Below are positions 1 to 64,000 of a stretch of 64,000 nucleotides of DNA, piece after piece. A program made the translations under genes and the position numbers. The stretch spans positions 740,552 through 804,551 of the forward strand of contig NZ_LWDV01000010.1 in assembly GCF_001693735.1 (NCBI RefSeq), in the 5' to 3' direction. Position 1 is the stretch's first letter. Each line of letters starts with the position of its first letter. The notes beneath the pieces are model-generated. The model did no database searches and had not been told where the DNA came from. It saw only the letters and a program-made list of their open reading frames with translations. This stretch comes from Orenia metallireducens (lineage in GTDB: Bacteria; Bacillota; Halanaerobiia; Halobacteroidales; Halobacteroidaceae).

Positions 1-51
1 ACGCCCTAATTGTTTCTCTAATATCTCTAAATCTTTCTGAGTATAAGCCAT
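1..51 (-). CDS. DUF501 family protein, N-terminal fragment
   Basis: Only the first 17 codons lie in the window; the rest runs off the left edge. The visible N-terminus reads MAYTQKDLEILEKQLGR. A good ribosome binding site (AGGAG) sits 7 bases upstream of the ATG. The start resembles DUF501 proteins, which begin with a similar DLxILExQLGR segment and often follow the S1-domain protein and precede an exopolyphosphatase-like gene in Clostridia. That family call is from memory of its N-terminus and gene order; function of the family is unknown. It is separated from the upstream yabR-like gene by a hairpin terminator. Confidence 0.5.
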   Translation of the reverse strand, partial: MAYTQKDLEILEKQLGR

Positions 52-105
52 CAAATCACTCCTTTGATAATTATAATAATCTATTCTTCCCTAGCTAATA
101 TAAAT

Positions 106-132
106 AAACACCCCCAATGATTGAGGGTGTTT
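106..132 (-). terminator. hairpin terminator after yabR-like gene
   Basis: An 8-bp perfect stem (AAACACCC with GGGTGTTT) around an 11-base loop, followed on the minus strand by an AT-rich tract. It lies between the yabR-like gene and the DUF501 gene, about 130 bases after the former. Nothing else is seen between 52 and 261. Confidence 0.6.
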
Positions 133-261
133 AATAACAGTCATGTCAGTAAATTTTATATACAATAAATATATTACTTAAATATATTTATACATTACTA
201 TTATAAATTATAATAATAATTACCCATTATTAAAAATCTACTGATTTATAATAATTTATAT

Positions 262-633
262 TTATCTTATATTACCACTTTTTTTATCTAAGCTACGTCT
301 TAAATCTTGTTGTTTTTCACTACTTTCTTTCAAAAAGTCACTCATCATATCATCAAAAGACTTTTTAGGTGGCTGAGTGAACTTAGTTTTTTTATTAGCT
401 TCAGATAGTTGTTTAATAGATAATCCTATTTTACCATCTTTTCCAATAGAAATTACCTTAACATTAACTTCTTCATTAAGCTTTAAATAATTATTAACAT
501 CTTTAACATAAGCATCAGCTACTTCAGAGATATGAACTAGACCGCTCTCACCTCCATCTAATTCAACAAAAGCTCCAAATTTGGTGATCCCAGTCACTAC
601 CCCTTTTACAATACTTCCAACCTCAATTGACAT
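262..633 (-). CDS. yabR: S1 domain RNA-binding protein, YabR-like
   Basis: Small (123 aa) S1-fold RNA-binding protein of the YabR/general stress protein 13 type. The S1 domain occupies about residues 1-72, with the hallmark stretches VGSIVKGVVTGITKFGAF, GLVHISEVAD and GKIGLSIK; the remaining 50 residues are charged and probably disordered. The start chosen is the ATG at 633: the next upstream ATG (654) overlaps the ribosome binding site GGAGG itself, so it cannot be used efficiently. The gene follows tex and divIC exactly as in Bacillus-type chromosomes. Cellular role is not well defined; it is probably a ribosome- or RNA-associated factor. Confidence 0.9.
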   Translation of the reverse strand: MSIEVGSIVKGVVTGITKFGAFVELDGGESGLVHISEVADAYVKDVNNYLKLNEEVNVKVISIGKDGKIGLSIKQLSEANKKTKFTQPPKKSFDDMMSDFLKESSEKQQDLRRSLDKKSGNIR

Positions 634-725
634 GCTAAAAAAATTCCTCCTCATAAGATTTTATGTGTTTATAAGTATATTAATCCCTTACATTATATCC
701 TATCATCTGTCAAGTGTCAAACAGT

Positions 726-2879
726 TTAAAAGTTCATGGTTAGTGATATTCTTCCTCTCTCAGCATCAACTTCTAAAATCGAAACACTAACAATATCTCC
801 TACTGCTACAACATCTAAAGGGTTTTTAATATACTTATCACTTAATTGGGAAATATGAACTAACCCATCTTGTTTTACACCAATATCAACAAAAGCACCA
901 AAATCTACTACATTACGTACTGTACCTTGCAATACCATGCCCACTTCCAAATCTTCAAACTTAAGAACATCAGTTCTAAAAATAGGTTTAGGCAAATCTT
1001 CTCGTGGGTCACGATCAGGCTTTAATAAAGACGAGATTATATCCTTTAATGTTGGTAAACCAACTTCTAGTTCTTCAACTAATTTATCCAAATCTAAAGA
1101 TTTTATCTTAGCTTGCAAGTTCTTTAATGCTTCCTTCTTTGATAAGTCCTCTAACTGAAAATCCAATTTACGTAATAATTTCTCAGCTATATGATAGGAC
1201 TCTGGGTGTATAGATGTTCGATCTAGAAGATTCTCACCTTCTCTAATCTTTAAAAATCCTGCAGCTTGAGTAAATGTCTTAGGTCCTAAGCGATAAACAT
1301 CTTTTAATTCATCTCTACTTTTAAACTTCCCATTCTCTTCTCTATATTTTATTATATTCTTAGCCACATTAGAATTAATTCCAGAAACATATTCTAATAA
1401 GGCACTAGATGCTGTATTTAAGTCGACTCCTACATAGTTTACAACAGATTCTACTACATCTTTTAGAGATTCTTCCAATTTTGATTCTGTTACATCATGC
1501 TGATACATTCCTACCCCTAAATGCTTAGGAGCAATCTTAACCAATTCTGCTAAAGGATCTTGTAGCCTCCGACCAATAGAGATTGCACCTCTTATCGATA
1601 CATCTAAATGAGGAAATTCCTTAACAGCTAATTTTGAAGCAGAATAAACCGATGCCCCTGCTTCATTAACAATAATATACTTTAATTCCTGTGATAACTC
1701 TCCAATCAGTTCAACAACTAAACTCTCTGTCTCTCGAGAAGCTGTTCCATTTCCAATGGCAATTATATCTATATTATACTCTTTAACCAAAGCATTTAAC
1801 TTCTCTTTTGCTTCATCCCATCTCTTTTGAGGAGGGTGGGGATAGATTGTATCATAAGATATAAAATTACCAAACTCATCTAATACACTTATCTTAGAAC
1901 CTGTTCTAAAGCCAGGATCAATTGCCATTACTCTTACTTTAGATAAAGGTGGCTGTAATAGTAAATTTCTTAAATTCTTTGCAAACACATTGATTGCATG
2001 CTCTTCAGCTAACTCTGTTAGATGGTTTCTTACCTCTCTTTCAATAGCAGGAGCAATCAATCTGTTATAACCATCAATAATAGCTTCTTCTATCTCTTCT
2101 GTAAAGATCGATTCTTGCAAGATAAAGTTCTGCTTTAATTTATCTATAATATTCTCATCAGCAGTAGCCACTTTGACCCTTAAAACATCTTCCTTCTCTC
2201 CACGATTAATAGCTAAAGTACTATGAGGACGAACCTTCTTTATACCTTCTTGATAATCATAATATATTTCATAATCCGTTCTCTCTTCAACCTTGCTTTC
2301 AGAGACTAAACTTCCATATTCAAAGGTTAATTTTCTAGCTGTCTTTCTACTGTATGGATCATCAGCTATGTACTCAGCTATAATATCTCTAACACCTTGC
2401 AATACATCTTCAATACTCTCCAATTCTTTCTCCAAATCTACATACTTTTTAGCTAAATCCTGCACATTGCCAGAAGTTAGCTCTTGTTTTAAGAAAAGAT
2501 CTGCTAAAGGTTCTAGCCCTCTCTCTTTTGCTTTTGTTGCTCTGGTCATTCTCTTTTGCTTATATGGTCGATACAAATCCTCAACCTCTTGTAATTGGGT
2601 GGCTTGTCTAATTTTAATTTCTAACTCTTCAGTTAATTTATCTTGCTTATCAATTGAATTAATAACCTCTTCTTTTCTTCCTTCAAGCCTTCGTAAATAA
2701 TCCAATCTCTCTACTAACTCTCTTAACTGCTCTTCATTTAAACTACCAGTAACCTCTTTTCTATATCTAGCAATAAAGGGGATAGTATTTCCTTCATCAA
2801 ATAAATCAACTGTTCTTTGAACTTGTCCAACCTTTAGATTCAACTCTTTTGCTAATTCCTTCTCTATATTAAACTTCAC
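726..2879 (-). CDS. tex: Tex-like transcription accessory / RNA-binding protein
   Basis: 717 aa, the usual Tex length. Order: helical N-terminal region with helix-turn-helix (about 1-300), an RNase H-fold YqgF domain starting near residue 317 (VMAIDPGFRTGSK), helix-hairpin-helix repeats around 480-560 (NIIKYREENGKFKSRDEL), and a C-terminal S1 domain (about 645-715, GLVHISQLSDKYI). Tex binds nucleic acid and influences transcription; its exact biochemical job is unsettled. The start is GTG at 2879 with a strong AGGAGGG 6 bases upstream. It sits 100 bases after divIC and 92 bases before yabR, so the three may share a transcript. The C-terminal S1 resembles that of the adjacent yabR product, an internal similarity between neighbours. 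Confidence 0.93.
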   Translation of the reverse strand: MKFNIEKELAKELNLKVGQVQRTVDLFDEGNTIPFIARYRKEVTGSLNEEQLRELVERLDYLRRLEGRKEEVINSIDKQDKLTEELEIKIRQATQLQEVEDLYRPYKQKRMTRATKAKERGLEPLADLFLKQELTSGNVQDLAKKYVDLEKELESIEDVLQGVRDIIAEYIADDPYSRKTARKLTFEYGSLVSESKVEERTDYEIYYDYQEGIKKVRPHSTLAINRGEKEDVLRVKVATADENIIDKLKQNFILQESIFTEEIEEAIIDGYNRLIAPAIEREVRNHLTELAEEHAINVFAKNLRNLLLQPPLSKVRVMAIDPGFRTGSKISVLDEFGNFISYDTIYPHPPQKRWDEAKEKLNALVKEYNIDIIAIGNGTASRETESLVVELIGELSQELKYIIVNEAGASVYSASKLAVKEFPHLDVSIRGAISIGRRLQDPLAELVKIAPKHLGVGMYQHDVTESKLEESLKDVVESVVNYVGVDLNTASSALLEYVSGINSNVAKNIIKYREENGKFKSRDELKDVYRLGPKTFTQAAGFLKIREGENLLDRTSIHPESYHIAEKLLRKLDFQLEDLSKKEALKNLQAKIKSLDLDKLVEELEVGLPTLKDIISSLLKPDRDPREDLPKPIFRTDVLKFEDLEVGMVLQGTVRNVVDFGAFVDIGVKQDGLVHISQLSDKYIKNPLDVVAVGDIVSVSILEVDAERGRISLTMNF

Positions 2880-2979
2880 TTAACTCCCTCCTGTCATAAT
2901 TAAGATTGAAGTTGAGTTTAAGTATAATAGCTATACCTTTAGTTAAAATTCCACCTTAAACTTAAACTCAATATTAAAT

Positions 2980-3300
2980 CTATTCATCTACAATTATATA
3001 AAGAATTTCTCCTTTTCTAACTAAACCCAACTCTTCTCTGGCAATTTTTTCAATAAAATCTTTAGAGTTAATATGCTTTATTTGATTCTCTAGCTCCTCT
3101 TTACTTGTCTTTAATTGACTAATCTCATCTTTTAAGGCTAAAACCTTAGCCTCCATTATCTTCTTCTCTTGATTTCCTTGATAAAAATTATAGAGGATAG
3201 CAAAGAAACAGAACAAGACTACAATCAATACTAAACGTCTTAGTTTAATCGTTTTAGAAGGACTCTTACTCTTCTTCCTTCTTATATTATACTTTTCCAT
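2980..3300 (-). CDS. divIC: DivIC/FtsB-type septum formation initiator
   Basis: 106-aa bitopic cell division protein. The N-terminus is very basic (RRKKSKSPSKTIKLRR), then one membrane helix (about residues 26-43, VLIVVLFCFFAILYNF), then a coiled coil (about 48-85, KIMEAKVLALKDEISQLK) and a C-terminal segment with the family-typical AREELGLVRKGE motif. DivIC/FtsB-type proteins scaffold FtsL and FtsQ/DivIB at the division septum and, in spore formers, at the polar septum. Position between yabQ and tex matches the Bacillus divIC locus. An AAGGTGGG ribosome site lies about 12 bases before ATG. Confidence 0.9.
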   Translation of the reverse strand: MEKYNIRRKKSKSPSKTIKLRRLVLIVVLFCFFAILYNFYQGNQEKKIMEAKVLALKDEISQLKTSKEELENQIKHINSKDFIEKIAREELGLVRKGEILYIIVDE

Positions 3301-3374
3301 AATTAATTAAATCCCACCTTATTAATGCTGAATATAGTATTAACTTTTTCTCCATAACTGATATCATTCCTGCA

Positions 3375-3791
3375 TCACTTCTCAAATCTTATTTTTATCC
3401 AATTCCGCATTCTTATAATTATTTTCTTAATGTTATTATAGATTGATAGAGTAAAATCCTTAATTTTGCAGAAAATAAAATAGATAAATTCAATAAATTT
3501 TGCAAATACTAGAATAATATAATAACTAAATAGCCAATAATAAATTATTTGTCCTAGAATAACACCCAAAAAGACATATATTCTTATTACACCTCCATTA
3601 CTATAAACTAAAGCTATAAAAATGATTATAGTAACTATAATTGCAAATAATAAATCAAATACATCAGTAGTAAACTTTTTAGGATTAGTCTGCCACCTTA
3701 AGACTCGATAAAAATCAAATATAACTCCTACCAAAATTCCAATAATTACCATATTTAAGAATGTAAAGAATTGCAACCTCAAAGAAACCAT
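3375..3791 (-). CDS. yabQ: Sporulation protein YabQ
   Basis: 138-aa membrane protein with about four hydrophobic helices (residues 6-25, 44-62, 68-86, 88-108) and a basic C-terminal tail. In B. subtilis YabQ localises to the forespore membrane and is needed for spore cortex formation. Start at ATG 3791 is set by a strong AGGAGGTGAT just upstream. It lies between yabP and divIC, the conserved order. Assignment rests mainly on topology, length and synteny because the sequence itself is poorly conserved. Confidence 0.85.
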   Translation of the reverse strand: MVSLRLQFFTFLNMVIIGILVGVIFDFYRVLRWQTNPKKFTTDVFDLLFAIIVTIIIFIALVYSNGGVIRIYVFLGVILGQIIYYWLFSYYIILVFAKFIEFIYFIFCKIKDFTLSIYNNIKKIIIRMRNWIKIRFEK

Positions 3792-3829
3792 CCTATCACC
3801 TCCTAATCTCGACTCAAAGAGATAAATAA

Positions 3830-4093
3830 TTATTTAAATAATCGTTTGATAAAGTTTTCTGCCTTTCCTTCTTGATCATATCTTAATTCCGTTACATATC
3901 CAGTTACAATCAATTGTGAATTCTCTAAATCCAGATGCTTTACATGTAGATTCTCCCCTAAAATTGCTAAATTACCTAAGTTACTCTCTAATGTAATCTC
4001 ATCTTCAGTGAAATTAATAACCTCAGTCACACCTGTCAATTCTAATTGCTCTCTATTTGATAAGGTTAGCTTCTGTTCTTTATTATCTACCAT
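3830..4093 (-). CDS. yabP: Sporulation protein YabP
   Basis: 87-aa YabP/YqfC-family protein. The pattern NREQLELTGVTEVINFTEDEITLES then LGNLAILGENLHVKHLDLENS and a final gyxxxLxY-like segment is typical; the family is beta-rich and soluble. YabP is required for cortex formation in B. subtilis and is co-transcribed with yabQ. An AGGAGGAGA site precedes ATG 4093. In Bacillus, yabO (an S4 RNA-binding protein) and mazG lie directly upstream; here an accessory block of about 15 kb separates yabP from mazG and no S4-domain gene is found. Confidence 0.88.
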   Translation of the reverse strand: MVDNKEQKLTLSNREQLELTGVTEVINFTEDEITLESNLGNLAILGENLHVKHLDLENSQLIVTGYVTELRYDQEGKAENFIKRLFK

Positions 4094-4198
4094 TTGATCT
4101 CCTCCTTAATCATATTAATTCAGTAGACTCTACTTGAATCTAATTAATATTTATGAAATAGCAAATCAATCTATTCATTAACTTAAGCTACCAAAAAT

Positions 4199-4229
4199 AA
4201 AAGCTTTCAGTTAAAAACTGAAAGCTTTT
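4199..4229 (-). terminator. terminator of the 61-aa gene
   Basis: A 12-bp perfect stem (AAAAGCTTTCAG with CTGAAAGCTTTT) and 7-base loop, overlapping the stop codon of the gene at 4228-4413. Confidence 0.7.
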
Positions 4230-4413
4230 AAAAAGGATAATAGTCATCATTCCAAGGGAGATCATATTTATATTTTTCTGTAATACTCTCTAGAGCAGCT
4301 TTCTGAACTTTAGAAGTAGAATCAAAATCATTCTGCTGTGTAATCCAATTATCCAATTCTTCATCATATCTACAGTCAATAAATTGATCAAACTCACCTT
4401 TTCTACTTCTCAT
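4228..4413 (-). CDS. Small hypothetical protein, 61 aa
   Basis: An acidic, aromatic-rich peptide with no membrane segment or signal peptide; not recognised. The middle (DNWITQQNDFDSTSKVQ) looks helical and the end (YDLPWNDDYYPF) is rich in Tyr, Trp and Asp. A plausible ribosome site (AAGGGGTGAC) precedes ATG 4413 and a dedicated terminator overlaps the stop codon, which argues that the gene is real and transcribed on its own. It lies between malK and yabP, at the edge of the accessory sugar block. Confidence 0.6.
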   Translation of the reverse strand: MRSRKGEFDQFIDCRYDEELDNWITQQNDFDSTSKVQKAALESITEKYKYDLPWNDDYYPF

Positions 4414-4675
4414 AAAGTCACCCCTTAATAAATTTAATAGATAATAGTTCTAACCAATATATATTAACTATTATTATTCTATCTAAATATTAAAAATTTT
4501 AATCTAATAAATTAAAAATTTAATATTTATGTGAATCTAAAGATCTACTGATATGATACTCCTATTGTAATAATTAAATTTTTATTATATAAATATTAAA
4601 GGTTAATAGAGATATTGAAATACTTTAATAATGAGTAAATAGCAAATTTATCTTCCTATTACTTATTATATAAAA

Positions 4676-4703
4676 AATCGCAGGAGAGGATTCTCCTACG
4701 ATT
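4676..4703 (-). terminator. terminator of lacI-malK
   Basis: Near-perfect 12-bp stem (AATCG, one mismatch, AGGAGA) with a 4-base loop, followed on the minus strand by TTTTTT. It lies 18 bases after the malK stop codon. The 260 bases between it and the 61-aa gene hold nothing recognisable. Confidence 0.85.
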
Positions 4704-4721
4704 AATCTAACTATATTCAAA

Positions 4722-5834
4722 TTAAATAATTGCTTCTTCAGTTTCAGCATCAAAGATATGCATCTTTTGAAGGTCAAATCCAATCTTTATTACATCTCCA
4801 ACTTTAGCTTCACTTTGAGGATCTACAATAGCTACGATAGTTCTATCTCCAATACTAAGATGTAAGTGAGTTTCAGAACCCATTGGCTCAATAACTTCCA
4901 CTGTAGCTTCTACAGTATCTACATTTTCATTAGCTTCTGTAATTGCAGGGTCCATAATATCTTCTGGACGAATTCCAAATACAACCTCTTTACCAACATA
5001 AGTCTGTAATTCTTTCATAGCTTGAGACATATTATCAGGAATAGTTAATTCAAATCCTTTTCCTGTTAACACTAACTCATCACCTTTTGCTTCAATCTTA
5101 GCATCTAAAAAGTTCATCGCAGGGCTACCAATAAATCCTGCTACAAACATATTATTTGGTTGGTTATAAAGAGTAATTGGATCATCAATTTGCTGAATAA
5201 CCCCATCTTTCATTACAACGATACGATCTGCCAAAGTCATCGCTTCAACCTGATCATGAGTTACATAAATAGTAGTTGTTTGTAATCTTTCATGTAACTT
5301 ACTTAACTCAGCTCTCATCTGTACTCTTAGTTTAGCATCCAAGTTGGATAATGGCTCATCCATTAAGAATACTTTTGGTTCACGTACGATAGCACGCCCC
5401 ATAGCAACACGTTGACGTTGCCCACCAGATAATTCTTTAGGTTTTCTGTCTAATAAAGATTCAATTCCTAATACTTTTGCAGCTTCCTTAACTCTTCTAT
5501 CAATCTCTTCACTATCAAACTTTCTTAATTTAAGTCCAAATGCCATGTTATCATATACATTCATATGTGGATACAACGCATAATTTTGAAATACCATTGC
5601 AATATCTCTATCTTTTGGAGCAACATCATTTACTAAAGTATCCCCAATATAAAGCTCTCCACCAGATATCTCTTCTAGACCAGCAATCATTCTCAAAGTT
5701 GTTGACTTAGCACATCCAGATGGTCCAACAAACACCATAAATTCTTTGTCTTGAATCTCAATATTTGCATCGTAAACAGCTTGAAATCCATTTGGATAAA
5801 TCTTATCAATATTCTTTAAAGTTACCTTAGCCAT
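4722..5834 (-). CDS. malK: Sugar ABC transporter ATPase, MalK/MsmX/UgpC type
   Basis: 370-aa ATPase subunit energising CUT1-family sugar importers. Visible motifs: Walker A at 37-45 (GPSGCAKST), Q-loop near 83, signature LSGGQ at 135-139, Walker B VFLMDE at 155-160, D-loop SNLD, H-loop His 193, then a C-terminal TOBE/regulatory domain (about 235-365). The second glycine of Walker A is alanine, a variant I believe occurs in several clostridial MalK proteins. It is 33 bases behind a lacI gene and shares its terminator, so the two form an operon autoregulated through the operators at 6881 and 6914. As the only ATPase in the window it probably serves the MalEFG system at 10-13 kb, and possibly other importers. 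Confidence 0.93.
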   Translation of the reverse strand: MAKVTLKNIDKIYPNGFQAVYDANIEIQDKEFMVFVGPSGCAKSTTLRMIAGLEEISGGELYIGDTLVNDVAPKDRDIAMVFQNYALYPHMNVYDNMAFGLKLRKFDSEEIDRRVKEAAKVLGIESLLDRKPKELSGGQRQRVAMGRAIVREPKVFLMDEPLSNLDAKLRVQMRAELSKLHERLQTTTIYVTHDQVEAMTLADRIVVMKDGVIQQIDDPITLYNQPNNMFVAGFIGSPAMNFLDAKIEAKGDELVLTGKGFELTIPDNMSQAMKELQTYVGKEVVFGIRPEDIMDPAITEANENVDTVEATVEVIEPMGSETHLHLSIGDRTIVAIVDPQSEAKVGDVIKIGFDLQKMHIFDAETEEAII

Positions 5835-5867
5835 TTAAAATTCCTCCTTGTAGTTTGTAATATATAT

Positions 5868-6860
5868 TTAAGTAGACTTTCTAACAATTAATTTACTTGT
5901 TAATATCTCTATATTTTCTTTAATATCTTCATCTTCAATCAAAGAAAATAATTTCTTAGCTGAATTAGCACCAAGTTCATACATTGGTTGTGCCACAGTA
6001 GTTAGTGATGGTTCAATTATAGAAGTTACAATAGTATCTTCAAAACCTACCACAGCTATCTCCTCAGGGATTAGATATCCTCCCATTTTAATTGCATCAA
6101 TTACTCCTACAGCAATTAAATCATTGGCTGCAAAAATAGCAGTTGGTGGCTCTTCTAAGTCCAATAATTCTAAAAATCCTTGATAACCACACTCTCTACT
6201 CCAATCTTTATTAACAATTAACTTAGGGTCATAATCTAGACTATACTCTTTAAGGGCTTGACGATATCCTTGCAAACGATTTTGTGATACCAAATTATCT
6301 TTAGGACCATTTATTAAAGCAATTCTTTTATGCCCCTTCTCCAATAAATGCTTGGTAGCTTCAAAAGCACCTGTATTATTATCAATGATTACCGAAGGCA
6401 GCATAACTTCCTCTACCAATCGATTAGCCAATACAATGGGATAACCTGATAATCCTAAGTTAATAATCTTATTATTTGCTAGACCATCACCTAAAAAGAT
6501 AATACCTGCTATCTTATTTCCTTGTAACCACTCTATGTAAGCAGCTTCTCTCTCTTCATCACCATCAGTATTACAGACTATAACTTGATAATCATTCTTA
6601 GTAGCAACATCCTGAATGGCACGAGTTACCTCAGAATAAAATAAACTCGAAATATCAGGTAAGATTAAACCTATCATATTACTCTCTTGTCTAGCCAAAT
6701 TACGGGCCAATAAATTAGGCTGATAATTATATCTTTTAGCAACATCCAATATCTTCTTCTTTGTTTCTTCTCCTACCCCTGGTTTATTATTAATAGCACG
6801 GGAAACAGTAGATTCTGATACACCAAGTATTGATGCAATATCTTTCATAGTAATACTCAT
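5868..6860 (-). CDS. LacI-family transcriptional regulator (malK operon)
   Basis: 330-aa repressor: N-terminal LacI helix-turn-helix (about 4-50, MKDIASILGVSESTVSRAIN) with the hinge YQPNLLARNLA, then a periplasmic-binding-protein-like ligand domain (about 58-328). The start chosen is ATG 6860; the GTG at 6869 overlaps the GAGGTGGG ribosome site. Two palindromes of the CGCAAGCGCTTGCG type lie 20 and 53 bases upstream, over and downstream of an extended -10 promoter, so the protein most likely represses its own gene and malK. The effector is not known; context suggests an alpha-glucoside or its phosphate or a phosphorylated HPr-type cofactor, but a CcpA role is not supported by the sequence alone. 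Confidence 0.9.
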   Translation of the reverse strand: MSITMKDIASILGVSESTVSRAINNKPGVGEETKKKILDVAKRYNYQPNLLARNLARQESNMIGLILPDISSLFYSEVTRAIQDVATKNDYQVIVCNTDGDEEREAAYIEWLQGNKIAGIIFLGDGLANNKIINLGLSGYPIVLANRLVEEVMLPSVIIDNNTGAFEATKHLLEKGHKRIALINGPKDNLVSQNRLQGYRQALKEYSLDYDPKLIVNKDWSRECGYQGFLELLDLEEPPTAIFAANDLIAVGVIDAIKMGGYLIPEEIAVVGFEDTIVTSIIEPSLTTVAQPMYELGANSAKKLFSLIEDEDIKENIEILTSKLIVRKST

Positions 6861-6880
6861 AATACCCACCTCATAGATTA

Positions 6881-6894
6881 CGCAAGCGCTTGAG
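6881..6894. promoter_or_regulatory. LacI-type operator O1 of lacI-malK
   Basis: CGCAAGCGCTTGAG, a LacI-family palindrome around a central GCGC with one mismatched pair. It is downstream of the predicted start of transcription for the lacI-malK transcript. Confidence 0.75.
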
Positions 6895-6913
6895 CAAACT
6901 CCAAAAATAATTT

Positions 6914-6927
6914 CGCAACCGCTTGCG
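6914..6927. promoter_or_regulatory. LacI-type operator O2 of lacI-malK
   Basis: CGCAACCGCTTGCG, second copy of the palindrome, centred 33 bp (about three helical turns) from O1 and covering the expected +1. Confidence 0.75.
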
Positions 6928-6932
6928 TAATA

Positions 6933-6941
6933 ATTATAACA
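6933..6941 (-). promoter_or_regulatory. extended -10 promoter of lacI-malK
   Basis: On the minus strand the string TGTTATAAT is a perfect extended -10 (TGnTATAAT). No good -35 is visible. Start of transcription would fall inside operator O2. Confidence 0.55.
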
Positions 6942-6981
6942 AAAAGAACCTACTACTCCTATTGCAGGTGTAACAAGTTCT
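6942..6981 (-). terminator. possible terminator after second lacI
   Basis: Interrupted hairpin (AAGAAC with GTTCTT outside, TACTCCT with AGGTGTA inside) followed by TTTTT on the minus strand. It is about 185 bases after the stop of the lacI gene at 7167 and directly abuts the promoter of the next lacI gene. Between 6982 and 7166 nothing else is seen. Confidence 0.45.
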
Positions 6982-7166
6982 TATATTCTTATGATCTTAT
7001 ACTTATTATTTGCTTGTTTTACTTATTTTAGTTCATTATAACATATTTTTTTTTGAGTGACAAGGATTTATTTTATAATATACCAATTAATCAGACTAAG
7101 TAGATTCACCAATAAAACACAGATTATATTTAATTATATGCTATCAATCTATAATTATTACTTTAT

Positions 7167-8153
7167 TTAGCAAGATTTCCTTATAACTAACTCGGGCTCT
7201 ATAACCCTATGAGTTAATTCTTTTTTATCAGATGAGATTTCACCTATTAAAATATCTATGCCCATTTTACCCATTTTAGTCATTGGCTGACTAATAGTAG
7301 TTAAATTCAAATATTTGGCTAACTCTATATCATCATAACCTATTAAAGCAAAATCCTCTGGAACTTTTAGACCAGCATCCTCTATAGCTTTAAGTGCACC
7401 AATAGCTTGATTATCAGAGGCAGCAAATATAGCTGTAGGTATTTCATCACTGTTTAGTTCTAGTATTTCTTTCATCAAATTATATCCCGATTCCATATTA
7501 AAATCACCAGTCTTTAATAAGTTATGATCAAATTTTAATCCTGCTTCCTTAAAAGCTAGTTCTACTCCTTTTAATCTTTTAAAACCATGAATACTACCTA
7601 AAGGACCATCTAAAAATGCAATCTTTCTATGACCTAAATCTAATAAATATTCTATAGCTTTTTTACTTCCTGCAATATCATCAACTGCAATGGAACTAAC
7701 CTCTTCTCTAAAATCATCTACCAGTACTAAAGGTAGTTTAGCATCTTGAAATTTAGCTACCTCTTCCTCAGTCATATCTAAGGTAATACCTAAAACACCA
7801 TCAACTCTTTGAGCATCTATAACACTCTCAATATACTTCTCTTTGTACTTCTTATCTACTTTAAAAAGTACTAAATCCATATTATGAAAATCAAGTGCTT
7901 TTTGTACACCTTGCAAAACCTCCACAAAAAAGTGACCAACAAAATTAGGAACCATAATCCCAATAGAATTTGTCTTTTGTAATGCTAATCCTCTTGCCAT
8001 AGCATTTGGTCGATAATTTAATTCTTCCATTACCTTTAAGACCTTTTGTCTAGTCTTATCACTTACATTATCGCTAGCATTTAGTACTCTTGAAACAGTT
8101 CCAACACCTACCCCTGCAACTTTAGCAACATCATATATAGTAACTTTAGACAT
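7167..8153 (-). CDS. LacI-family transcriptional regulator (mal operon)
   Basis: 328-aa LacI/GalR-type repressor. Helix-turn-helix at about 4-50 (TIYDVAKVAGVGVGTVSRVLN), hinge NYRPNAMARGLA, then a sugar-binding-protein-like domain with the C-terminal LVIRKS ending typical of the family. ATG 8153 has a GAGGGG site 6 bases upstream. It follows the glucosidase gene after a 225-base gap that contains a strong terminator, so it may have its own promoter. Being the nearest regulator to malE-malF-malG-glucosidase, it is the best candidate to bind the two TTGGAA..TTCCAA operators at 13341 and 13438, but either LacI could. Confidence 0.9.
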   Translation of the reverse strand: MSKVTIYDVAKVAGVGVGTVSRVLNASDNVSDKTRQKVLKVMEELNYRPNAMARGLALQKTNSIGIMVPNFVGHFFVEVLQGVQKALDFHNMDLVLFKVDKKYKEKYIESVIDAQRVDGVLGITLDMTEEEVAKFQDAKLPLVLVDDFREEVSSIAVDDIAGSKKAIEYLLDLGHRKIAFLDGPLGSIHGFKRLKGVELAFKEAGLKFDHNLLKTGDFNMESGYNLMKEILELNSDEIPTAIFAASDNQAIGALKAIEDAGLKVPEDFALIGYDDIELAKYLNLTTISQPMTKMGKMGIDILIGEISSDKKELTHRVIEPELVIRKSC

Positions 8154-8275
8154 CTTTAACCCCTCACTAAAATAATATTATTAATTCTTCTATTTATCAT
8201 ATATCAATTTTTATTAATTTACAACTACATCATTAACTTTACAGAAGAACATTGATTCTAATATTTATCTCTAAA

Positions 8276-8317
8276 AATAAGTTAATAGTTCCATATATAT
8301 GGAACTATTAACTTATT
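8276..8317. terminator. strong palindromic terminator after glucosidase
   Basis: 42-base perfect palindrome centred in ATATAT, giving an 18-20 bp stem, followed by ATTTTTAG on the minus strand. It ends the malEFG-glucosidase transcript. Confidence 0.85.
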
Positions 8318-8379
8318 AAATATCATACTTCTTTAAATATTAAAAATCTAAATTAATTTTTATACAACTATTATACTAA

Positions 8380-10017
8380 TTATTTTAACTTATAAACTCT
8401 AGCCTCATAAGGTCTAAGTTCTAATTTATTAATACTTTCTCCCTCATCAACTTTATAATTACTAATCAATAACTCCTTACTATCAAAAGTAATTTCTTCA
8501 GGCAATACAAACTCAACCTTCTCTTCATAAAAATTAACTATAATTAATAACATTTCATCATCTAAAGTCCTTGTATAGGAAAAAATTTGCTCATCATCTT
8601 CTAATAATAATTGATAATCTCCATATATAATAATATCATTTTCTTTTCTTAATTGGATTAACTTTTTATAATAATAAAATATAGAATCTGAATCTTTTAA
8701 TGCATTTTCAACATTTATCCCTTTATAATTAGGGTTAACCCTTAGCCATGGCTCTCCTGTAGTAAAGCCAGCATTTTTAGTATCATCCCACTGCATTGGA
8801 GTTCTGGCATTATCCCGTCCATTCTTCCAAATTGCTTCCATCATCTCTTCATGGGTATAACCTTTTTTAATATTATCACGGTAGAAGTTTAAGATTTCAA
8901 GGTCATTATAGTCATCAATTGACTCATATTTAACATTAGTCATACCAATCTCTTCACCTTGATAAATATAAGGAGTCCCCTGCATAAAATGTAATAATGT
9001 AGCCAACATTTTAGCTGATTCTACACGGTATTCCTTGTCATTACCCCAACGTGATACAATACGAGGTAGGTCATGATTATTCCAAAATAATGAATTCCAT
9101 CCTTCACCTTTTAGCTCAGTCTGCCATTTACTTAAAACCTGCTTTAATTTCTTAAAATCTAATTCTTTCGGACGCCATTTACCTTCCTTTTCATCCCAAT
9201 CAAGTGTCATATGCTCAAATTGAAAGACCATTGATAATTCATTACGTTTAGGATTAGAATATAATTTAGCAATCTCTGGAGTCGCCCCCCAAGTCTCTCC
9301 TACTGTCAAGACATCATAGTTTCCAAAGGTTTCTCGATTCACCTCTTGTAAGAAGTCATGCAGTTTTGAGCCATTTCCAGTAATCTCTTTATCGACTTCT
9401 TTACCAATTAAATCAATTACATCCATTCGAAATCCACCAATTCCTTTTTCTAGCCAGAAATTCATCATATCATAAATCTCTTCTCTTAATTTAGGATTTT
9501 GCCAATTCAAATCAGGCTGTTTCTTACCAAATAGATGTAAATAATATTGACCTGTCTCTTCATCATACTCCCAAGCTGAACCACTAAAAGCCGACTGCAA
9601 TCCATTAGGCACATCTCCATCTTTAGGATCGCGCCAAATATAATAATCACGATAGGGGTTATCTTTAGACTTTCTAGCTTCAATAAACCAAGGATGTTCA
9701 TCAGATGTATGGTTAACAACTAAATCCATTATAATACGAATACCATGTTCTTGTGCCTTACTTATCAATTCTTCCATATCAACCATCGTTCCAAATTCTG
9801 GAGCAATATCTTGATAATCAGAGATATCATAACCATTATCATCCATTGGTGATTTATAAACTGGAGATAACCAGATTGCATCAATACCAAGTTCCTCTAA
9901 GTAATCTAACTTTTCAATAATGCCACGTAAATCTCCAACTCCATTACCTGTTGTGTCCTTAAAACTACGTGGATAAATTTGATATATTACTGATTCATGC
10001 CACCACTTTCTTTCCAT
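8380..10017 (-). CDS. malL: GH13 oligo-1,6-glucosidase / alpha-glucosidase
   Basis: 545-aa cytoplasmic GH13 enzyme with no signal peptide; hydrolyses short alpha-glucosides taken up by the adjacent ABC system. Conserved regions: DLVVNHTSDEHPWF, GFRMDVIDLI with nucleophile Asp 199, TVGETWG with acid/base Glu 241, and FWNNHDLPR with Asp 315; region V is QPDLNWQN. The valine right after the nucleophile Asp is the form associated with oligo-1,6-glucosidases (isomaltase activity) rather than strict alpha-1,4 enzymes, so an isomaltose/panose substrate is plausible. ATG 10017 lies 8 bases after AGGAGG; the GTG just before it is the alternative start. The gene is 17 bases behind malG and belongs to its operon. 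Confidence 0.92.
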   Translation of the reverse strand: MERKWWHESVIYQIYPRSFKDTTGNGVGDLRGIIEKLDYLEELGIDAIWLSPVYKSPMDDNGYDISDYQDIAPEFGTMVDMEELISKAQEHGIRIIMDLVVNHTSDEHPWFIEARKSKDNPYRDYYIWRDPKDGDVPNGLQSAFSGSAWEYDEETGQYYLHLFGKKQPDLNWQNPKLREEIYDMMNFWLEKGIGGFRMDVIDLIGKEVDKEITGNGSKLHDFLQEVNRETFGNYDVLTVGETWGATPEIAKLYSNPKRNELSMVFQFEHMTLDWDEKEGKWRPKELDFKKLKQVLSKWQTELKGEGWNSLFWNNHDLPRIVSRWGNDKEYRVESAKMLATLLHFMQGTPYIYQGEEIGMTNVKYESIDDYNDLEILNFYRDNIKKGYTHEEMMEAIWKNGRDNARTPMQWDDTKNAGFTTGEPWLRVNPNYKGINVENALKDSDSIFYYYKKLIQLRKENDIIIYGDYQLLLEDDEQIFSYTRTLDDEMLLIIVNFYEEKVEFVLPEEITFDSKELLISNYKVDEGESINKLELRPYEARVYKLK

Positions 10018-10033
10018 CACTATTTCCTCCTTT

Positions 10034-10930
10034 TTAACCTTTAACTGAACCTCTCATTACACCGCTAATAATCCATTTTTGAGCAAAGATATAAACAAGC
10101 AACATTGGTGCCAATGCCAAAATATACGAAGCAAAAGCTAAATTATAATCTGTACTAAATTGGGATTGAAAGACATATTGAACTAATGGTAATGTCATTA
10201 ATTCACGGTCATTTAATATAATTAATGGTAACATAAAGTCATTCCAAGCCCATAAAGCAGTTAAAATTCCTATAGTAGCATTAATAGGCTTTAATAATGG
10301 GAAGATAACCTTCCAAAAAATTTGCCATGTATTAGCTCCATCTATAATTGCTGCTTCCTCTAAAGATATCGGAAGAGATCTAATATAACCAATATAAATA
10401 AAGATATTAAGTGATAAACCATAAACAATATATAAGATAGTTAATCCCAGTCTATTATCTAATCCTAAGAAACTCATCTCTTTTACAATAGGTAACATAA
10501 TAATTGGGAAAGGAATAAACATCGCAGCAATAAAGTAATAATAAAGAAATCTAAAGAACTTTTTATCCATATTTCTAGCAATAGCATAAGCAACCATTGA
10601 ATTGGTTAATAATGTTATAAAGACAGTTGGAACAGCAATTAAACTACTATTTTTAAAACTGCGAAAATAATGGGTTAATTTCATCGCTTTACTGAAATTT
10701 TCCCAATGAAGCTCTTTAGGGAAGGCAAGTAAAGACTGAGCCAATTGTTGTGGACTCTTTAAAGCAACAGTTAGAGTTAAATAAAGAGGAAACAAAATTA
10801 TTAGAGAACCGATTAATAATAAAATTGTAGTCGTCCAATTTGTATCTTTATTTTTAAAAAATTTTATTAATGATAGTGATTTTTTTCTTTTGTGGTTAGT
10901 CTCTAAAGCAATTCCTTCTTGACTAGTCAT
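10034..10930 (-). CDS. malG: Carbohydrate ABC transporter permease, MalG type
   Basis: 298-aa CUT1 permease with a cytoplasmic basic N-terminus and six membrane helices beginning near residue 35. The EAA loop that docks on the ATPase is clear (EEAAIIDGANTWQIFWKVIF, about residues 191-210). The C-terminus ends SGVMRGSVKG, typical of MalG-like proteins. The start codon overlaps the malF stop codon (TAATG), implying translational coupling. GAGG-rich ribosome sites lie within the end of malF. Works with MalF, MalE and the MalK at 4722. Confidence 0.92.
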   Translation of the reverse strand: MTSQEGIALETNHKRKKSLSLIKFFKNKDTNWTTTILLLIGSLIILFPLYLTLTVALKSPQQLAQSLLAFPKELHWENFSKAMKLTHYFRSFKNSSLIAVPTVFITLLTNSMVAYAIARNMDKKFFRFLYYYFIAAMFIPFPIIMLPIVKEMSFLGLDNRLGLTILYIVYGLSLNIFIYIGYIRSLPISLEEAAIIDGANTWQIFWKVIFPLLKPINATIGILTALWAWNDFMLPLIILNDRELMTLPLVQYVFQSQFSTDYNLAFASYILALAPMLLVYIFAQKWIISGVMRGSVKG

Positions 10931-11796
10931 TATACCTCTACCTCCCTCTTTTGTAGAACTTTCATTTGGAAAACTGAAATTACCAAAATAACAATAAAAT
11001 AGATAACTGCATTAGCTGTCTGGTAAGCAAACTCTCCACCTGCAAATCCTCCATTATAAATTAATAGGGAGATTGATTCTGTAGAGCGACCTGGTCCACC
11101 ACCTGTTAAGGCTACAACATGATCAAATACCATTAAAAAACTCTTCATTGCTAAAACCATATTAATAGTAAAAAAAGGAGCGATTAGTGGAAATGTAATA
11201 GCTTTAAATTGCTGCCACTTGTTTGCACCATCAATACTACCTGCTTCATATAAAGTGTCATCAATTGTTTGTAAACCAGATAAGTATAACAAAGTATTAA
11301 ATCCACAAGCTTGCCATACTGCCAAAATTACTACACCAACCCAAGCTAAATCAGGATTTCCTAAAATACTCTTAGTTAAAGCATTAATTCCTAATACTTG
11401 TGCTATATCAGGTAGAAAAAAAGTGAAGATATAATTAAAGATATAGCCAACAATTAAAACACTTAAAATATTGGGTATAAAGTAAATTGCTCGTAAGGTA
11501 GTCTTAAATTTAATTTTAGCATTCAAACCTATAGCAATTGCCAAACTGATAACATTCACTAAAATAGTAGCTACAATCGCAAATTTAAAAGTAAAGAGAT
11601 AAGAATCTAAAGCACGAGCATCCTTGAATAAATTAATATAATTTTTTAATCCTACAAATTCCCAAGTCCCATAACCTCTCCAATTAGTAAAACTATAAAA
11701 AAGTCCAGTTAAAGCTGGAAGAGTATGAAAAGCAAAGAATAATACCAATGCTGGAATTGCCATCAAATAAAATGCTTTAGTATTTTTTTTTAGCAA
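10930..11796 (-). CDS. malF: Carbohydrate ABC transporter permease, MalF type
   Basis: 288-aa CUT1 permease with six predicted membrane helices; short MalF without the large periplasmic loop of enteric MalF. EAA loop at YEAGSIDGANKWQQFKAITF (about residues 181-200). The start is TTG 11796, with GAGGGGGG 6-7 bases upstream. It is separated from malE by a 99-base hairpin element plus a separate stem-loop, an arrangement that would let the binding protein be made in excess over the permeases. Confidence 0.92.
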   Translation of the reverse strand: MLKKNTKAFYLMAIPALVLFFAFHTLPALTGLFYSFTNWRGYGTWEFVGLKNYINLFKDARALDSYLFTFKFAIVATILVNVISLAIAIGLNAKIKFKTTLRAIYFIPNILSVLIVGYIFNYIFTFFLPDIAQVLGINALTKSILGNPDLAWVGVVILAVWQACGFNTLLYLSGLQTIDDTLYEAGSIDGANKWQQFKAITFPLIAPFFTINMVLAMKSFLMVFDHVVALTGGGPGRSTESISLLIYNGGFAGGEFAYQTANAVIYFIVILVISVFQMKVLQKREVEV

Positions 11797-11816
11797 CTTA
11801 ATCCCCCCTCAATAAT

Positions 11817-11915
11817 AGTTGACAGTTTACAGTTAAGTTCTAAAAATTTTTACAAAATATCCAGATTGTAAATTTTTGTTTTTAACTATCAACCATCAAC
11901 TGTACACTGTCAACT
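11817..11915. repeat. 99-base MITE-like hairpin element
   Basis: Two 18-base arms (11817-11834 and 11898-11915) are inverted copies with one mismatch (AGTTGACAGTTTACAGTT). Inner arms also pair (AAAAATTTTTACAA with TTGTAAATTTTT). The element sits between malE and malF inside the operon. It has no coding capacity. Confidence 0.75.
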
Positions 11916-11944
11916 ATGGAGATAAAGCAAAGCTTTATCTCCAT
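11916..11944. terminator. stem-loop directly after malE
   Basis: 13-bp perfect stem with a 3-base loop (ATGGAGATAAAGC, aaa, inverse) abutting the malE stop codon. No T-run follows on the minus strand, so it is more likely a partial terminator or mRNA-stabilising structure between malE and malFG. Confidence 0.7.
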
Positions 11945-13183
11945 TTATTGTCTAGAATATACCTTATCCCATTCATTATCTAATTTATCTAAGAATGCAC
12001 CAACATCACCATTTAATAAGAACTCTTGAACTAAGTTAGGCACTTGCATTCCAGATGGATAATAGTGATCTGGAAACGCAGCTATTTTTCCACTTTCAAA
12101 GTATGGTTTTAAATCATCTACCATTGGGTTATTCTGATAAACTCCTTTAACTGTTGAGAAAGTTCTCTCTTGATCAATATAATATTGAGCATTTTCTTTT
12201 TCTAATAAGAAGTGAATAAATTTCTTAGCTGCTTCAGCCTCTTTACCATCTAATTTAGCAGACATTGTTAATACCGTATCTACCCCTGAAACTAGTTTGT
12301 TCTCACTTACATTATTAACTGCCGGAAGAGCAAAAGCCCCTATTTTAATATCTGGATTAGCTTGCTCAATTGACCCAATTGCCCATACCCCTTGTAAATA
12401 CATTACTGCCTTACCTTTAGCAAAAGCTGTGTTTCCTTGATTATAACCCATCCCAAAGTTATCATTATGATCATAATCTAATAAAGAATATAATCTCTTT
12501 GCAACCTCATCATATCGTTCTTTAAAAGTAGTCTGACCAACTATTCTTTGCTTAATAAAATCTTCACCTTGTAAATTAGCAGCTAAAGAGTTCCAAGGAA
12601 TCATTGCAGTCCAAGCATCCTTAAACGTTAAGTAAAATGGAGTTTCACCAGCACTTTTAATCTTTTCTGCCGTAGCAATAAATTCATTCCATGTCTTAGG
12701 AATCTCTAATCCCAATTCCTTAAACTTATCTTTATTATAAAGAACAGTATTAGCATTTGATGTATAAGGAATTCCATAATTGTTTACTCTACCATGTAAA
12801 TCTTGCAACATCCTTATATATGATTCTTGGACTTCTTTAAGTTTAGGATCATCAGAAAAAGAAGCTAAGATTCCTGCTTTAGCCAATTCACCATAAATAG
12901 CATTTCCACCAAGCCCCATCACTTCTGGTATATCATTTTTAGCTAAACGAGATCTTAATACTGTTTCAGATTCAGGAACAAAATTCTGTTCAATATCAAT
13001 ATCAGGATTTTCCTTTTCAAATTTAGCGATTAAGTAATCATAAGTCTCTACTGCTTCTTGCTTATTCTGGAAAAATTCTAATTTAATCTTTCTTCCATCG
13101 ATAGCCTCTTGCTTACCTCCACATCCAGTCAAAAACAGTCCAACCAATAAAACGAATAAGATAAAAACAGATATTTTTTTCAT
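11945..13183 (-). CDS. malE: Sugar-binding lipoprotein, MalE-type
   Basis: 412-aa extracellular solute-binding protein (family 1). The N-terminus is a lipoprotein signal: KK, hydrophobic core, lipobox LTGC with the lipid-modified Cys near residue 21. The mature part shows family segments such as KWEKENPDI-like FEKENPDIDIEQ, IPKTWNEFIATAEK and GKAVMYLQGVWAIGS. Start at ATG 13183 is preferred over the TTG one codon earlier because it is 5 bases from GGGGG. It delivers a malto- or isomalto-oligosaccharide-like sugar to MalFG; the exact ligand cannot be read from sequence. A full sigma-A promoter flanked by two LacI operators lies about 180 bases upstream. Confidence 0.92.
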   Translation of the reverse strand: MKKISVFILFVLLVGLFLTGCGGKQEAIDGRKIKLEFFQNKQEAVETYDYLIAKFEKENPDIDIEQNFVPESETVLRSRLAKNDIPEVMGLGGNAIYGELAKAGILASFSDDPKLKEVQESYIRMLQDLHGRVNNYGIPYTSNANTVLYNKDKFKELGLEIPKTWNEFIATAEKIKSAGETPFYLTFKDAWTAMIPWNSLAANLQGEDFIKQRIVGQTTFKERYDEVAKRLYSLLDYDHNDNFGMGYNQGNTAFAKGKAVMYLQGVWAIGSIEQANPDIKIGAFALPAVNNVSENKLVSGVDTVLTMSAKLDGKEAEAAKKFIHFLLEKENAQYYIDQERTFSTVKGVYQNNPMVDDLKPYFESGKIAAFPDHYYPSGMQVPNLVQEFLLNGDVGAFLDKLDNEWDKVYSRQ

Positions 13184-13340
13184 CAAATCCCCCTTAAATA
13201 CTATTTTTAATATTTAGGATGTACTTTATCAAACTATTATGTTCATACAGTTTTTATCTTATTACTCGTTTATCTTATTAAAACTATACCTTATTATACT
13301 TATACGAATATCTTATTAAATTATAGATAACTGCTCTAGT

Positions 13341-13356
13341 TTGGAACCACTTCCAA
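13341..13356. promoter_or_regulatory. LacI-type operator downstream of malE promoter
   Basis: TTGGAACCACTTCCAA, an interrupted palindrome (TTGGAA, 4 bases, TTCCAA). It lies at roughly +5 to +20 of the predicted malE transcript. Confidence 0.75.
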
Positions 13357-13367
13357 TAAACTCAAAA

Positions 13368-13396
13368 AATATAATCGCTTAATAAAGCACTGTAAA
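13368..13396 (-). promoter_or_regulatory. malE: sigma-A promoter of malEFG-glucosidase
   Basis: Minus-strand TTTACA (13396-13391), 17-base spacer, TATATT (13373-13368). Transcription would start near 13361, with a leader of about 175 bases. Confidence 0.65.
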
Positions 13397-13437
13397 TTTT
13401 ATAATCTTATATGCTTATATTTGAACTTTACAATCTT

Positions 13438-13453
13438 CTGGAACCCCTTCCAA
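13438..13453. promoter_or_regulatory. LacI-type operator upstream of malE promoter
   Basis: CTGGAACCCCTTCCAA, second copy of the operator, centred 97 bp from the first one, at about -77 to -92. The pair brackets the promoter, consistent with repression by DNA looping. Confidence 0.72.
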
Positions 13454-13526
13454 TTACATTGTATATTTTTTCTAATATTTTGTCAAGTTATTTTTTATTC
13501 TCTACTATAAAAATTTGAATATAAAA

Positions 13527-13548
13527 AGGAGCTTTTTAAAAAGCTCCT
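13527..13548. terminator. terminator of phosphoglucomutase gene
   Basis: 22-base perfect palindrome (AGGAGCTTTTT and inverse) 16 bases after the stop, followed by TTTTTAT on the minus strand. Confidence 0.8.
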
Positions 13549-13563
13549 CTCCTTTAAACAATT

Positions 13564-15282
13564 TTATTCTTCAATTAATTTCATTACAGCCTCTTTTAAG
13601 CTAGATAATTTTTTATCTGCTGCTTGATTGCTATCTGCTCTAACAGAGAAGTAGAACTTAATCTTTGGTTCTGTACCAGATGGTCTAACTGTTACTAAGC
13701 TATCATCTTCTAATAAGAATTGTAATACATTAGATTCTGGTAAATCGATAGTTTTTTCTTCTCCATTAACCACATCATATTCCTTACTTACTAAGTAATC
13801 CTTGATAACTACTACCTTCTGTCCATTAATCTCCTCTGGACTATCTTCTCTTAAAGATTTGAGTAGGTCAGCAATCTTCTCTTTTCCTTCTTTTCCTGGC
13901 ATAGTAATTGCTTCCAAATCAGCTTTATAATAACCATACTCTTCATACATTCTCATTAGCTCTTCATAGATTGAGCTCTTTTTGGATTTATAATAAGCCG
14001 CCATCTCTGCAATTAACATAGTAGCTACTATCGCATCCTTATCACGAGCATGAATTCCATATAAGTATCCATAGCTTTCTTCAAATCCAAAGATATACTC
14101 TTTATCATACTTACCTTCTTCAAACTCTTTAATCTTTTCACCAATATATTTAAATCCAGTTAATGTATCCATTACATCAAGACCATACTTCTTAGCAATC
14201 GGCTTGATCATCTCTGTAGTTACAACAGTTTTAATGACTACACCATTCTCAGGCACCTCTTCTAAAGAGTTTACAATATACTCAGTCAATAGGATTCCAA
14301 CTTGATTTCCATTTAAGAATACCCATTCTCCCTTAGTATCCTTAACAGCAATACCTACACGATCTGCATCAGGATCAGTTGCCATAATCAACTCTGCACC
14401 CTTCTTTTCAGCCAATTCAATCCCTAAATCAAATACTGCTGGCTCCTCTGGATTAGGATAAGATACTGTAGAGAAGTCAGGATCAGGCTTCTCTTGCTCT
14501 GCTACTACATGAAGATTCTTAAAGCCTAATTCATCTAAAACTCTCTGTACAGGCATATTTCCTGTTCCATGTAATGGTGTATAAACAATATGTAAGTCAT
14601 CAGCTACCTCTTTGATAACCTTAGGATTTAAAGATAAATCCTTTAAAGTCTTGATATACTTATCATCCATTTCAGGAGCGATAATCTCAAATAAACCTGC
14701 TTGACGAGCCTCTTCTTCAGAGATAGTCTTAACATTATCAAAGCTATCAATAGCATTAACCTCTCCGATAATCCCTTTATCATGGGGTGGCACAACTTGG
14801 GCTCCATCTTCCCAGTATACTTTATAACCATTGTACTCTGGCGGATTATGGCTTGCTGTTATCATAATCCCTGCAGTAGCTTTTAGCTCTCTAACTGCAA
14901 AAGATAACTCTGGAGTAGGTCGTAAATCATCAAAAAGATAGGCTTTGATTCCATTTGCTGCTAAGACCAAAGCTGCCTCTACTGAAAACTCCCTTGATTT
15001 ATGTCTAGAATCATGGGAAATAACTACACCTTTAGATTTATCACCATTCTTCTCAATATAGTTAGCCAAACCTTGAGTAGCTTTTCTAATAGTATACTTA
15101 TTGATTCTATTAGTACCTGCTCCAATAATACCTCTTAAACCACCAGTCCCAAAATCTAAGCTGGTATAAAATCTCTCCTCAATCTCCTTCTCATTGCCAG
15201 CTATTGACTTTAACTCTTCTTTTGTCTGCTGATCAAAGTAGTCACTCTTCAACCATTCTTCGTACTTAACTTTATAGCTCAT
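13564..15282 (-). CDS. pgcA: Phosphoglucomutase/phosphomannomutase (PgcA type)
   Basis: 572-aa alpha-D-phosphohexomutase interconverting glucose 1-phosphate and glucose 6-phosphate. Catalytic phosphoserine loop TASHNPPEYNGYK with Ser 144, metal loop DPDADR at 303-308, sugar-binding loop GFEESYGY and phosphate-binding loop RPSGTEPKIKF near the C-terminus. The AGGAGAG site lies just before ATG 15282. It precedes the mal operon but is separated from it by its own terminator, so it is an independent unit; functionally it could link maltodextrin phosphorolysis or UDP-glucose synthesis to glycolysis. Confidence 0.93.
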   Translation of the reverse strand: MSYKVKYEEWLKSDYFDQQTKEELKSIAGNEKEIEERFYTSLDFGTGGLRGIIGAGTNRINKYTIRKATQGLANYIEKNGDKSKGVVISHDSRHKSREFSVEAALVLAANGIKAYLFDDLRPTPELSFAVRELKATAGIMITASHNPPEYNGYKVYWEDGAQVVPPHDKGIIGEVNAIDSFDNVKTISEEEARQAGLFEIIAPEMDDKYIKTLKDLSLNPKVIKEVADDLHIVYTPLHGTGNMPVQRVLDELGFKNLHVVAEQEKPDPDFSTVSYPNPEEPAVFDLGIELAEKKGAELIMATDPDADRVGIAVKDTKGEWVFLNGNQVGILLTEYIVNSLEEVPENGVVIKTVVTTEMIKPIAKKYGLDVMDTLTGFKYIGEKIKEFEEGKYDKEYIFGFEESYGYLYGIHARDKDAIVATMLIAEMAAYYKSKKSSIYEELMRMYEEYGYYKADLEAITMPGKEGKEKIADLLKSLREDSPEEINGQKVVVIKDYLVSKEYDVVNGEEKTIDLPESNVLQFLLEDDSLVTVRPSGTEPKIKFYFSVRADSNQAADKKLSSLKEAVMKLIEE

Positions 15283-15507
15283 AATATCTCTCCTTCTCTT
15301 TTAATTACTCGTTATATATTTTACACTAAAAGAATAGTTTTTAGCAAATAATTTAAAATAATCAATATCTATATAATTTTAGATATTAAATCTTTCTAAG
15401 ATAGATATTATATAAACCTCTCCAATAAATCCTTATTGATATTTTAAAAGGATTACTAAGAACTTGAAACCTATTTATCCAACTTTTATTTGCTTAAGCA
15501 ATAAAAA

Positions 15508-15537
15508 ATCAGTAACTGGACTGATCCAATTACTGAT
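15508..15537 (-). terminator. terminator after MetS-like peptide gene
   Basis: Stem of 8 bp (ATCAGTAA/TTACTGAT), one mismatch, then 3 bp, loop of 6, followed by TTTTTTAT on the minus strand. It lies 24 bases after the small gene. The stretch 15283-15507 holds nothing else clear. Confidence 0.8.
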
Positions 15538-15561
15538 ATAAACTAATCATTAATATCAGAA

Positions 15562-15669
15562 TTAACCTCTTTCTCTTTCTCCTTTAATAAACCTATAGAT
15601 ACAATACCCTAATCCACCATAAAGAACTACAGAACCAAAGATAAGCATTCCAATTGCTGAAGCACTCAT
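15562..15669 (-). CDS. MetS-family small membrane subunit, 35 aa
   Basis: A 35-residue peptide starting MSASAIGMLIFGSVVLYGG, one membrane helix (about residues 5-26) and a basic/acidic tail KGERERG. It is too short for routine gene finding but has an excellent AGGAGGAG site 6 bases before ATG 15669 and its own terminator. The pattern (short N-terminus, FGsvvLyGGL helix, charged tail) is that of MetS-like small subunits that accompany neurotransmitter:sodium symporter (NSS) transporters. No NSS transporter lies next to it here, so its partner must be elsewhere or it acts alone. Family call is from pattern memory. Confidence 0.65.
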   Translation of the reverse strand: MSASAIGMLIFGSVVLYGGLGYCIYRFIKGERERG

Positions 15670-15773
15670 TGTAGCTCTCCTCCTTTTCTAGGTAATAACA
15701 TAAAAGAAGAATAAATCTTTATTAATTATTCGATATATTATATTTCTATTCCTCTTTTAGATAGTCAAAATAA

Positions 15774-16679
15774 TTAATTCCATTTCTTTACTATTTTCAC
15801 ATCTTTAAAATAATAATTTACTATCTCTTCTGCCTTCTTTCCTTTTTGCGCCATATTATAAGCACCCCATTGACTCATCCCTACTCCATGCCCATAACCA
15901 CTACCACTAAAGGTAAAACTATTTCCAGATCTTCCAATAGATTTAATTAATGTAGACTTTAGTTTATCAGGACCGATTAAAGTTCTAAATTCCGCCCCAT
16001 GTAATTGCATACTTCCCTGTTCATATATAATCTCAATTTGAACTATCCTTCCTGTATCATCTCTTTTTAGCACTTGAATATCTTTTACCTGTACAATTTT
16101 CTCTCCAGCTCTTTCTAAAGCCTTTGCTAATTCTTCTAATCCAACACTTACTTGCCAATCTTGAATATCGGCTGGTGCTAAACCATCTGGAGATTCTACA
16201 CTATGAATATAGGGAGGCTCTGCTTCTTTATAAGCTAAGCCAGCTTTAGCACTGGTAGTCTGTCCTCCAGCACTTGAATGAAACCACCCTTGAATATATT
16301 CACCCTGATAAGTAATTACTTCCCCTCTAGTCATCTTAATCGCTTCTCTAATTTCAGGGGTTATATTCTCTGGTCTATATGCTTGAGCCTCTTCATGCCT
16401 AGCACTAATTGTATTATTTCCATTCTCCTCTAAACGTTTTAGAGTAAAGGTCCTAGCAATAATAGCTTGGGCTGCATAAGCATTTTTCTCCCATCCTTTC
16501 TTCATCTCACCTGCAACTACTCCTGCAATATATTCCTCTATTTTCATCTTATTTATCCTACCATCAGCTAATTTAACTTGAATTGTAGGCTCTTCTCCCT
16601 GAGTTCCTTGTTGCCCACAACCTATTAAGTTTAATATAACTATAAAAACAACACATCTCTTTAATAATCTCATCATCAT
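15774..16679 (-). CDS. SpoIID/LytB-domain lipoprotein
   Basis: 301-aa exported protein with a short lipoprotein signal (hydrophobic VVFIVILNLIGC, lipobox Cys near residue 21) followed by a SpoIID domain across nearly the whole mature part. Typical motifs: EEYIAGVVAGEM, NAYAAQAIIARTFTL, WFHSSAGGQT, and the C-terminal GYGHGVGMSQWGA. SpoIID is a lytic transglycosylase acting on glycan strands stripped of peptides during engulfment; related SpoIID/LytB lipoproteins act elsewhere on the envelope. Lack of spoIIQ/murAA context means this is probably a paralogue rather than SpoIID itself. ATG 16679 follows GGAGAGGG. Confidence 0.85.
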   Translation of the reverse strand: MMMRLLKRCVVFIVILNLIGCGQQGTQGEEPTIQVKLADGRINKMKIEEYIAGVVAGEMKKGWEKNAYAAQAIIARTFTLKRLEENGNNTISARHEEAQAYRPENITPEIREAIKMTRGEVITYQGEYIQGWFHSSAGGQTTSAKAGLAYKEAEPPYIHSVESPDGLAPADIQDWQVSVGLEELAKALERAGEKIVQVKDIQVLKRDDTGRIVQIEIIYEQGSMQLHGAEFRTLIGPDKLKSTLIKSIGRSGNSFTFSGSGYGHGVGMSQWGAYNMAQKGKKAEEIVNYYFKDVKIVKKWN

Positions 16680-16845
16680 CTAATCCCTCTCCTTTATAAG
16701 CATAGTATCTCATCTTACTTTCACTTCTATTCAATCTACCCTTGACTTTAATCAGAAAAGCCAATATAATAGCAACATAAATTACATAAAATTGGTGATG
16801 AGGCTTACCTTGATATTCTTGATATATCAAAACCGTCTTTAGACT

Positions 16846-16879
16846 AATAGCTTCTACTCCCTAGGGAGTAGAAGCTATT
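16846..16879. terminator. 34-base palindrome in divergent intergenic region
   Basis: Perfect palindrome (15-bp stem with CTAG loop region) followed by TTTTTATTTT on the plus strand. No plus-strand gene ends here; it lies 80 bases before the antiporter gene and could be a leader attenuator of that gene, or a stray bidirectional terminator. Confidence 0.6.
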
Positions 16880-16958
16880 TTTATTTTCCATTTATTTCTA
16901 TGAAGTGATAAATATCTCTTGCTCTCACCATCAATTATAACTTCAAGGAGGACTCAGA

Positions 16959-18134
16959 ATGTTATTAAGTATTGCTTTAATTTTAATTGTTGGTCTATTT
17001 TTAGGATTTATCTTTGAAAGATTAAATCTACCTAGCTTATTAGGGATGTTATTGGCAGGAATTATCTTAGGACCATCAGGCTATGGGTTATTAAGTCAAG
17101 AATTAATGGGTATATCCCAAGAAATTAGAGAATTAGCATTGATTATTATTCTATTAAGAGCAGGATTAGGGATCAGTAAAGCTACTCTAAAGAAGATTGG
17201 AAAGACTTCCTTTAAACTTAGTTTTATTCCTGGGTTATTAGAAGGATTAGCCATCTTCTTAATAGCTACCCACATTTTTAAGTTGAATTGGCAATCTGCT
17301 GGAATGTTGGCCTTTATCATTGCAGCTGTCTCACCAGCTGTGATTGTACCATCGATGCTACAATTGATAGAGAAAAATTTAGGAAAGGACAAGGAAGTAC
17401 CAACTCTAGTCTTAGCAAGCGCTTCTATTGACGATGTCTTCGCTATTACAATTTTTAGTATCTTTTTAGAATTATTTAAGAATGGTGAAGTTCAGATATT
17501 TAACATTTTAACAAAAATCCCTATTAAAATTATCAGCGGAATTATCTTAGGGGTGCTTATTGGCTATCTTTTAGAAAAATTCTTTAGAAGATATAAGAAA
17601 CTTGACCTTAGCTACCAAACTATTATTTTGATAGTTGTAGCAATATTTACTACAATTTTAGGAGATTATTTAGAAATAGCTAGCTTATTAGGGCTAATGA
17701 CTATTGGCTACTGGTTATTGGAAAAGAACAAAAAGATGGCTACTAATCTATCTTTGGCTTTAAATAAATTATGGATTCCTGCTAAGATATTCTTATTTGT
17801 CTTAATTGGAGCAGCTGTTAAGGTACAAGTAGCTTTACATGCAGGATGGCTAGGTATCCTATTGATATTCTTTGGATTGATTGCTAGAAGTATAGGAGTA
17901 TTAGCCTCAACAGCTAATAGTTATCTTAATTTTAAAGAGAGAGTTTTTTGTGTAATTGCTTATATTCCAAAAGCAACTGTACAGGCTGCCATCGGTGCAG
18001 TACCTTTAGCTAATGGTGTTCCTAACGGGGAGCTAATCTTAGCCTTAGCAGTAATGTCGATTATCTTAACAGCACCTCTTGGAGCTATTGGGATTAATTA
18101 TTTTGCTCCAAAGTTATTGAGTAAACCTAAATAA
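16959..18134 (+). CDS. Cation:proton antiporter, CPA family
   Basis: 391-aa integral membrane protein with about 12 helices. It begins MLLSIALILIVGLFLGFIFERLNLPSLLGMLLAGI, the standard start of sodium/proton exchanger-fold proteins, and contains SPAVIVPSML and ASIDDVFAITIF; the paired Asp in SIDD sits where CPA2-type exchangers carry their ion-binding acids. It probably exchanges Na+ or K+ for protons, fitting a saline habitat, but ion specificity is not readable. The start ATG 16959 follows AAGGAGG. One of few plus-strand genes; it converges on the amidohydrolase and shares a bidirectional terminator. Confidence 0.88.
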   Translation: MLLSIALILIVGLFLGFIFERLNLPSLLGMLLAGIILGPSGYGLLSQELMGISQEIRELALIIILLRAGLGISKATLKKIGKTSFKLSFIPGLLEGLAIFLIATHIFKLNWQSAGMLAFIIAAVSPAVIVPSMLQLIEKNLGKDKEVPTLVLASASIDDVFAITIFSIFLELFKNGEVQIFNILTKIPIKIISGIILGVLIGYLLEKFFRRYKKLDLSYQTIILIVVAIFTTILGDYLEIASLLGLMTIGYWLLEKNKKMATNLSLALNKLWIPAKIFLFVLIGAAVKVQVALHAGWLGILLIFFGLIARSIGVLASTANSYLNFKERVFCVIAYIPKATVQAAIGAVPLANGVPNGELILALAVMSIILTAPLGAIGINYFAPKLLSKPK

Positions 18135-18138
18135 TAAT

Positions 18139-18166
18139 AAAAATCGGGGATTAATCCCCGATTTTT
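18139..18166. terminator. bidirectional terminator, antiporter/amidohydrolase
   Basis: 28-base perfect palindrome (AAAAATCGGGGATT and inverse) with T-runs on both strands, between two convergent genes and overlapping the stop of the minus-strand gene. Confidence 0.9.
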
Positions 18167-18945
18167 TAATCTAATCTAAATATTCTTTTTGCGTTTAATT
18201 CAAATAAATTATTATACTCTTCTTCAGTTAATATCCCCTTACTTCTCATTATATCCTCATACTTTTGGTAAGTATCTATTCCATCTATTGGAGCATCTGT
18301 TCCAAATAATATCTTATCACTACCACACTTCTTTATAGCTTCAACTACTCTATCAAAATTTACCCAAGTAGCATCGCCATAGAGGTTATCAAGTTTAGTT
18401 ATCAGTTCAATTGCTTTACTATTATCTGTCCCTAACCCCATATGTACCATAATAAAATTAATATTAGGATATTCTTTGGCTACTTGATAGACATGATAAG
18501 GGTCTGAATTATTATCTCCAGCAGTATGTACAGCAAAGCTAAAACCATGCTTATTAGCAAACTCTAAATATTCTTTACATCTCTCATCACTGATCTTCAT
18601 ATTTGAATGGTATGGATGCATTTTAAAACCTACAAAATAATCTTTATTCTCTAACATAAATTCTGCTACTTCTTTAGTAAAGCTCTCAGTATAAGGCTTA
18701 ATCCAAAATTGCCCTTTTAATTTATTTAGATATCTCTTAACTAAATCTAAAGTCTTAACATTAACTCTCATCTGTGATAATTGCTTTTCTAAAATAAATT
18801 CCATTTTAGAGTCAAATTCACACCCCTCAATATTAGAAACTATACCAAAATCAATATTATATCTCTCTAATGACTTTAATAGCATTTCTTGAGGCATATT
18901 GAACTTTCTGATTTGACCAAAATGTAAGTGAGAATCTATAATCAT
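18166..18945 (-). CDS. Amidohydrolase-family metal-dependent hydrolase
   Basis: 259-aa TIM-barrel amidohydrolase-2 type protein. Metal ligands visible: IDSHLHFG at the start (HxH), FKMHPYHSNM, FAVHTAGD, and FGTDAPIDGI near the C-terminus (catalytic Asp). No signal peptide, so cytosolic. Members of this family are decarboxylases or hydrolases on varied substrates; the substrate here is unknown. ATG 18945 follows AAGGAGG. It is a single-gene unit between dacF and the antiporter. Confidence 0.82.
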   Translation of the reverse strand: MIIDSHLHFGQIRKFNMPQEMLLKSLERYNIDFGIVSNIEGCEFDSKMEFILEKQLSQMRVNVKTLDLVKRYLNKLKGQFWIKPYTESFTKEVAEFMLENKDYFVGFKMHPYHSNMKISDERCKEYLEFANKHGFSFAVHTAGDNNSDPYHVYQVAKEYPNINFIMVHMGLGTDNSKAIELITKLDNLYGDATWVNFDRVVEAIKKCGSDKILFGTDAPIDGIDTYQKYEDIMRSKGILTEEEYNNLFELNAKRIFRLD

Positions 18946-19022
18946 AATTATTACCTCCTTATAATCATTGAATTTATATGTTTAATTTAATTAAGTAGAA
19001 TATAATTCCTTCAAAAAGAAAA

Positions 19023-19053
19023 AAGATACACCTTAATCTTTAAGATGTATCTT
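19023..19053 (-). terminator. terminator of dacF operon
   Basis: 8-bp outer stem (AAGATACA/TGTATCTT), one mismatch, 4-bp inner stem, followed by TTTTTTCTTTTT on the minus strand, 17 bases after the dacF stop. Confidence 0.8.
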
Positions 19054-19069
19054 AAAACTAAAAGATTAT

Positions 19070-20233
19070 TTACTTCTCAAAAAACCCCATTACAAAATCA
19101 ACTATCCATCGCCAGATTAAAGTAAAGAATCCAGCCTTCTCAACCTCCTTAGCAACTACTAAGTCAACCTCACCTAAAACTCTATCATCCTTCTTAAAGA
19201 TTAACTTTCCAACCTTATCACCCTTCTTAACTGGTGCTTCAAGCTCCTTAGTAATCTCAACTTCCTGTTCAACCAACTCTTTAGTTCCTCTTTCAATCAT
19301 AGCTGAGAAACTTTGAGCAGTCTCAATAGGAACTTCTAATTCCTTTCCTTTCTTGACCTCTACTGTGGATACTTCAATACCAGAATTAATTAAAATAGCC
19401 TTGGTAAAGGCTCTAAATCCATAGTTTAATAATTTAGCAGTTTCATCCACTCTACCACTAGGACTATCAGTCCCCATTACCACTGCAATCAATCTCAAAT
19501 CACCACGACTAGCTGTACCTGCCAAACAATAACCTGCCTCTTCAGTCCATCCCGTCTTCAATCCATCGGCATCAGGAAAATGACCAAGCAACTCATTAGT
19601 TGTATAAATAGGGTAGCTTCCATTTCTGATATAAGCCAAACGCTGACTAGTCCATTTAAAGATCTGTTTATGTTTTACCAATTCTCTTCCCATAACTGCT
19701 ATATCATAAGCACTACTGTGATGATTACCATGCTCTTCAGGTAATCCAGTTGTATTAACAAACAGTGTATTGTTCATTCCCAATTGTTTAGCTTTCTGAT
19801 TCATCATTCTAACGAAGTTATGCTCAGTTCCACCAATATATTCAGCCACTGCTACACTAGCGTCATTTGCTGAAGGAATCAAAATAGATTTTAATAAATC
19901 TTCTAAAGGCATCTTCTCTCCTGCTTCTAACCAAACCTGTGAACCACCCATAGATTCTGCTAAAGCACTAATTGTAACCTTATCCTCTAGAGCTACATCA
20001 CCACGATCAATAGCCTCCATGGCCAATAATGCTGTCATGATTTTAGTAATACTAGCTGGTGGTAATTCCAAATGCTCATTCTTAGCAAATAATACTTGTC
20101 CACTTTCAGCATCCATCAAAATAGCAGACTTAGCATTAACATCGAAATTCCCTGCTTGCCCATAAGCGGTTACTGGTATAAATATAGATAATAAAAATAG
20201 CATGATACTAATAGTTCTTCGCATCTCCAACAT
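19070..20233 (-). CDS. dacF: D-alanyl-D-alanine carboxypeptidase, DacF/PBP5 type
   Basis: 387-aa low-molecular-weight penicillin-binding protein that trims the terminal D-Ala of peptidoglycan stem peptides. N-terminal signal peptide ends near AYGQA (residue 27). Active-site motifs: SITK with Ser 61 and Lys 64, SAN at 121-123, KTG at 226-228. A C-terminal PBP5_C beta domain (about 270-360) is followed by an amphipathic aromatic helix (FFTLIWRWIVDFVMGFFEK) that would anchor it in the membrane. Start ATG 20233 lies 1 base after the mazG stop and follows GGGAGGAAATAAG, so it is co-transcribed with mazG. Could be the sporulation DacF or a vegetative DacA; the sequence alone does not decide. Confidence 0.9.
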   Translation of the reverse strand: MLEMRRTISIMLFLLSIFIPVTAYGQAGNFDVNAKSAILMDAESGQVLFAKNEHLELPPASITKIMTALLAMEAIDRGDVALEDKVTISALAESMGGSQVWLEAGEKMPLEDLLKSILIPSANDASVAVAEYIGGTEHNFVRMMNQKAKQLGMNNTLFVNTTGLPEEHGNHHSSAYDIAVMGRELVKHKQIFKWTSQRLAYIRNGSYPIYTTNELLGHFPDADGLKTGWTEEAGYCLAGTASRGDLRLIAVVMGTDSPSGRVDETAKLLNYGFRAFTKAILINSGIEVSTVEVKKGKELEVPIETAQSFSAMIERGTKELVEQEVEITKELEAPVKKGDKVGKLIFKKDDRVLGEVDLVVAKEVEKAGFFTLIWRWIVDFVMGFFEK

Positions 20234-20234
20234 C

Positions 20235-21692
20235 TTATTTCCTCCCTCTAATCTCTTTAGCTTCCTCCCATAATTTGTCTAATTCCTCTAAAGAGAAATC
20301 CGTTAATTCTTTATTTTGCTCATCTACTCTCTCTTCTATATAATTGAATCTATATTTAAATTTATTAATTGTCTGTCGTAAACTAGACTCAGCATCTATA
20401 TCTAAAAATTTGGCTATATTAACTAGAGAGAATAATAAATCTCCAAACTCTTCTTTAATTTCTTTGGTATTATTTTTCTTTATCTCTGCTTTAAGCTCAG
20501 CCATCTCTTCTTCTAGCTTATCTAAAGCCCCATTAATTTCTGACCATTCAAAACCGACTTTGGCTACTTTAGATTGAATTTTTTGAGCTTGCATTAAAGC
20601 AGGTAACTGAATTGGAACAGTATCCAAAATAGAATCTATCTGTTCTTGACCTGTTTCAGCCTTCTCTTGACGTTTAATCTCTTCCCAATTATCTACTACC
20701 TCAGAAGCACCCTCAACTTGAACTTTACCAAAGATATGAGGATGACGCCTTATCATCTTTTCATTTATCTCTTCAATTACATCATAAATAGTAAAGGTTC
20801 CTTCTTCTTTAGCTATTTGAGCATGAAAGACTATCTGTAACAGTAAATCTCCAAACTCATTAGCCATTCCCCACAGGTCATCTTCTTCAATCCTTTCTAG
20901 GACTTCATAGGCTTCTTCAATTAAGTGCTTCTTTAAAGAATGATGATCTTGCTCTAAATCCCAAGGGCAACCCTCAGGGCTTCTTAAGATCTCCATAATC
21001 TTTAATAACCTATTAAACTCTCTATTATTATCTTGATGTACTGGTAAGTAGATAGAAGTTAGATGATCAATCCAATCTAAACGATCTAATTGGTAGAGAG
21101 GCACCTCTTCTATCTTCTCCTCTGCAAGACCTGCCCCTCTGATAACTGTCACTATAAAATCATCAGGGTAAATTTCCATCAGAGTCAATTTCACTTCAGA
21201 AGCTATCATTTGATTATAAACCTGACTGATAATAGTGGCAATAGATGGTTCTAAATCTCTAACTGTAAAATTCAATCCATCTATTATCTTAATACCGGTA
21301 ATTGGGTCAATTCCTAAAGTGGTGAAGATTGCATCTATAAAACTTGGTCCTGCAATAATTTGATAATCACTATCCTCTAAATAACTGGTAATCTTTTGAA
21401 CTGTATCTTCAGCTACTAGTGGATGCCCTGGTACCCCATAGACAATATTCTCTCCACTATTTACTAAATTTATTATCTTCTTAGCTATAGCCTTATAAAC
21501 TTCATCAAAATTCTCACATCTTTCATATAAATAGTCAAAACTTTCAAAAACTATACCTTCTTCCTCTAAATCTGCTACTGCTGGATGCTCTTTAGTACGC
21601 AAATAAACCTTATCAGCTTTCTTTAATACTTGATAGGCCTCTAAAGTCAATAGCTTTAATCCACCAGCTCCCAAACCAAGTATCTGCAACAT
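20235..21692 (-). CDS. mazG: YabN: tetrapyrrole methylase-MazG fusion
   Basis: 485-aa two-domain protein. The N-terminal half (about 1-220) is a SAM-dependent tetrapyrrole-methylase-like domain (LGLGAGGLKLLTLEAYQVL, GVPGHPLVAE); the C-terminal half is MazG, a nucleoside triphosphate pyrophosphohydrolase with EEAYEVLERIEE and EFGDLLLQIVFHA (EExxE, ExxD metal sites) in a first MazG segment and EEFGDLLFSLVNIA in a second. It cleans up non-canonical NTPs; the role of the methylase-like part is not established. Located between spoVB and dacF as in Bacillus, where yabO would follow. Confidence 0.92.
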   Translation of the reverse strand: MLQILGLGAGGLKLLTLEAYQVLKKADKVYLRTKEHPAVADLEEEGIVFESFDYLYERCENFDEVYKAIAKKIINLVNSGENIVYGVPGHPLVAEDTVQKITSYLEDSDYQIIAGPSFIDAIFTTLGIDPITGIKIIDGLNFTVRDLEPSIATIISQVYNQMIASEVKLTLMEIYPDDFIVTVIRGAGLAEEKIEEVPLYQLDRLDWIDHLTSIYLPVHQDNNREFNRLLKIMEILRSPEGCPWDLEQDHHSLKKHLIEEAYEVLERIEEDDLWGMANEFGDLLLQIVFHAQIAKEEGTFTIYDVIEEINEKMIRRHPHIFGKVQVEGASEVVDNWEEIKRQEKAETGQEQIDSILDTVPIQLPALMQAQKIQSKVAKVGFEWSEINGALDKLEEEMAELKAEIKKNNTKEIKEEFGDLLFSLVNIAKFLDIDAESSLRQTINKFKYRFNYIEERVDEQNKELTDFSLEELDKLWEEAKEIRGRK

Positions 21693-21693
21693 T

Positions 21694-23298
21694 TTATCCC
21701 CTCACTAACCCTAATTTATCTAGAAATTCTGCTAATCTAACTCCAATTTTGGGTACTAACTTTAAATCCTCTTTCCTTATAGCAGAAGTCAATAGTAATG
21801 CTATACCATAAGTTAACATCCCTATAATAACTGTTGCTAAAATAGTAATAGCTTCAAATTGTACAGCAGAAGATAATATATTATAAGTTAAGAAGATAGC
21901 TAAGAACATCAACCCACTACTTAACAATGGTTTAATTAATAATATATTATAATCAAAATCTGGCTTTACTATCTTAAAGACAGCTATCATGTTCAAGATT
22001 GCTGTAACACTGAATCCAGCTACTGTACCTAATGCTGCACCTCTAATTCCTAAAGTAGGTATAGCTGTTAATGTATAATTTAGAATAATATTGACTAGAG
22101 CACCAAAAAAGAGATTTTTAGCAGGTAATCTAGGCTTACCAAACCCTTGTAACATACTAGAACTGACCTGTTGTAGACTGACTGCAACTACCCCTAAAGC
22201 TACATAACGTAAAGAGATTGCTGCTTGTGTATTTGCAAAAATAACTCTACATAATGGTTCAGCTAAAGTGATTAAACCAATAGAAGCAGGAATAGATACA
22301 TACAAACTTAATTTAAAGGCTTTAGCAATTCTATTTTTAGCCAGCTTGTCCGAACCAAGGGCATAGGCTTCTGAAATGGCAGGTACCAAATTTACTGCCA
22401 AAGAAGCAGCAATAACCGTAGGAAATCTCACCAGTGTCATAGCCATTCCATTAAATTGCCCATATAAGCTCGTTGCTTCCTCCAAGCTAAAACCAGCTAC
22501 CTCCAACCTAGGTGTAATCATGGTTGCATCGATTAATCTCATTAGAGGCAAGATCAATGCACCAACAGTTACAGGTATCGCAAGAGAAGCTATTTTATTT
22601 AGGACTTCTTTGGCTGGGGGATTATCAGGCGAGTCATCAAACTTGTCTTGATGTTTCTTCTGAAATCTATAATAAATAATTAAAATAATAATAAGACCTG
22701 CTATAGCTCCAAAAAATGCCCCTGAAGCTGCTCCAGCTGCACCATACTCCACCCCATAAGGGAGGAGGAAGTAAGCCAATAAAATCATTGTTGTCATCCT
22801 AAGTATCTGCTCTACAACCTGTGAAATTGCTGTTGGTTTCATCTGTTGCCATCCCTGAAAATATCCCCGATACGTTGCCATAATTGAGACTACAAATATA
22901 GCTGGTGCTATCGCTAAAATAGAGTAATAAACTCTAATATCAGCTAACAGATATTTAGCAAGGAGTTTAGCAAAGATTGCAACTAATATACTTGCCAAAA
23001 AACCAAAAACAAGACTAAATCTTAAAGCCACTTTAAATATATAATAAGCTAAATCATGCCTTTCTTCAGCTCTTTTTTCAGATATTAACTTAGAAATAGC
23101 AATAGGAATAGCTACTGTAGAAATCGTCAAAATCATAGTGTAGATAGGATAGGCCTTTTCATAAAGACCAAAACCTTGATCACCAATAACTCTTCCTAAA
23201 AAAGCTCTATAAATAAATCCTAAAAATTTACTAATAAATCCAGCTGTAGCTAAAATAGCTGTTCCTTTTAATAAAGAATCTTTTTTTGTTTTACTCAA
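21694..23298 (-). CDS. spoVB: Polysaccharide/lipid flippase-like, SpoVB-YabM family
   Basis: 534-aa membrane protein with about 14 helices, MATE/MVF superfamily. The N-terminus (LLKGTAILATAGFISKFLGFIYRAFLGRVIGDQGFG) is characteristic of SpoVB-like proteins. They are thought to flip lipid-linked glycan precursors for septal or cortex peptidoglycan. The start is TTG 23298 with GGAAGG 9 bases upstream; it ends one base before mazG, indicating an operon. Which of SpoVB or YabM it equals cannot be told; its position next to spoVT and mazG matches yabM. Confidence 0.87.
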   Translation of the reverse strand: MSKTKKDSLLKGTAILATAGFISKFLGFIYRAFLGRVIGDQGFGLYEKAYPIYTMILTISTVAIPIAISKLISEKRAEERHDLAYYIFKVALRFSLVFGFLASILVAIFAKLLAKYLLADIRVYYSILAIAPAIFVVSIMATYRGYFQGWQQMKPTAISQVVEQILRMTTMILLAYFLLPYGVEYGAAGAASGAFFGAIAGLIIILIIYYRFQKKHQDKFDDSPDNPPAKEVLNKIASLAIPVTVGALILPLMRLIDATMITPRLEVAGFSLEEATSLYGQFNGMAMTLVRFPTVIAASLAVNLVPAISEAYALGSDKLAKNRIAKAFKLSLYVSIPASIGLITLAEPLCRVIFANTQAAISLRYVALGVVAVSLQQVSSSMLQGFGKPRLPAKNLFFGALVNIILNYTLTAIPTLGIRGAALGTVAGFSVTAILNMIAVFKIVKPDFDYNILLIKPLLSSGLMFLAIFLTYNILSSAVQFEAITILATVIIGMLTYGIALLLTSAIRKEDLKLVPKIGVRLAEFLDKLGLVRG

Positions 23299-23501
23299 CT
23301 ATATCTTCCTTCCCAAATACTATTCCTTCCAAATACTAATGATAACAGATTTTCACCAATTATGCTACCCTTTTACCTAGGCTTTTATTATAGAGTAAAA
23401 AATCAATTTTACCAATTCTAATAAGTAGATAACAATACTAAATAAAGATAAAGCGACACTTTCTACTTCAGTGTGTAGGTGATGATTGATAGTTAATTTC
23501 T

Positions 23502-23620
23502 AAAATATCTACCTCATCCCTTAATCCCTCTACGGGTCTATCCCCCACTTCGTGCAAAATTGGCTTCTCCTAAGGTAGGAGAGGTGGCTAGGGGGTGAAG
23601 TCTGAAAAATATCGCAATAT
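23502..23620. repeat. MITE-like intergenic element, copy A
   Basis: Noncoding element of about 120 bases between spoVT and spoVB. One end reads ATCTACCTCATCCC, the other GGGGGTGAAGTCTG then AAAAATATC, an imperfect inverted pair. The middle has a smaller inverted repeat around CTTCTCCTAAGGTAGGAG. Same termini occur in copies B and C near 37.7 and 38.1 kb. Confidence 0.65.
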
Positions 23621-23684
23621 AATAAAATTATAACGTCCTATAAACATTCTTGCCAATACAGGAATTGTTAATTGAAATAAAAAA

Positions 23685-23703
23685 GGTGAGCTATATGCCC
23701 ACC
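23685..23703 (-). terminator. terminator of spoVT
   Basis: Short GC-richer hairpin (GGTGAGC with GCCCACC, one mismatch) followed on the minus strand by TTTTTTATTTC, right after the spoVT stop. Confidence 0.75.
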
Positions 23704-23709
23704 AGAAAA

Positions 23710-24264
23710 CTAACTTTTCATTTGCTTTGCTAAAAAACCAGCTGCTGTACTAGCTAACTTAACTTCTAAGTCAGCCATCTCAGCTCCATCTTTTTTAGAG
23801 GCTAATACAACAGCACCAATTGCATCGCCATCCATCATAATTGGTACTATAACTTGTGCCGTAAATGTGCTCTCTTCTTCTCCATAAATTCCCTCACAGA
23901 AGATATCTTCTGTTTTTTCATTGATAATCTTAATTTCCCCACTATTCATTACATCCTCTGTAATTGAGCTAACAGGTTTATCAATAAACTTATTCTTTTT
24001 ACCACCAGCTACTGCAACGATAGCATCTCTATCTAAAACACATGCCATATGTCCTGTTACCTCTGATAAAGAATCTACATATTCTTGAGCAAATTCTCCT
24101 AACTCACCAATTGGAGAATACTTCTTTAAAATCACTTCACCATCACGATCTACAAATATTTCTAAAGGCTCTCCCTCTCTAATTCTCATCGTTCTTCTAA
24201 TCTCTTTGGGAATTACAACTCTACCTAAATCATCTATACGACGTACTATTCCAGTTGCCTTCAT
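23710..24264 (-). CDS. spoVT: Stage V sporulation protein T
   Basis: 184-aa forespore transcription factor. N-terminal AbrB-like swapped-hairpin DNA-binding domain (about 1-50, MKATGIVRRIDDLGRVVIPKE) and C-terminal GAF-like domain (about 56-180). SpoVT modulates sigma-G-dependent genes. Only one start fits, ATG 24264, yet no ribosome site lies next to it: the only strong one, AGGAGGTGA, is 47 bases upstream with a hairpin in between. A sigma-G/F-like promoter is visible further up. Location between mfd and spoVB matches Bacillus. Confidence 0.94.
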   Translation of the reverse strand: MKATGIVRRIDDLGRVVIPKEIRRTMRIREGEPLEIFVDRDGEVILKKYSPIGELGEFAQEYVDSLSEVTGHMACVLDRDAIVAVAGGKKNKFIDKPVSSITEDVMNSGEIKIINEKTEDIFCEGIYGEEESTFTAQVIVPIMMDGDAIGAVVLASKKDGAEMADLEVKLASTAAGFLAKQMKS

Positions 24265-24274
24265 TTTTAATTAT

Positions 24275-24301
24275 TTAGTATCCTAAAAGCAGGAATACTA
24301 A
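24275..24301 (-). promoter_or_regulatory. spoVT: hairpin between ribosome site and spoVT start
   Basis: A 10-bp stem with one bulge (TTAGTATCCT with AGGAATACTAA) and 6-base loop. It lies between AGGAGG (24312-24317) and the ATG, and folding would shorten the effective distance to about 20 bases. Confidence 0.5.
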
Positions 24302-24346
24302 GTAATTGTCACCTCCTAATAGTTTTATTTCCTTATCACTCACTAT

Positions 24347-24376
24347 TAGTATATAATTACTTTGAAAATTTTATTC
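24347..24376 (-). promoter_or_regulatory. spoVT: sigma-G/F-like promoter of spoVT
   Basis: Minus strand: GAATA (fits GnATR), 18-base spacer, TATACTA (one base from CATACTA). Matches the forespore sigma consensus and expected sigma-G control of spoVT. Confidence 0.45.
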
Positions 24377-24424
24377 TTATTATACCAACTAATGTAAAAA
24401 ATCACTTGAATAATTCTGGAAATT

Positions 24425-27400
24425 TTATTGAGGTGATAAAAAATTTAATATATCTAATATTAAATTAACTTTATCTTGATCAGTTAAATTCTTATTAGAT
24501 ATCTTAATTTGAGTTTCATTACTTGCCACAAATTTAAGTCCATCAAACTCTTGAATTATAGATATTAGCTTCTCCCCTGATAGAAAATGGTTTTTAGTAA
24601 ATTGTAGCTCCAAAAATTGACCTTTTTCTTTGATTTGTGCTAAGTAGATTTCTCTTCCCTTTACCTTAATTTTAGCCAATTCTAATAAAATTATTACTTC
24701 TTCTTTTAAATCACCAAACCTATCTTTCAATTCTTCCTTTAATCGATTGTACTCTTCCATATCTGAAATAGCATCTATCTTCTTATATACTTCAATCTTC
24801 TGTCTGGAATCACTGATATATTCATCAGGTATATAAGCATCTACCTTTAGCTCTAATGATATCTCTACCTCTTCTTCTATTCCTTCATTCTTTAAGTTCT
24901 TCACAGCTTCTTCTAATAATTTACAATATAAAGAGAATCCAATAGCTTCAATATGACCATGTTGTTCAGGACCTAATATATTTCCTGCTCCTCTAATCTC
25001 TAAATCCCTCATAGCAATCTTAAATCCTGATCCTAAATTAGTAAACTCTTTAATAGCCTTCAATCTCTTTTCAGCTATCTCAGAAAGTATCTTTTCTGGC
25101 TTATATAATAAATAAGCATAGGCAATTCTATTGGTTCTTCCAACTCTACCTCGCAGTTGATAAAGTTGTGATAAACCTAATTTATCTGCTTCATTAATAA
25201 TAATTGTATTTACATTTGATATATCCATACCTGTTTCAATAATAGTTGTACAGACCAATACATCAAAGTTTCCTTCTAAAAAGTCTAACATTAGCTCTTC
25301 TAATTTCAACTCACTCATCTGACCATGTGCAATTGCTACTCTAGCATCAGGAACTAAGCGCTGTACTTGAGCTGCAATCTGTCTAATATCTTTGACCCGA
25401 TTATGTACAAAGTAAACTTGTCCTCCACGATTTATCTCTCTTTGAATAGCATCTTGAATCAAATCCTCATCATATTTTCCTACAAAGGTACGAATAGGAT
25501 ATCTATTCTCTGGTGGAGTCTCTATCAAACTTATATCTCTAACTCCAACTAAAGACATATGTAATGTTCGTGGAATCGGTGTTGCAGTCAAAGTTAGTAC
25601 ATCAACACTCTCTTTTAACCTCTTTAACCTCTCTTTCTGTTTTACTCCAAAACGTTGTTCTTCATCAACTATTACTAATCCTAAATCCTTAAATTTAATA
25701 TCACTAGATAATAATCTATGAGTTCCTATTACAAGATCTACACTTCCATCAGCTAAACCCTCGATAGTACTCTTCTGCTCTGCAGCTGTCCTAAAGCGAC
25801 TTAACATCTCTACATTAATAGGATAATCTGCAAAACGGTCAACTAAGTTATTCCAATGTTGTTGAGCTAAAATAGTCGTTGGAACTAAGAATACAGCCTG
25901 TTTCCCATCCATAATAGCCTTAAAGATTGCTCTAATTGCGACCTCTGTCTTTCCATAGCCTACATCACCACATAACAATCTATCCATAGGCTGCTCAGAT
26001 TCCATATCATCTTTGACAGCTTCAATCGCCTTTATCTGATCCGGGGTCTCTTGATATGGAAACTCCTCTTCAAACTCCTGTTGCCAAATAGTATCCTCTC
26101 CAAAAGAGTATCCTCTTTGAAGTTCTCTTTTAGCATATAATTCTAGTAACTCTTCAGCCATCTCTTCAACAGACTGTTTAACTCGAGCTTTTGCCTTATT
26201 CCAACTATCCCCATCTAATTTATGTAATTTTGGCTCTTTATCCTGTAAACCTACATACTTTTGAATCAAATCTACTTGTTCTGTAGGTATATATAATTTA
26301 TCATCCTTGGCGTATAATAAGACAAGATAATCTTTATTCTTTCCTTGTACCGTCAAAGTTTTTATTCCTAAATACTTACCTATCCCATGATTCTCATGAA
26401 CAACATAATCACCTTGCTTTAAATCAGTAAACGAAGATAATTTGACCCCCTGATCAAAGGCCTTGACCCTCTTCCTTTTCCGTTTATTCTTCTTAAAAAT
26501 CTCATTTTCAGTATAAAAGATAAATTTAATATCAGGTAAGATAAATCCATTAGATAGATTATTTACAGTTAAAACTATATTCCCTAATTTTAATTCATCT
26601 GTAATGTTAGATATAACTTTTGCAGGTAAATCTACTTCTTGTAACCTTTCTTTTAACTTTTTAGCTTTACTCTTACTTGATAAACCAATTACAATTTTAT
26701 AATTATCATTAAAATAACCTTTAAGCTTATCTACAAACAGTTGAATTTTACCCTGATATGCTTCTAACCTTCTACTATTAAACTCTATAGTAAATTTAGT
26801 ATCGACAAAATCTATATCTTTAGTGATAGGGGACAGATATAGTTTATAATTATCTTTCCTATAAATTAACTGGCCAAAATCTATAAATAAATTCTTATAA
26901 CTCTCTAATACTCTTCCTTGTTTTAGCAAATTAGAATAGCTCTGACTAATATTTGACAGAAATTCAATAGCCGCTTCTTTCAATTTGATCGGATTATCAA
27001 AGATTATAATATCATTAAAATAATCTAGCAGGGTAGTAGGTTGATAAAAATAATTTAAATATTGCCTAACTTCTGGAAAGTAAATACCTTCCTTCATCTG
27101 CTCTAAGTTATTATTTGTAATTTCTTTAATTCTTTGTCTAGCCTCTTTAGGCATACTCTTAGATTCTTTCTCTAAATCCTTCTCCATTTGATTTAAAGCT
27201 ATATCTATCTTATCTCTAGGTATAATAAACTCAGTAGCTGGTCCTAATTCTACCTCACTTAATTCACCTTTAGAGATTTGTGTCCCTAGATCAAAATTAC
27301 GAATCGATTCAATCTCATCACCAAATAACTCTATTCTAATTGGGTTATCAACAGTATAAGGATAAAAATCTACTATTCCACCTCTGACACTAAACTGCCC

Positions 27401-27913
27401 CTTAGACTCTATAATATCAACTCTCTCATAACCCATCTCTACCAAAGAGGATGATAACTGGTGTATATCTAATTCTTGATTTAAGGATAGATTAATTAAG
27501 CACTCTTTATACACTTTATAGGGGACAATAACCTCTAATAAAGCCTGAATGGGTGCTACAATCAACTTATCTTCATTATTAACTAAACTATTAAGAACCC
27601 TTAGCCTTTCAGCCTTAACACTCTGTTCAATCTCTAAGGATTCATGGGGCAAAATCTCCAATCTAGGAAATAGTAAAACTGCATCTTCTGAAACTAATCT
27701 AGTCAAATCTTCATAGATATCATCGGCTTTTTGCATAGTAGAAGCAACAATTAATAGACCTCTATTTAATCTGTTTTTAAGATTAGCAAGAAAGAAATTC
27801 TGACTACTATCATCTAATCCTATTATTTTTACTTCTTCTTTTGAATGATAATAGGTCAATAAATCCTCAAATTGTATATGACCATTCATCAAGTTTAATA
27901 AACTCTGTCCCAT
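24425..27913 (-). CDS. mfd: Transcription-repair coupling factor Mfd
   Basis: 1162 aa, normal Mfd length. It removes stalled RNA polymerase from DNA lesions and recruits UvrA. Domains in order: UvrB-homology region (about 1-330), RNA-polymerase-interacting domain with GDYVVHENHGIGKYLGI (about 490-560), superfamily 2 translocase with Walker A GDVGYGKTEVA near 650, DEEQRFG box, LTATPIPRTL and the QLRGRVGR motif, then the C-terminal TRCF autoinhibitory domain (about 1000-1130). A large conserved housekeeping gene in its usual place between fin and spoVT. Confidence 0.96.
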   Translation of the reverse strand: MGQSLLNLMNGHIQFEDLLTYYHSKEEVKIIGLDDSSQNFFLANLKNRLNRGLLIVASTMQKADDIYEDLTRLVSEDAVLLFPRLEILPHESLEIEQSVKAERLRVLNSLVNNEDKLIVAPIQALLEVIVPYKVYKECLINLSLNQELDIHQLSSSLVEMGYERVDIIESKGQFSVRGGIVDFYPYTVDNPIRIELFGDEIESIRNFDLGTQISKGELSEVELGPATEFIIPRDKIDIALNQMEKDLEKESKSMPKEARQRIKEITNNNLEQMKEGIYFPEVRQYLNYFYQPTTLLDYFNDIIIFDNPIKLKEAAIEFLSNISQSYSNLLKQGRVLESYKNLFIDFGQLIYRKDNYKLYLSPITKDIDFVDTKFTIEFNSRRLEAYQGKIQLFVDKLKGYFNDNYKIVIGLSSKSKAKKLKERLQEVDLPAKVISNITDELKLGNIVLTVNNLSNGFILPDIKFIFYTENEIFKKNKRKRKRVKAFDQGVKLSSFTDLKQGDYVVHENHGIGKYLGIKTLTVQGKNKDYLVLLYAKDDKLYIPTEQVDLIQKYVGLQDKEPKLHKLDGDSWNKAKARVKQSVEEMAEELLELYAKRELQRGYSFGEDTIWQQEFEEEFPYQETPDQIKAIEAVKDDMESEQPMDRLLCGDVGYGKTEVAIRAIFKAIMDGKQAVFLVPTTILAQQHWNNLVDRFADYPINVEMLSRFRTAAEQKSTIEGLADGSVDLVIGTHRLLSSDIKFKDLGLVIVDEEQRFGVKQKERLKRLKESVDVLTLTATPIPRTLHMSLVGVRDISLIETPPENRYPIRTFVGKYDEDLIQDAIQREINRGGQVYFVHNRVKDIRQIAAQVQRLVPDARVAIAHGQMSELKLEELMLDFLEGNFDVLVCTTIIETGMDISNVNTIIINEADKLGLSQLYQLRGRVGRTNRIAYAYLLYKPEKILSEIAEKRLKAIKEFTNLGSGFKIAMRDLEIRGAGNILGPEQHGHIEAIGFSLYCKLLEEAVKNLKNEGIEEEVEISLELKVDAYIPDEYISDSRQKIEVYKKIDAISDMEEYNRLKEELKDRFGDLKEEVIILLELAKIKVKGREIYLAQIKEKGQFLELQFTKNHFLSGEKLISIIQEFDGLKFVASNETQIKISNKNLTDQDKVNLILDILNFLSPQ

Positions 27914-27982
27914 CCAAATCTACCCCTTTAAAACAAAATTAATATAATTAATATAGTATTAAAATATTATGAAATAAGATAA

Positions 27983-28010
27983 AAGGGTCTTAGGTTTACC
28001 TAAGACCCTT
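27983..28010. terminator. terminator after fin
   Basis: 12-bp perfect stem with TTTA loop (AAGGGTCTTAGG and inverse), followed by TTTTATCTTATTT on the minus strand. Confidence 0.88.
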
Positions 28011-28023
28011 ACCTTCAAAGTCT

Positions 28024-28245
28024 TTAATGTATTTGATCATTATGAATAACACTTGACCAGTCATAATCTTCTGCACAGTCATCACAGGTCAAATTAATAT
28101 ATACAGTATCATTTTCCATTTTTATTATATCTTCTTTCTCTTGGTCAGTCAAGATGTTTAAACCTAGACTTTCTTGACTAAAATCTCCCAATTCAAGGTG
28201 TTCAATTATTTTTTGACATTTATCACAACGATAAATAACATTCAT
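28024..28245 (-). CDS. fin: Anti-sigma-F factor Fin
   Basis: 73-aa zinc-ribbon protein of the Fin (YabK) family. Two CxxC knuckles are present (Cys 7/10 and Cys 54/57) and the family signature SLGLNILTDQEKEDII is clear. In B. subtilis Fin binds sigma-F in the forespore and helps the switch to sigma-G. Start chosen at ATG 28245: GGAGG lies 8 bases upstream. Its ATG overlaps the stop of the upstream membrane protein gene (ATGA). Position between pth and mfd is the conserved one. Confidence 0.9.
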   Translation of the reverse strand: MNVIYRCDKCQKIIEHLELGDFSQESLGLNILTDQEKEDIIKMENDTVYINLTCDDCAEDYDWSSVIHNDQIH

Positions 28246-28610
28246 ATTGTGAACCTCCCTATTAAATAATTCCAAGCCATATGGATAAGTGACGCTGTTA
28301 AGATAGCCAATACTATGTTACTGAGATTCCAAATAGTCAAGGTTATGTAAGCAAATAAGAGATGGCTAAGCACAGCTAATAGAGCAGCAACCTTATTATT
28401 CAAATAATCAAAAATTCCTTCGATAATACCAAAGATAAGATGAACTAATATTAAATTACCTCCAAATATATAGAAGAGAGTTGTCTTCAAAATTTCTTCT
28501 ATTATGGGAATAATATAAATTATAGCTTGATTACCAATTATAGATACTAAGTAACGGTTGATAATAAAAGCTAAGAAAGAAGCTAGTAGTCCTGTAAATA
28601 CAAAATTCAT
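28242..28610 (-). CDS. Compact PrsW-like membrane protease
   Basis: 122-aa membrane protein with about four helices. Residues arranged like the PrsW/CPBP-type intramembrane metalloprotease set are visible: EE at 38-39 followed by Lys 42 (IIEEILKT), Glu 64 in IFGIIEGIF, His 83 (LSHLLF), and His 110 in HMAWN. Full-length PrsW is about twice as long, so this is a minimal version. In B. subtilis PrsW cuts the anti-sigma factor RsiW; a similar role here is inference. The stop codon overlaps the fin start, so the two are translationally coupled. ATG 28610 has a weak site (AGGAG, 6 bases upstream). Confidence 0.6.
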   Translation of the reverse strand: MNFVFTGLLASFLAFIINRYLVSIIGNQAIIYIIPIIEEILKTTLFYIFGGNLILVHLIFGIIEGIFDYLNNKVAALLAVLSHLLFAYITLTIWNLSNIVLAILTASLIHMAWNYLIGRFTI

Positions 28611-28704
28611 AATTGACTCCTAAATTAATTATAGTTAAACAGGGGTAATGAAATTATATAAAATTCCTCTAATTATTATAGCCCAATCAATTTTAAATAT
28701 ACAA

Positions 28705-28728
28705 AAACCTGAGAATATTCTCAGGTTT
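28705..28728. terminator. terminator of pth
   Basis: 24-base perfect palindrome (AAACCTGAGA, ATAT, inverse), 15 bases after pth, followed by TTTGTATATTTAAAA on the minus strand. Confidence 0.8.
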
Positions 28729-28743
28729 AAAGATATAATATAT

Positions 28744-29298
28744 TTAATTATATTTATTCATCGCTTTATTCAAATCCGTTTCTAGATAAAGATTAATAGC
28801 TGAAGCCGATTCCTTTATTGCTTCTTTTATAGTATCCTCTTCTTCTTTACTAAACTTTCCTAAGACATAATCAACAACTGTTCCATAGAGAGGACGACCT
28901 ATCCCTACACGCAATCTATTAAATTCTTTTGTACCTAAATGATTAATAATAGAGCGAATACCATTATGCCCACCATGTCCACCTTTAGGCTTTAACCTAA
29001 TTTGACCTACTTCCAAATCTAAATCATCATAAATTATAAGAATATCTTCTGCTTGGATATTATAATAATCTGCTAAGGTTCTTACTGCCTCACCACTATT
29101 ATTCATAAAGGTTTGGGGCTTAGCCAAAATAACCTTCTCTCCACCAATTCTGGTTTTAGCAACTAAAGCCTTCTTCTCTTTACTACTTACCTCCTCTTTA
29201 CACTCCTTAGCCAAATAATCAATGACCATAAAACCTACATTATGGCGAGTCGCTTCATATTTAAACCCTGGATTTCCTAAACCAACTACCAACTTCAT
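28744..29298 (-). CDS. pth: Peptidyl-tRNA hydrolase
   Basis: 184-aa Pth, recycling peptidyl-tRNAs released from stalled ribosomes. Catalytic set visible: LGNPGFKYEATRHNVGFMVID with Asn 9 and His 19, PQTFMNNSGEAV, and IIYDDLDLEVGQIRLKPKGG. Full length. Preceded by AGGGGTTATA before ATG 29298. Sits after rplY and before the PrsW-like/fin pair (spoVC position in Bacillus). Confidence 0.96.
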   Translation of the reverse strand: MKLVVGLGNPGFKYEATRHNVGFMVIDYLAKECKEEVSSKEKKALVAKTRIGGEKVILAKPQTFMNNSGEAVRTLADYYNIQAEDILIIYDDLDLEVGQIRLKPKGGHGGHNGIRSIINHLGTKEFNRLRVGIGRPLYGTVVDYVLGKFSKEEEDTIKEAIKESASAINLYLETDLNKAMNKYN

Positions 29299-29364
29299 TA
29301 TAACCCCTCCAAAATAAACCTCTTAATTCTCTATATATTTTATTTATCCCTCATAATTAAAAGA

Positions 29365-29389
29365 AGGCGTAATCATAATGATTACGCCT
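29365..29389. terminator. terminator of rplY
   Basis: 25-base palindrome (AGGCGTAATCAT, one central base, inverse) 14 bases after the L25 gene, followed by CTTTTAATTATG on the minus strand. Confidence 0.85.
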
Positions 29390-29403
29390 CAAACCAAATA
29401 ATA

Positions 29404-30030
29404 TTACTCTGCTTCTTCGTCCTCTGCTTCTTCACCGATTACTTCTGGTTCAGTGATTTCTTCTTCTTCAGCATCCTCAGCTGAAGCTGTTTCAGGAGCA
29501 ACTACTGTAGCAACTGTTTCACTAGCATCAGTTAAGATAGTGATATCTCCAGTATCTACCTCTCCAATATTTAAAGATTGTCCTACTTTTAATTCTGTAA
29601 CATCTACTTCAATTTTATCTGGAATATTTGTAGGTAAACATTCAACTTCAACTTCTCTAAGTATTTGTTCTAAGATTCCACCTTCTCTTGTACCAGCAGC
29701 AGTTCCAACTAATTCAACTGGAACCTCAACTGTAACCTTCTCATTCATATTGATTCTATATAGATCAATGTGTAATAAGTCTTTTTTTACAGGTTCTAAT
29801 TGAGCATCTTTAACCATTACAGTCTCTTTCTCACCATTGCTTAAAGTTAAATCAATAATAGCATTTCCACCAGTAACTCTACTAGCTTCTTTAGCATCTA
29901 ATTTTAAGTTAACAGGTTCTTGATCCAATCCATAAAGAACGCCAGGAACAAAACCTTCTCTTCTTAATTTACGAGCAACACCTTTTCCTTTTTGTTCTCT
30001 AATATCAGCCTTAAGTTGTAAACGATCCAT
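29404..30030 (-). CDS. rplY: 50S ribosomal protein L25/Ctc
   Basis: 208-aa long-form L25 (TL5/Ctc type) that binds 5S rRNA. N-terminal L25 domain (about 1-90, ADIREQKGKGVARKLRREGFVPGVLYG) and the C-terminal TL5 beta domain (about 95-180), then a very acidic tail (EEEITEPEVIGEEAEDEEAE). The acidic tail is common in this protein family. Start ATG 30030 follows AAGGAGAG. It follows prs as in Bacillus. Confidence 0.95.
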   Translation of the reverse strand: MDRLQLKADIREQKGKGVARKLRREGFVPGVLYGLDQEPVNLKLDAKEASRVTGGNAIIDLTLSNGEKETVMVKDAQLEPVKKDLLHIDLYRINMNEKVTVEVPVELVGTAAGTREGGILEQILREVEVECLPTNIPDKIEVDVTELKVGQSLNIGEVDTGDITILTDASETVATVVAPETASAEDAEEEEITEPEVIGEEAEDEEAE

Positions 30031-30102
30031 GACTAATCTCTCCTTTTTTAAATTTTCTCATAAACTCTATTATAACACTTTTAATTTAAAGTATCAAAAA
30101 AA

Positions 30103-31047
30103 CTAGAATAAAACACTAACAGATAAATCTTTGTATATTCTTTCTATTCCCTCAGATAATAATGGAGCTACTGATAAGACAGTTAATTTATCTATTAATC
30201 TATCTTCTGCTAAAGGAATAGTATTAGTTACAACCAATTCAGTTATTGGAGCCTCCTCTAGCCTTTCTATAGCTGGTCCAGAGAATAATGGGTGAGTACA
30301 GGTAGCAAATATCTCTTTAGCACCATGCTCCTTTAATGCTCTAGCTGCATTGCAAATAGTACCTGCAGTATCGATCATATCATCTACTAAGATAACATTC
30401 TTCCCATCAACATCACCAATTATGTTCATAACCTCAGATACATTAGCCTTAGGCCTTCTCTTATCTATAATTGCAATAGAGGTATTTAACTTATCAGCAA
30501 AGTCACGTGCTCTTTTAACCCCTCCAATATCTGGAGCTACAACAATTACATCTTCTAAATTCTTTTCATTAAAGTATTCTGCCAATCTTGGAGCACCCAA
30601 TAAATTATCTACAGGAATATCGAAGAATCCTTGAATCTGACGGGCATGTAAATCGATTGCAACTACACGATCTGCACCAGATTCAGCTATTAAATTGGCA
30701 ACCAATTTAGCAGTGATTGGATCTCTAGGCTTTGCCTTTCTATCCTGACGTGCATAACCATAATATGGGATTACTGCAGTGATTTCTTTAGCAGATGCTC
30801 TTTTTAAGGCATCAATAATAACTAATACTTCCATTAGATTATCATTAACTGGTGGACAAGTTGGTTGAATAACAAAGACATGGTCACCTCTAACACTATC
30901 CTCAATTTCAACACCAATCTCTCCATCACTAAATCTCTTGACTTCTGCATTGACTAGCTTTGTCCCTAAATATTTACAAATCTCTTCTGCTAATTGTGGA
31001 TTAGCATTACCAGTAATAATTTTTAGCTCTTGATTGCTTGATGGCAT
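30103..31047 (-). CDS. prs: Ribose-phosphate pyrophosphokinase
   Basis: 314-aa PRPP synthetase (ATP + ribose 5-phosphate to PRPP + AMP). Motifs: [20 protein letters not shown] near the start, the [18 protein letters not shown] flexible-loop region, and the PRPP-binding [13 protein letters not shown]. Start chosen at ATG 31047, nine bases after AGGAGG; the longer reading frame start contains that ribosome site. It lies between glmU and rplY, and PRPP also feeds the PurR regulator encoded nearby. Confidence 0.96.
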
Positions 31048-31109
31048 CAATATAGACCTCCTGTTAATAGTATACATCTTTATGTTTTATATTAAGTTAT
31101 AATAAAGAA

Positions 31110-32450
31110 CTAATCCATTGACTTAGCTGGAACACCTATAACTATATCCCCTTCTTTTACATCCTTAGTAACTACTGATCCAGCACCTGTAGTTGCATTA
31201 TCTCCTATTCTTAATGGAGCAATTAATGTAGAATCACTTCCAATAAAGGCATTATCACCAATAATTGTTCTATGCTTATCCTTTCCATCATAATTAGCAG
31301 TAATAGTACCTGCTCCAATATTGGTATTCTCCCCAACAGTAGTATCACCAATATAACTTAAATGGGGAACTTTACTACCATTACCTATTTCAGAGTTCTT
31401 AATCTCTACAAAGTCACCAACTTTAGCTTCCTTACCTACTTTAGTACCTGGACGTAAATAAGAATAAGGACCAATTACAGTTGCAGCTCCTATCTCACTT
31501 TCAACAATAATTGAAGACTCTATCTCTACCCTTTTTCCGACAAAAGAATCTTTTATTCTACATTGTGAACCAATAACTACTTCGTCATCTACCTTAGTTT
31601 TTCCTTCTATAAAAGTAAAAGGATAAATAATAGTATCCTGACCTATTTCAACTTCACTATCTATATATGTATTATTAGGATCAATAATTGTAACCCCATT
31701 TGTCATATGCTCTTCACAAATTCTTAATCTCAATGTCTTTTCTGCTTTAGCCAAGTGGCTACGAGTATTAACTCCTATAGTCTCTTCATAATTATCAGCA
31801 ACTACTGCCGTAACTAATTTCCCTTCTTCAGCTAAAATTCCGGCAACATCTGTCAAATAATATTCCCCTTGGGCATTATCTGTATCTAATTTAGCCAACG
31901 ATTTCAATAATAATTCACTATCAAAACAACAAATTCCAGTATTAATCTCATTAATCTCTGCTTCTTCTTTAGTTGTATCCTTATCTTCAACAATTTTAGT
32001 AACATGACCTTCTAAGTTACGAACAATTCTACCATAGCCTGTTGGATCATCTAATTTTGTCGTTAAAATAGTTACTGCTGCCTCTTGATTTTCATGCTTT
32101 TCAATTAAATTATTTAAAGTTCTTTCAGTCAATAAAGGAGTATCACCATATAAAACCAAAACAGTACCATTAAAGTCCTTTAGCTGCTCTTTTGCCTGCA
32201 TCACTGCATGACCTGTACCTAATTGTTTTTCTTGTTTTATAAACTTAAGTTCACCCTTGGTATTCTCTTTTACCAATTCTCCTTTATAACCAACTATAAC
32301 TATATTATGTATAGGTTCTAATCTCTTAGCTGTATCAACAACATGCTGTACCATACTTTTACCAGCCACCTGATGTAGGACTTTTGGTAATTTAGACTTC
32401 ATTCTAGTCCCTTTGCCTGCAGCCAAAGTAATTGTCATTAGTCTACCCAT
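31110..32450 (-). CDS. glmU: Bifunctional GlmU
   Basis: 446-aa bifunctional enzyme making UDP-GlcNAc. The N-terminal uridyltransferase domain starts LAAGKGTRMKSKLPKVLHQVAGK (about 5-230); the C-terminal part (about 250-440) is a left-handed beta-helix acetyltransferase with GPYSYLRPGTKVGKEAKVGDFVEIKNS and the catalytic His of PHLSYIGD. Product feeds peptidoglycan and polysaccharide synthesis. The ATG overlaps the stop codon of the preceding exonuclease gene (TAATG), so they are translationally coupled. Confidence 0.96.
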   Translation of the reverse strand: MGRLMTITLAAGKGTRMKSKLPKVLHQVAGKSMVQHVVDTAKRLEPIHNIVIVGYKGELVKENTKGELKFIKQEKQLGTGHAVMQAKEQLKDFNGTVLVLYGDTPLLTERTLNNLIEKHENQEAAVTILTTKLDDPTGYGRIVRNLEGHVTKIVEDKDTTKEEAEINEINTGICCFDSELLLKSLAKLDTDNAQGEYYLTDVAGILAEEGKLVTAVVADNYEETIGVNTRSHLAKAEKTLRLRICEEHMTNGVTIIDPNNTYIDSEVEIGQDTIIYPFTFIEGKTKVDDEVVIGSQCRIKDSFVGKRVEIESSIIVESEIGAATVIGPYSYLRPGTKVGKEAKVGDFVEIKNSEIGNGSKVPHLSYIGDTTVGENTNIGAGTITANYDGKDKHRTIIGDNAFIGSDSTLIAPLRIGDNATTGAGSVVTKDVKEGDIVIGVPAKSMD

Positions 32451-33304
32451 TAATCTTCCTCCTTTAGATAAATAGAGTCAAAGTCTATTAAATTCCAAAC
32501 CTCAGATTTAATAATCTGATTAACCTTTATTTTATTGGCAATCTTTGGTAACTTGCCAGTCATAAAATATTCTCTGGCATAAATAGGATAAATAGCATCC
32601 TTTAAGCCATACTTAATAAAGAGGTCTAAATCCTGATAGGCATTAAATAATCCAATTGTATCACCATCAAATAAACTTTCAATAATTTTATCTAAACTTG
32701 CTCCTGAGATAATATTGGATATGTTGCTTTTTTTAACCATCTTCATTGTATCATCATAATTATGCAAAGGTTTAATCTTACTACCATAGGCCTTCTCTAA
32801 TACAGTAATATCACAATTGAAATTATGACCTACAAAAATATCTGGTTTAACTTCATAAATTATATCTTTTAAAATTTTAATCCCTTCCACAATATCTACT
32901 GCTGGTGCTAAATCATCATTAGTAAATATAATTCCAAGCCTCCAGCCCTCACTATCTTTGATAGCATATTGAATAGAATCTAATTCACTCCACAAATATT
33001 CAGTATCAATGCACATAATCACTTCAGCCTTTGGCCTTCTACTCAAATTGATATTAAACTTTGGATTGGTCAATTTTTCATAAGTTTCATCTAACTCTTT
33101 TAGTTGTGATAAAATTTTAGAATTCTTATTCTCAATATTAATTGTTCTTGCTATCCTGGTTAGAGAAGCACTTTTAAAATCATATTCTGTAGGGAATGTA
33201 TCTAGCATCTTCTTTAATCTCTTTCCCCTACCTAAAATTACAGCTAATTTATGTTCATAGAGTCTATCTTGATAGAGTTCATCAGTGTCTAGATAAATCT
33301 TCAT
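32450..33304 (-). CDS. DEDDy-type 3'-5' exonuclease-like protein
   Basis: 284-aa protein with a unique N-terminal region (about 1-90) and a ribonuclease H-fold exonuclease domain after it. The metal-ligand pattern of DEDDy exonucleases is visible: Asp 100 and Glu 102 (IDTE), Asn 161 with Asp 165 (GHNFNCDITVL), and Tyr 232 with Asp 236 (KYGLKDA). Substrate unknown; related domains degrade DNA or RNA. The start is ATG 33304, five bases after GGAAGGAG; the longer frame begins with TTG inside the leader. Coupled to glmU, where Bacillus has spoVG and yabJ. Downstream of a leader with a promoter and terminator. Confidence 0.7.
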   Translation of the reverse strand: MKIYLDTDELYQDRLYEHKLAVILGRGKRLKKMLDTFPTEYDFKSASLTRIARTINIENKNSKILSQLKELDETYEKLTNPKFNINLSRRPKAEVIMCIDTEYLWSELDSIQYAIKDSEGWRLGIIFTNDDLAPAVDIVEGIKILKDIIYEVKPDIFVGHNFNCDITVLEKAYGSKIKPLHNYDDTMKMVKKSNISNIISGASLDKIIESLFDGDTIGLFNAYQDLDLFIKYGLKDAIYPIYAREYFMTGKLPKIANKIKVNQIIKSEVWNLIDFDSIYLKEED

Positions 33305-33574
33305 AATAACTCCTTCCCTAGCCAAAGGATATAAATAAAGATTAGTTTAAAGTCATTGATAAATTGATTCATACTACACTAACTATAAAAATTCAAATCT
33401 TCAATCCAAAATAATATACCTTAAACAAAACCTACAATAATATTAAATAAATTTTATTCCATATCAGAAATATATTTTCTAAACCTTAAAGTAATATTTT
33501 TACTAAAATAATTATTAATAATATCCAACCTTTATTTAGTTCTAAAAGGTAAGTAAATTATACTTAGCAGATAA

Positions 33575-33650
33575 AATAAAAAATGGAGTAACTACTCCAT
33601 TATTACTAGAAAATCTAAAAAATATATTTATTAGTACTTACTAGTTAATC
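33575..33650 (-). ncRNA. candidate short RNA / attenuated leader of the glmU operon
   Basis: A perfect sigma-A promoter (33657-33685) and a strong intrinsic terminator (33582-33601) define a transcript of about 70-75 nt with no open reading frame of note. It is either a small RNA or a leader whose terminator gates the downstream exonuclease-glmU-prs genes. The rest of 33305-33574 holds nothing recognisable. Confidence 0.5.
33582..33601 (-). terminator. terminator close behind consensus promoter
   Basis: 8-bp stem (AATGGAGT, AACT, inverse) followed on the minus strand by TTTTTTATTTTAT. It is about 50 bases from the predicted start of transcription and 278 bases before the exonuclease-glmU operon. 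Confidence 0.8.
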
Positions 33651-33656
33651 ACAGGT

Positions 33657-33685
33657 ATTATAACAAAGGGAGAGTTTACTGTCAA
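33657..33685 (-). promoter_or_regulatory. consensus sigma-A promoter
   Basis: Minus strand TTGACA (33685-33680), exactly 17 bases, TATAAT (33662-33657): a perfect match to the housekeeping consensus. Confidence 0.85.
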
Positions 33686-33782
33686 GATTATTATATGTAT
33701 TTAAATTTAATTTATTCTATCACAAAGTAAGGAGTCCATAGTTGAGGTTATATTCATTTATAAAAATTTAATGACAATATGA

Positions 33783-33806
33783 ATCCTCTTGCTAAAGCAA
33801 GAGGAT
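33783..33806. terminator. terminator of purR-merR
   Basis: 10-bp perfect stem with TAAA loop (ATCCTCTTGC and inverse) directly after the MerR-type gene. Confidence 0.75.
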
Positions 33807-34211
33807 CTAATCTTTATCATTATCTTTTTTATCTAGAATCTCTAATAATTGAGCTCTATCAGAAACTGGATACAAAGAAGTCAAGCCACGTTTTCCACGA
33901 TTGAATTTAGTCAAAGGTCTTCCATCATATAGGGACTCACTTATTTTAGTTTTTTTCTTCTTCTTAACTTCATTGACAGTTCCTAACTTCTCTTTAATCC
34001 CTGCTATATTTAATCCCTTTTCTAACATCTCTTTAATCTCTTTTAACTTTTCAATATCACTTTGGGAGTAAATCCTTTGATTCCCCTTAGTTCTAGCAGG
34101 CTTTATCAACTCAGATTCTTCATAATAACGAATTTGCCTTCCTGTTAAACCTGTCTTTTCTTGAACAATACCAATAGAATATACTGGCTTTTCAGAGTCT
34201 AATTCTGCCAT
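33807..34211 (-). CDS. MerR-family regulator, GlnR/TnrA-like
   Basis: 134-aa winged-helix regulator. The DNA-binding part (about 10-80: YSIGIVQEKTGLTGRQIRYY, then NQRIYSQSDIEKLKEIKEML) is closer to GlnR/TnrA than to metal-sensing MerR proteins, and there is no effector-domain cysteine pair. The C-terminal half is short, basic (VKKKKKTKISES) and lacks the GlnR glutamine-synthetase-binding tail that I recall. No glnA is nearby. It follows purR by 30 bases, so it is probably transcribed with it. Start ATG 34211 follows AAAGGAGG. Confidence 0.75.
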   Translation of the reverse strand: MAELDSEKPVYSIGIVQEKTGLTGRQIRYYEESELIKPARTKGNQRIYSQSDIEKLKEIKEMLEKGLNIAGIKEKLGTVNEVKKKKKTKISESLYDGRPLTKFNRGKRGLTSLYPVSDRAQLLEILDKKDNDKD

Positions 34212-34241
34212 AAGAATTCCTCCTTTACTATACTAATAAAT

Positions 34242-35066
34242 TTATTTCAAATTAGTAACCCAACTACTAGGTCTAACGATTATCTCTTCTTTAAAATCAT
34301 CAATATTCTCCAATACAACTAAAGATGTATAATCTTCAACTAACTTATCTGTTGGTTGAGCAGTCTCTACTAATACTCCTATGTCTAAGACTTCAGCCTT
34401 AAATTCAGCCATCAAATCTAACATTCCTTTAGCTGTACCCCCAGCTTTCATAAAATCATCAATAATAATCACCTTAGAACCCTCTGGTAGAGCTCTACGG
34501 GATAGAGACATCTGTTGTATCTTTCTTGATGAACCTGTTACATAATTAATACTTACTACTGAACCTTCTGTAACCCGACTACTCCTTCTAATACTAACAA
34601 GGGGTAAGTTTAAAGCTCTAGCAGCCATTAAAGCGATTGGAATTCCTTTAGTTTCCATCGTTATTATGTACTCAGCCCCTAAATCAGAAAATTTAGTAGC
34701 AAATATCTCCCCAACCTTATCCATTAAAGCAGGATTAAAGATCAAGTCTGTCATATATAAATAGCCACCTGGTAGAATCCTTGTTGAATCAGATAAACAT
34801 TCACATAATTCATCAATCACATTTTGAATATCCTTAACCCCTCTATCTGGGATAAATCTAACTCCCCCTGCTGCGCCTGATACTGTTTCAATCTTCCCCA
34901 TCTTCTCTACAGAAAACACCTTTTTAATAATAGATAAGTCTTCACTGATAGTAGATTTAGCAGCATTAAAGCGTTCAGTAAAATAATTTAAGGAAATCAA
35001 TTTATAAGGCTGATCAGTTAGTATCTTAGTTACAGCAACAATCCTTTCACTCCGCCGCATCTTCAT
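34242..35066 (-). CDS. purR: Purine operon repressor PurR (Gram-positive type)
   Basis: 274-aa regulator: N-terminal winged helix (about 5-75, RRSERIVAVTKILTDQPYKLISL) and a phosphoribosyltransferase-fold domain with the PRPP motif VIIIDDFMKAGGTAKG. In Bacillus it represses purine genes and PRPP (or ppGpp) controls DNA binding. ATG 35066 is about 15 bases from GGAAGGAG, a long spacing; no better in-frame start is visible. Located next to ispE region as in Bacillus. Confidence 0.94.
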   Translation of the reverse strand: MKMRRSERIVAVTKILTDQPYKLISLNYFTERFNAAKSTISEDLSIIKKVFSVEKMGKIETVSGAAGGVRFIPDRGVKDIQNVIDELCECLSDSTRILPGGYLYMTDLIFNPALMDKVGEIFATKFSDLGAEYIITMETKGIPIALMAARALNLPLVSIRRSSRVTEGSVVSINYVTGSSRKIQQMSLSRRALPEGSKVIIIDDFMKAGGTAKGMLDLMAEFKAEVLDIGVLVETAQPTDKLVEDYTSLVVLENIDDFKEEIIVRPSSWVTNLK

Positions 35067-35164
35067 CTTAAAAACACGCCACTCCTTCCGAACATTCAGG
35101 CCTAAATTTTTATAAAACTTTACTTCTTCTCATATTATCATTAATTATACTCTTTGTAAATAGG

Positions 35165-35923
35165 TCAATTACTTTTTATATCCGAACCTTTGTAAATTTT
35201 TTCTATTAGATTATAATCTTCAGGTGTATCAATATCAAAGCCTATCTCTGGATAATCAGAGATAATAGCCTTTCCTATATACCCTGTTAACTTATATACT
35301 TCCTTTTCAATCAAGTCTATAGATAAATTTCCAGTCAATAACTTGATTATAAATTTAAATCCTAATAGATAAGCTAATTTCCAAGGCTTCTTTCTCCATT
35401 TCAATATCTTATCTAACAATTCCTCTAATCTTAAAACAACATCACCATTCACTAAAAAGATATTTCCTCCTGTAAAGGTGCCTTCATTTAAGGAGAAATA
35501 AGTTCTATTACTCTTTGGAAAGGAGACTTCTACAAATTCTTTAGGAATGATTGGATAATAAAAAGCGGCCTTCCCACCTTCACATTTGGCTAAAAAATCT
35601 TGTATAGCCTCAACGGTAATTAAGGGAATATCAGAAGTGAAGACTAAACTATAGGGACTTTCTGCTGTTTGTAATCCTAACTTAAGGTTCTCTAATAAAG
35701 AGTCTTGACAAGGAATGAATTTATCGATATTCTTCTTATTTAATCCATTGGGACCTACTACTATAATATTATCTATTAAAGGGACTTCCCTTAGTTTATC
35801 TAATAAATATTCTGTTATAGTTTTACCCTTAAGCTTAATTAAAGCCTCATAATCCTGATCACTAATTTCAGATAATCGTCCATTATTTTTAGCTCCTGCT
35901 AGAACTATAGCATCTAAGCCCAT
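35165..35923 (-). CDS. MobA-like NTP transferase
   Basis: 252-aa nucleotidyltransferase-fold protein. The N-terminus LDAIVLAGAKNNG is a variant of the GxG nucleotide loop; FTSDIPLITVEAI carries the metal-binding Asp of the family. It resembles MobA/CTP:molybdopterin cytidylyltransferase-like proteins found next to ispE in several Clostridia and Halanaerobia; the true substrate is not known. The usual LAGGxSxRMG motif is altered (LAGAKNNGRL), which may mean a changed substrate. Start ATG 35923 follows GGGAGG. Confidence 0.78.
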   Translation of the reverse strand: MGLDAIVLAGAKNNGRLSEISDQDYEALIKLKGKTITEYLLDKLREVPLIDNIIVVGPNGLNKKNIDKFIPCQDSLLENLKLGLQTAESPYSLVFTSDIPLITVEAIQDFLAKCEGGKAAFYYPIIPKEFVEVSFPKSNRTYFSLNEGTFTGGNIFLVNGDVVLRLEELLDKILKWRKKPWKLAYLLGFKFIIKLLTGNLSIDLIEKEVYKLTGYIGKAIISDYPEIGFDIDTPEDYNLIEKIYKGSDIKSN

Positions 35924-35945
35924 TAATATCCTCCCTTGATATTTA

Positions 35946-36824
35946 TTAAATTTCTGTTATTCCATGGTTAACAGTCTTAGCAACCACTATCTTGTGTTCT
36001 CTAGTCAACTCTTTTTCCAACTTATTTTTAATCTCTTCTGCCTCTTTTATTCCTGATACAAACCCCAATATAGTTGGTCCACTTCCAGACATTAGAGCTT
36101 TGTCAGCTAGCTCTGTTACTTTATCCTTTAAGTTAGCAACTTCAGGATAAAATTTTAGGGTAACATTCTCTAAAAGATTATCTAGATTATTGATGATAAC
36201 CTCTCTATCTTGCTCTTGTAATGCTTTTATAACTTTATCTGTGGATGGATGCTTAGCAACCTGCTCTAAATTTAGATTACCATAGACTTTAGCTGTCGAT
36301 ACTGAAAGGGGAGGATTGATAAGAACAAGATAAAGTTGTGGACATTTAGGTAGCTCCTTTAAGTCTGTTCCTATTCCCGTTGCTAATTGAGTCCCTCCCT
36401 CGATACAAAAAGGGATATCAGCACCTAATTTACCTCCTATTTTAGCTAACTGCTCTGATGTTAATCCTAAATTCCATAATCTATTAATAGCTACCAATGT
36501 AGCAGCTGCATTACTACTTCCCCCAGCTAATCCCGCTGCTACAGGGATTCTTTTATCTAGGTTAACTCTAAGCCCACCTGTCAACTCAAACTCCTCAAAC
36601 AACATCTCAGCCACCTTATAGATCAAATTTGATTTATCTATTGGAACTTCAGGATGGTTGCTTATGATTTCAATTCCTGTATCTATTTTAGTAAATGATA
36701 TTCTATCATGTAAATTTATAGTCTGCATAATCATCTCTACCTCATGATACCCATCTTCTCTCTTTCCTAGTACATCCAATGTTAAATTCACTTTTGCATG
36801 TGCAACTAAATCTATCTTATCCAT
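35946..36824 (-). CDS. ispE: 4-diphosphocytidyl-2-C-methyl-D-erythritol kinase IspE
   Basis: 292-aa GHMP kinase of the MEP isoprenoid pathway. Motifs: AHAKVNLTLDVLGKREDGYHEVEM at the N-terminus, the ATP loop PVAAGLAGGSSNAAATLVA, and the C-terminal MSGSGPTILGF. Start chosen at ATG 36824 (8 bases after AGGTGG); the longer frame starts with GTG inside the ribosome site. Conserved ispE-purR linkage is kept apart from the inserted nucleotidyltransferase gene. Confidence 0.95.
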   Translation of the reverse strand: MDKIDLVAHAKVNLTLDVLGKREDGYHEVEMIMQTINLHDRISFTKIDTGIEIISNHPEVPIDKSNLIYKVAEMLFEEFELTGGLRVNLDKRIPVAAGLAGGSSNAAATLVAINRLWNLGLTSEQLAKIGGKLGADIPFCIEGGTQLATGIGTDLKELPKCPQLYLVLINPPLSVSTAKVYGNLNLEQVAKHPSTDKVIKALQEQDREVIINNLDNLLENVTLKFYPEVANLKDKVTELADKALMSGSGPTILGFVSGIKEAEEIKNKLEKELTREHKIVVAKTVNHGITEI

Positions 36825-36868
36825 GACTATATCCACCTCACTATTTAAGCTCTTATATAGTTAGTTAG

Positions 36869-37573
36869 TCATTTGATAATAAACTCCTTCTTATTATTAC
36901 TCTTATAATAGATTCCTTGTAAATTCTCTTCAGTCATTTGACTATAGTTACAGAAAAATGATCGAATAATATACAGAGGAACCCCATAAACAAAGGCAAA
37001 GGCTACTATAAATAAATAATTTTTAATAGAAAATAACTCTACTTTTTTCGATAAATTAAATAAACGATAAATTGCTAAAATCGGAAGTTCATCTTCTCCA
37101 TCAAATATAACTAGATTATCACCTTTTATATAGACAGCAGGTCTACCAGCCTTAAGCTGCTTCTTTATTAATATGTTCTCTCCAGATGAACTACAATATA
37201 TAACTTTATTTATGCCATTGTTATTAGCTAAATTTATATTATCTCTATCATCAGTATCTAAAATAAGATAGCTATCCTTTAATCCTCTCTTGAAAAGAAG
37301 CTGTTTTAAGTACGATAAACCACTATTTCTTAGCTGAGAAAGGGTAATTATTTTACTTGATTGGTAACTTAATCCCTTATGTTTTAACCTTTCCGATTCT
37401 ATTGTAAAGATATTAATTTTCATAGTAGGATTACTATTATTAATGTTATTTAAAGAGTTTTGCTTCTTCTTTTGATAAGTAATCTTCTTATGCTGCTTTA
37501 CTAAAATATTAACTTTTATCTTAGCTAATATCTCTGTAATGAGTTTAATTATAGTACTATCATCTCTATCCAT
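36869..37573 (-). CDS. Degenerate Mur-ligase / cyanophycin-synthetase-like protein
   Basis: 234-aa protein aligning by eye to the central Mur-ligase region of cyanophycin synthetase: a helix like TxLIxxIL (STIIKLITEILAK), INIFTIESERLKHKGLSY in place of AVLETARGGILxxGLGY, YLILDTDDRDN in place of the LNADD motif, and VIYCSSSGENILIKKQLKAGRPAVYIKGDNLVIFDG-type text matching IYFS..IxxHLxxGGxAVYxxxGxIVL. The P-loop (GTNGKTTT) is missing and the start codon lies where it should be, and the NADD motif is mutated, so ATP-dependent ligation is unlikely. It may be a non-catalytic sporulation protein or a decaying gene; the frame is intact. No ribosome site stronger than AGGTAG is seen before ATG 37573. 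Confidence 0.55.
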   Translation of the reverse strand: MDRDDSTIIKLITEILAKIKVNILVKQHKKITYQKKKQNSLNNINNSNPTMKINIFTIESERLKHKGLSYQSSKIITLSQLRNSGLSYLKQLLFKRGLKDSYLILDTDDRDNINLANNNGINKVIYCSSSGENILIKKQLKAGRPAVYIKGDNLVIFDGEDELPILAIYRLFNLSKKVELFSIKNYLFIVAFAFVYGVPLYIIRSFFCNYSQMTEENLQGIYYKSNNKKEFIIK

Positions 37574-37686
37574 CTAATTCTACCTCCATTATATCTCTAT
37601 ATCCTTATCATATCCAATTTTTGGTTATGAATACCCTCCCTTTTATTCTAATTGCTATTATAAGAATTTTAACTAGTGAAATTGCA

Positions 37687-37857
37687 AGATAAAAAATATC
37701 GGTTAATGGGATAGGATAGTTTTCACACCTCATCCCCGCCCCTTCTCCTATTCTTAGGAGAAGGGAGAAAAACAATATAGAAATAAATTCCCCTCTCATT
37801 AGATAAGGAAAGGATCAAGGTGAGGTCTGAGGTTTTGGAAAATATCACAATATCTAT
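37687..37857. repeat. MITE-like intergenic element, copy B
   Basis: About 170 noncoding bases upstream of the Mur-ligase-like gene. Left end AAAAATATCGG and CACACCTCATCCCC, right end AAGGTGAGGTCTGAGG then AAAATATC, inverted to each other. Contains a small hairpin CTTCTCCTATTCTTAGGAGAAG. Confidence 0.7.
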
Positions 37858-37879
37858 CTAAAGACAGATTTAAATCACA

Positions 37880-38067
37880 TTCTAAAATTACAAACCTATA
37901 TAGATTTGTGAATCTAAAATGAATTTTATCCAATATAGTATCTAGAACATATAACTTTTGTCTATAACTTAATATAATTATAAAACTTTTATAGAAATAT
38001 TAATACTGGAAAATTTCAGTCTAAAGTCACGAACCTATATAGACAAACAACTCTAAAATGAAATTTA
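37880..38067. repeat. direct repeat pair between elements B and C
   Basis: Two related stretches of about 45 bases (37883-37927 and 38021-38065) share AACCTATATAGA, a short variable stretch, and CTAAAATGAA. They flank AT-rich DNA with no reading frame and may be remnants of a duplicated intergenic element. Confidence 0.5.
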
Positions 38068-38074
38068 ACAAGAG

Positions 38075-38325
38075 GGCTTAAAACAATTTTCATACCTCAC
38101 TCTAACTCCTCTGGGTTTAACAACCCTTCGTACAAAAGCAGTCTCTCCTATCTTAGGAAATTCTTTTTATTACGAAGTGGTCGATAGACCCGAAGGGAGA
38201 GGACTAAAATATTCTTTTCTTCCCCTCTCCTGATGTGAAGAGAGACTGGTTCTGTACGAAGAGGAATTGAATTATATTCCTCATAGGGGGATAGGGGTGA
38301 GGTGATATTTATATATTTCACTTTA
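38075..38325. repeat. MITE-like intergenic element, copy C
   Basis: About 250 bases with termini TTTTCATACCTCAC and GGGGTGAGGTGATA, an inverted pair matching copies A and B, and internal near-repeats of CCTCT and its complement. Noncoding. Together with copy B it fills most of the 850-base gap between the Mur-ligase-like gene and the L,D-transpeptidase gene. Confidence 0.65.
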
Positions 38326-38426
38326 GAACATCTATAAGACCAGTAACTTATATAATTATTTTTAACCCATTACCTTCTATTTTAATATAATAATATAAGA
38401 AAATAAATTGGTAAGGAGGTCTAGTT

Positions 38427-38939
38427 ATGGCTAAAATATTAATTATATTAAATGAAAGAACTCTATATCTTTATCAGAACAATCAAGTGGTCAGATCCTT
38501 CCCAGTAGCTATTGGTAAACCAAGTACGCCTACCCCTACAGGGAACTTTTCAATTATTAATAAGCTTAAGAACCCTTATAATAAAGCCTTAGGTACCCGA
38601 TGGATGCAATTTACTCACCAGATGCATGGCATTCATGGCAACAACCAACCTTCATCAATCGGTAAAGCTATATCAAATGGATGTGTTAGAATGTATAATA
38701 AAGATGCAGAGTTTCTTTATGACAGAGTAAGTATTGGAACCCCTGTTGAAATCAAACAGAATCGTACAGGTTTAGGTAATGGCAGTAATCAATCTTATTA
38801 TATAGTTAAAGCAGGTGATACCCTTTATCAGATTGCTAAAAAATTCAACACTACTGTTGAAAAAATTATAAAAATTAATCCTAATATTAAAAATAAAAAC
38901 AGTATCTATCCCGGACAACGGATTAAAATCCCAGATTGA
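38427..38939 (+). CDS. L,D-transpeptidase with C-terminal LysM
   Basis: 170-aa YkuD-fold enzyme. Catalytic region: GIHGNNQPSSIGKAISNGCVRM with His 70 and nucleophile Cys 86; the N-terminal segment (KILIILNERTLYLYQNN) is the usual start of the domain. A single LysM repeat (about 124-169, YIVKAGDTLYQIAKKFN) binds peptidoglycan. There is no signal peptide, unlike most exported YkuD proteins, so it may act inside the mother cell on the spore surface as some YkuD-type spore proteins do. A strong AAGGAGG precedes ATG 38427. RNase J follows 63 bases later on the same strand. Confidence 0.9.
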   Translation: MAKILIILNERTLYLYQNNQVVRSFPVAIGKPSTPTPTGNFSIINKLKNPYNKALGTRWMQFTHQMHGIHGNNQPSSIGKAISNGCVRMYNKDAEFLYDRVSIGTPVEIKQNRTGLGNGSNQSYYIVKAGDTLYQIAKKFNTTVEKIIKINPNIKNKNSIYPGQRIKIPD

Positions 38940-39002
38940 CACTGTACTTCTAATGGATTAAAGAGTATAATTATGTATATAATAATATTTGAGGTGATAT
39001 AT

Positions 39003-40679
39003 ATGAAAAGAAATGCGGAAATCTCCATTATACCTCTAGGTGGTAGAGGAGAAATTGGGAATAATATGATATTAATTGAATACAATGATGAAATCTTAAT
39101 CTTAGATTGTGGAATTATGTTCCCTACAGAAGATATGCTCGGCATCGACTTGGTTATGCCTGATATATCCTATCTAATTGAAAATAAAGATAGAATTAAA
39201 GCAATGTTAATTAGCCATGGTCATGAAGACCATATCGGTGCAATTCCTTATTTCTTAAGAGAAATTAGCAATATACCTATCTATGGAACTAGGTTAACCC
39301 TTGGAATGATAAAGAAGAAATTAGAAGAACATCATTTAATGGGCTCTACTGAGCTGCGGCAAATATCTGCAGGTCAAGAGATATCTTTAGATCCTTTCAA
39401 AATCAAATTTGTCAAGGTAAATCATAGTATACCAGATGCTGTTGCTATGGGCATTAAAACTCCTTCTGGAACTATTTTATATACAGGTGACTTCAAATTT
39501 GACCAAACTCCAATAAATGAGCAACCTACTGATTTTAATGGATTAACTCAATTGGGAGAAGAAGGGGTTTTAGCCTTATTATCTGACAGTACAAATGCAG
39601 AACAAAAGGGTTACTCCGTATCTGAAAGAGTAGTTAATGATACTATTAATAGCATCTTTGAAAAGGCTGATGGCAGAATTATTGTAGCTACCTTCTCTTC
39701 TCATTTAGATAGATTACAGCAGATTATCAATGCAGCCTATGAAACTGATAGAAAGATTGCTATTTCAGGAAGAAGTATGATTGCTAATACTAAAATAGCC
39801 AAAGATTTAGGTTATCTTAACTTTCCTGATGATATGCTCTTAGAAATAAGAAAGATTAATAATCTACCTGATCATAAAATAGTTTATCTAATGACAGGTA
39901 GCCAAGGGGAGACCATGGCTTCTTTAACTAGAATTGCTAGAGGTGACCATAGACAAATCAATCTACATAAAGGAGATACAGTTCTCCTATCTGCAACACC
40001 TATCCCTGGAAATGAAAGATCTGTAGGAGAGACTATCAATCAACTATTTGAAAAAGGTGCTAAGGTGATTTATGGAAGGGAATTAGATGTTCATGTTTCT
40101 GGTCACGCATATCAAGAAGAATTGAAAATGATGCTAAACATGACTAAACCTAAATATTTTATTCCTGTCCATGGTGAATACCGCCACCTTTATCACCATT
40201 CATTGTTAGCCAAAGATGTTGGTATTCCAGAAGACAATATCTTTATAGCCAAAAATGGATCACGACTAAAGGTTAGTGAAAAGAATGCCTACTTTGCATC
40301 TCCTGTATCAACAGGTAAGATATTAATTGATGGTTCTGGAATTGGAGATGTAGGAAATATTGTCCTAAGGGATAGAAGAATATTATCAGAGCACGGGATT
40401 ATAATCGTAGTTATTACCATTGAATCTGGTACAGGAAAAGTACTAGCAGGTCCTGATATTATCTCTCGAGGATTTGTTTATATGAAAGAATCTCAAGAGT
40501 TAATTGAAGAAGCCAAAAATAGATTGAATATAGTATTAAAAGAATGCCAAGAAAAAAATATTACCGATTGGTCTAAATTAAAAACAAAACTAAAAGATCC
40601 TTTAAGAGACTTTATTTATAATGAAACTAGAAGAAATCCAATGATTATGCCAATTATTATGGAAGTACCAAATAAATAA
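39003..40679 (+). CDS. rnj: Ribonuclease J
   Basis: 558-aa metallo-beta-lactamase/beta-CASP RNase. Zinc motif HGHEDH at 72-77, beta-CASP region (about 200-370), RNA-binding RHYxGxHGE-like IPVHGEYRHLYHH, and the C-terminal dimerisation domain (about 450-555). It performs 5'-3' exonucleolytic and endonucleolytic RNA decay and rRNA maturation. Start ATG 39003 with GAGGTGATAT just upstream; the longer frame lacks a ribosome site. Which paralogue (J1 or J2) is not clear. Confidence 0.94.
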   Translation: MKRNAEISIIPLGGRGEIGNNMILIEYNDEILILDCGIMFPTEDMLGIDLVMPDISYLIENKDRIKAMLISHGHEDHIGAIPYFLREISNIPIYGTRLTLGMIKKKLEEHHLMGSTELRQISAGQEISLDPFKIKFVKVNHSIPDAVAMGIKTPSGTILYTGDFKFDQTPINEQPTDFNGLTQLGEEGVLALLSDSTNAEQKGYSVSERVVNDTINSIFEKADGRIIVATFSSHLDRLQQIINAAYETDRKIAISGRSMIANTKIAKDLGYLNFPDDMLLEIRKINNLPDHKIVYLMTGSQGETMASLTRIARGDHRQINLHKGDTVLLSATPIPGNERSVGETINQLFEKGAKVIYGRELDVHVSGHAYQEELKMMLNMTKPKYFIPVHGEYRHLYHHSLLAKDVGIPEDNIFIAKNGSRLKVSEKNAYFASPVSTGKILIDGSGIGDVGNIVLRDRRILSEHGIIIVVITIESGTGKVLAGPDIISRGFVYMKESQELIEEAKNRLNIVLKECQEKNITDWSKLKTKLKDPLRDFIYNETRRNPMIMPIIMEVPNK

Positions 40680-40715
40680 AAAGACTGTAGGAATATATAT
40701 TCCTACAGTCTTTTT
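40678..40715. terminator. bidirectional terminator, RNase J/SipL-like
   Basis: 38-base perfect palindrome (AAAAAGACTGTAGGAATAT and inverse) with T-runs on both strands between convergent genes. Confidence 0.92.
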
Positions 40716-40720
40716 ATTTA

Positions 40721-42355
40721 TTATCCTCTAGGTCTTCTAGGTTCATCACGATCATCAATTATACATCTTGGTATAATTAACTTCTGTCCTACTTCTAAAT
40801 AATCTGGATTATCTAGGTTATTTGCATCAACAATAGCATCTACTGTTGTTCTATAACGTCTAGCTATCTTATATAAGGTATCTCCAGCTTGAACCACATA
40901 GATTATCTTAGATGGTCGCTCACACTCGTCTCTGTCTACTACAGGAGATACAACAACTATATCTGTAACAATAGTTAACTGTCTGAAGTTAGTTACTTTA
41001 GCAAACTTTCTTAAGGTAACTACCAATTCAACGGTTCTATTATTTAACCTGTTACCTTTAACCTTCTTAATTTCAATGTTACTGTGGCAAGACATGCCAG
41101 CCTCTGCCTCAGGAATATTGATAAAGTTTTCAATATTAAATGGACGCTGGAAATAATGAACTGGTTGTGTTCCTGGAGTTTCATCAGCTGTTGTATCTGC
41201 AACATAAAGGACACTACCTTCTCCCTCACTTGTAACTACTACTCCACCATCTTCTACAATACATGTTGTATTCGATAGCTGCGCATTTGTCTCCAAAATA
41301 CGTTCAATATTAGGTTTTACATCTGGTACAATTAGGTCTTCAGTAACAGTTTCAGTTACTGTATCTTCTCCAATTACCTCTTCTACTCTTAATAACTCTT
41401 CCTCTAACTCAACTCTATCACTATCAATCCCTGTTACTACCATCACCTGTTTAGGTTCAGTAACTTTAACAAATACTTCTAGTATAGCTCTTACCTCTAC
41501 TTGCCTATTACCATTTGTGATTGTATAGTCCCATCTCTTTACATTAATATCGGTAAATGAAGTCATGTCTTCGTCTGCATCTGGAACATCAATAACTTCT
41601 GAAAATGTAAGTCCCCCTTCAAAGAAGTGAACTGGTTGTGTTCCTGGAGTTTCATCAGCTGTTGTATCTGCAACATACATAACACCTACTTCAAACTCTC
41701 CATCTACAATAACTGCACCATCAGTTATTTCAACATTCTTATCCTCTAACGCTCCTCCCTCCACCTTTAGAACTCTTTCAATTGGTGGCTTAACAGTAGG
41801 AACATCAATAATCCCTTCTACTACTACCTGATAAGTATTCTCTCCAACTACATTCTCAATTCTTAACAATTCTTTCTCTACTAATTCCTCTCTAATACCT
41901 GTTACATCAGTAATAATGTTCATTTGTCGATAATCAAATACCTTAGCAAATTTCTTAAGAACAACAGTTACTTCTACTGTTCTCTCATCAACAAAATCAT
42001 AGCTAGACCTTAAGATATCAACATCAACATAGGCACTCATATAGTCCTCTGCTTCAGGGATATCAACGAAATTGGTAAAAGTCATCTCTCCATGGAAATA
42101 ATGTACTGGCTGATCACCTTCAGCAGTATCAGCTACATACATAACACCTACTTCAATCACACCATCAATTGTTACTCCACCTTCTTCAACAGTTACCTCA
42201 GTGGATTCAATCTTTGTGCTTACCTCTAAAATTCTCTCTATATCTGGTTTTTCTGCAACAGGTATTGGAACCTCTTTAGTAATGGATTCTCTAACTGTAT
42301 CTTCTCCAATGACATATTCAACTCTTACTTGTTCTTCTTTAAAATTTATTGCCAT
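40721..42355 (-). CDS. SipL-like SPOCS-LysM spore coat protein
   Basis: 544-aa protein with three SPOCS (DUF3794) units: each has an EELLRVEEVIGEDT-type lead, a GVIEVGVMYVADT strand, a PVHYF strand and an FAKV segment (approx. 1-165, 165-330, 330-480). A LysM repeat follows (about 486-530, YVVQAGDTLYKIARRY), then a basic tail. The same architecture is seen in SipL of Clostridioides difficile, which binds SpoIVA to anchor the coat; B. subtilis SafA plays an analogous part. The duplications contain near-identical 40-60 bp DNA stretches (around 41160 and 41640). A sigma-E-like CATATATT lies upstream. Start follows AAGGAGGAATAAA. Confidence 0.85.
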   Translation of the reverse strand: MAINFKEEQVRVEYVIGEDTVRESITKEVPIPVAEKPDIERILEVSTKIESTEVTVEEGGVTIDGVIEVGVMYVADTAEGDQPVHYFHGEMTFTNFVDIPEAEDYMSAYVDVDILRSSYDFVDERTVEVTVVLKKFAKVFDYRQMNIITDVTGIREELVEKELLRIENVVGENTYQVVVEGIIDVPTVKPPIERVLKVEGGALEDKNVEITDGAVIVDGEFEVGVMYVADTTADETPGTQPVHFFEGGLTFSEVIDVPDADEDMTSFTDINVKRWDYTITNGNRQVEVRAILEVFVKVTEPKQVMVVTGIDSDRVELEEELLRVEEVIGEDTVTETVTEDLIVPDVKPNIERILETNAQLSNTTCIVEDGGVVVTSEGEGSVLYVADTTADETPGTQPVHYFQRPFNIENFINIPEAEAGMSCHSNIEIKKVKGNRLNNRTVELVVTLRKFAKVTNFRQLTIVTDIVVVSPVVDRDECERPSKIIYVVQAGDTLYKIARRYRTTVDAIVDANNLDNPDYLEVGQKLIIPRCIIDDRDEPRRPRG

Positions 42356-42435
42356 TTTATTCCTCCTTCCTTTCTATTAAACTGCTTTCATTTATAAATA
42401 TATGCGACAGAAACCAAAATGTGCACAACTATCTC

Positions 42436-42458
42436 TTACAATTATTGGATAATTGTAA
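42436..42458. promoter_or_regulatory. palindrome between divergent genes
   Basis: TTACAATTAT, 3 bases, ATAATTGTAA: a perfect 10-bp-arm palindrome between the SipL-like gene and the plus-strand hypothetical gene. It is operator-like; no regulator is known. Confidence 0.45.
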
Positions 42459-42501
42459 TTTATTATTCTAGCATATATATATTATTAAGGGGGTGAATAT
42501 A

Positions 42502-42903
42502 TTGACCTTAGGTTATCCTGATAAAATATTACCTTATCCTGCTGTAGAGTATATTCCTCTAAGTATTAGAACTAAAATTTTTAGTAACAACTGGGAGAAT
42601 AGATATCAAAATAAGTTATATGTTTTAGATAACCAAAGTAAATCTAAATCTCTGCTAAGTAGATTGGGAATAAATCATCCTGAGAATATTAATTTTAATA
42701 ATAACTTATTAATCCTATTATTAAATGGAAAGGTAGAAGATATCTATTACCGTGGCTATAAAGTCCAGATGATTGGAGATAGTATAAATAATAGCTATCA
42801 TCTCTTCACTATTACTAAGGAATACTTCTATAAAGATAAATTAACCTTCAATTTCTTCCTAGCTAACGGAGAACTTATATCAAAAGAGAGATATCAGCTT
42901 TAG
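42502..42903 (+). CDS. Hypothetical protein, 133 aa
   Basis: Unrecognised soluble protein, divergent from the SipL-like gene. Mixed alpha/beta with segments LPYPAVEYIPLSIRTKIF, NNLLILLLNGKVEDIYYRGYKV and DKLTFNFFLANGELI; no cysteines, signal or membrane segment. The start is taken as TTG 42502 because GGGGGTGA is 6 bases upstream; the GTG at 42493 lies inside that site. The gene ends in its own strong terminator, so it is probably expressed. Possible role in sporulation is suggested only by location. Confidence 0.6.
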   Translation: MTLGYPDKILPYPAVEYIPLSIRTKIFSNNWENRYQNKLYVLDNQSKSKSLLSRLGINHPENINFNNNLLILLLNGKVEDIYYRGYKVQMIGDSINNSYHLFTITKEYFYKDKLTFNFFLANGELISKERYQL

Positions 42904-42916
42904 CTGATATCTCTCT
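42885..42916 (+). terminator. terminator of the 133-aa gene
   Basis: 15-bp perfect stem with a TT loop overlapping the end of the gene, followed by TTATTTAT on the plus strand. Confidence 0.85.
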
Positions 42917-43030
42917 TTATTTATATAGGTATCTACTTAAAATTTCGATTTAGGACAATATGGGTATATTACGACACTTTTTACTTTAAAAAGTAAACAA
43001 AATATTAGGTTAGACTTCATAGTTAGATAT

Positions 43031-43420
43031 CTAACCTATATATATTGATGGATTGGTCTCTATTTGATCTCTACCAATCTCCTGACCTGATAAAGTAATC
43101 ACTCCCTCTACTGTCTCTTCAGTAAATTGCTTAGTTTGAGTCAGTTTACTTATATTAAATAGAAGAATAACCTCTCCTGCCTCAGAACTCCCAATATGAG
43201 AAGGAACTACCCCTTTTCCTGAAATCTCTTTACCCTTTTTATCAACACCAAAAAATTCAACTTGTTTATAATCAATATTATAGTTATCAACCTTCACAGA
43301 CAGATAACCTGGCACTTGCTCATCACTAGTAGTAAATAAATGACCAATTCCAATATTAATATCCCTTCTCATCCGTAATTCATACTTCTTAGGTAAGTTA
43401 GTTTTTTTCAATACTTCCAT
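43031..43420 (-). CDS. Hypothetical protein, 129 aa
   Basis: Not recognised. Basic start (KKTNLPKKYELRMRR), then a beta-rich body (VPGYLSVKVDNYNIDYKQVEFFGVDKKGKEISG, EVILLFNIS, VEGVITLSGQEIG) ending NPSIYIG. No signal peptide or membrane helix, no cysteine. It looks like a single beta-sandwich domain, similar in style to the coat-region proteins nearby. Ribosome site GGGAGG lies 7 bases before ATG 43420. Confidence 0.6.
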   Translation of the reverse strand: MEVLKKTNLPKKYELRMRRDINIGIGHLFTTSDEQVPGYLSVKVDNYNIDYKQVEFFGVDKKGKEISGKGVVPSHIGSSEAGEVILLFNISKLTQTKQFTEETVEGVITLSGQEIGRDQIETNPSIYIG

Positions 43421-43691
43421 TCTATATCCTCCCTTTGATTTTTTATCACCTTAAACAGAATAAGATATATGTTAATTCATGGATTAACCTATAGTAATAA
43501 ACAGCAGATAGCAAAGTTTGAAATCTCTACCCTATCTTGACTTTATATTTTTCTAATCTGCAAAAAACAATTCAAGCATCAAATCAAACACTAGCTAAGG
43601 CTAAATGATTATTTAGATATTGTTAAAAAATAATAAAAAAATTTCTAAAAGTAACTATACAATTGTATTTAACTCAAATTAATATCCTTTC

Positions 43692-43860
43692 ATTGATTGT
43701 ATTGATAAATTTCCTAAAAATAAAAGATTAAAGGTGTTATTTAAAGATAAGCTTATGAACTTATTATCTGGAAATCCATCAAGGAAAGATCTAACTCAGT
43801 GAGAGGAAACCTTAAGTAGATACTTAAAGGAATTAAAAATATTATTGCAGGGCTTAACCT
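43692..43860 (+). pseudogene. possible remnant reading frame
   Basis: Within a 600-base gap, one plus-strand frame reads CIDKFPKNKRLKVLFKD, then KLMNLLSGNPSRKDLTQ, a TGA, then EETLSRYLKELKILLQG. Composition is protein-like compared with the flanks, but there is no start and at least two stops. Origin not recognised. The rest of 43421-44021 shows nothing else. Confidence 0.25.
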
Positions 43861-44021
43861 GAAAACCAATTTACTATACAATATTATGTCAACTAAAAAT
43901 AAATTATACTTAATTGTTTCAATAAAAAGCATTTATATTTCCTTATAGCCTAATCTATTGCTTTAAATCTATAGTAAATAAATCAGATATAGATTAGCCC
44001 TGAAAGATATTAATGTTAATA

Positions 44022-44306
44022 CTAGCTTTTGTCAGTCTTAACCTCTTCCGTACCTAAAAATAGTGCTTTAGAACCATCTTTAAATTCCTTAACTCCCATT
44101 CTCTCGTCATTTAATCTAACATCTCCTTTCTCATCTACCTCTAAATTGAAATCTTCTCCCAAAATCTCTTCCAAAGAGTTCAAGTTTAAAATTCCTGAAG
44201 ATGAAGGATCACAATATATTATAATAATGTTCTTCTGGTTAACAGATATATCTGAGTTATTCTCTTGTGTTATGTCTTTAATTAAATGGTTAATATTATC
44301 ATCCAC
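44022..44306 (-). CDS. Hypothetical acidic protein, 94 aa
   Basis: Not recognised. A polar N-terminus (DDNINHLIKDITQENNSD) leads to a small alpha/beta segment (KNIIIIYCDPSSSGILNLNSLEEIL, VDEKGDVRLNDERMGVKEF, ALFLGTEEV). One Cys. Ribosome site AGGAGGGTTAGA precedes ATG 44306. It lies 55 bases after the Asn/Gln-rich gene with no terminator between, so the two probably form an operon in the spore-envelope region. Confidence 0.6.
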   Translation of the reverse strand: MDDNINHLIKDITQENNSDISVNQKNIIIIYCDPSSSGILNLNSLEEILGEDFNLEVDEKGDVRLNDERMGVKEFKDGSKALFLGTEEVKTDKS

Positions 44307-44361
44307 AATTCTAACCCTCCTTTTTAATTTTTACTCATACAAAATTATTAAATAATAAGCC

Positions 44362-44700
44362 CTACTTTTTTCTGCTTTTATTACTTTGTCTGATAGTACT
44401 AGAGTCTGCATTATATACATTACTCTCAGGTTGCTCAGTTTTTTGTATAGAGTTAGCACTCTGGTTGATATTACCTTGAGATGATACACTTCTCTCCCTA
44501 TTTATAGAATCACTCCCTTGGTTTACTCTAATTTCATCATCAGCTTCTGAAACAATCTGACTAGTATTGGTATCATTAGAGCAGATTACATTACTATTAG
44601 GCTGTTTAACATCTACATTACAGTTTTGACTCTGATTAATATCTCCACCAATACACCACTTCGGTAAACATTGTTTCTCCTTTTCTTTATTTCTAGACAT
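44362..44700 (-). CDS. Asn/Gln/Ser-rich protein with INQ motifs
   Basis: 112-aa low-complexity protein, not recognised. After a basic start (SRNKEKEKQCLPKWCIGG) come INQ-type segments: DINQSQNCNVDVKQPNSNVI, then RVNQGSDSINRERSVSSQ and NINQSANSIQKTEQPESN, ending in a basic tail. Similar INQ segments end the Asp-repeat protein next door. The Asn/Gln spacing recalls curli-type or beta-solenoid repeats; that is an inference. Start is ATG 44700 (GGAGG 6 bases upstream); the GTG further up overlaps the site. Confidence 0.6.
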   Translation of the reverse strand: MSRNKEKEKQCLPKWCIGGDINQSQNCNVDVKQPNSNVICSNDTNTSQIVSEADDEIRVNQGSDSINRERSVSSQGNINQSANSIQKTEQPESNVYNADSSTIRQSNKSRKK

Positions 44701-44915
44701 ATTCTCCCTCCCCCTTAACACAAAATCCTCAATATACTAATTTAGATATAAGAATCTATTTTAAATAATCGTACCTTGAGTTTATATTCAAAATACTTAA
44801 GGATCTTTAATAATTACTAACTTATCATCTATACATATTATGAATTGCAATCATATTCTGTTACTCAAAGCATATAAAAAGAAGACACTAAGGAGTAAAC
44901 TATAAGCTATATTAA

Positions 44916-44949
44916 ATAGAAGTTCGACTTAATTAAGTCGAACTTCTAT
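44916..44949. terminator. terminator of the Asp-repeat gene
   Basis: 34-base perfect palindrome (ATAGAAGTTCGACTTAA and inverse) 30 bases after the stop codon. Confidence 0.8.
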
Positions 44950-44978
44950 AGATTACTAAATTAGATTATAATTTCTTA

Positions 44979-46007
44979 TTAAGCTTCAACTTCATCTGTA
45001 TCTTCTTCATACTCATCATCTTCAACTACATTTACTTGTTCACTCTCTGCATTAGCTTGATTTATGGTTACATTATTATCTGCATTTACACAAGCTTGAG
45101 GTTGTTTATTATCTTGGTTAATTTGAGCAGTCTGTTCACAATCACCAGGACCATCTACTTCTGCTGTTGCCGTAGCTGTGGAATCAGCATTTGCATCTGA
45201 ATCACTCTCACTCTCTGCTTCAGCTTCTGATTCTGACTCAGATTCACTCTCACTTTCTGCTTCAGCTTCTGATTCTGACTCAGATTCACTCTCACTTTCT
45301 GCCTCAGCATCTGCATCGGCTTCTCCTATACCTACTCCTACTCCTATTGCATCAGCATTTGCGTCACTATCACTTTTACTATCTGCATCAGCACAAGCAT
45401 TTGCGTCACTTTCACTATCTGCATCTGCATCAGCATCGGCATTTGCATCACTTTCACTTTCACTATCTGCATCAGCATTCGCATCACTATCACTTTCACT
45501 ATCACTTTCACTATCTGCTTCTGAATCTGACTCACTGTCTGCATCAGCTTCAGACTTACTTTCTGATTCTGATTCACTCTCGCTTTCACTATCTGCATTT
45601 GCATTAGCTTCTACGTCAGCATTAGCATCTACATTGGCATCTATATCTGCATCAGCATCTAATCCTACATCTGCATCTACGTCTGCATCAGCATCCAATC
45701 CTACATCTGCATCTACGTCTGCATCAGCATCCAATCCTACATCTGCATCTACGTCTGCATCAGCATCTAATCCTACATCTGCATCTACGTCTGCATCAGC
45801 ATCTAAGTCCACCTCTGTATCTGCGTCTACGTCTGTATCAGCATCCAATCCTACATCTGCATCTACGTCCACCTCTGTATCTGCTTCTACATCTGCATCT
45901 GCGTCTGCACTAGCTCCAGCTAAAGCTGCTGCTACTGATTCAGCTACAGACTCTGATATAGCTTCAATCAAAGCATCTAAATCAATATCAATGTCAATTG
46001 GACTCAT
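44979..46007 (-). CDS. Asp/Ala/Ser/Glu repeat protein
   Basis: 342-aa extremely acidic low-complexity protein. A short helical head (about 1-33: [20 protein letters not shown]) is followed by DADxDVDAD repeats (about 35-140), including four near-identical 12-residue units [12 protein letters not shown], then Ser/Glu and Ser/Asp dipeptide tracts with ANADAD spacers (about 140-280), then an INQ-rich tail with two Cys. No signal peptide. Alternating Asp suggests calcium binding; such proteins often cover surfaces. A sigma-K-type promoter lies about 40 bases upstream. Start is ATG 46007 seven bases after GGAGG. Confidence 0.75.
45650..45870. repeat. 36-bp tandem repeats
   Basis: Near-perfect 36-base units (repeat seed GCATCTAATCCTACATCTGC on the plus strand) repeated about four to five times inside the Asp-repeat gene, encoding the 12-residue [12 protein letters not shown] units. 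Synonymous TCT/TCC differences show the copies are slightly diverged. Likely hot spot for length variation. Confidence 0.85.
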
Positions 46008-46037
46008 TAGCATTCCTCCTTTTTTTAGTATTTGGTA

Positions 46038-46064
46038 TATATTATGTATTTAGGAAAAAAGTGT
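46038..46064 (-). promoter_or_regulatory. sigma-K-type promoter of the Asp-repeat gene
   Basis: Minus strand AC, 16-base spacer, CATAATATA: full match to AC-16/17-CATANNNTA. Confidence 0.6.
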
Positions 46065-46108
46065 TACAAATAATAGAGATTTTTTATTACAAACTATAGA
46101 TAAAAAAA

Positions 46109-46144
46109 AGCTTAATTAAAATATAATTATATTTTAATCAAGCT
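46109..46144 (-). terminator. terminator of the 284-aa CC-domain gene
   Basis: 36-base inverted repeat with one mismatched pair (AGCTT then ATTAAAATAT), followed by TTTTTTTT on the minus strand. Confidence 0.85.
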
Positions 46145-46176
46145 AAAATATCGCAGAAATTGACTTATTAATCTAA

Positions 46177-47031
46177 TCAGAAAGTTTGAATACTAAAGGG
46201 TTCAGGACTACAAACTCCAGTCAATTTTTCTGTATGGTTCTCCACTTCCTCTTCATTAGAAATTATATTCATTGTAGCCATATCTTCTTTTACAGATAAT
46301 TCAAATTCACATTCTCCCCTATCTTCTTCATTAATATATAAAAGAGCAGTACCAGTGATCTTAACTTCTTCTCCTTGCTCATTGTAAATAACTTCGTTAA
46401 CTTCACCTAGAGATGAAGGAGATAATACTAACTCTATAGTCTTTTCTCCTACATTATCTTTATGGAAATAATAAATAAAGTTCTCTTTGTCAGTACCTTC
46501 ACTATGAACTACCATTGATAATTCAGTTATATTGACCTTGCTGACTGATAACATCGCTCTTTTACCCATTACATTAATTCTAATCTTTCTTCCATATCCA
46601 TATACATTACATCTAATATTATCTTGATCTTTTCGATAGACTTGATAATCTTCATCATAATCAACTTCTTCTATACTATTTGGTGCATTTCTATTATCTG
46701 ATTGACCTACATCCTGTAGTCCAAATCTATCTAAATCCTCTCTATCATCTATCTCTTCAAATATCCTTCTCTCATCTTCTTCAAAAACTATAATAGCACA
46801 GATACAGTCAATTGGTATATAGGTTCTTTCACACCTGTCTTTACCTTTATCTCTGTCTTCAACCAACACGACTATAGATTCATCAATTATTTCACAGATA
46901 CAGCCTCTATGCCTACAGCAATCCCCACCAGATTGAATAATAATACTAACTCGCTCTGCTTCAATCTTTAAATCATCTAACAACTTTATCAATTCTTTAC
47001 TACAATAACTTCTTTCAATTAATCCACTCAT
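46177..47031 (-). CDS. CC-core domain protein with beta-rich C-terminal domain
   Basis: 284 aa. Residues about 15-92 are a copy of the cysteine-rich core seen in the small neighbours: VSIIIQSGGDCCRHRGCICEI, then CERTYIPIDCICAIIVF. An acidic linker (EEDERRIFEEIDDRED) follows, then a beta-rich domain (about 140-284) with YGRKIRINVMGKRAMLSV, FIYYFHKDN and ELSVKEDMATMNII. No signal peptide. Start chosen at ATG 47031 (8 bases after GGAGGGG). A sigma-K-like promoter with one -10 mismatch lies 25-55 bases upstream, so late mother-cell expression is likely. Function not known; outer coat or exosporium role is inferred. Confidence 0.65.
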   Translation of the reverse strand: MSGLIERSYCSKELIKLLDDLKIEAERVSIIIQSGGDCCRHRGCICEIIDESIVVLVEDRDKGKDRCERTYIPIDCICAIIVFEEDERRIFEEIDDREDLDRFGLQDVGQSDNRNAPNSIEEVDYDEDYQVYRKDQDNIRCNVYGYGRKIRINVMGKRAMLSVSKVNITELSMVVHSEGTDKENFIYYFHKDNVGEKTIELVLSPSSLGEVNEVIYNEQGEEVKITGTALLYINEEDRGECEFELSVKEDMATMNIISNEEEVENHTEKLTGVCSPEPFSIQTF

Positions 47032-47056
47032 CTTATTCACCCCTCCTTTCCTAAGT

Positions 47057-47084
47057 TATAATACGAAATACTCTAATAATTTGT
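47057..47084 (-). promoter_or_regulatory. sigma-K-like promoter of the 284-aa gene
   Basis: Minus strand AC, 17-base spacer, CGTATTATA (one base off CATANNNTA). Confidence 0.45.
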
Positions 47085-47148
47085 GAATAAAAGAAGAATC
47101 AAAAATATTTCTTTTAAATAGTTAAAACAATAATCTCACCACATAAAA

Positions 47149-47175
47149 AAGAGAGTTGCTTTTAACACCTCTCTT
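47149..47175 (-). terminator. terminator of the 285-aa CC-domain gene
   Basis: 7-bp stem (AAGAGAG/CTCTCTT) with a large loop, followed by TTTTTTATG on the minus strand. Confidence 0.6.
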
Positions 47176-47188
47176 AAAACAATCTCCC

Positions 47189-48046
47189 TTATAAGACTTT
47201 TAACTTTCTTTCAACCTCAGATTTGGAATTTGAGTCTGAATCCCTAGAATCATTCTCTGTCTCTTGATTTTCATCTATAGCAATTTCATCACCTGAATTC
47301 TTCTCTCTTTTAGCTGCTATCTCCTTATCTTTATCCAGCTCTTCTATAGCAGATGAATCATCATCTACTTTCATAATATTAGCCTCATCATCTACATTAT
47401 CATCACTGTTACTATATCTATTTCTTCTTCCACCATTGTGCAACCTAACTGCTACTATCTTATTAGTTGATATCTTAATTCGACTATTATCTTCATTTAT
47501 CAGGACTATAAAATCACCGTAGACTTCACATAAGATACCGACTATCTTACAACAATCTGAACCACTAATAACTGTTACCTCTACAAAATCAAAATTTTCT
47601 GCATGTTTAGCCAATTCATCTTTAAAAATATGAGACTCAGCACTATTATAATTATTAATAAAAATATCTTCTTCTTTCTGTTTAAGTAACTCCTCTCTTA
47701 ATTCACTTTTCAACTCTGCTTTCAATTCTTCCTTTAAACTATGTATTAATTCCCTTTCAAATTCACTTCCTTGACTTCTTCCCCTTTTAGACAATTTTCT
47801 GTCACCCCCTGTCTTTTTCCCAGCTTCTTGAGGCTCCAATTTCAAATTTATCTGCTTTAACATATCTAATACTTTATCAAGCTCCTTCTCACTAATATCA
47901 ATATTAGAAGCATCAAATTGAGAAAAATCATTTAATGAAGGAGTAGGAGGATTACTTACCATTGGATTATTCTGATTTAATAACTCGTTGACTAGCTCTT
48001 CTAATAATGGTTCTAGAAGTTCTAAATCATAATCACTCTCCACCAT
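47189..48046 (-). CDS. CC-core domain protein with long flexible flanks
   Basis: 285 aa. An acidic helical start (LELLEPLLEELVNELLNQN), a Pro/Ser-rich linker, a long charged coiled-coil-like helix (about 95-130, HSLKEELKAELKSELREELL), then a reduced copy of the core domain (about 153-203: VEVTVISGSDCCKIVGILCEV, INEDNSRIKISTNKIVAVRL) that keeps CC and one Cys but loses the C-terminal ICA cysteine, then a disordered acidic tail. It lies 80 bases after the 90-aa gene with only a weak terminator between, so they may share a transcript. Ribosome site AAGGAGG. Confidence 0.6.
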   Translation of the reverse strand: MVESDYDLELLEPLLEELVNELLNQNNPMVSNPPTPSLNDFSQFDASNIDISEKELDKVLDMLKQINLKLEPQEAGKKTGGDRKLSKRGRSQGSEFERELIHSLKEELKAELKSELREELLKQKEEDIFINNYNSAESHIFKDELAKHAENFDFVEVTVISGSDCCKIVGILCEVYGDFIVLINEDNSRIKISTNKIVAVRLHNGGRRNRYSNSDDNVDDEANIMKVDDDSSAIEELDKDKEIAAKREKNSGDEIAIDENQETENDSRDSDSNSKSEVERKLKVL

Positions 48047-48078
48047 CTTTAGACCTCCTTCCTAATAATTTTGATATT

Positions 48079-48112
48079 AATCGATTGGATAATCTAGATT
48101 ATCCAACCGATT
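48079..48112. terminator. hairpin between the 90-aa and 285-aa genes
   Basis: 34-base inverted repeat with one mismatch (AATCG, TTGGATAATCTAG). No T-run follows on the minus strand, so termination may be partial. Confidence 0.55.
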
Positions 48113-48127
48113 AAAACAATAATTTAT

Positions 48128-48400
48128 CTAATCTCTAGGTTTACGTTTACACTCTCTTGCTGGATGAACTAAAGCACAGATTTTATCTAATAAAATATAA
48201 GTTCTGACACATACATGATTACTATCAATTAATACTAAAAAGCAATCATCAATTTCACAGATGCATCCTGTTATTTCACAACAACCTTCACCAGATTGAA
48301 TAATAATAGTTACTTCTTCATTAGTATCTTTGATTTTATTTAATAATTTAACTAAGTCATCTCTACAAGAATCATATCCTTGGATTTCAACTTCACTCAT
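48128..48400 (-). CDS. Small CC-core protein, 90 aa
   Basis: A free-standing copy of the core domain: CRDDLVKLLNKIKDTNEEV, VTIIIQSGEGCCEITGCICE, DDCFLVLIDS, VCVRTYILLDKICALVHPA. Nine cysteines in 90 residues. Pattern of strands (V.I..G / G.I..I.D..V.LI / YI....I.A) suggests a small beta barrel. The end resembles the VDLxCFCAI ending I recall for ExsY/CotZ-type exosporium proteins. Start is ATG 48400; the upstream ATG overlaps AAAGGAGGG. A sigma-K-type promoter sits 34 bases upstream. Confidence 0.7.
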   Translation of the reverse strand: MSEVEIQGYDSCRDDLVKLLNKIKDTNEEVTIIIQSGEGCCEITGCICEIDDCFLVLIDSNHVCVRTYILLDKICALVHPARECKRKPRD

Positions 48401-48433
48401 ATCTCTTTTCCCTCCTTTCATTTAAAACTAATA

Positions 48434-48461
48434 CATACTATGACTCTATATCGGGATATGT
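48434..48461 (-). promoter_or_regulatory. sigma-K-type promoter of the 90-aa gene
   Basis: Minus strand AC, 17-base spacer, CATAGTATG (last base off consensus). Confidence 0.55.
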
Positions 48462-48505
48462 TAATAAAAATAATTGGTTAAAATTTATATAATTACTATT
48501 ATCCA

Positions 48506-48655
48506 TAGCTGCATTTTGCTGGATGGACAGTGCACATATCTTATCTAGAAAAATATAGGTAATTGCATATATACACCTTTATCTTAGTTAATAATTTCGT
48601 CAATACCTTAAAATAAAAATCTCCCATTCAGCCCACCATTCCTACATCATCTCTC
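48506..48655 (-). pseudogene. decayed CC-core paralogue
   Basis: In the gap between the 90-aa and 82-aa genes the minus strand retains pieces of the family: RDDV, then VLTKLLTKIK (compare LVKLLNKIK), then directly YLYFLDKICAL followed after a one-base shift by HPAKC (compare TYILLDKICALVHPA). The middle, including the CC and GCICE motifs, is deleted, and a stop interrupts the front. A complete sigma-K-type promoter is still present upstream. Confidence 0.7.
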
Positions 48656-48671
48656 TGCTGCTAGATTTATA

Positions 48672-48699
48672 TATAATATGATTCTTTCCTCAAATATGT
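48672..48699 (-). promoter_or_regulatory. sigma-K-type promoter of the decayed paralogue
   Basis: Minus strand AC, 17-base spacer, CATATTATA: perfect match to AC-17-CATANNNTA. Confidence 0.6.
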
Positions 48700-48705
48700 T
48701 AAAAA

Positions 48706-48731
48706 AAGAGATAAGATTAATCTTATCTCTT
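48706..48731. terminator. terminator of the 82-aa gene
   Basis: 26-base perfect palindrome (AAGAGATAAGATT and inverse) followed by TTTTT on the minus strand. Confidence 0.88.
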
Positions 48732-48765
48732 TATCTTAATTATTTCACTTTATAAGTTTCTCTTT

Positions 48766-49014
48766 TTAATATTCGTCACAACAAGTTTGTGCTGGATGAA
48801 CAAGAGCACAGATACAATCAAGTAAGATATAAGTTCTAATACAATTTCCATGCTTAGTATCAATTAATACTACAAAACAATCATCAACCTCACAGATGCA
48901 TCCTGTAAATTCACAGCAGTCCTCTCCTGACTGAATGATAATATCAACCTGCTCATCAGTATCCTTTATCCTCTCCAATAAACATCTTAAGTCATCTCTA
49001 CAAGTATTAGCCAT
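48766..49014 (-). CDS. Small CC-core protein, 82 aa
   Basis: The most cysteine-rich member: 12 Cys in 82 residues. TCRDDLRCLLERIKD, VDIIIQSGEDCCEFTGCICE, DDCFVVLIDT, NCIRTYILLDCICALVHPA, then TCC near the end. Highly similar to the 90-aa protein, clearly paralogous. Such Cys density points to disulfide cross-linking in an extracellular or spore-surface shell rather than to a soluble cytosolic enzyme. ATG 49014 follows AAGGAGGTAGG. A sigma-K-type promoter lies about 60 bases upstream. Confidence 0.72.
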   Translation of the reverse strand: MANTCRDDLRCLLERIKDTDEQVDIIIQSGEDCCEFTGCICEVDDCFVVLIDTKHGNCIRTYILLDCICALVHPAQTCCDEY

Positions 49015-49072
49015 CTTCTGCCTACCTCCTTATTAATAGTAATGGTAATTAAATTTCTTTCTTTTAACAATA

Positions 49073-49100
49073 CATAATATGACCTCTTTAACCAATCTGT
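49073..49100 (-). promoter_or_regulatory. sigma-K-type promoter of the 82-aa gene
   Basis: Minus strand AC, 17-base spacer, CATATTATG (last base off consensus). Confidence 0.55.
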
Positions 49101-49196
49101 TAATAAAAAATACTGTAAATATCTATTCCATAAGGTAATTTTAGATATATTAATTATAATTTTCATTTAATACTTAATTAAGTTAAAAGCCACTAC

Positions 49197-49385
49197 TTAA
49201 GAGCTATATTCTTCATCAAATAATTTAATATAGTCATCTTTAATCTCATCTATATCTACATCAACCTCTTCTTTTTTTAGGTAACTTCTATTATACAGAT
49301 TTCCAATCAAATAATATAAAAATAATTTACATAAAAAATATAAAATTATAATAAATATTATAATTATAAGATAATCTCCCCCCAT
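49197..49385 (-). CDS. Small membrane protein, 62 aa
   Basis: N-terminal hydrophobic helix (about residues 5-28, LIIIIFIIILYFLCKLFLYYL) followed by a basic stretch and an acidic tail (EEVDVDIDEIKDDYIKLFDEEY). Not recognised. ATG 49385 has GAGGAGG 10 bases upstream, and a perfect sigma-K-type promoter lies 103 bases upstream, so it is probably a mother-cell protein, perhaps in the outer forespore membrane or tethered coat. Confidence 0.6.
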   Translation of the reverse strand: MGGDYLIIIIFIIILYFLCKLFLYYLIGNLYNRSYLKKEEVDVDIDEIKDDYIKLFDEEYSS

Positions 49386-49487
49386 TGACTGATAACCTCC
49401 TCTTTAATATTTATTGATGACTTATATTAATCACTAAACTACTGACTACTTGCCCACCAGTTATAGCTCTAAAACCCTCTCCTTTTA

Positions 49488-49515
49488 TATTTTATGAAAA
49501 AAGTTGAAATAATGT
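49488..49515 (-). promoter_or_regulatory. sigma-K-type promoter of the 62-aa gene
   Basis: Minus strand AC, 17-base spacer, CATAAAATA: perfect match. The rest of 49386-49653 shows nothing else. Confidence 0.6.
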
Positions 49516-49653
49516 TAAGATAAAAATCATATGCTAAATAAATCTAATAGATGGAGGACTAGACTAATATAATTATAAAATAGAATTTAATATAGAAATT
49601 ATCTGTTAATGGGTATATTATATCAAGCTAGCACAGAGACTAATACAAATAAT

Positions 49654-49691
49654 AAAAAGAGTAGGTTGCAAAATTGCAACCTACTCTTTTT
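49654..49691. terminator. terminator of the CAP-domain gene
   Basis: 18-bp perfect stem (AAAAAGAGTAGGTTGCAA and inverse) with T-run on the minus strand. Confidence 0.92.
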
Positions 49692-49706
49692 ATTAAAAAT
49701 CAAAAA

Positions 49707-50507
49707 TTAATAACCTAAGTCAGCAAATTCTTGAGCAAACATCTTACCATAAGGACCACCATCAATAATACCAATTCCCACATGGGTATAATCAGGATGA
49801 AGAATATTATCTCTATGGCTTTGACTCTTCATTAATTCATTATGTGCCCATTCTACATTAGGAGCTCCTGCTATGTTTTCACCAGCTAAGTAATAATCAA
49901 TGTTCAATCTTTGCATCATATCAAAAGGTGAACCATAACTAGGAGAAAAATGGCTAAAATAATCTTGATCAATCATATTTTGACTCTTCGCTCTAGCTAC
50001 TTGAACCAATTTAAAATCAATTTTAAGAGGATTTAACCCTTCTTTAAGTCTTTCTTTGTTTAACATGTCTAGCATAAGCTCTTCATCTGCATTTAACGAA
50101 TATACTTTCATCTCTGTCCAATCCTTATTATCAGTTATCTCTAAAGCATCATTTTCTTGATGATTAATGACTCCATCATCTTGTGTAACCACTTCAATCT
50201 CTACTGGAGGGGGCTGATTATCTGGTGAGGTCTCTTCTTGTGATACCAAATCATCACTTTGCTCACCATTACCATTTTGAATAGCAGAATTATCAATTGG
50301 ATCAGCTATAGGTTCTGAAGTAGGATTCTTATCACCTACCATCCTTCCTAGAAAGAATAATGCCAAAAGAGCTTTTAAAACATTGAAAATATTATCATTT
50401 AAATCTACTCCTCCAAAGGCATAAGCAGTACCTGTACTAACTAAAACTATTGTTGGCATAATTAGTGCACAAATAAGTATCCATGTTATTATATTCTTTA
50501 GTCTCAT
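49707..50507 (-). CDS. CAP (SCP-like) domain exported protein
   Basis: 266 aa. N-terminal signal peptide or anchor (about 8-32, ITWILICALIMPTIVLVSTGTAYA), a second hydrophobic patch (about 40-55), a Pro/Glu-rich linker, and a C-terminal CAP domain (about 140-265): EELMLDMLNKERLKEGLNPL, SQNMIDQDYFSHFSP, AGENIAGAP, SQSHRDNILHPDYTHVGIGI. Family members in spore formers (YkwD, YlbC, SafA-associated) are common but their activity is not defined. Ribosome site GGGGGGAG before ATG 50507. Flanked by the protease gene and the coat-region genes. Confidence 0.9.
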   Translation of the reverse strand: MRLKNIITWILICALIMPTIVLVSTGTAYAFGGVDLNDNIFNVLKALLALFFLGRMVGDKNPTSEPIADPIDNSAIQNGNGEQSDDLVSQEETSPDNQPPPVEIEVVTQDDGVINHQENDALEITDNKDWTEMKVYSLNADEELMLDMLNKERLKEGLNPLKIDFKLVQVARAKSQNMIDQDYFSHFSPSYGSPFDMMQRLNIDYYLAGENIAGAPNVEWAHNELMKSQSHRDNILHPDYTHVGIGIIDGGPYGKMFAQEFADLGY

Positions 50508-50640
50508 TTACTCCCCCCTGTACTTTCTATACTTAATTTTATTATAACATATAGTAATTTAAAAGCAGAATGTAACTTATGGTAGCAAATTCAGCTAAAA
50601 ATCAAGTCTAGAACTAAATAAATTATTAATAAGAATAAAA

Positions 50641-50660
50641 AAGCAGACATAAGTCTGCAA
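50641..50660. terminator. terminator of the protease gene
   Basis: 6-8 bp stem (GCAGAC/GTCTGC) followed by TTTTTTATTC on the minus strand, 20 bases after the stop. Confidence 0.75.
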
Positions 50661-50678
50661 ATAATCAAATTATATAAT

Positions 50679-51686
50679 TTAGAAGGTTACATTTAAGGCA
50701 GTTAGGACATTATTTATCTTATTACAGATTGTACTCTTATCAGAACCTGCAAAAAGTAGACCTACAGCCTCATTATCTTTGTTTACAACTAGTGCACCAC
50801 TATCACCAGGTTTAGAAAAAGGCTCTGTTATAATTTGGTCTGTAAAGATAGCAGATTCCTCAGCAGACAATTGAACTTTAATAGTAGCATTAACAGCCTT
50901 AATCTTAGCTGATGTCAGTCCACTTGTTCTACCACTCTTTCTAACTAACATCTTTAATTCTGGTTCAGCTACTCCTGCTACTTCCCCGATTCCTAAAATC
51001 TCTGAATCAATCAACTCAACATCTTTGGGTTTAGCAACAGCACAATCTACTTTATTATTTATTGATGACCTTTTAACCTCATAGGGTGCTCCTATTAATC
51101 TTCCTAACCCCTTTAATACTTGGTTAAATCCAGACATCAAAGGACAAGCAGGTGGCTGATCATTATAAATAGGTACAAAACGCTCTAAATAACCTATTAC
51201 ATCTTCCTCTTCATTACCACCATCATAACTACCTGGTTGCAAGATAGGATCTCCTTTACTTGCTCTACCATCACTACCATTTGTGATATTAGCTAAAACA
51301 TGATTGTTTGATAAGATAAGTGGGTTTCCAGTCTTTTTGTCTTTAACCACCGCTCCAAAAGTACCTGCTGTAATCTTATAATGACCAATACTGACTCCTG
51401 GTTGAGCAGGTCGTAATTTAGTTATTCTTATCTTATCCTCGTTTGCTAATAACTCAACTTTACCTACCTCAATAACATCAGTCTTCTTATCCTCTAGACT
51501 CTGTGGTATAATATGCCCTTCATTTAAACTTTGGGCATCTAACTTACTCTCTACTAGGACCACAACACACTCTTCATTAGTCCTTCTACCTCCAATTTCT
51601 TTATATCCTTGACCTACTCCAACTACATTATCTAAAGAAAGAATATTCTCTAAGTACTTATCTATTATGTTCTGAATCTCATTCAT
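50679..51686 (-). CDS. Trypsin-fold serine protease without signal peptide
   Basis: 335 aa. Chymotrypsin-like triad visible: His 129 (LSNNHVLA), Asp 214 (NKVDCAVAKP), Ser 296 (FSKPGDSGALVV). N-terminal extension (about 1-90) includes VVGVGQGYKEIGGRRTNEECVVVLVE, typical of Nal1/S1-like bacterial proteins where this part precedes the protease domain. No export signal, so it may act in the mother cell or be released at lysis. In the position of yabG (a coat-processing protease in Bacillus) next to veg, though it is not homologous to YabG. Ribosome site GGGGGGAC is 11 bases before ATG 51686. Confidence 0.85.
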   Translation of the reverse strand: MNEIQNIIDKYLENILSLDNVVGVGQGYKEIGGRRTNEECVVVLVESKLDAQSLNEGHIIPQSLEDKKTDVIEVGKVELLANEDKIRITKLRPAQPGVSIGHYKITAGTFGAVVKDKKTGNPLILSNNHVLANITNGSDGRASKGDPILQPGSYDGGNEEEDVIGYLERFVPIYNDQPPACPLMSGFNQVLKGLGRLIGAPYEVKRSSINNKVDCAVAKPKDVELIDSEILGIGEVAGVAEPELKMLVRKSGRTSGLTSAKIKAVNATIKVQLSAEESAIFTDQIITEPFSKPGDSGALVVNKDNEAVGLLFAGSDKSTICNKINNVLTALNVTF

Positions 51687-51796
51687 TCTTCTATGTCCCC
51701 CCTTTCAGTTAATACAGTATATTCACTAACCTTACTTTTGTGATACAGGGGGGATAAAAAATGTATTATATAAATCTAGAATTTATCCAAAAATAA

Positions 51797-51834
51797 AAAA
51801 GGAACTGTAACCTGTACAGGTTACAGTTCCTTTT
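51797..51834. terminator. terminator of veg
   Basis: 38-base perfect palindrome (AAAAGGAACTGTAACCTGT and inverse), right after the veg stop, followed by TTTTTATTTTTGG on the minus strand. Confidence 0.92.
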
Positions 51835-51841
51835 ATAAAGA

Positions 51842-52108
51842 TTAAACACTAATACATCCAATCTTCATATTATTATCTTTAATCTTTACTTCAACAGTTT
51901 CTGTTAACACATCTGCATAACTATATGAAATACGTCGAGGGCTTTGATCTTCATCAACCTTCACTACAAATACCTTTGGATATGTTTGTTCCAAAATTCC
52001 TTCTTTCTCAATAATCTTACGCCGACCTTGGTTAGCTTTTAATTTCACCTTTTTTCCAACAAAGGAGTCTAAGTCACTCTTAATTTGACCTAAAATGTTA
52101 TCTGACAT
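51842..52108 (-). CDS. veg: Veg protein
   Basis: 88-aa Veg family protein: IKSDLDSFVGKKVKLKANQG, RRKIIEKEGILEQTYPKVFV, RRISYSYADVLTETVEV. In B. subtilis Veg is abundant and promotes biofilm gene expression by antagonising SinR; here only family membership is supported. A small beta barrel is expected. It lies downstream of ykuK/ksgA as in Bacillus. Ribosome site AGAAGGGTGG before ATG 52108. Confidence 0.95.
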   Translation of the reverse strand: MSDNILGQIKSDLDSFVGKKVKLKANQGRRKIIEKEGILEQTYPKVFVVKVDEDQSPRRISYSYADVLTETVEVKIKDNNMKIGCISV

Positions 52109-52197
52109 GTTGACCCACCCTTCTGGAATTACTATTACTAATTATACCAAAATTAAAGAAATAAGTCAAATAAACTAATTTCCTTAAATACTAATAA

Positions 52198-52671
52198 TTA
52201 CTTAGTATATCTATCAGCAACATTGGATGCTCCATAGGCAAATGGCTTAATCTTTGCCTTATACCCACTACCAACAACCATCCCTACCACTTCATTAATT
52301 AATTGCTTAGTCTTTCCTCTTCTCCCTACATCAAGATGAACCTCTATATCCAAATCACAGATAAAGTCTTCTTCTAATATCCTATCTTTTAACTTACTTG
52401 CTAGCTCTAAGCTTCTTCCAGTTTCATAATAAATTCTCTGCTGAAAGGTTAGTTGTGGATTTAATTCATCTTTGATGTAATAAAACCTAGCTCCTTTTCC
52501 TTCACGATAGATGATTATAGTAGTTACCAGTATGATTCTATCACTTGGTTGAGAATCACTACCAATTATCAACTGATAATTACATTCAGGCAGACTTTTT
52601 ACAAAACCAATAATACTACAGTAGGTCTGTTCAAAATTCAATTTACCTTCTGTAGGGCTGATAAATAACAT
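52198..52671 (-). CDS. YkuK-family RNase H-like protein (DUF458)
   Basis: 157-aa ribonuclease H-fold protein of the YkuK/DUF458 family: FISPTEGKLNFEQ, LIIGSDSQPSD, FYYIKDELNPQLTFQQRIYYET, VHLDVGRRGKTKQLI and KPFAYGASNVADRYTK. Family role not established; conserved Asp residues suggest metal binding. Its ATG directly abuts the ksgA stop codon and its ribosome site (GGAGGAG) is inside ksgA, so the two are tightly coupled. Confidence 0.88.
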   Translation of the reverse strand: MLFISPTEGKLNFEQTYCSIIGFVKSLPECNYQLIIGSDSQPSDRIILVTTIIIYREGKGARFYYIKDELNPQLTFQQRIYYETGRSLELASKLKDRILEEDFICDLDIEVHLDVGRRGKTKQLINEVVGMVVGSGYKAKIKPFAYGASNVADRYTK

Positions 52672-53529
52672 TTATTCTCCTCCAGTTAAATTAAATAGAG
52701 CATTACTTAACTGAGCAAAGGTTTCAATACTCAATTTTTCTGCTCTTCTTCTTGGATCAATCCCTACTTCCTCCAATGCTTGGTCGATTAAATCACGGTT
52801 TAAATTTAGATAAGGTGCCTTACTTAAAGAATTTCTAATGGTCTTCCTTCTTTGATGAAAAGCTGATTTAACCACCTTAAAAAAGAATTCTTCATCTAAT
52901 ACCTCAAGATTTTGTTCTTCTTTTACTTTTAAGTCCATCACAACCGATTCGACCTTAGGTTGTGGTATAAAGACAGTGGGAGGCACTACAAAGGCAATCT
53001 CTGGATTACTATGATACTGTACTCCAATAGATAAAACACCATAATCTTTACCCCCTGGTGATGCTACCATTCGCTCTCCTACCTCTTTTTGTATCATTAC
53101 TACTATCTTTTCTACATCAAAGCCTTCCTCCAGCAATCTCATTATGATAGGAGTAGTAATATAATAAGGTAGGTTAGCTACCAGCTTAAAGCTTCCATCT
53201 ACTAATTCAGAAAAATCTACATCTAAGGCATCACCATGAACTATCTCTATATTATTATATACATTTAAAGATTCTTTTAATACTGGAATTAACCGATTGT
53301 CTAATTCAATAGCAATTACCTTAGCCCCTGTCTCTGCCATCTTCTGAGTCAAAGATCCAATCCCAGGTCCAATTTCAATTACTGTATCATCTTCTGTTAA
53401 CTCAGCTGTTTCTACTATCTTATTTAGAATATTATTGTCAATTAAGAAGTTCTGTCCTAGACTCTTCTTTAATTGTAAATTATGTTTACTTAAAATATCT
53501 TTTGTATTACTTGGATTAGCAATTTCCAT
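52672..53529 (-). CDS. ksgA: 16S rRNA dimethyladenosine transferase KsgA
   Basis: 285-aa methyltransferase that dimethylates the two adjacent adenines near the 3' end of 16S rRNA. Motifs: KSLGQNFLID, VIEIGPGIGSLTQKMA (SAM loop), VANLPYYITTPIIMRLLEE (catalytic NLPY), and RRKTIRNSL. Start chosen at ATG 53529; it overlaps the end of rnmV by 14 bases, showing coupling. Alternative GTG is three codons earlier. Confidence 0.95.
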   Translation of the reverse strand: MEIANPSNTKDILSKHNLQLKKSLGQNFLIDNNILNKIVETAELTEDDTVIEIGPGIGSLTQKMAETGAKVIAIELDNRLIPVLKESLNVYNNIEIVHGDALDVDFSELVDGSFKLVANLPYYITTPIIMRLLEEGFDVEKIVVMIQKEVGERMVASPGGKDYGVLSIGVQYHSNPEIAFVVPPTVFIPQPKVESVVMDLKVKEEQNLEVLDEEFFFKVVKSAFHQRRKTIRNSLSKAPYLNLNRDLIDQALEEVGIDPRRRAEKLSIETFAQLSNALFNLTGGE

Positions 53530-54073
53530 CCTCAACACCCCTAGTTACCTTTTCTAATGCCAGTATAAACTCTTCTCTAGTTATACCATAATTATTCAAT
53601 CTATTTAAGAACTGCTTACCATTAGCATAACCAATCCCTAGCTCATTACCAACTTTATCTCTCAACTCCTTTGACTCATAGCCCCCTATTAATCCCAGAG
53701 CAACCAAATCATCCTTAATAAACTTCTTCTCTTCTTTTTGATAAGCAACCTTAGCCTTAGTTAATGCTTCTCTAATAGCTTCAGGACTGGCATTTTCAAT
53801 ACCTATATCACCAGATTTAGTAGCTTTGTTCTGAACCAAATATGCATCTTTACACCCAGGTACTGCATCCTTTATTCTTCTTCTAATCTGCTCTCCAGCA
53901 TGATCTGGATCTGTAAATATAATGACTCCTTTCTTCTGTTGAGCTAACCTTATTCTATTTAAGACACTCTTAGATAAAGAAAAACCTTGTGTGATAATTA
54001 CTTCTGCATCTACCGCCTTCTTAACTGCATCCAAATCATCTCTACCTTCTACTACTATAACCTCTTTTATCAT
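53516..54073 (-). CDS. rnmV: Ribonuclease M5
   Basis: 185-aa Toprim-domain RNase that matures 5S rRNA. VVEGRDD holds the catalytic Glu, FTDPDHAGEQIRRRI the DxD acidic pair; DIGIENASPEAIREAL is the family-specific segment. Ribosome site GGGGATGGG precedes ATG 54073. Conserved rnmV-ksgA pair. Confidence 0.95.
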   Translation of the reverse strand: MIKEVIVVEGRDDLDAVKKAVDAEVIITQGFSLSKSVLNRIRLAQQKKGVIIFTDPDHAGEQIRRRIKDAVPGCKDAYLVQNKATKSGDIGIENASPEAIREALTKAKVAYQKEEKKFIKDDLVALGLIGGYESKELRDKVGNELGIGYANGKQFLNRLNNYGITREEFILALEKVTRGVEDGNC

Positions 54074-54173
54074 CCCATCCCCCTTATTTAATTTTTTCTC
54101 TATATTAATTAGTCTAATTAATTGTAAATTTATTAAACCCTAAAATTGCAACTATTTCTTGATAAAGTGCAAA

Positions 54174-54200
54174 GGTTGCCATGAATAAAACATAGCAACC
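54174..54200 (-). terminator. terminator of the sugar regulator gene
   Basis: 6-bp stem (GGTTGC/GCAACC) with an extra ATG/CAT pairing, 34 bases after the lacI stop, followed by T-rich DNA. Confidence 0.65.
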
Positions 54201-54233
54201 CTATACTTTCTTCTATTCTTCGCTAACCCTAAT

Positions 54234-55253
54234 TTATCCTTTATATCCTCCACAAGAATCTCTAATAATCATATTGGTCTTAACTATTTCATGATAATAT
54301 TCTGTAGGCTCTTTATTGATTATATTGATTAAGCTTTTAGTAGCTGTACTTCCCAATTCGAAGATATTAATATCCACCGTTGTTAAAGAAGGGGTAATTA
54401 ACTGTGATAGAGGGTTATTATTAAAACCTACTACCGATACATCACCAGGAACCTTTAGACCCAATTCCTTAATCCCCAAAATAGCTCCATAGGCCATTAA
54501 ATCATCAACAGCAAATATAGCAGTTAATTTGGGGTAAGACTCAAGTAATTCTTTAGTATATTTAGTGGTTAAGCCATGATGTCCTGTTGTCTGGATAATA
54601 TAATTAGGGTTATACTCTATTCCATTATCTTCTAAGGCACGTTTATACCCCTCTAATCTATCTTTATAAACTATATATTTACTATCTCCAGTTATTACCC
54701 CAATCTTCTCATGCCCCAACCCAATTAAATACTCTACTAATTTTTTAGTTGATTCAATATTATCATTATTTACCCAAAAATTATTCTTTTCATCTTCTGG
54801 ACGACCAACTATAACAAAAGGAGTTTTTAGTTTTTTCAATTCTTTAAGCAATTTATCATTACTTCTAGCCCTTAAGATTAATAGACCATCAACCCTCTTA
54901 CTTCTTACAGCTTTAAGTGTTACTTCTAACTCTTCTTTCATGCCATTACTGGTAATAAGTAATAAGCTATACTCTTTGTTTTGAGCCACTGAACCAATAC
55001 CTCTTAATATTTCAGAGTAAAAAGGATCAGCAAAGGCTTCTTCAGTAGAATAAGGCATGACCAATCCCAAAGTATTCGTCTTCTGTTTGACTAAGCTTCG
55101 TGCAATAATATTAGGATGGTAACCAATCTCCTTCATCGATTTTTCTACCCGCTTTTTAGTCTCACTACTAATTCTAGGATGATTATTTATAACTCTAGAA
55201 ACAGTAGAAGGAGATACCCCAGCACTCTTTGCAACATCTTTAATAGTAGGCAT
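54234..55253 (-). CDS. LacI-family transcriptional regulator
   Basis: 339-aa LacI/GalR-type regulator: helix-turn-helix MPTIKDVAKSAGVSPSTVSRVINN, hinge YHPNIIARSLV, then ligand domain ending NMIIRDSCGG. It lies downstream of a sugar-binding lipoprotein gene and probably controls it; a clear operator palindrome of the TTGGAA type is not seen here, and the only inverted repeat upstream of the binding protein is at 57286. The effector is unknown. ATG 55253; no ribosome site stronger than AGGTAG. Confidence 0.88.
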   Translation of the reverse strand: MPTIKDVAKSAGVSPSTVSRVINNHPRISSETKKRVEKSMKEIGYHPNIIARSLVKQKTNTLGLVMPYSTEEAFADPFYSEILRGIGSVAQNKEYSLLLITSNGMKEELEVTLKAVRSKRVDGLLILRARSNDKLLKELKKLKTPFVIVGRPEDEKNNFWVNNDNIESTKKLVEYLIGLGHEKIGVITGDSKYIVYKDRLEGYKRALEDNGIEYNPNYIIQTTGHHGLTTKYTKELLESYPKLTAIFAVDDLMAYGAILGIKELGLKVPGDVSVVGFNNNPLSQLITPSLTTVDINIFELGSTATKSLINIINKEPTEYYHEIVKTNMIIRDSCGGYKG

Positions 55254-55658
55254 AACTACCTTCCTCTCTTGAACTAATAATATTATTAAATGATTAGAAG
55301 TAAGACCCTTCTCTTAAATTGAATATACAAGCTTTGATCAAAACCTTACTTCAAGTAATTTTATAGAACATACAATAAAACCCTTTAATACAATACTTCC
55401 AATATACTATTAAGTTTATAGAAAATCTACACTAGGAGTCAAGACTACCTGTTAAAAATATTAAATAAAATTCATTAATTTAAAAATTTCATCTGTTAAT
55501 ATTGATAAACTAAAGATATATTCTTTACCTCTTTTTATTATTATATCAAAGTTTCTATTTTAACTAAAGCTGATTGAATTATTATCATTGAAAAAGTTAT
55601 ATAGAGTTTATTTGGGATTATTTTACAAAATAAACTAAATGAGGTCAAAACAATAAAA

Positions 55659-55679
55659 TCATAGGCAAAATGCCTATGA
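55659..55679 (-). terminator. terminator after the sugar-binding lipoprotein gene
   Basis: 9-bp stem (TCATAGGCA/TGCCTATGA) with AAA loop, followed by TTTTATTG on the minus strand. In the remaining 555-base gap (55254-55808) a minus-strand hydrophobic stretch (LLVMALFLIFSCYLVGGLIL, near 55700-55760) continues the frame after the stop of the binding-protein gene but has no start signal; nothing else is seen. Confidence 0.75.
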
Positions 55680-55808
55680 CTTCTAACCCTTTACTCAACT
55701 TAAGATCAATCCTCCTACTAAATAGCAAGAAAATATTAAGAATAGAGCCATTACTAGAAGCATGATTAATACAGAAGCATCTGTGATGGTTACATAGATT
55801 ATATAATC

Positions 55809-57125
55809 TTATTTTGTCTTTGAAATTTTCTTTTCAACTATCTCCTGCATCTGAGCAGCTCCTTTGGCAGGATTTAAATCACCAGCCATAACACTTTCTA
55901 ATACTGGAGCAATAGCATCCCAGACTGCCTTCATTTCTGGAATTATAGGCATAGCCTTGCTATTTCTTAACTGTTTAGCTAAACCACTCAGAATCTGATC
56001 TTCTCTAATGATTGGTAGATTATAAATAGACTTATTTGTTGGAAGTAACTTATGCTTCTCAACTAATACCTTCTGAGCTTCTTTACCTGTCATAAATTTA
56101 ATAAATTTTAAAGCAGCAATCTGCTCAGACTCTGATAACTCAGATATCATAATATATCCGCTACCACTTATCATAGGTTGAGCATATTTACTACTCTTTT
56201 GGAATATAGGAAGTGGAGCAATACCTAAGTCAATATCCTTATCTTCATCATAACTTTTATAAGACCAGTCCCCATCAATAATATATGCAGCTTTTCCTTC
56301 TTTAAATAAACTATCCATTAGATGAGAATCAACTTGCTCTGGAACAATCTTATGTTCAAATTTCAAATCATGAACAAACTGTAAAGCATCTTTAGTGGCC
56401 TGAGTATCTAATATTGGATTATTATCTTCATCAAATGCCCAACCTCCAAAACCACCATGGAATGCTACCCACCAGGAGGGGTCAGTTAAATGATATACTA
56501 AGCCATATTGGTCTATTTCCCCATCATTATCTATATCTTTGGTTAAACCTTTTGCCATAGAAATTAGCTCCTCCCAAGTCTCTGGGGCTTTATCTACTAA
56601 TTTCTTGTTATAGAGTAATGTCAAATGATTGCCCATAGTATCTGGTACACCATAAATATGACCATTAAGACTCATACTAGGTAATGCATTCTCAATATAC
56701 ATACTTTTCATCTCTTTACTCATTAAATCTTCTAAAGGCTGAGCAATTCCCATTATAGAAAATGGTCTAATATGATCAAAAGAACTAAGAGTTAGTGTCG
56801 GTCCTCCCCCACCCATAAATGCTGTTTGAGTATTCTGTCTTAACTCTTCTGTTTCCATATGTGTTCTTTCAACTATAATATTAGGATATCTTTTTTGGAA
56901 TTTATCAATTAGTTGGTCTAGGGTCTTTCCAACTTTGGGATCAACCCCTTCCCATAATTTAATAATTACTTCTTTATTGATCTCTTTTAAGTCTAGCCCT
57001 GTAGCCTCTTGCTTAGACTTTTGAATTTGCTCAGTGCTAGCAACTTTGTTTTCAGCTTCTTGATTACTACTACACCCTACTAGTAGTAAAGAAAATACTA
57101 GTACGATGATTATACTTTGTTTCAC
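55809..57125 (-). CDS. Sugar-binding lipoprotein, family 1
   Basis: 438-aa extracellular solute-binding protein. Lipobox LLVGC near residue 18, then a Gln/Glu/Lys-rich linker and the binding domain with FQKRYPNIIVERTHMETEEL, GVPDTMGNHLTLLYNKKLVD and GDWSYKSYDEDKD-like segments. No permease genes accompany it; its importer must be encoded elsewhere or be shared with MalFG. ATG 57125 follows AGGAGGAAC. A 555-base gap follows before the lacI gene. Confidence 0.88.
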   Translation of the reverse strand: MKQSIIIVLVFSLLLVGCSSNQEAENKVASTEQIQKSKQEATGLDLKEINKEVIIKLWEGVDPKVGKTLDQLIDKFQKRYPNIIVERTHMETEELRQNTQTAFMGGGGPTLTLSSFDHIRPFSIMGIAQPLEDLMSKEMKSMYIENALPSMSLNGHIYGVPDTMGNHLTLLYNKKLVDKAPETWEELISMAKGLTKDIDNDGEIDQYGLVYHLTDPSWWVAFHGGFGGWAFDEDNNPILDTQATKDALQFVHDLKFEHKIVPEQVDSHLMDSLFKEGKAAYIIDGDWSYKSYDEDKDIDLGIAPLPIFQKSSKYAQPMISGSGYIMISELSESEQIAALKFIKFMTGKEAQKVLVEKHKLLPTNKSIYNLPIIREDQILSGLAKQLRNSKAMPIIPEMKAVWDAIAPVLESVMAGDLNPAKGAAQMQEIVEKKISKTK

Positions 57126-57285
57126 TTTAGTTCCTCCTCTTAATTTTATTTTGGTCTTAAGATCAAGCTACTTCCCTTAAAAACATCTACAATATCCCCT
57201 TTATTATCTACTTATAAAATTACTTAGAAGAAACTATCTATTTTACTAAGATAAATCCATCTTGTTTTACATTATATTGTATTTT

Positions 57286-57318
57286 TACTACATTTATATA
57301 TTCGTTATTAATGTAGTA
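57286..57318. promoter_or_regulatory. inverted repeat upstream of binding-protein gene
   Basis: TACTACATT, 15 bases, AATGTAGTA: 9-bp arms overlapping a possible promoter region (minus-strand TATAAT near 57274). Could be the operator of the neighbouring LacI regulator, but its shape is unlike typical LacI sites. Confidence 0.35.
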
Positions 57319-57378
57319 AGTCCTGCACCTTAATCTCTTTTAACTATGAAAATTTAACTAAAAATATCTTTAAAATAA

Positions 57379-57408
57379 AAAGCTACTATGACTTATCATA
57401 GTAGCTTT
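57379..57408 (-). terminator. terminator after tatD
   Basis: 13-bp stem (AAAGCTACTATGA, CTTA, inverse) followed by TTTTATTTTAAAG on the minus strand, about 125 bases after tatD. Confidence 0.85.
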
Positions 57409-57534
57409 AGCATTATCTATTAAATTTCTAAATTCTTTAATTTACTATAGCTTCATAAGCCCCTCTAATAGTTAGCTGTGTAATCATTAATCTTAGGCTA
57501 ATACTTAACTGAAAAATCATTACTTAGACTAATA

Positions 57535-58299
57535 TTATTTTAAATTCAATAGTTTCTTTGCATTTGCTGTTGTTACTTTTGCAACCTCTTCTAGACTAAT
57601 ACCTTTAATCTCTGCTATCTTCTCTGCTACATTTATAACAAATTTAGATTCATTTCTCTTTCCACGATGTGGGGCAGGAGTTAAGTAAGGAGCATCAGTC
57701 TCTATTAAGATATCCTCTAAACTTATATCTTTGACAACTGCTCTTAAATCTTTAGCATTATTGAAAGTAATTACTCCACCAAAAGCAAGATAAAAACCCA
57801 TATCTATAATTCTCTTAGCAGTGGCTAAATCATAGGCATAACAATGTAAAATCCCTTGTAAACCTTCAGCTGATTCATCTAAAATCTTAAGGGTATCCTC
57901 TTTAGCATCACGACTATGGATTACAACTGGTAAATTAAGTTCTTTAGCTAATTGTAATTGCTTCTTAAAGGCTTCTTGCTGCTCTTTTCTTGGAGAGTTA
58001 TCATAATAATAATCTAATCCAATCTCACCAATTGCAACTACCTTATCATTTTGAGCCAGTTCTCTTAATTCAGTATAGTCATCTTCATTAATACCTTTTG
58101 CATCATGGGGATGAACACCTACAGCAGCATAAATAAAGTCATACTCTTTAGCCAAATTTACAGAGTTACGACTAGATTCCATATCAGCACCAACATTGAC
58201 TATCTTCTTTACTCCAGCATCATAAGCTGCTTGAATTACCCCATCCCTATCTTTATCAAATCGATCAAAATCTAAATGTGCATGAGTATCTATAAACAT
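57535..58299 (-). CDS. tatD: TatD-family 3'-5' DNase
   Basis: 254-aa TIM-barrel metal-dependent nuclease. THAHLDFDRFDKDRD at the start (HxH), AIGEIGLDYYYDNSPR (metal Glu), PVVIHSRDAKED, GILHCYAYDLATAK, and IETDAPYLTPAPHRGKRNE. Acts on DNA or tRNA ends. Follows metG as in Bacillus. AGGGGTGAT before ATG 58299. Confidence 0.94.
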   Translation of the reverse strand: MFIDTHAHLDFDRFDKDRDGVIQAAYDAGVKKIVNVGADMESSRNSVNLAKEYDFIYAAVGVHPHDAKGINEDDYTELRELAQNDKVVAIGEIGLDYYYDNSPRKEQQEAFKKQLQLAKELNLPVVIHSRDAKEDTLKILDESAEGLQGILHCYAYDLATAKRIIDMGFYLAFGGVITFNNAKDLRAVVKDISLEDILIETDAPYLTPAPHRGKRNESKFVINVAEKIAEIKGISLEEVAKVTTANAKKLLNLK

Positions 58300-58314
58300 A
58301 ATATCACCCCTAAA

Positions 58315-58392
58315 TCAGTAACTAGTAACAGGTAACAAGTGACAAGTTCTTAATTACTTACTGGTTATTCGTTACTTGTCACTCATCACTGA
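58315..58392. repeat. hairpin element between metG and tatD
   Basis: About 33-base imperfect inverted arms (TCAGTAACTAGTAACAGG ... ACTCATCACTGA) built from short near-repeats of GTAACAAGTGAC, loop about 12 bases. Same style as the 99-base element at 11817 (GACAGT repeats) but a different sequence. Noncoding. Confidence 0.65.
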
Positions 58393-58394
58393 AC

Positions 58395-60341
58395 TTACTT
58401 CACTCTTGCCCCACTATCGATATCTCTATCAACTGTAGTTACAGTCAATTCTCCTTCATCATTAGAAGCTGCCAAAATCATACCATTTGATTTAACACCA
58501 AAGATAGTAGCAGGCTTTAGATTAGCAACCATAACTACCTTCTTACCTACCAAATCTTCTGCTTCATAATGCTTAGCAATTCCAGCAACTAATTGGCGCT
58601 TCTCTTCACCTAATTGAACCTGTACCTTAAGTAATTTATTACTTCCTTCAATCTGTTCTGCTTCTAACACCTCAGCTATCCTTAATTCTAATTTGCCAAA
58701 TTCATCAAAAGTTATATATTCTTGTTCAGACATCTTATCTTCACCCTTTTTCTTATCTTTACTTTTCGCTTTATTCTCTTCCTCTAATTGCTTATAATAT
58801 TCTTCAGCATCTATTCTAGGGAAGATTGGATCACCATTCTTAACTTTAGTACCAGCTTTTAACTTACCTTTAGCTTTAGCATCTTCCCAGCTCTGCTCTG
58901 TTAAATTCTCTTCAATACCTAATTGCTTCCACATCTTAGCTGGTGCTTCTGGTAAGAAAGCAACTAAAGTAATCGCTACTCTTCTTAAAGTATCTAAAAG
59001 GTTATACAATACTGTTCCTAATTCATCATGTTTATTCTCATCCTTAGCCAAGACCCAAGGAGTGGTCTGGTCAATATATTTATTGGTTCTTCTAATTAAA
59101 TTCCATAGCTCTTCTAAAGCAACACTAAATTGCAAGCTCTCTAGATTCTCTTCTAAAGATTTAAAGGTACTAGCAGCTACCTCTGCTAAATCAGCATCAA
59201 ATTCAGTCTCTACTTTTGCTTCTGGAACTACTCCATCAAAGTACTTATCGACCATTGCTACTGTTCTATTCAATAAGTTTCCTAAATCATTGGCTAAGTC
59301 AGAGTTGATTCTCTGAATAAAGTTATCTGTAGAATAAGAACCATCAGTTCCAAAGGCAATCTCTCTTAATAGGTAGTAACGGACTGCATCTACCCCAAAG
59401 TCATCGATTAACTTAACTGGATCGATTACATTTCCTTTAGATTTAGACATCTTTCCACCATCAACTAGTAAGAACCCATGACCAAATACCTTCTTAGGCA
59501 GAGGTAAATCTGCTGCCATTAAGATAGTTGGCCAGATAATTGTATGGAATCTTAAGATATCCTTACCTACAATATGGATATCAGCAGGCCAAAATTTATT
59601 GAACTTTTCTTCATCTCTATTCCAATCAATACCTGTTAAGTAACTCGTTAAGGCATCAAACCAAACATAAATTACATGCCCTTCATCAATCGGTACTGGA
59701 ATTCCCCAATCAAAGGTAGTTCTAGAGACACACAAATCTTCTAATCCATCTTTGATAAAATTAATCATCTCATTACGTCTTTTAGCAGGCTGAATAAAAT
59801 CAGGGTTCTCCTCTAGGAACTCTAATAATCTATCTTGATATTTGGACATTTTAAAGAAATAGCTCTCTTCTTCTGTCCACTCTACAGAACGATTACAATC
59901 TGGACAATTACCATCCTCATCTAGCTGTCTCTCCATCCAGAAGGTTTCACAAGGTGTACAATAATACCCTTCATACTTACTCTTATAGATATCACCTTTA
60001 TCATAAACCTTCTTAAAGATATACTCTACATCTTTTCTATGTTCATCACTAGTAGTCCGAACAAACTCTGTATAATCTACCTTAAGTTTATCCCATAAAT
60101 CTTTAAAAGTTGCCACTACCCCATCAACATACTCCTTAGGAGACATATCATGTTTAGCAGCAGTCTTTTGGATCTTCTGACCATGTTCATCAGAACCAGT
60201 AATCAGTTCACACTCATACCCCTGTAGCTTCTTAAATTTAGTAATCGTATCTGCTGCTGTTGTCGTATAAGTATGACCAATATGTAGCTTATCATTTGGA
60301 TAATAAATCGGTGTAGTTACGTAAAAATTCTTATCACTCAT
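58395..60341 (-). CDS. metG: Methionyl-tRNA synthetase
   Basis: 648-aa class I synthetase. HIGH at 20-23, zinc knuckle CTPC...CPDC (about 127-148), KMSKSKGN active-site loop, anticodon-binding helical domain, then a long charged linker and a C-terminal EMAP-II-like tRNA-binding domain (about 545-648). ATG 60341 follows AGGAGG. Controlled by a Met-specific T-box in its leader. Confidence 0.96.
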   Translation of the reverse strand: MSDKNFYVTTPIYYPNDKLHIGHTYTTTAADTITKFKKLQGYECELITGSDEHGQKIQKTAAKHDMSPKEYVDGVVATFKDLWDKLKVDYTEFVRTTSDEHRKDVEYIFKKVYDKGDIYKSKYEGYYCTPCETFWMERQLDEDGNCPDCNRSVEWTEEESYFFKMSKYQDRLLEFLEENPDFIQPAKRRNEMINFIKDGLEDLCVSRTTFDWGIPVPIDEGHVIYVWFDALTSYLTGIDWNRDEEKFNKFWPADIHIVGKDILRFHTIIWPTILMAADLPLPKKVFGHGFLLVDGGKMSKSKGNVIDPVKLIDDFGVDAVRYYLLREIAFGTDGSYSTDNFIQRINSDLANDLGNLLNRTVAMVDKYFDGVVPEAKVETEFDADLAEVAASTFKSLEENLESLQFSVALEELWNLIRRTNKYIDQTTPWVLAKDENKHDELGTVLYNLLDTLRRVAITLVAFLPEAPAKMWKQLGIEENLTEQSWEDAKAKGKLKAGTKVKNGDPIFPRIDAEEYYKQLEEENKAKSKDKKKGEDKMSEQEYITFDEFGKLELRIAEVLEAEQIEGSNKLLKVQVQLGEEKRQLVAGIAKHYEAEDLVGKKVVMVANLKPATIFGVKSNGMILAASNDEGELTVTTVDRDIDSGARVK

Positions 60342-60371
60342 CTTTATTCCTCCTATTTTTTAGTTAAATAT

Positions 60372-60621
60372 AAAAAACCCTCATCCCTAAATTTAGGGAC
60401 GAGAGTTTAAATTTCGTCGCGGTACCACCCTAATTGCTATAAACCTGATTATATAGCCACTCTTAAGCTGATAACGGTAGCAACCCGATATGACCTACTA
60501 GATTTCAACCATATAGCTCCAGGACCATCTTCAGTATTCTTACTATTACTGGTTCTCAACCTCCGCCCAGCTCTCTGTAAATAGTTTAAATACTTACTCT
60601 TCCTTTCTCTGCTTTTACCTA
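60372..60621 (-). promoter_or_regulatory. T-box riboswitch leader of metG (Met specifier AUG)
   Basis: Complete T-box: stem I with AGAGAGCUGGG and GAGAACCAG, a specifier segment GAAGAUGGUCC whose AUG codon (60526-60528) calls for initiator/elongator Met tRNA, the T-box sequence GGGTGGTACCGCG (60418-60430), and a terminator helix (60375-60408) with a run of six T. Uncharged tRNA-Met would favour read-through into metG. Confidence 0.93.
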
Positions 60622-60651
60622 TATATACAACAATAAACTGATTCTCTTCAA
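60622..60651 (-). promoter_or_regulatory. metG: candidate proximal promoter of the T-box
   Basis: Minus strand TTGAAG, 18 bases, TATATA, with a start point just before stem I, the normal spacing for T-box leaders. Confidence 0.5.
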
Positions 60652-60799
60652 TATCTATAAATCCCCTACGGGTTCTTTGAACCCTTCGTAAACAATAAGT
60701 GCCTAAAAAAAACTACTAAGCACTTATTGACTCTACTCTGCCTTTATCCCATATATAATAAAAACCAATCTCTAATTTATTATCTCCAACTTAACTTAA

Positions 60800-60829
60800 A
60801 ATATACCAAAATATAAGTAGCTTTGTCAA
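60800..60829 (-). promoter_or_regulatory. metG: candidate distal promoter of metG
   Basis: Minus strand TTGACA, 18 bases, TATATT. It would add about 175 bases of extra leader with a strong stem (CAATAAGTGC...GCACTTATTG) before the T-box. Confidence 0.5.
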
Positions 60830-60843
60830 GGACATTAGAATTA

Positions 60844-62082
60844 TTAGTTAGATAAGTTTATCTCTTCAACCAATTTCTCTAAATCGGCTACAACCGCCTC
60901 CAATTTACTAACAGTTTCTGAAGATTTTTGTGCTTCAACGGACTGTTCTTGACTAATAGCAGCTACTTCTTCTGCAGAAGCAGATATCTCTTCTACAAAA
61001 CTTGCTATATCCTCACTAGAAGATACAGCCTTATCTAAAGCCACATCTAATTGATTTACTTTATCTTTAATAGTAATAAACTCTTTATTAGCTTGATTAA
61101 TGATATCTAAACCAGTATCAGCCTTTTCACGACCAACTTGCATTTCTTTTACAGTATCTTCAGATTGTCTTTTCATCTGTTTAATTAACTCTACTATATC
61201 TTCAGCAGACTTATTCGATTCTTCTGCCAACTGTCTAATCTCTTCAGCTACTACTGCAAACCCTTTACCATGCTCTCCAGCTCTTGCAGCCTCAATACTA
61301 GCATTTAATGCTAATAGATTTGTCTGTTCAGCTATATTAGTAATAGCTCCAACAAAATTACTAATCTCTTGAGTAAAGCTATTTAACTTGTCCACTGTTG
61401 TTGCAGAATGATTGATACTTAAGTCAATCTCTTCCATTATCTCTACAGCACGGCTGATAATCGCATTTCCTTCATTAGCAGCATTGGAGATATCTCTAAT
61501 AGATATCTGATTATTATCAGTAATATTCCCATTTATTCTTTGGATATTATCTGATAGCCCTTGAATTAAATTAACATTCTGCTCAGCACTACTTGCTACC
61601 TCTCCAATAGCTTCAGCAGACCTAATTGCCATCTCATCTGCTTGTCTAGTAGATAGAGATAATTCTTTACTTACTTGACTTACCTCAGTAGTAGTATAAT
61701 TAATCTCTTTTAACATCTTATTCATATCTATTATCATATTACCCAACTCTCGCTGCAAATAACCTATTTCACCAGAACGATGAAATTTTAAATCTTCTTC
61801 TTTTAGCTCATCTTTTCCTATATTCTTTACTAACTTAATCATCTCTTTAATAGGTCTGATAATCATAAACTCTGTTAAAGCTTGTATCACTATCATACTT
61901 ATAATAATATTGGTAATAGCCGAAATGATAACTGGATTTAGCCCCATAGAGTGCTCCATAATATATCCTTTTGCAACCTCAGCAAAAGTAGGCCCTGCCA
62001 ATAAAGAGAGTAATAATACTAAAGCAAACCTATACCTCAAACTCAATCCTATATTAGAAGGTTTCTTGAATTTTAACTTCAC
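60844..62082 (-). CDS. Methyl-accepting chemotaxis protein (short sensor)
   Basis: 412-aa receptor with two membrane helices close together (about 17-36 and 52-75) and almost no extracellular domain, a HAMP segment (about 76-125, [13 protein letters not shown]) and a long methyl-accepting helical hairpin with the conserved tip [35 protein letters not shown]. It probably senses cytosolic or membrane signals and drives CheA. Start taken as GTG 62082 with GGGGGG about 10 bases upstream; ATG 62109 has no ribosome site. Tandem paralogue of the next gene. Confidence 0.88.
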
Positions 62083-62221
62083 TTTTTCACAACCCCCCCA
62101 TTTATACATTCTAACTATATATTGAATTCTACAAAATAATACTAATTCCTTCTTTATAGACCAGTTCTGAAAACAAATTATTTAATAGACTGTATATTAA
62201 AATCAATCTTTAGTAAAAAAT

Positions 62222-62257
62222 AAAGGAATTTCTAAGAATATTCTCAGAAATTCCTTT
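62222..62257. terminator. terminator of the upstream MCP gene
   Basis: 12-bp stem (AAAGGAATTTCT/AGAAATTCCTTT) with inner AGAAT/ATTCT pairs, 11 bases after the stop of the gene at 62269. Confidence 0.85.
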
Positions 62258-62268
62258 ATCTCAATAAC

Positions 62269-63501
62269 CTAATCTCGATATAGCTGTAAATCTTCAACTA
62301 GCTGTTGTAAATCGGTTACTAATATATCTAGCTCATTTGCTAAAGCTGATGTCTCTTGAGCATCTGCAGACTGCTCTTGACTAATAGCAGCTACCTCTTG
62401 AGCTGCACCAGAAATATCTTCTGTAAATGTAGCAACCCCCTCCATAATCTCCATTACACTATCTAAAGTATTATGGAGGTTATCTACTCTATTTTTTATA
62501 TCAGCAAAGGATTGATCAGCCTGATTAATAACTTGAAGTCCTGAGTTGGCTTTTTCTCTACCTACTCTCATCTCTTCAACAGTAGCCTTAGATTTTTTAG
62601 TCATATCTTTAAGTAAAGCAACTATATCCTCAGCAGCAGTATTAGACTCTACTGCCAACTCTCTGATTTCTTCAGCTACCACTGAGAAACCTTGACCAGC
62701 TTCACCAGCTCTAGCTGCTTCAATAGATGCATTTAACGCTAATAAGTTTGTCTGTTCTGCTATCCCTGTGATAGCATCTACAAAACGACTAATATTTTGA
62801 GTAAATTCATTCATCTCTTCTACTATAACTGTAGATCTATTGATTCTTTGAGCAAGTTCTGTAATCATATTAACAGCATCACCAATAACTTCCGTACCGG
62901 TATTAGCAACATTGGATACAGCTTGAATAGAGTAATTAGTACTACCAGCAATACCGATTATCTCTTTAATACTCATCTTTAATCCCTGCACCAGATTAAC
63001 CTGCTGTTGTGACTTAAAGGCTATATCCTGTATAGAATGAGCTGCTTGTTGACTCATCATACCTGATTCCTCAGAAGCTCTAGCCAAATTATTACTTATA
63101 TCTCCTACATGCTCAGTAGTATTATTAATCTTCTCTAACATCTTAGTCATACTTATTATCATCTTATTTAACTCTCTTTGTAAAGAGCCTATCTCATCAT
63201 TACGTTTTACTTTATTCATACCAATATCGAAATTTCCCTTAGATACTTGACAAGTTAACTTAGTCATCTCAGTAATTGGTTTTATAATTAAACGATTGGT
63301 CAACAATAAAATCATACTAGTTATAATAATCCCTTGAATAACTGTTGTAACATAAATCAAAAACTCTCCCTGATAGATATTACTTGAAATGAGTAGATTT
63401 AATTTATCAGCAATAAATGAACCTATAAACAAAGATACAATTACTGCAAGAATAAATTTAATCTTTAAACTTATCTTTAACTTCTTTCCCCGCTTCTTCA
63501 A
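62269..63501 (-). CDS. Methyl-accepting chemotaxis protein (short sensor)
   Basis: 410-aa paralogue of the adjacent MCP, same layout: two helices (about 12-30 and 47-68) with a short loop, HAMP, and signalling tip [35 protein letters not shown]. Start is TTG 63501, seven bases after GGGGGAGG. The pair arose by tandem duplication; they differ mainly in the helix loops. No CheA or CheW is nearby. Confidence 0.9.
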
Positions 63502-63607
63502 GCTAATTCCTCCCCCTTATATTCTTATGACTCCAATATCACTACATTATTTATTCTACAATATTATCAAATTACCTTTAATTTAAATAAGATTAGTAAT
63601 TTTCATA

Positions 63608-64000
63608 TTATTCTATTCCTTCATAAATTTTACCAAAAATCGATTTTCTAGCAGTAACTTTACCCTTCTCTGCTAGCTGATTTAATTTATCTTCTAAAGC
63701 ATTTCTATCTAAGATTATATCTAATTTATTATTAATCTCCTCTAATTTTGATACCATATCATTCCCGTCTATGGGTAAACTATCTACAATGGCTTGATAT
63801 AACTTTTCATCCTCTGCTTCACTATGGTGCTTTAATTCCTCAAAAGGATTTTCAGTATGAGGACTTTCAGTCTTAGAAGCTCTAATCCTAACTGCTAAAG
63901 TCCTTCCAAAGATAGCTGAAGAAACAAAGGTATCTCCAGAACGCAAGTAAGGTAGTCGTTTAGCTTCTTCTGCTGTCAAATCTGTCTCCTGCTTAATCGT
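63608..64000 (-). CDS. HerA/DUF87-type ATPase, C-terminal fragment
   Basis: 130 codons of an open frame continue past the right edge of the window; the TTG at 63979 is internal. Visible: LPYLRSGDTFVSSAIFGRTLAVRIRAS, close to the C-terminal part of DUF87/HerA-like ATPases, then an acidic linker and a coiled-coil tail (EINNKLDIILDRNALEDKLNQLAEK). The ATP-binding motifs are outside the window, so the call is tentative. Confidence 0.5.
   Translation of the reverse strand, partial: TIKQETDLTAEEAKRLPYLRSGDTFVSSAIFGRTLAVRIRASKTESPHTENPFEELKHHSEAEDEKLYQAIVDSLPIDGNDMVSKLEEINNKLDIILDRNALEDKLNQLAEKGKVTARKSIFGKIYEGIE

Follow-up and report, generated by a model that had tools for sequence, protein, structure and literature searches.

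A sporulation-associated family of putative minimal PrsW/CPBP-clan membrane proteases encoded between pth and mfd

The small gene that precedes fin in Orenia metallireducens, here called gene X, is a member of a discrete, sharply bounded, single-copy and syntenic family which carries conserved putative active-site residues and is present in about one genome in three of the phylum sample. Its presence tracks sporulation, in an association that ignores phylogeny, and we read its product as a putative minimal five-helix protease of the PrsW/CPBP clan. The family, whose very small members are putatively proteases embedded in the membrane, is apparently undescribed so far; no description of it was found in the freely accessible literature searched.

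Lists of sporulation genes compiled from Bacillus subtilis miss genes that are absent from Bacillus. If gene X encodes a forespore protease, many Clostridia-type spore formers would possess a step of signalling or processing for which no counterpart is known in the model organism, and the protein would also be a very small natural enzyme with which to study glutamic-type intramembrane proteolysis.

Results

Organization of the locus

The window, that is, the whole stretch of O. metallireducens DNA that was analysed, has 64,000 nucleotides, and on its minus strand the genes follow in the order prs, ctc (L25), pth, gene X, fin, mfd, spoVT and a spoVB-like gene (positions of the central features are given in Table 1). 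Gene names were assigned by eye, with the exception of Fin, and pth, mfd and ctc were traced across loci with the proteins of the window; in Bacillus, pth goes by the name spoVC. In the translated reading frame of gene X the motif residues appear in the order E38 E39 xx K42, E64, H83 and H110-x-x-W113-N114. A preliminary description of this DNA had pointed to these residues, in PrsW-like order, in a protein of 122 residues, and to a four-base overlap (ATGA) of its gene with the start of fin; the residues are present as named, and the overlap is seen in the sequence. The Fin protein of the window scores 59.2 bits against the Pfam model, above the cut-off of 23.7, and 46.2 against the NCBIfam equivalog model for Fin, below the cut-off of 95. 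The terminator-like stem-loop that follows pth sits directly upstream of the -35 element of the promoter-like sequence preceding gene X.

Table 1. Features of the gene X locus in the window
Feature	Position	Strand	Basis or remark
gene X, putative glutamic-type intramembrane protease, 122 aa, five helices	28242..28610	-	ATG start
fin, anti-sigma-F factor Fin, 73 aa, zinc-ribbon-like, two CxxC pairs	28024..28245	-	Pfam PF10955, E=5.1e-16
ATGA overlap of the gene X stop (TGA 28244-28242) and the fin start (ATG 28245-28243)	28242..28245	-	sequence
sigma-F-like promoter, GTATA (-35) N14 GGCTATAAT (-10), 92 nt upstream of gene X	28675..28702	-	pattern match
likely intrinsic terminator after pth, stem-loop AACCTGAG..CTCAGGTT then TTTTT	28703..28727	-	read from sequence
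pth, peptidyl-tRNA hydrolase	28744..29298	-	name by eye
mfd	24425..27913	-	name by eye

Extent and conservation of the family

A single-sequence search found homologues of gene X at E<=1e-3 in 13 of the 61 genomes searched as relatives. Of the 398 genomes in the phylum sample, a 13-member profile detected the family in 136, each with one match apart from one split match, and a deeper 120-member profile returned the same 136 genomes at E<=2e-19 together with one borderline match at 5e-4. By the labels of the tool, the 136 genomes span 57 families. Recurrence on this scale goes far beyond chance. Scanning of contigs with a conserved-peptide pattern yielded 19 gene X loci, whose titles include assemblies of Orenia metallireducens, Halonatronum, Natroniella, Alkaliphilus, Tepidanaerobacter, Bacillota, Clostridiales and Selenomonadales. 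Some of the loci L015-L033 come from genomes already represented by other loci, and identical proteins were counted once. Six matches carried the mark '1 TGA'; the idea of a selenoprotein was rejected, as the TGA is a genuine stop that the profile match merely overruns.

Residues K42, G61, E64 and H83 are invariant in all 152 distinct sequences, and E38, E39, H110 and N114 are present in 151 of them, the sole exception being a fragment (L159). H57 is kept in 145 of the 152, and at position 68 there are 111 sequences with D and 40 with E. Eight columns are invariant across 120 diverse members, which remained of the 152 after a 65% identity filter and omission of the fragmentary sequence. Comparison of the window copy with that of another genome of the same genus gave dN of 0.085 and dS of 0.51, which indicates purifying selection on gene X.

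Assignment of the protein to a clan

The gene X protein of the window matched no Pfam or NCBIfam family at E<=10. When the 120 family members were compared singly with Pfam (E<=1), 42 matched PrsW-protease weakly and 22 matched Rce1-like, and no further Pfam family was matched by more than three of them. Among ten members scanned singly, one (L041) passed the gathering cut-off of PrsW (PF13367), with 28 bits against 23.5. Seven of ten members matched PrsW or Rce1-like as forward sequences, and none of the same ten did so when reversed. With a narrow PrsW HMM the margin was slight, 13.4 bits for the family and 8.0 bits for reversed sequences. Profile-profile comparison with a local set of PrsW proteins (18 usable out of 28 PrsW loci inspected) resulted in a probability of 1.6% and a score of 18.9, the best of 20 column shuffles reaching 16.9. 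As a route to PrsW membership this comparison was discarded, being too weak with 18 local proteins, and the wider Pfam models did better; because of this weak match we file gene X in the PrsW/CPBP/APH-1 clan and not in the PrsW family. A search of PDB sequences with the family profile gave no match at E<=10.

The AlphaFold model of the protein (mean pLDDT 95.7, pTM 0.88) consists of five long helices, one of which, comprising residues 34-49, holds E38, E39 and K42 together. Aligned by VIA-align, the model matched three APH-1 chains along 120 of its 122 residues, with Z of 10.2, 10.1 and 9.1 at 2.6-3.0 A, the next row having 6.4. These values are to be read with the caveat that similar Z scores are often seen among helical bundles. 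Chains of PrsW or Rce1 were not among the VIA-align matches listed (68 chains given), which excludes nothing, and Foldseek gave no PDB match of the model at E<=0.001. The core of transmembrane helices and the polar putative active-site residues that define the clan are both found in gene X, the structures compared being the model and the APH-1 chains. APH-1, CPBP and PrsW are classed as homologues in the accessible text of PMC6588880. According to an excerpt of PMC4602095, PrsW motifs are EExxK, a further H and HxxxD, and those of Rce1 are EExxxR and HxxxN; the motif set of gene X is a mixed form, with EExxK of the PrsW type and HxxxN of the CPBP type. The preliminary description had spoken of a minimal PrsW-like membrane protease and had expected a PrsW or CPBP profile match. 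The matches of the family to PrsW and Rce1-like, the fold and the invariant motif residues agree with that description, and the part that did not hold is a match of the window protein on its own.

Neighbourhood of gene X and its relation to fin

The most constant neighbour of gene X is mfd, which follows it in all but four of the 133 assessable loci (129), while pth stands before it in 99 of 129. Distances between gene X proteins correlate with those between Mfd proteins (r=0.66, reached by 0 of 500 permutations), indicating that gene X is largely inherited with its neighbourhood, i.e. vertically; L123, in which gene X lies away from mfd, is an exception. Several loci hold further genes. A CBS-domain-pair-like gene (identified by eye) stands between pth and gene X in L131, L133, L140, L142 and L144, an insertion suggesting that sporulation or regulatory genes accumulate in this interval, and in L096 and L105 a gene for a GerMN-like sporulation lipoprotein (also by eye) is inserted between gene X and mfd. 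In L119, about 900-1230 nt upstream of gene X and near an ABC transporter gene, a repeated LNRTIVGWK frame with varying spacers resembles a CRISPR array read as protein.

Judged by a local profile in the 136 genomes, fin lies directly after gene X in 33 of 134 assessable loci. Pfam Fin was found in 47 of the 398 genomes: 20 have both genes, 116 gene X alone, 27 Fin alone and 235 neither, and the presence of Fin with gene X (20/136) and without it (27/262) does not differ significantly (p=0.25). Within the order, gene X occurs in nine of 13 genomes, with fin adjoining in all nine, and the remaining four have fin without gene X (G005, G009, G011 and G010, the fin of the last being a partial match with an internal stop). 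In G005, which belongs to the same family as the window, a terminator-like stem and a sigma-F-like box lie between pth and fin, and gene X is missing; it is likewise absent from the fin loci of G009 and G011. Conversely, in L012/L037 (G060) gene X stands directly before mfd and fin is missing, while L200-L202 keep fin and lack gene X. The two appear as spore-linked genes that come and go independently at one site, and since each is kept without the other, neither needs the other. Where both are present they are closely packed, the spacing being at most 3 nt in 26 of 41 measurable loci (out of 42 fin loci) and exactly the ATGA overlap (-4) in 14 of the 41. Fin has no transmembrane stretch (its best 19-residue hydropathy window is 0.26), and for this reason it is an unlikely intramembrane substrate of the gene X protein.

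Promoter-type sequences

Upstream regions were scanned with consensus patterns for sigma-F/G, sigma-E, sigma-K and sigma-A; apart from the strict sigma-F-like pattern, these scans and the matrix scan given below covered 149 of the 152 loci, three with less than 120 nt upstream being left out. A strict sigma-F-like pattern precedes gene X in nine of 42 loci with fin and in two of 110 without it, and none was found on the reverse strand of the regions upstream of gene X. The broader forespore (sigma-F/G) type pattern occurs in 15 of 41 fin loci, with two occurrences on the reverse strand, and in loci without fin it was found in seven of 108 on the forward strand and in none on the reverse, against 1.45 in shuffles, a weak enrichment. 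No sigma-E, sigma-K or sigma-A pattern was found on the forward strand upstream of gene X in the 149 loci. With a matrix built from twelve sigma-F-like sites, nine of 31 further fin loci scored 14 or more, and no reverse strand of the fin loci did so; eleven of the scored loci had lent strings to the matrix, and the ten of these with fin are excluded from the 31.

The motif of the type found in the window is also present in the loci of five relatives (L002-L006), and in L200, a relative's locus without gene X, it precedes fin. Within the 64 kb of the window the strict pattern was seen twice with 1.9 expected, and thus the site before gene X owes its weight to where it lies and to its recurrence in relatives, not to rarity alone. 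The other match, at 60779-60806 (-), is separated by about 420 nt from the metG-like gene downstream of it, an interval without any reading frame of at least 60 aa on that strand, and may be due to chance or belong to a small unlisted gene. According to passages of PMC3789822, sigma-F is distinguished by a G upstream of the -10 box. Fin of B. subtilis is expressed partly under sigma-G according to passages of PMC5942855, and CsfB and sigma-G are the subject of PMC3174212, as its accessible part indicates. Gene X and fin of the window probably share a transcription unit which, judging by the promoter sequence, would be expressed in the forespore.

Co-occurrence with sporulation genes

SpoIVA was found in 336 of the 398 genomes of the phylum sample, namely in 130 of 136 with gene X and 206 of 262 without it (p=3.7e-6 in a test that ignores phylogeny). 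Seen from the other side, 130 of the 336 SpoIVA-positive genomes have gene X and 206 lack it. Five of the six gene X genomes without SpoIVA have SpoIIR and the sixth is 61% complete, so that SpoIVA or SpoIIR is present in 135 of 136. In one genome (G134, contig C258) spoIIR lies about 7.5 kb from gene X on the same contig.

Discussion

The explanation we prefer, and consider reasonably probable, is that gene X encodes a forespore-expressed intramembrane protease of the PrsW/CPBP/APH-1 clan, which has a membrane substrate and is co-transcribed with Fin without acting through it. The product would be a minimal (~125-residue) five-helix protease embedded in the membrane and specific to endospore formers, with a predicted active site in the bilayer to which helix 2 would contribute EExxK, helix 3 the E, helix 4 the H and helix 5 HxxxN. 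In the lineage of the window, a forespore promoter of the sigma-F type directly after the pth terminator would transcribe gene X together with fin, and translation of gene X may be coupled to that of fin. The putative protease probably acts in the forespore membrane early in sporulation, where it would cut a membrane-anchored protein that is probably not Fin.

A closer link to Fin had been proposed in the preliminary description, and one could imagine that gene X works through this protein and times the switch-off of sigma-F by cleaving either Fin itself or a membrane protein with which Fin is partnered. The tight packing of the two genes, with the exact ATGA overlap in a third of the measurable cases, the forespore-type promoter common to both and the retention of the pair in nine of the 13 genomes of the order would all fit such a mechanism. 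Nevertheless, fin follows gene X in only a minority of assessable loci, its presence is not significantly associated with that of gene X, three relatives (G005, G009 and G011) keep fin without gene X, one of them with the same promoter type, and Fin is soluble by hydropathy. We therefore regard action through Fin as very unlikely. Conservation of the pair held in part, in nine of the 13 genomes of the order, fin being absent from most gene X loci elsewhere, and the proposed functional coupling was not borne out.

Another question is whether the protein is an enzyme at all. It might lack catalytic activity and serve as an APH-1-type scaffold or chaperone, in which the fold and the polar residues are kept for structural reasons; APH-1 is its best structural match, and the protein is small and without a soluble domain. 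APH-1 is not known as the catalytic subunit. What speaks against this possibility is that every motif residue, including the two glutamates, is kept in 151-152 of the 152 sequences, and that QExxR is reported for APH-1 in place of EExxR (PMC6588880, accessible text); we consider it unlikely. Somewhat less credit is due, in our opinion, to the view of gene X as a housekeeping membrane protein of a pth-mfd operon, whose absence from non-sporulating genomes would be a phylogenetic coincidence. The constancy of mfd and pth as neighbours agrees with it, and so does the small number of forespore-type promoters in loci without fin; on the other hand, a single gene X genome, the incomplete one, lacks both SpoIVA and SpoIIR, and forespore-type promoters do occur in the loci with fin, two observations that both ignore phylogeny.

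Extending the forespore-protease reading beyond the window, we would tentatively suggest, as a conjecture less likely than not, that some of the smallest PrsW/CPBP members perform an ancient and unrecognised regulated intramembrane proteolysis in the forespore of a large share of non-Bacillus endospore formers. This activity would have been lost or replaced in Bacillus, and its substrate might link septation or engulfment to the transition from sigma-F to sigma-G.

Comparison with known systems places gene X between several of them. PrsW is the site-1 protease of RsiW in B. subtilis. In gene X the EExxK motif, a conserved E, an H and a final Hxxx motif succeed one another as they do in PrsW (PF13367), but gene X ends on HxxxN where PrsW has HxxxD, and its 122 residues form five helices, whereas most PrsW proteins have eight transmembrane helices (an excerpt of PMC3482391). 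Moreover, the Orenia genome carries a separate full-length PrsW of 224 residues, from which gene X is distinct; such a full-length PrsW was found in all 13 genomes of the order. With CPBP/Rce1-like proteins (PF02517) gene X has in common an EE motif and HxxxN, and differs in having EExxK instead of EExxxR, in its small size and in its sporulation-linked locus. APH-1 of gamma-secretase shares the fold of the gene X model (the best chain at Z 10.2 and 2.6 A) but is larger (240 residues in the chain), bears QExxR and belongs, as one of several subunits, to a complex of eukaryotes. Finally, Fin (YabK) resembles gene X in being its neighbour and probable partner in transcription, in the window as in the 33 assessable loci where the two adjoin, but is a soluble zinc-ribbon-like protein whose presence has no significant association with that of gene X.

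Follow-up and report, generated by a model that had tools for sequence, protein, structure and literature searches.

The question raised by this locus of Orenia metallireducens is what is made by a row of small cysteine-rich proteins that have a core domain in common and are encoded next to an extremely acidic repeat protein. To our knowledge, the proteins of the spore coat and exosporium are hardly known outside Bacillus and Clostridium, and our literature search found nothing on the coat proteins of Orenia. The genus forms endospores, and in O. sivashensis gas vesicles have been described between the exosporium and the coat of the spore (PMC4187190). The reading that we favor, with a probability of roughly 60%, is that the core defines a family of small Cys-rich Sm-like barrels, produced under sigma-K control in the mother cell and deposited in the coat or the exosporium. 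The window, i.e. the whole stretch of 64,000 nucleotides that was analyzed, corresponds to C10:740552-804551 of a genome of 3.47 Mb.

Four genes of the window, all on the minus strand, encode one common core of ca 70 residues, and a fifth copy has decayed:

48766..49014, minus strand: stand-alone core protein of 82 aa with 12 Cys, predicted to form an Sm-like barrel
48475..48660, minus strand, limits approximate: decayed fifth core copy, recognized from broken frames and a DNA match to an 87-aa gene of strain L036
48128..48421, minus strand: stand-alone core protein of 97 aa with 9 Cys
47189..48046, minus strand: 285-aa protein with an N-terminal PPTPSLNDFS region, a charged linker, the core at residues 137-212 and an acidic tail
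46177..47040, minus strand: 287-aa protein with the core at residues 12-92, a charged linker and a C-terminal head domain

With the 82-aa protein as query, the E-values are 3.7e-32 for the 97-aa, 2.9e-14 for the 287-aa and 2.0e-5 for the 285-aa protein, so that the common core noticed earlier in the proteins at 46177, 47189, 48128 and 48766 is borne out, with E down to ~4e-32. The decayed copy, situated between the 82-aa and 97-aa genes, is likewise genuine: two segments of its DNA align with an 87-aa gene that is intact in O. metallireducens L036 (E 1e-31 and 6e-27), promoter region included, and a sigma-K-like promoter remains upstream of it. The L036 strain has four stand-alone copies and the present genome two, which indicates that core copies have been gained and lost over time. 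An additional paralogue is found outside the window in the same genome (L004:1459-1707), and the 82-aa protein is 98% identical to a record from O. metallireducens MSL40.

The alignment of 28 diverse members yields the consensus VxIIIxSGxxCCxxxGxxCxVxxDFxVLIxxxxxRxxIPIDxIxA, in which G38 and I68 never vary and the CC pair hardly does; the pair is present in 63 of 72 core domains. No Pfam or NCBIfam model matches the core above its cut-off, and no description of the family was found in our literature search. The sequence-only reading had suggested a likeness between the ending of the core and ExsY/CotZ, and had named a profile search as the check. When run, the Spore_CotZ profile (PF10612) gave no match to the core, either among the window proteins or among the 28 family members, and none anywhere in the genome, while the same profile does match in B. 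subtilis, which served as control. Homology to CotZ/ExsY is therefore rejected: it has no profile support, and the predicted fold of the core is an Sm-like barrel, closer to GerQ and Hfq.

This fold comes from an AlphaFold2 model of the 82-aa protein, built on a shallow input alignment of ten close sequences, which consists of a helix followed by five strands (pLDDT 79.5). The leading structural matches of the model are all Sm-like. The best ones obtained with Foldseek/VIA-align are Hfq chains, with Z 9.2 to 10.1, and the sole spore protein matched is GerQ of Bacillus amyloliquefaciens (PDB 8zra; E 5.7e-3, TMq 0.66, Z 9.2, 69 residues); none of the Foldseek E-values is under 1e-3. Profile scans of the 28 members give sub-threshold matches to DUF6897 (7), DUF2642 (4), the RimP_C SH3 domain (3) and Hfq (2). 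The best of these are DUF2642 (PF10842, E 3.4e-4) and DUF6897 (PF21838, E 9.2e-4). In the members scanned singly, most of the domain is aligned in both cases, and all scores are below the curated cut-offs, with 13.0 bits against 22.7 and 16.9 against 23.9, respectively. Both families are without assigned function, and no paper on DUF2642 was found. Searches of the PDB sequences with the family profile and with a single protein returned chance matches only, and a PHROGs search returned scattered weak matches, with a single member each. All in all, the support for an Sm/SH3-like small beta-barrel as the predicted fold of the core is consistent, although short of proof.

Since Hfq is the best structural match, it has to be considered whether the proteins are sporulation-specific RNA binders, that is, Sm rings acting on mother-cell RNA and not coat material. 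Hfq and the model of the core both show a helix and a five-strand barrel (Z ~10), and the core profile gives a weak match to this genome's own Hfq that is in register across strands 1 to 3, including the Sm1-like hydrophobic pattern, with the CC residues as an insertion between strands 1 and 2. Strands 4 and 5 of the core, however, lack the YKH (YKHAIS) motif, and a normal Hfq that carries it is encoded by a separate gene elsewhere in the genome. The cut-off of the Hfq profile (PF17209, 27 bits) is not reached either, the 97-aa protein scoring 11.9 bits and the best member having an E-value of 0.088. The core differs from Hfq also in its sporulation-type promoters, and the Cys residues, the high copy number, the Thr/Ser stalks and the SPOCS neighbours discussed below are ill-suited to an RNA chaperone, which makes this explanation quite improbable. 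A match to a cytosolic enzyme family had been named beforehand as evidence against a spore-surface role; the core shows none, Hfq being cytosolic and not an enzyme.

The nearest spore protein by fold, GerQ (YwdL), assembles into nine-subunit bowls or rings via beta-sheet completion between adjoining subunits, and it recruits CwlJ (PMC11405398). Apart from the predicted barrel, the core family resembles it in the spore-coat setting and in having a variable extra region beside the barrel. It differs in being Cys-rich and multi-copy, and in its CC insertion, sigma-K-type promoters and stalk fusions. Furthermore, the GerQ profile (PF09671) finds nothing in the genome at E 10, and nothing among the 28 members at E 1. 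The likeness in predicted fold suggests that the proteins could be GerQ-like germination adaptors, i.e. barrels that keep a cortex hydrolase of the CwlJ/SleB type in the coat, and not a structural lattice. The genome, in which the GerQ profile match is absent, does contain nine PF07486 (SleB/CwlJ) genes, but none of the nine is located in the region of the window, and the presence of up to 14 copies together with the high Cys content points to bulk material. We consider the adaptor role unlikely.

The stand-alone copies contain up to 15% Cys, and beyond CC and GxxC the number and position of these residues vary freely from copy to copy. Many copies in family f2 carry only about three Cys, and heavy cross-linking is therefore not general. 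One could instead envision metal-binding proteins, in which zinc or iron is bound by the Cys of CC and GxxC and the spore is merely the storage place. In line with this, CC followed by GxxC is retained in many members whose Cys number only about three, and the host organisms are anaerobes. The free variation of the other Cys fits cross-linking better than a fixed site, however, and neither the window proteins nor the 28 members scanned matched a metal-protein family; we give the metal-binding explanation little credence. We regard a Cys-rich cross-linked layer, which belongs to the favored reading, as plausible.

The assignment to the spore surface, on the other hand, can be approached through the promoters. 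In B. subtilis, sigma-K and sigma-E recognize the same -10 element and are told apart by the fourth base of the -35 element, which is C for sigma-K and T for sigma-E, and the sigma-K gap is 15 +/- 1 bp (PMC517825). The test set comprised 72 core genes from the window and its relatives, some of which, being from close relatives, are not independent. Perfect AC-N16/17-CATANNNTA sites are present at 18 of these genes, against an expectation of 0.57 by shuffling (at most 4 in 100 shuffles), and at 15 of 255 other genes of the same stretches, among which there are likely regulon neighbours. When up to one mismatch is allowed, 49 of the 72 have a site, against 12.3 expected. With the sites anchored on the -10 element, AC starts 18 or 19 bases upstream of it in 31 out of 39, and the base that discriminates sigma-K from sigma-E (18 bases before CATA) is C in 28 and A in 11, and never T. 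The family consensus is TAACA-N15-CATATTAT[A/G], also given as TAACA-N15-xCATATTAT[A/G]. These candidate promoters have the C in the -35 element, the gap of 15 +/- 1 bp and the CATANNNTA -10 element of the sigma-K type. The sites in the window are:

49073..49100, minus strand: sigma-K-like promoter for the 82-aa gene (ACAGATTGGTTAAAGAGGTCATATTATG), differing from AC-N17-CATANNNTA at one position
48672..48699, minus strand: sigma-K-like promoter surviving at the decayed copy (ACATATTTGAGGAAAGAATCATATTATA), perfect AC-N17-CATANNNTA
48434..48461, minus strand: sigma-K-like promoter of the 97-aa gene (ACATATCCCGATATAGAGTCATAGTATG), one mismatch
47057..47084, minus strand: sigma-K-like promoter of the 287-aa gene, one mismatch
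46038..46064, minus strand: sigma-K-like promoter of the gene for the acidic protein (ACACTTTTTTCCTAAATACATAATATA), perfect

Perfect sites are found here at the Asp gene and at a 62-aa gene, and the three core genes with one mismatch have their sites at a sensible position. The earlier suggestion of sigma-K-like promoters thus holds over the 72 core genes; the exception in the window is the 285-aa gene, for which a site of its own is not convincing.

We next consider the distribution of the family. A profile search finds the core in 16 of 61 relatives, with up to 14 copies per genome, and it is rare across the phylum (14 of 299 genomes). SpoIVA, the coat-basement ATPase, is encoded in 29 of the 61 relatives, and the core is present in 16 of these 29 but in none of the 32 SpoIVA-negative ones (Fisher p 3e-7, the genomes being akin to each other and not independent samples). 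Outside the order, the corresponding numbers are 3 of 16 and 0 of 32 (p 0.03). In family f3, the sole core-positive genome (G023) is also the sole SpoIVA-positive one in the set. The window itself contains a neighbour of relevance in this context:

40721..42355, minus strand: SipL-like protein with three SPOCS domains (PF12673) and a LysM domain

SpoVID, SipL and similar SPOCS-LysM proteins are part of the SpoIVA coat-morphogenesis network (PMC10659427). A PF12673 gene is located within 5 kb of 10 out of 25 core clusters in 13 genomes, compared to 0.26 expected (0 of 20000 simulations, contig breaks ignored); about half of the clusters are away from SPOCS genes, and the distance in the window is 4.8 kb. 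The spore-surface assignment is hence supported by three independent lines, namely the sigma-K-type promoters, the restriction to SpoIVA-positive genomes and the adjacency to SipL/SPOCS genes, and the core proteins probably form a part of the spore shell. From the proposal of a cross-linked spore-surface layer, the spore assignment stands, while the homology to CotZ/ExsY falls away.

The core recurs in three layouts: alone, preceded by the PPTPSLNDFS region and a linker, or followed by a linker and a head. The PPTPSLNDFS N-terminal region of the 285-aa type is found at seven loci, window included. In relatives, the linker takes the form of a stalk, which amounts to 101 Thr/Ser/Pro residues in L074 and 49 in L086, and in L071 to a TTTS repeat of 424 residues; some of the stalk fusions carry a head domain as well. 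The head of the 287-aa protein is common to L069, L073 and L076, with E-values of 2.8e-35 to L073 and 1.1e-5 to L076, and a marginal 0.011 to L074. The AlphaFold2 model of this head, made from two sequences, has a pLDDT of 37.6.

On the basis of these data, a mechanism of assembly can be sketched. The barrels would join through their free edge strands to form rings, as Hfq and GerQ do, and the nearly invariant CC pair and the extra Cys of the stand-alone copies may provide disulfides that link the rings into a sheet, as proposed for CsxA and ExsY. The latter two, which are rich in Cys and unrelated to each other, build hexameric lattices held together by disulfides and decorated with stalked proteins from neighbouring genes (PMC7333573). 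In the fused members, the same barrel could serve to anchor longer parts in the layer, i.e. the PPTPSLNDFS region in the 285-aa protein, and the linker or Thr/Ser stalk with its head in the 287-aa protein and its relatives. By inserting into the sheet, fused copies would bring stalk and head to what is presumably the surface.

CsxA and ExsY/CotY are, like the core proteins, small and Cys-rich, and their genes are clustered with those of long repetitive stalk proteins (PMC7333573). The core has no CotZ-family match, however, and is likened to CsxA by description; its stalks, moreover, are of Thr/Ser type and fused straight to the barrel, in contrast to the collagen-like ones of the exosporium. 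The family combines a GerQ-like predicted fold with a composition and gene neighbourhood like those of CsxA/ExsY. It looks like an undescribed family of a known type, that of self-assembling coat proteins, the novelty being that it is Sm-like, Cys-rich and stalk-fused at the same time. We tentatively suggest that spore formers of Orenia's order have a disulfide-locked lattice of Sm-barrel rings, in which the same barrel anchors Thr/Ser-stalked surface filaments as a nap, and which is unrelated to CotY/ExsY and to the collagen-like BclA. If true, this would provide a candidate structural family for halophilic anaerobes, GerQ would be one of several Sm-like barrels serving as spore building blocks, and these small proteins could be used to test if ring symmetry and Cys suffice for a spore shell.

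Finally, the core genes are accompanied by a cassette:

44979..46013, minus strand: acidic Asp/Ala/Ser/Glu repeat protein of 344 aa with an INQ tail
44362..44721, minus strand: 119-aa INQ-repeat protein
44022..44306, minus strand: 94-aa protein with homologues at L069:15203-15508 and L073:9725-10009

The extreme acidity of the first protein and the INQ-rich character of the genes, both noted previously, are confirmed: it has 77 D and 48 E in 344 aa, with a computed charge of -122, and INQ motifs occur in its tail and again in the 119-aa protein. Ala (72) is nearly as abundant as Asp. Matches of the acidic protein to ClfB/Sdr adhesins reflect repeat composition and are far under the cut-off, and this identity is rejected. 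The three genes stand next to a gene of the 287 type in Orenia and one other genus (L073:7538-10009). A search of 41 genomes recovered the INQ protein from just 3, so the cassette is an optional addition; the INQ-tailed acidic protein may have its place at the surface, where it might, as the sequence-only reading proposed, bind calcium or minerals. Its tail is common to L069 and L073, and its gene is built from DNA repeats of 36 and 42 bp.

Directly upstream of the core cluster (46177-49014), whose genes encode the cysteine-rich domain of about 70 residues, there is a CAP-domain gene, which is adjoined by a gene for a trypsin-like protein. This arrangement of the three is kept in most loci of the f1 family. 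The individual features of the window considered here are the following.

38427-38939: L,D-transpeptidase whose LysM domain has a sub-cut-off match to TIGR02899, the coat-assembly domain of SafA/ExsA
49197-49385: membrane protein of 62 aa, preceded at a distance of about 130 bases by a perfect sigma-K-like motif
49707-50507: YkwD-type protein with a CAP domain (TIGR02909, 160 bits, slightly under the cut-off of 171)
50679-51686: trypsin-like protein that weakly matches NAL1 of plants (E 4e-5)

Homologues of the 62-aa membrane protein are found in the same position in two other Orenia genomes. The L,D-transpeptidase gene, in turn, is located close to the SipL-like gene (40721-42355, minus strand).

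SPOCS domains are also encountered in one locus of a related genome, where a repeat protein is followed by a series of small SPOCS-related genes. The locus possibly encodes surface proteins for which SPOCS domains serve as anchors.

L073:12552-15635: 1028-aa repeat protein with a SPOCS domain at its end

In another relative (L071:7486-10047), two core genes are continued by TTTS repeats, which in one of them extend over 424 residues. Downstream of them there is a head-like fragment on its own, which looks as though the repeat had undergone a frameshift or been misassembled.

Finally, G023, the only core-positive genome of family f3, has a single core gene.

L021:1498-1836: sole core gene of G023

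Its core carries an insertion ahead of the CC pair. The gene is immediately preceded by one for a histidine kinase, and its vicinity contains no further core gene.
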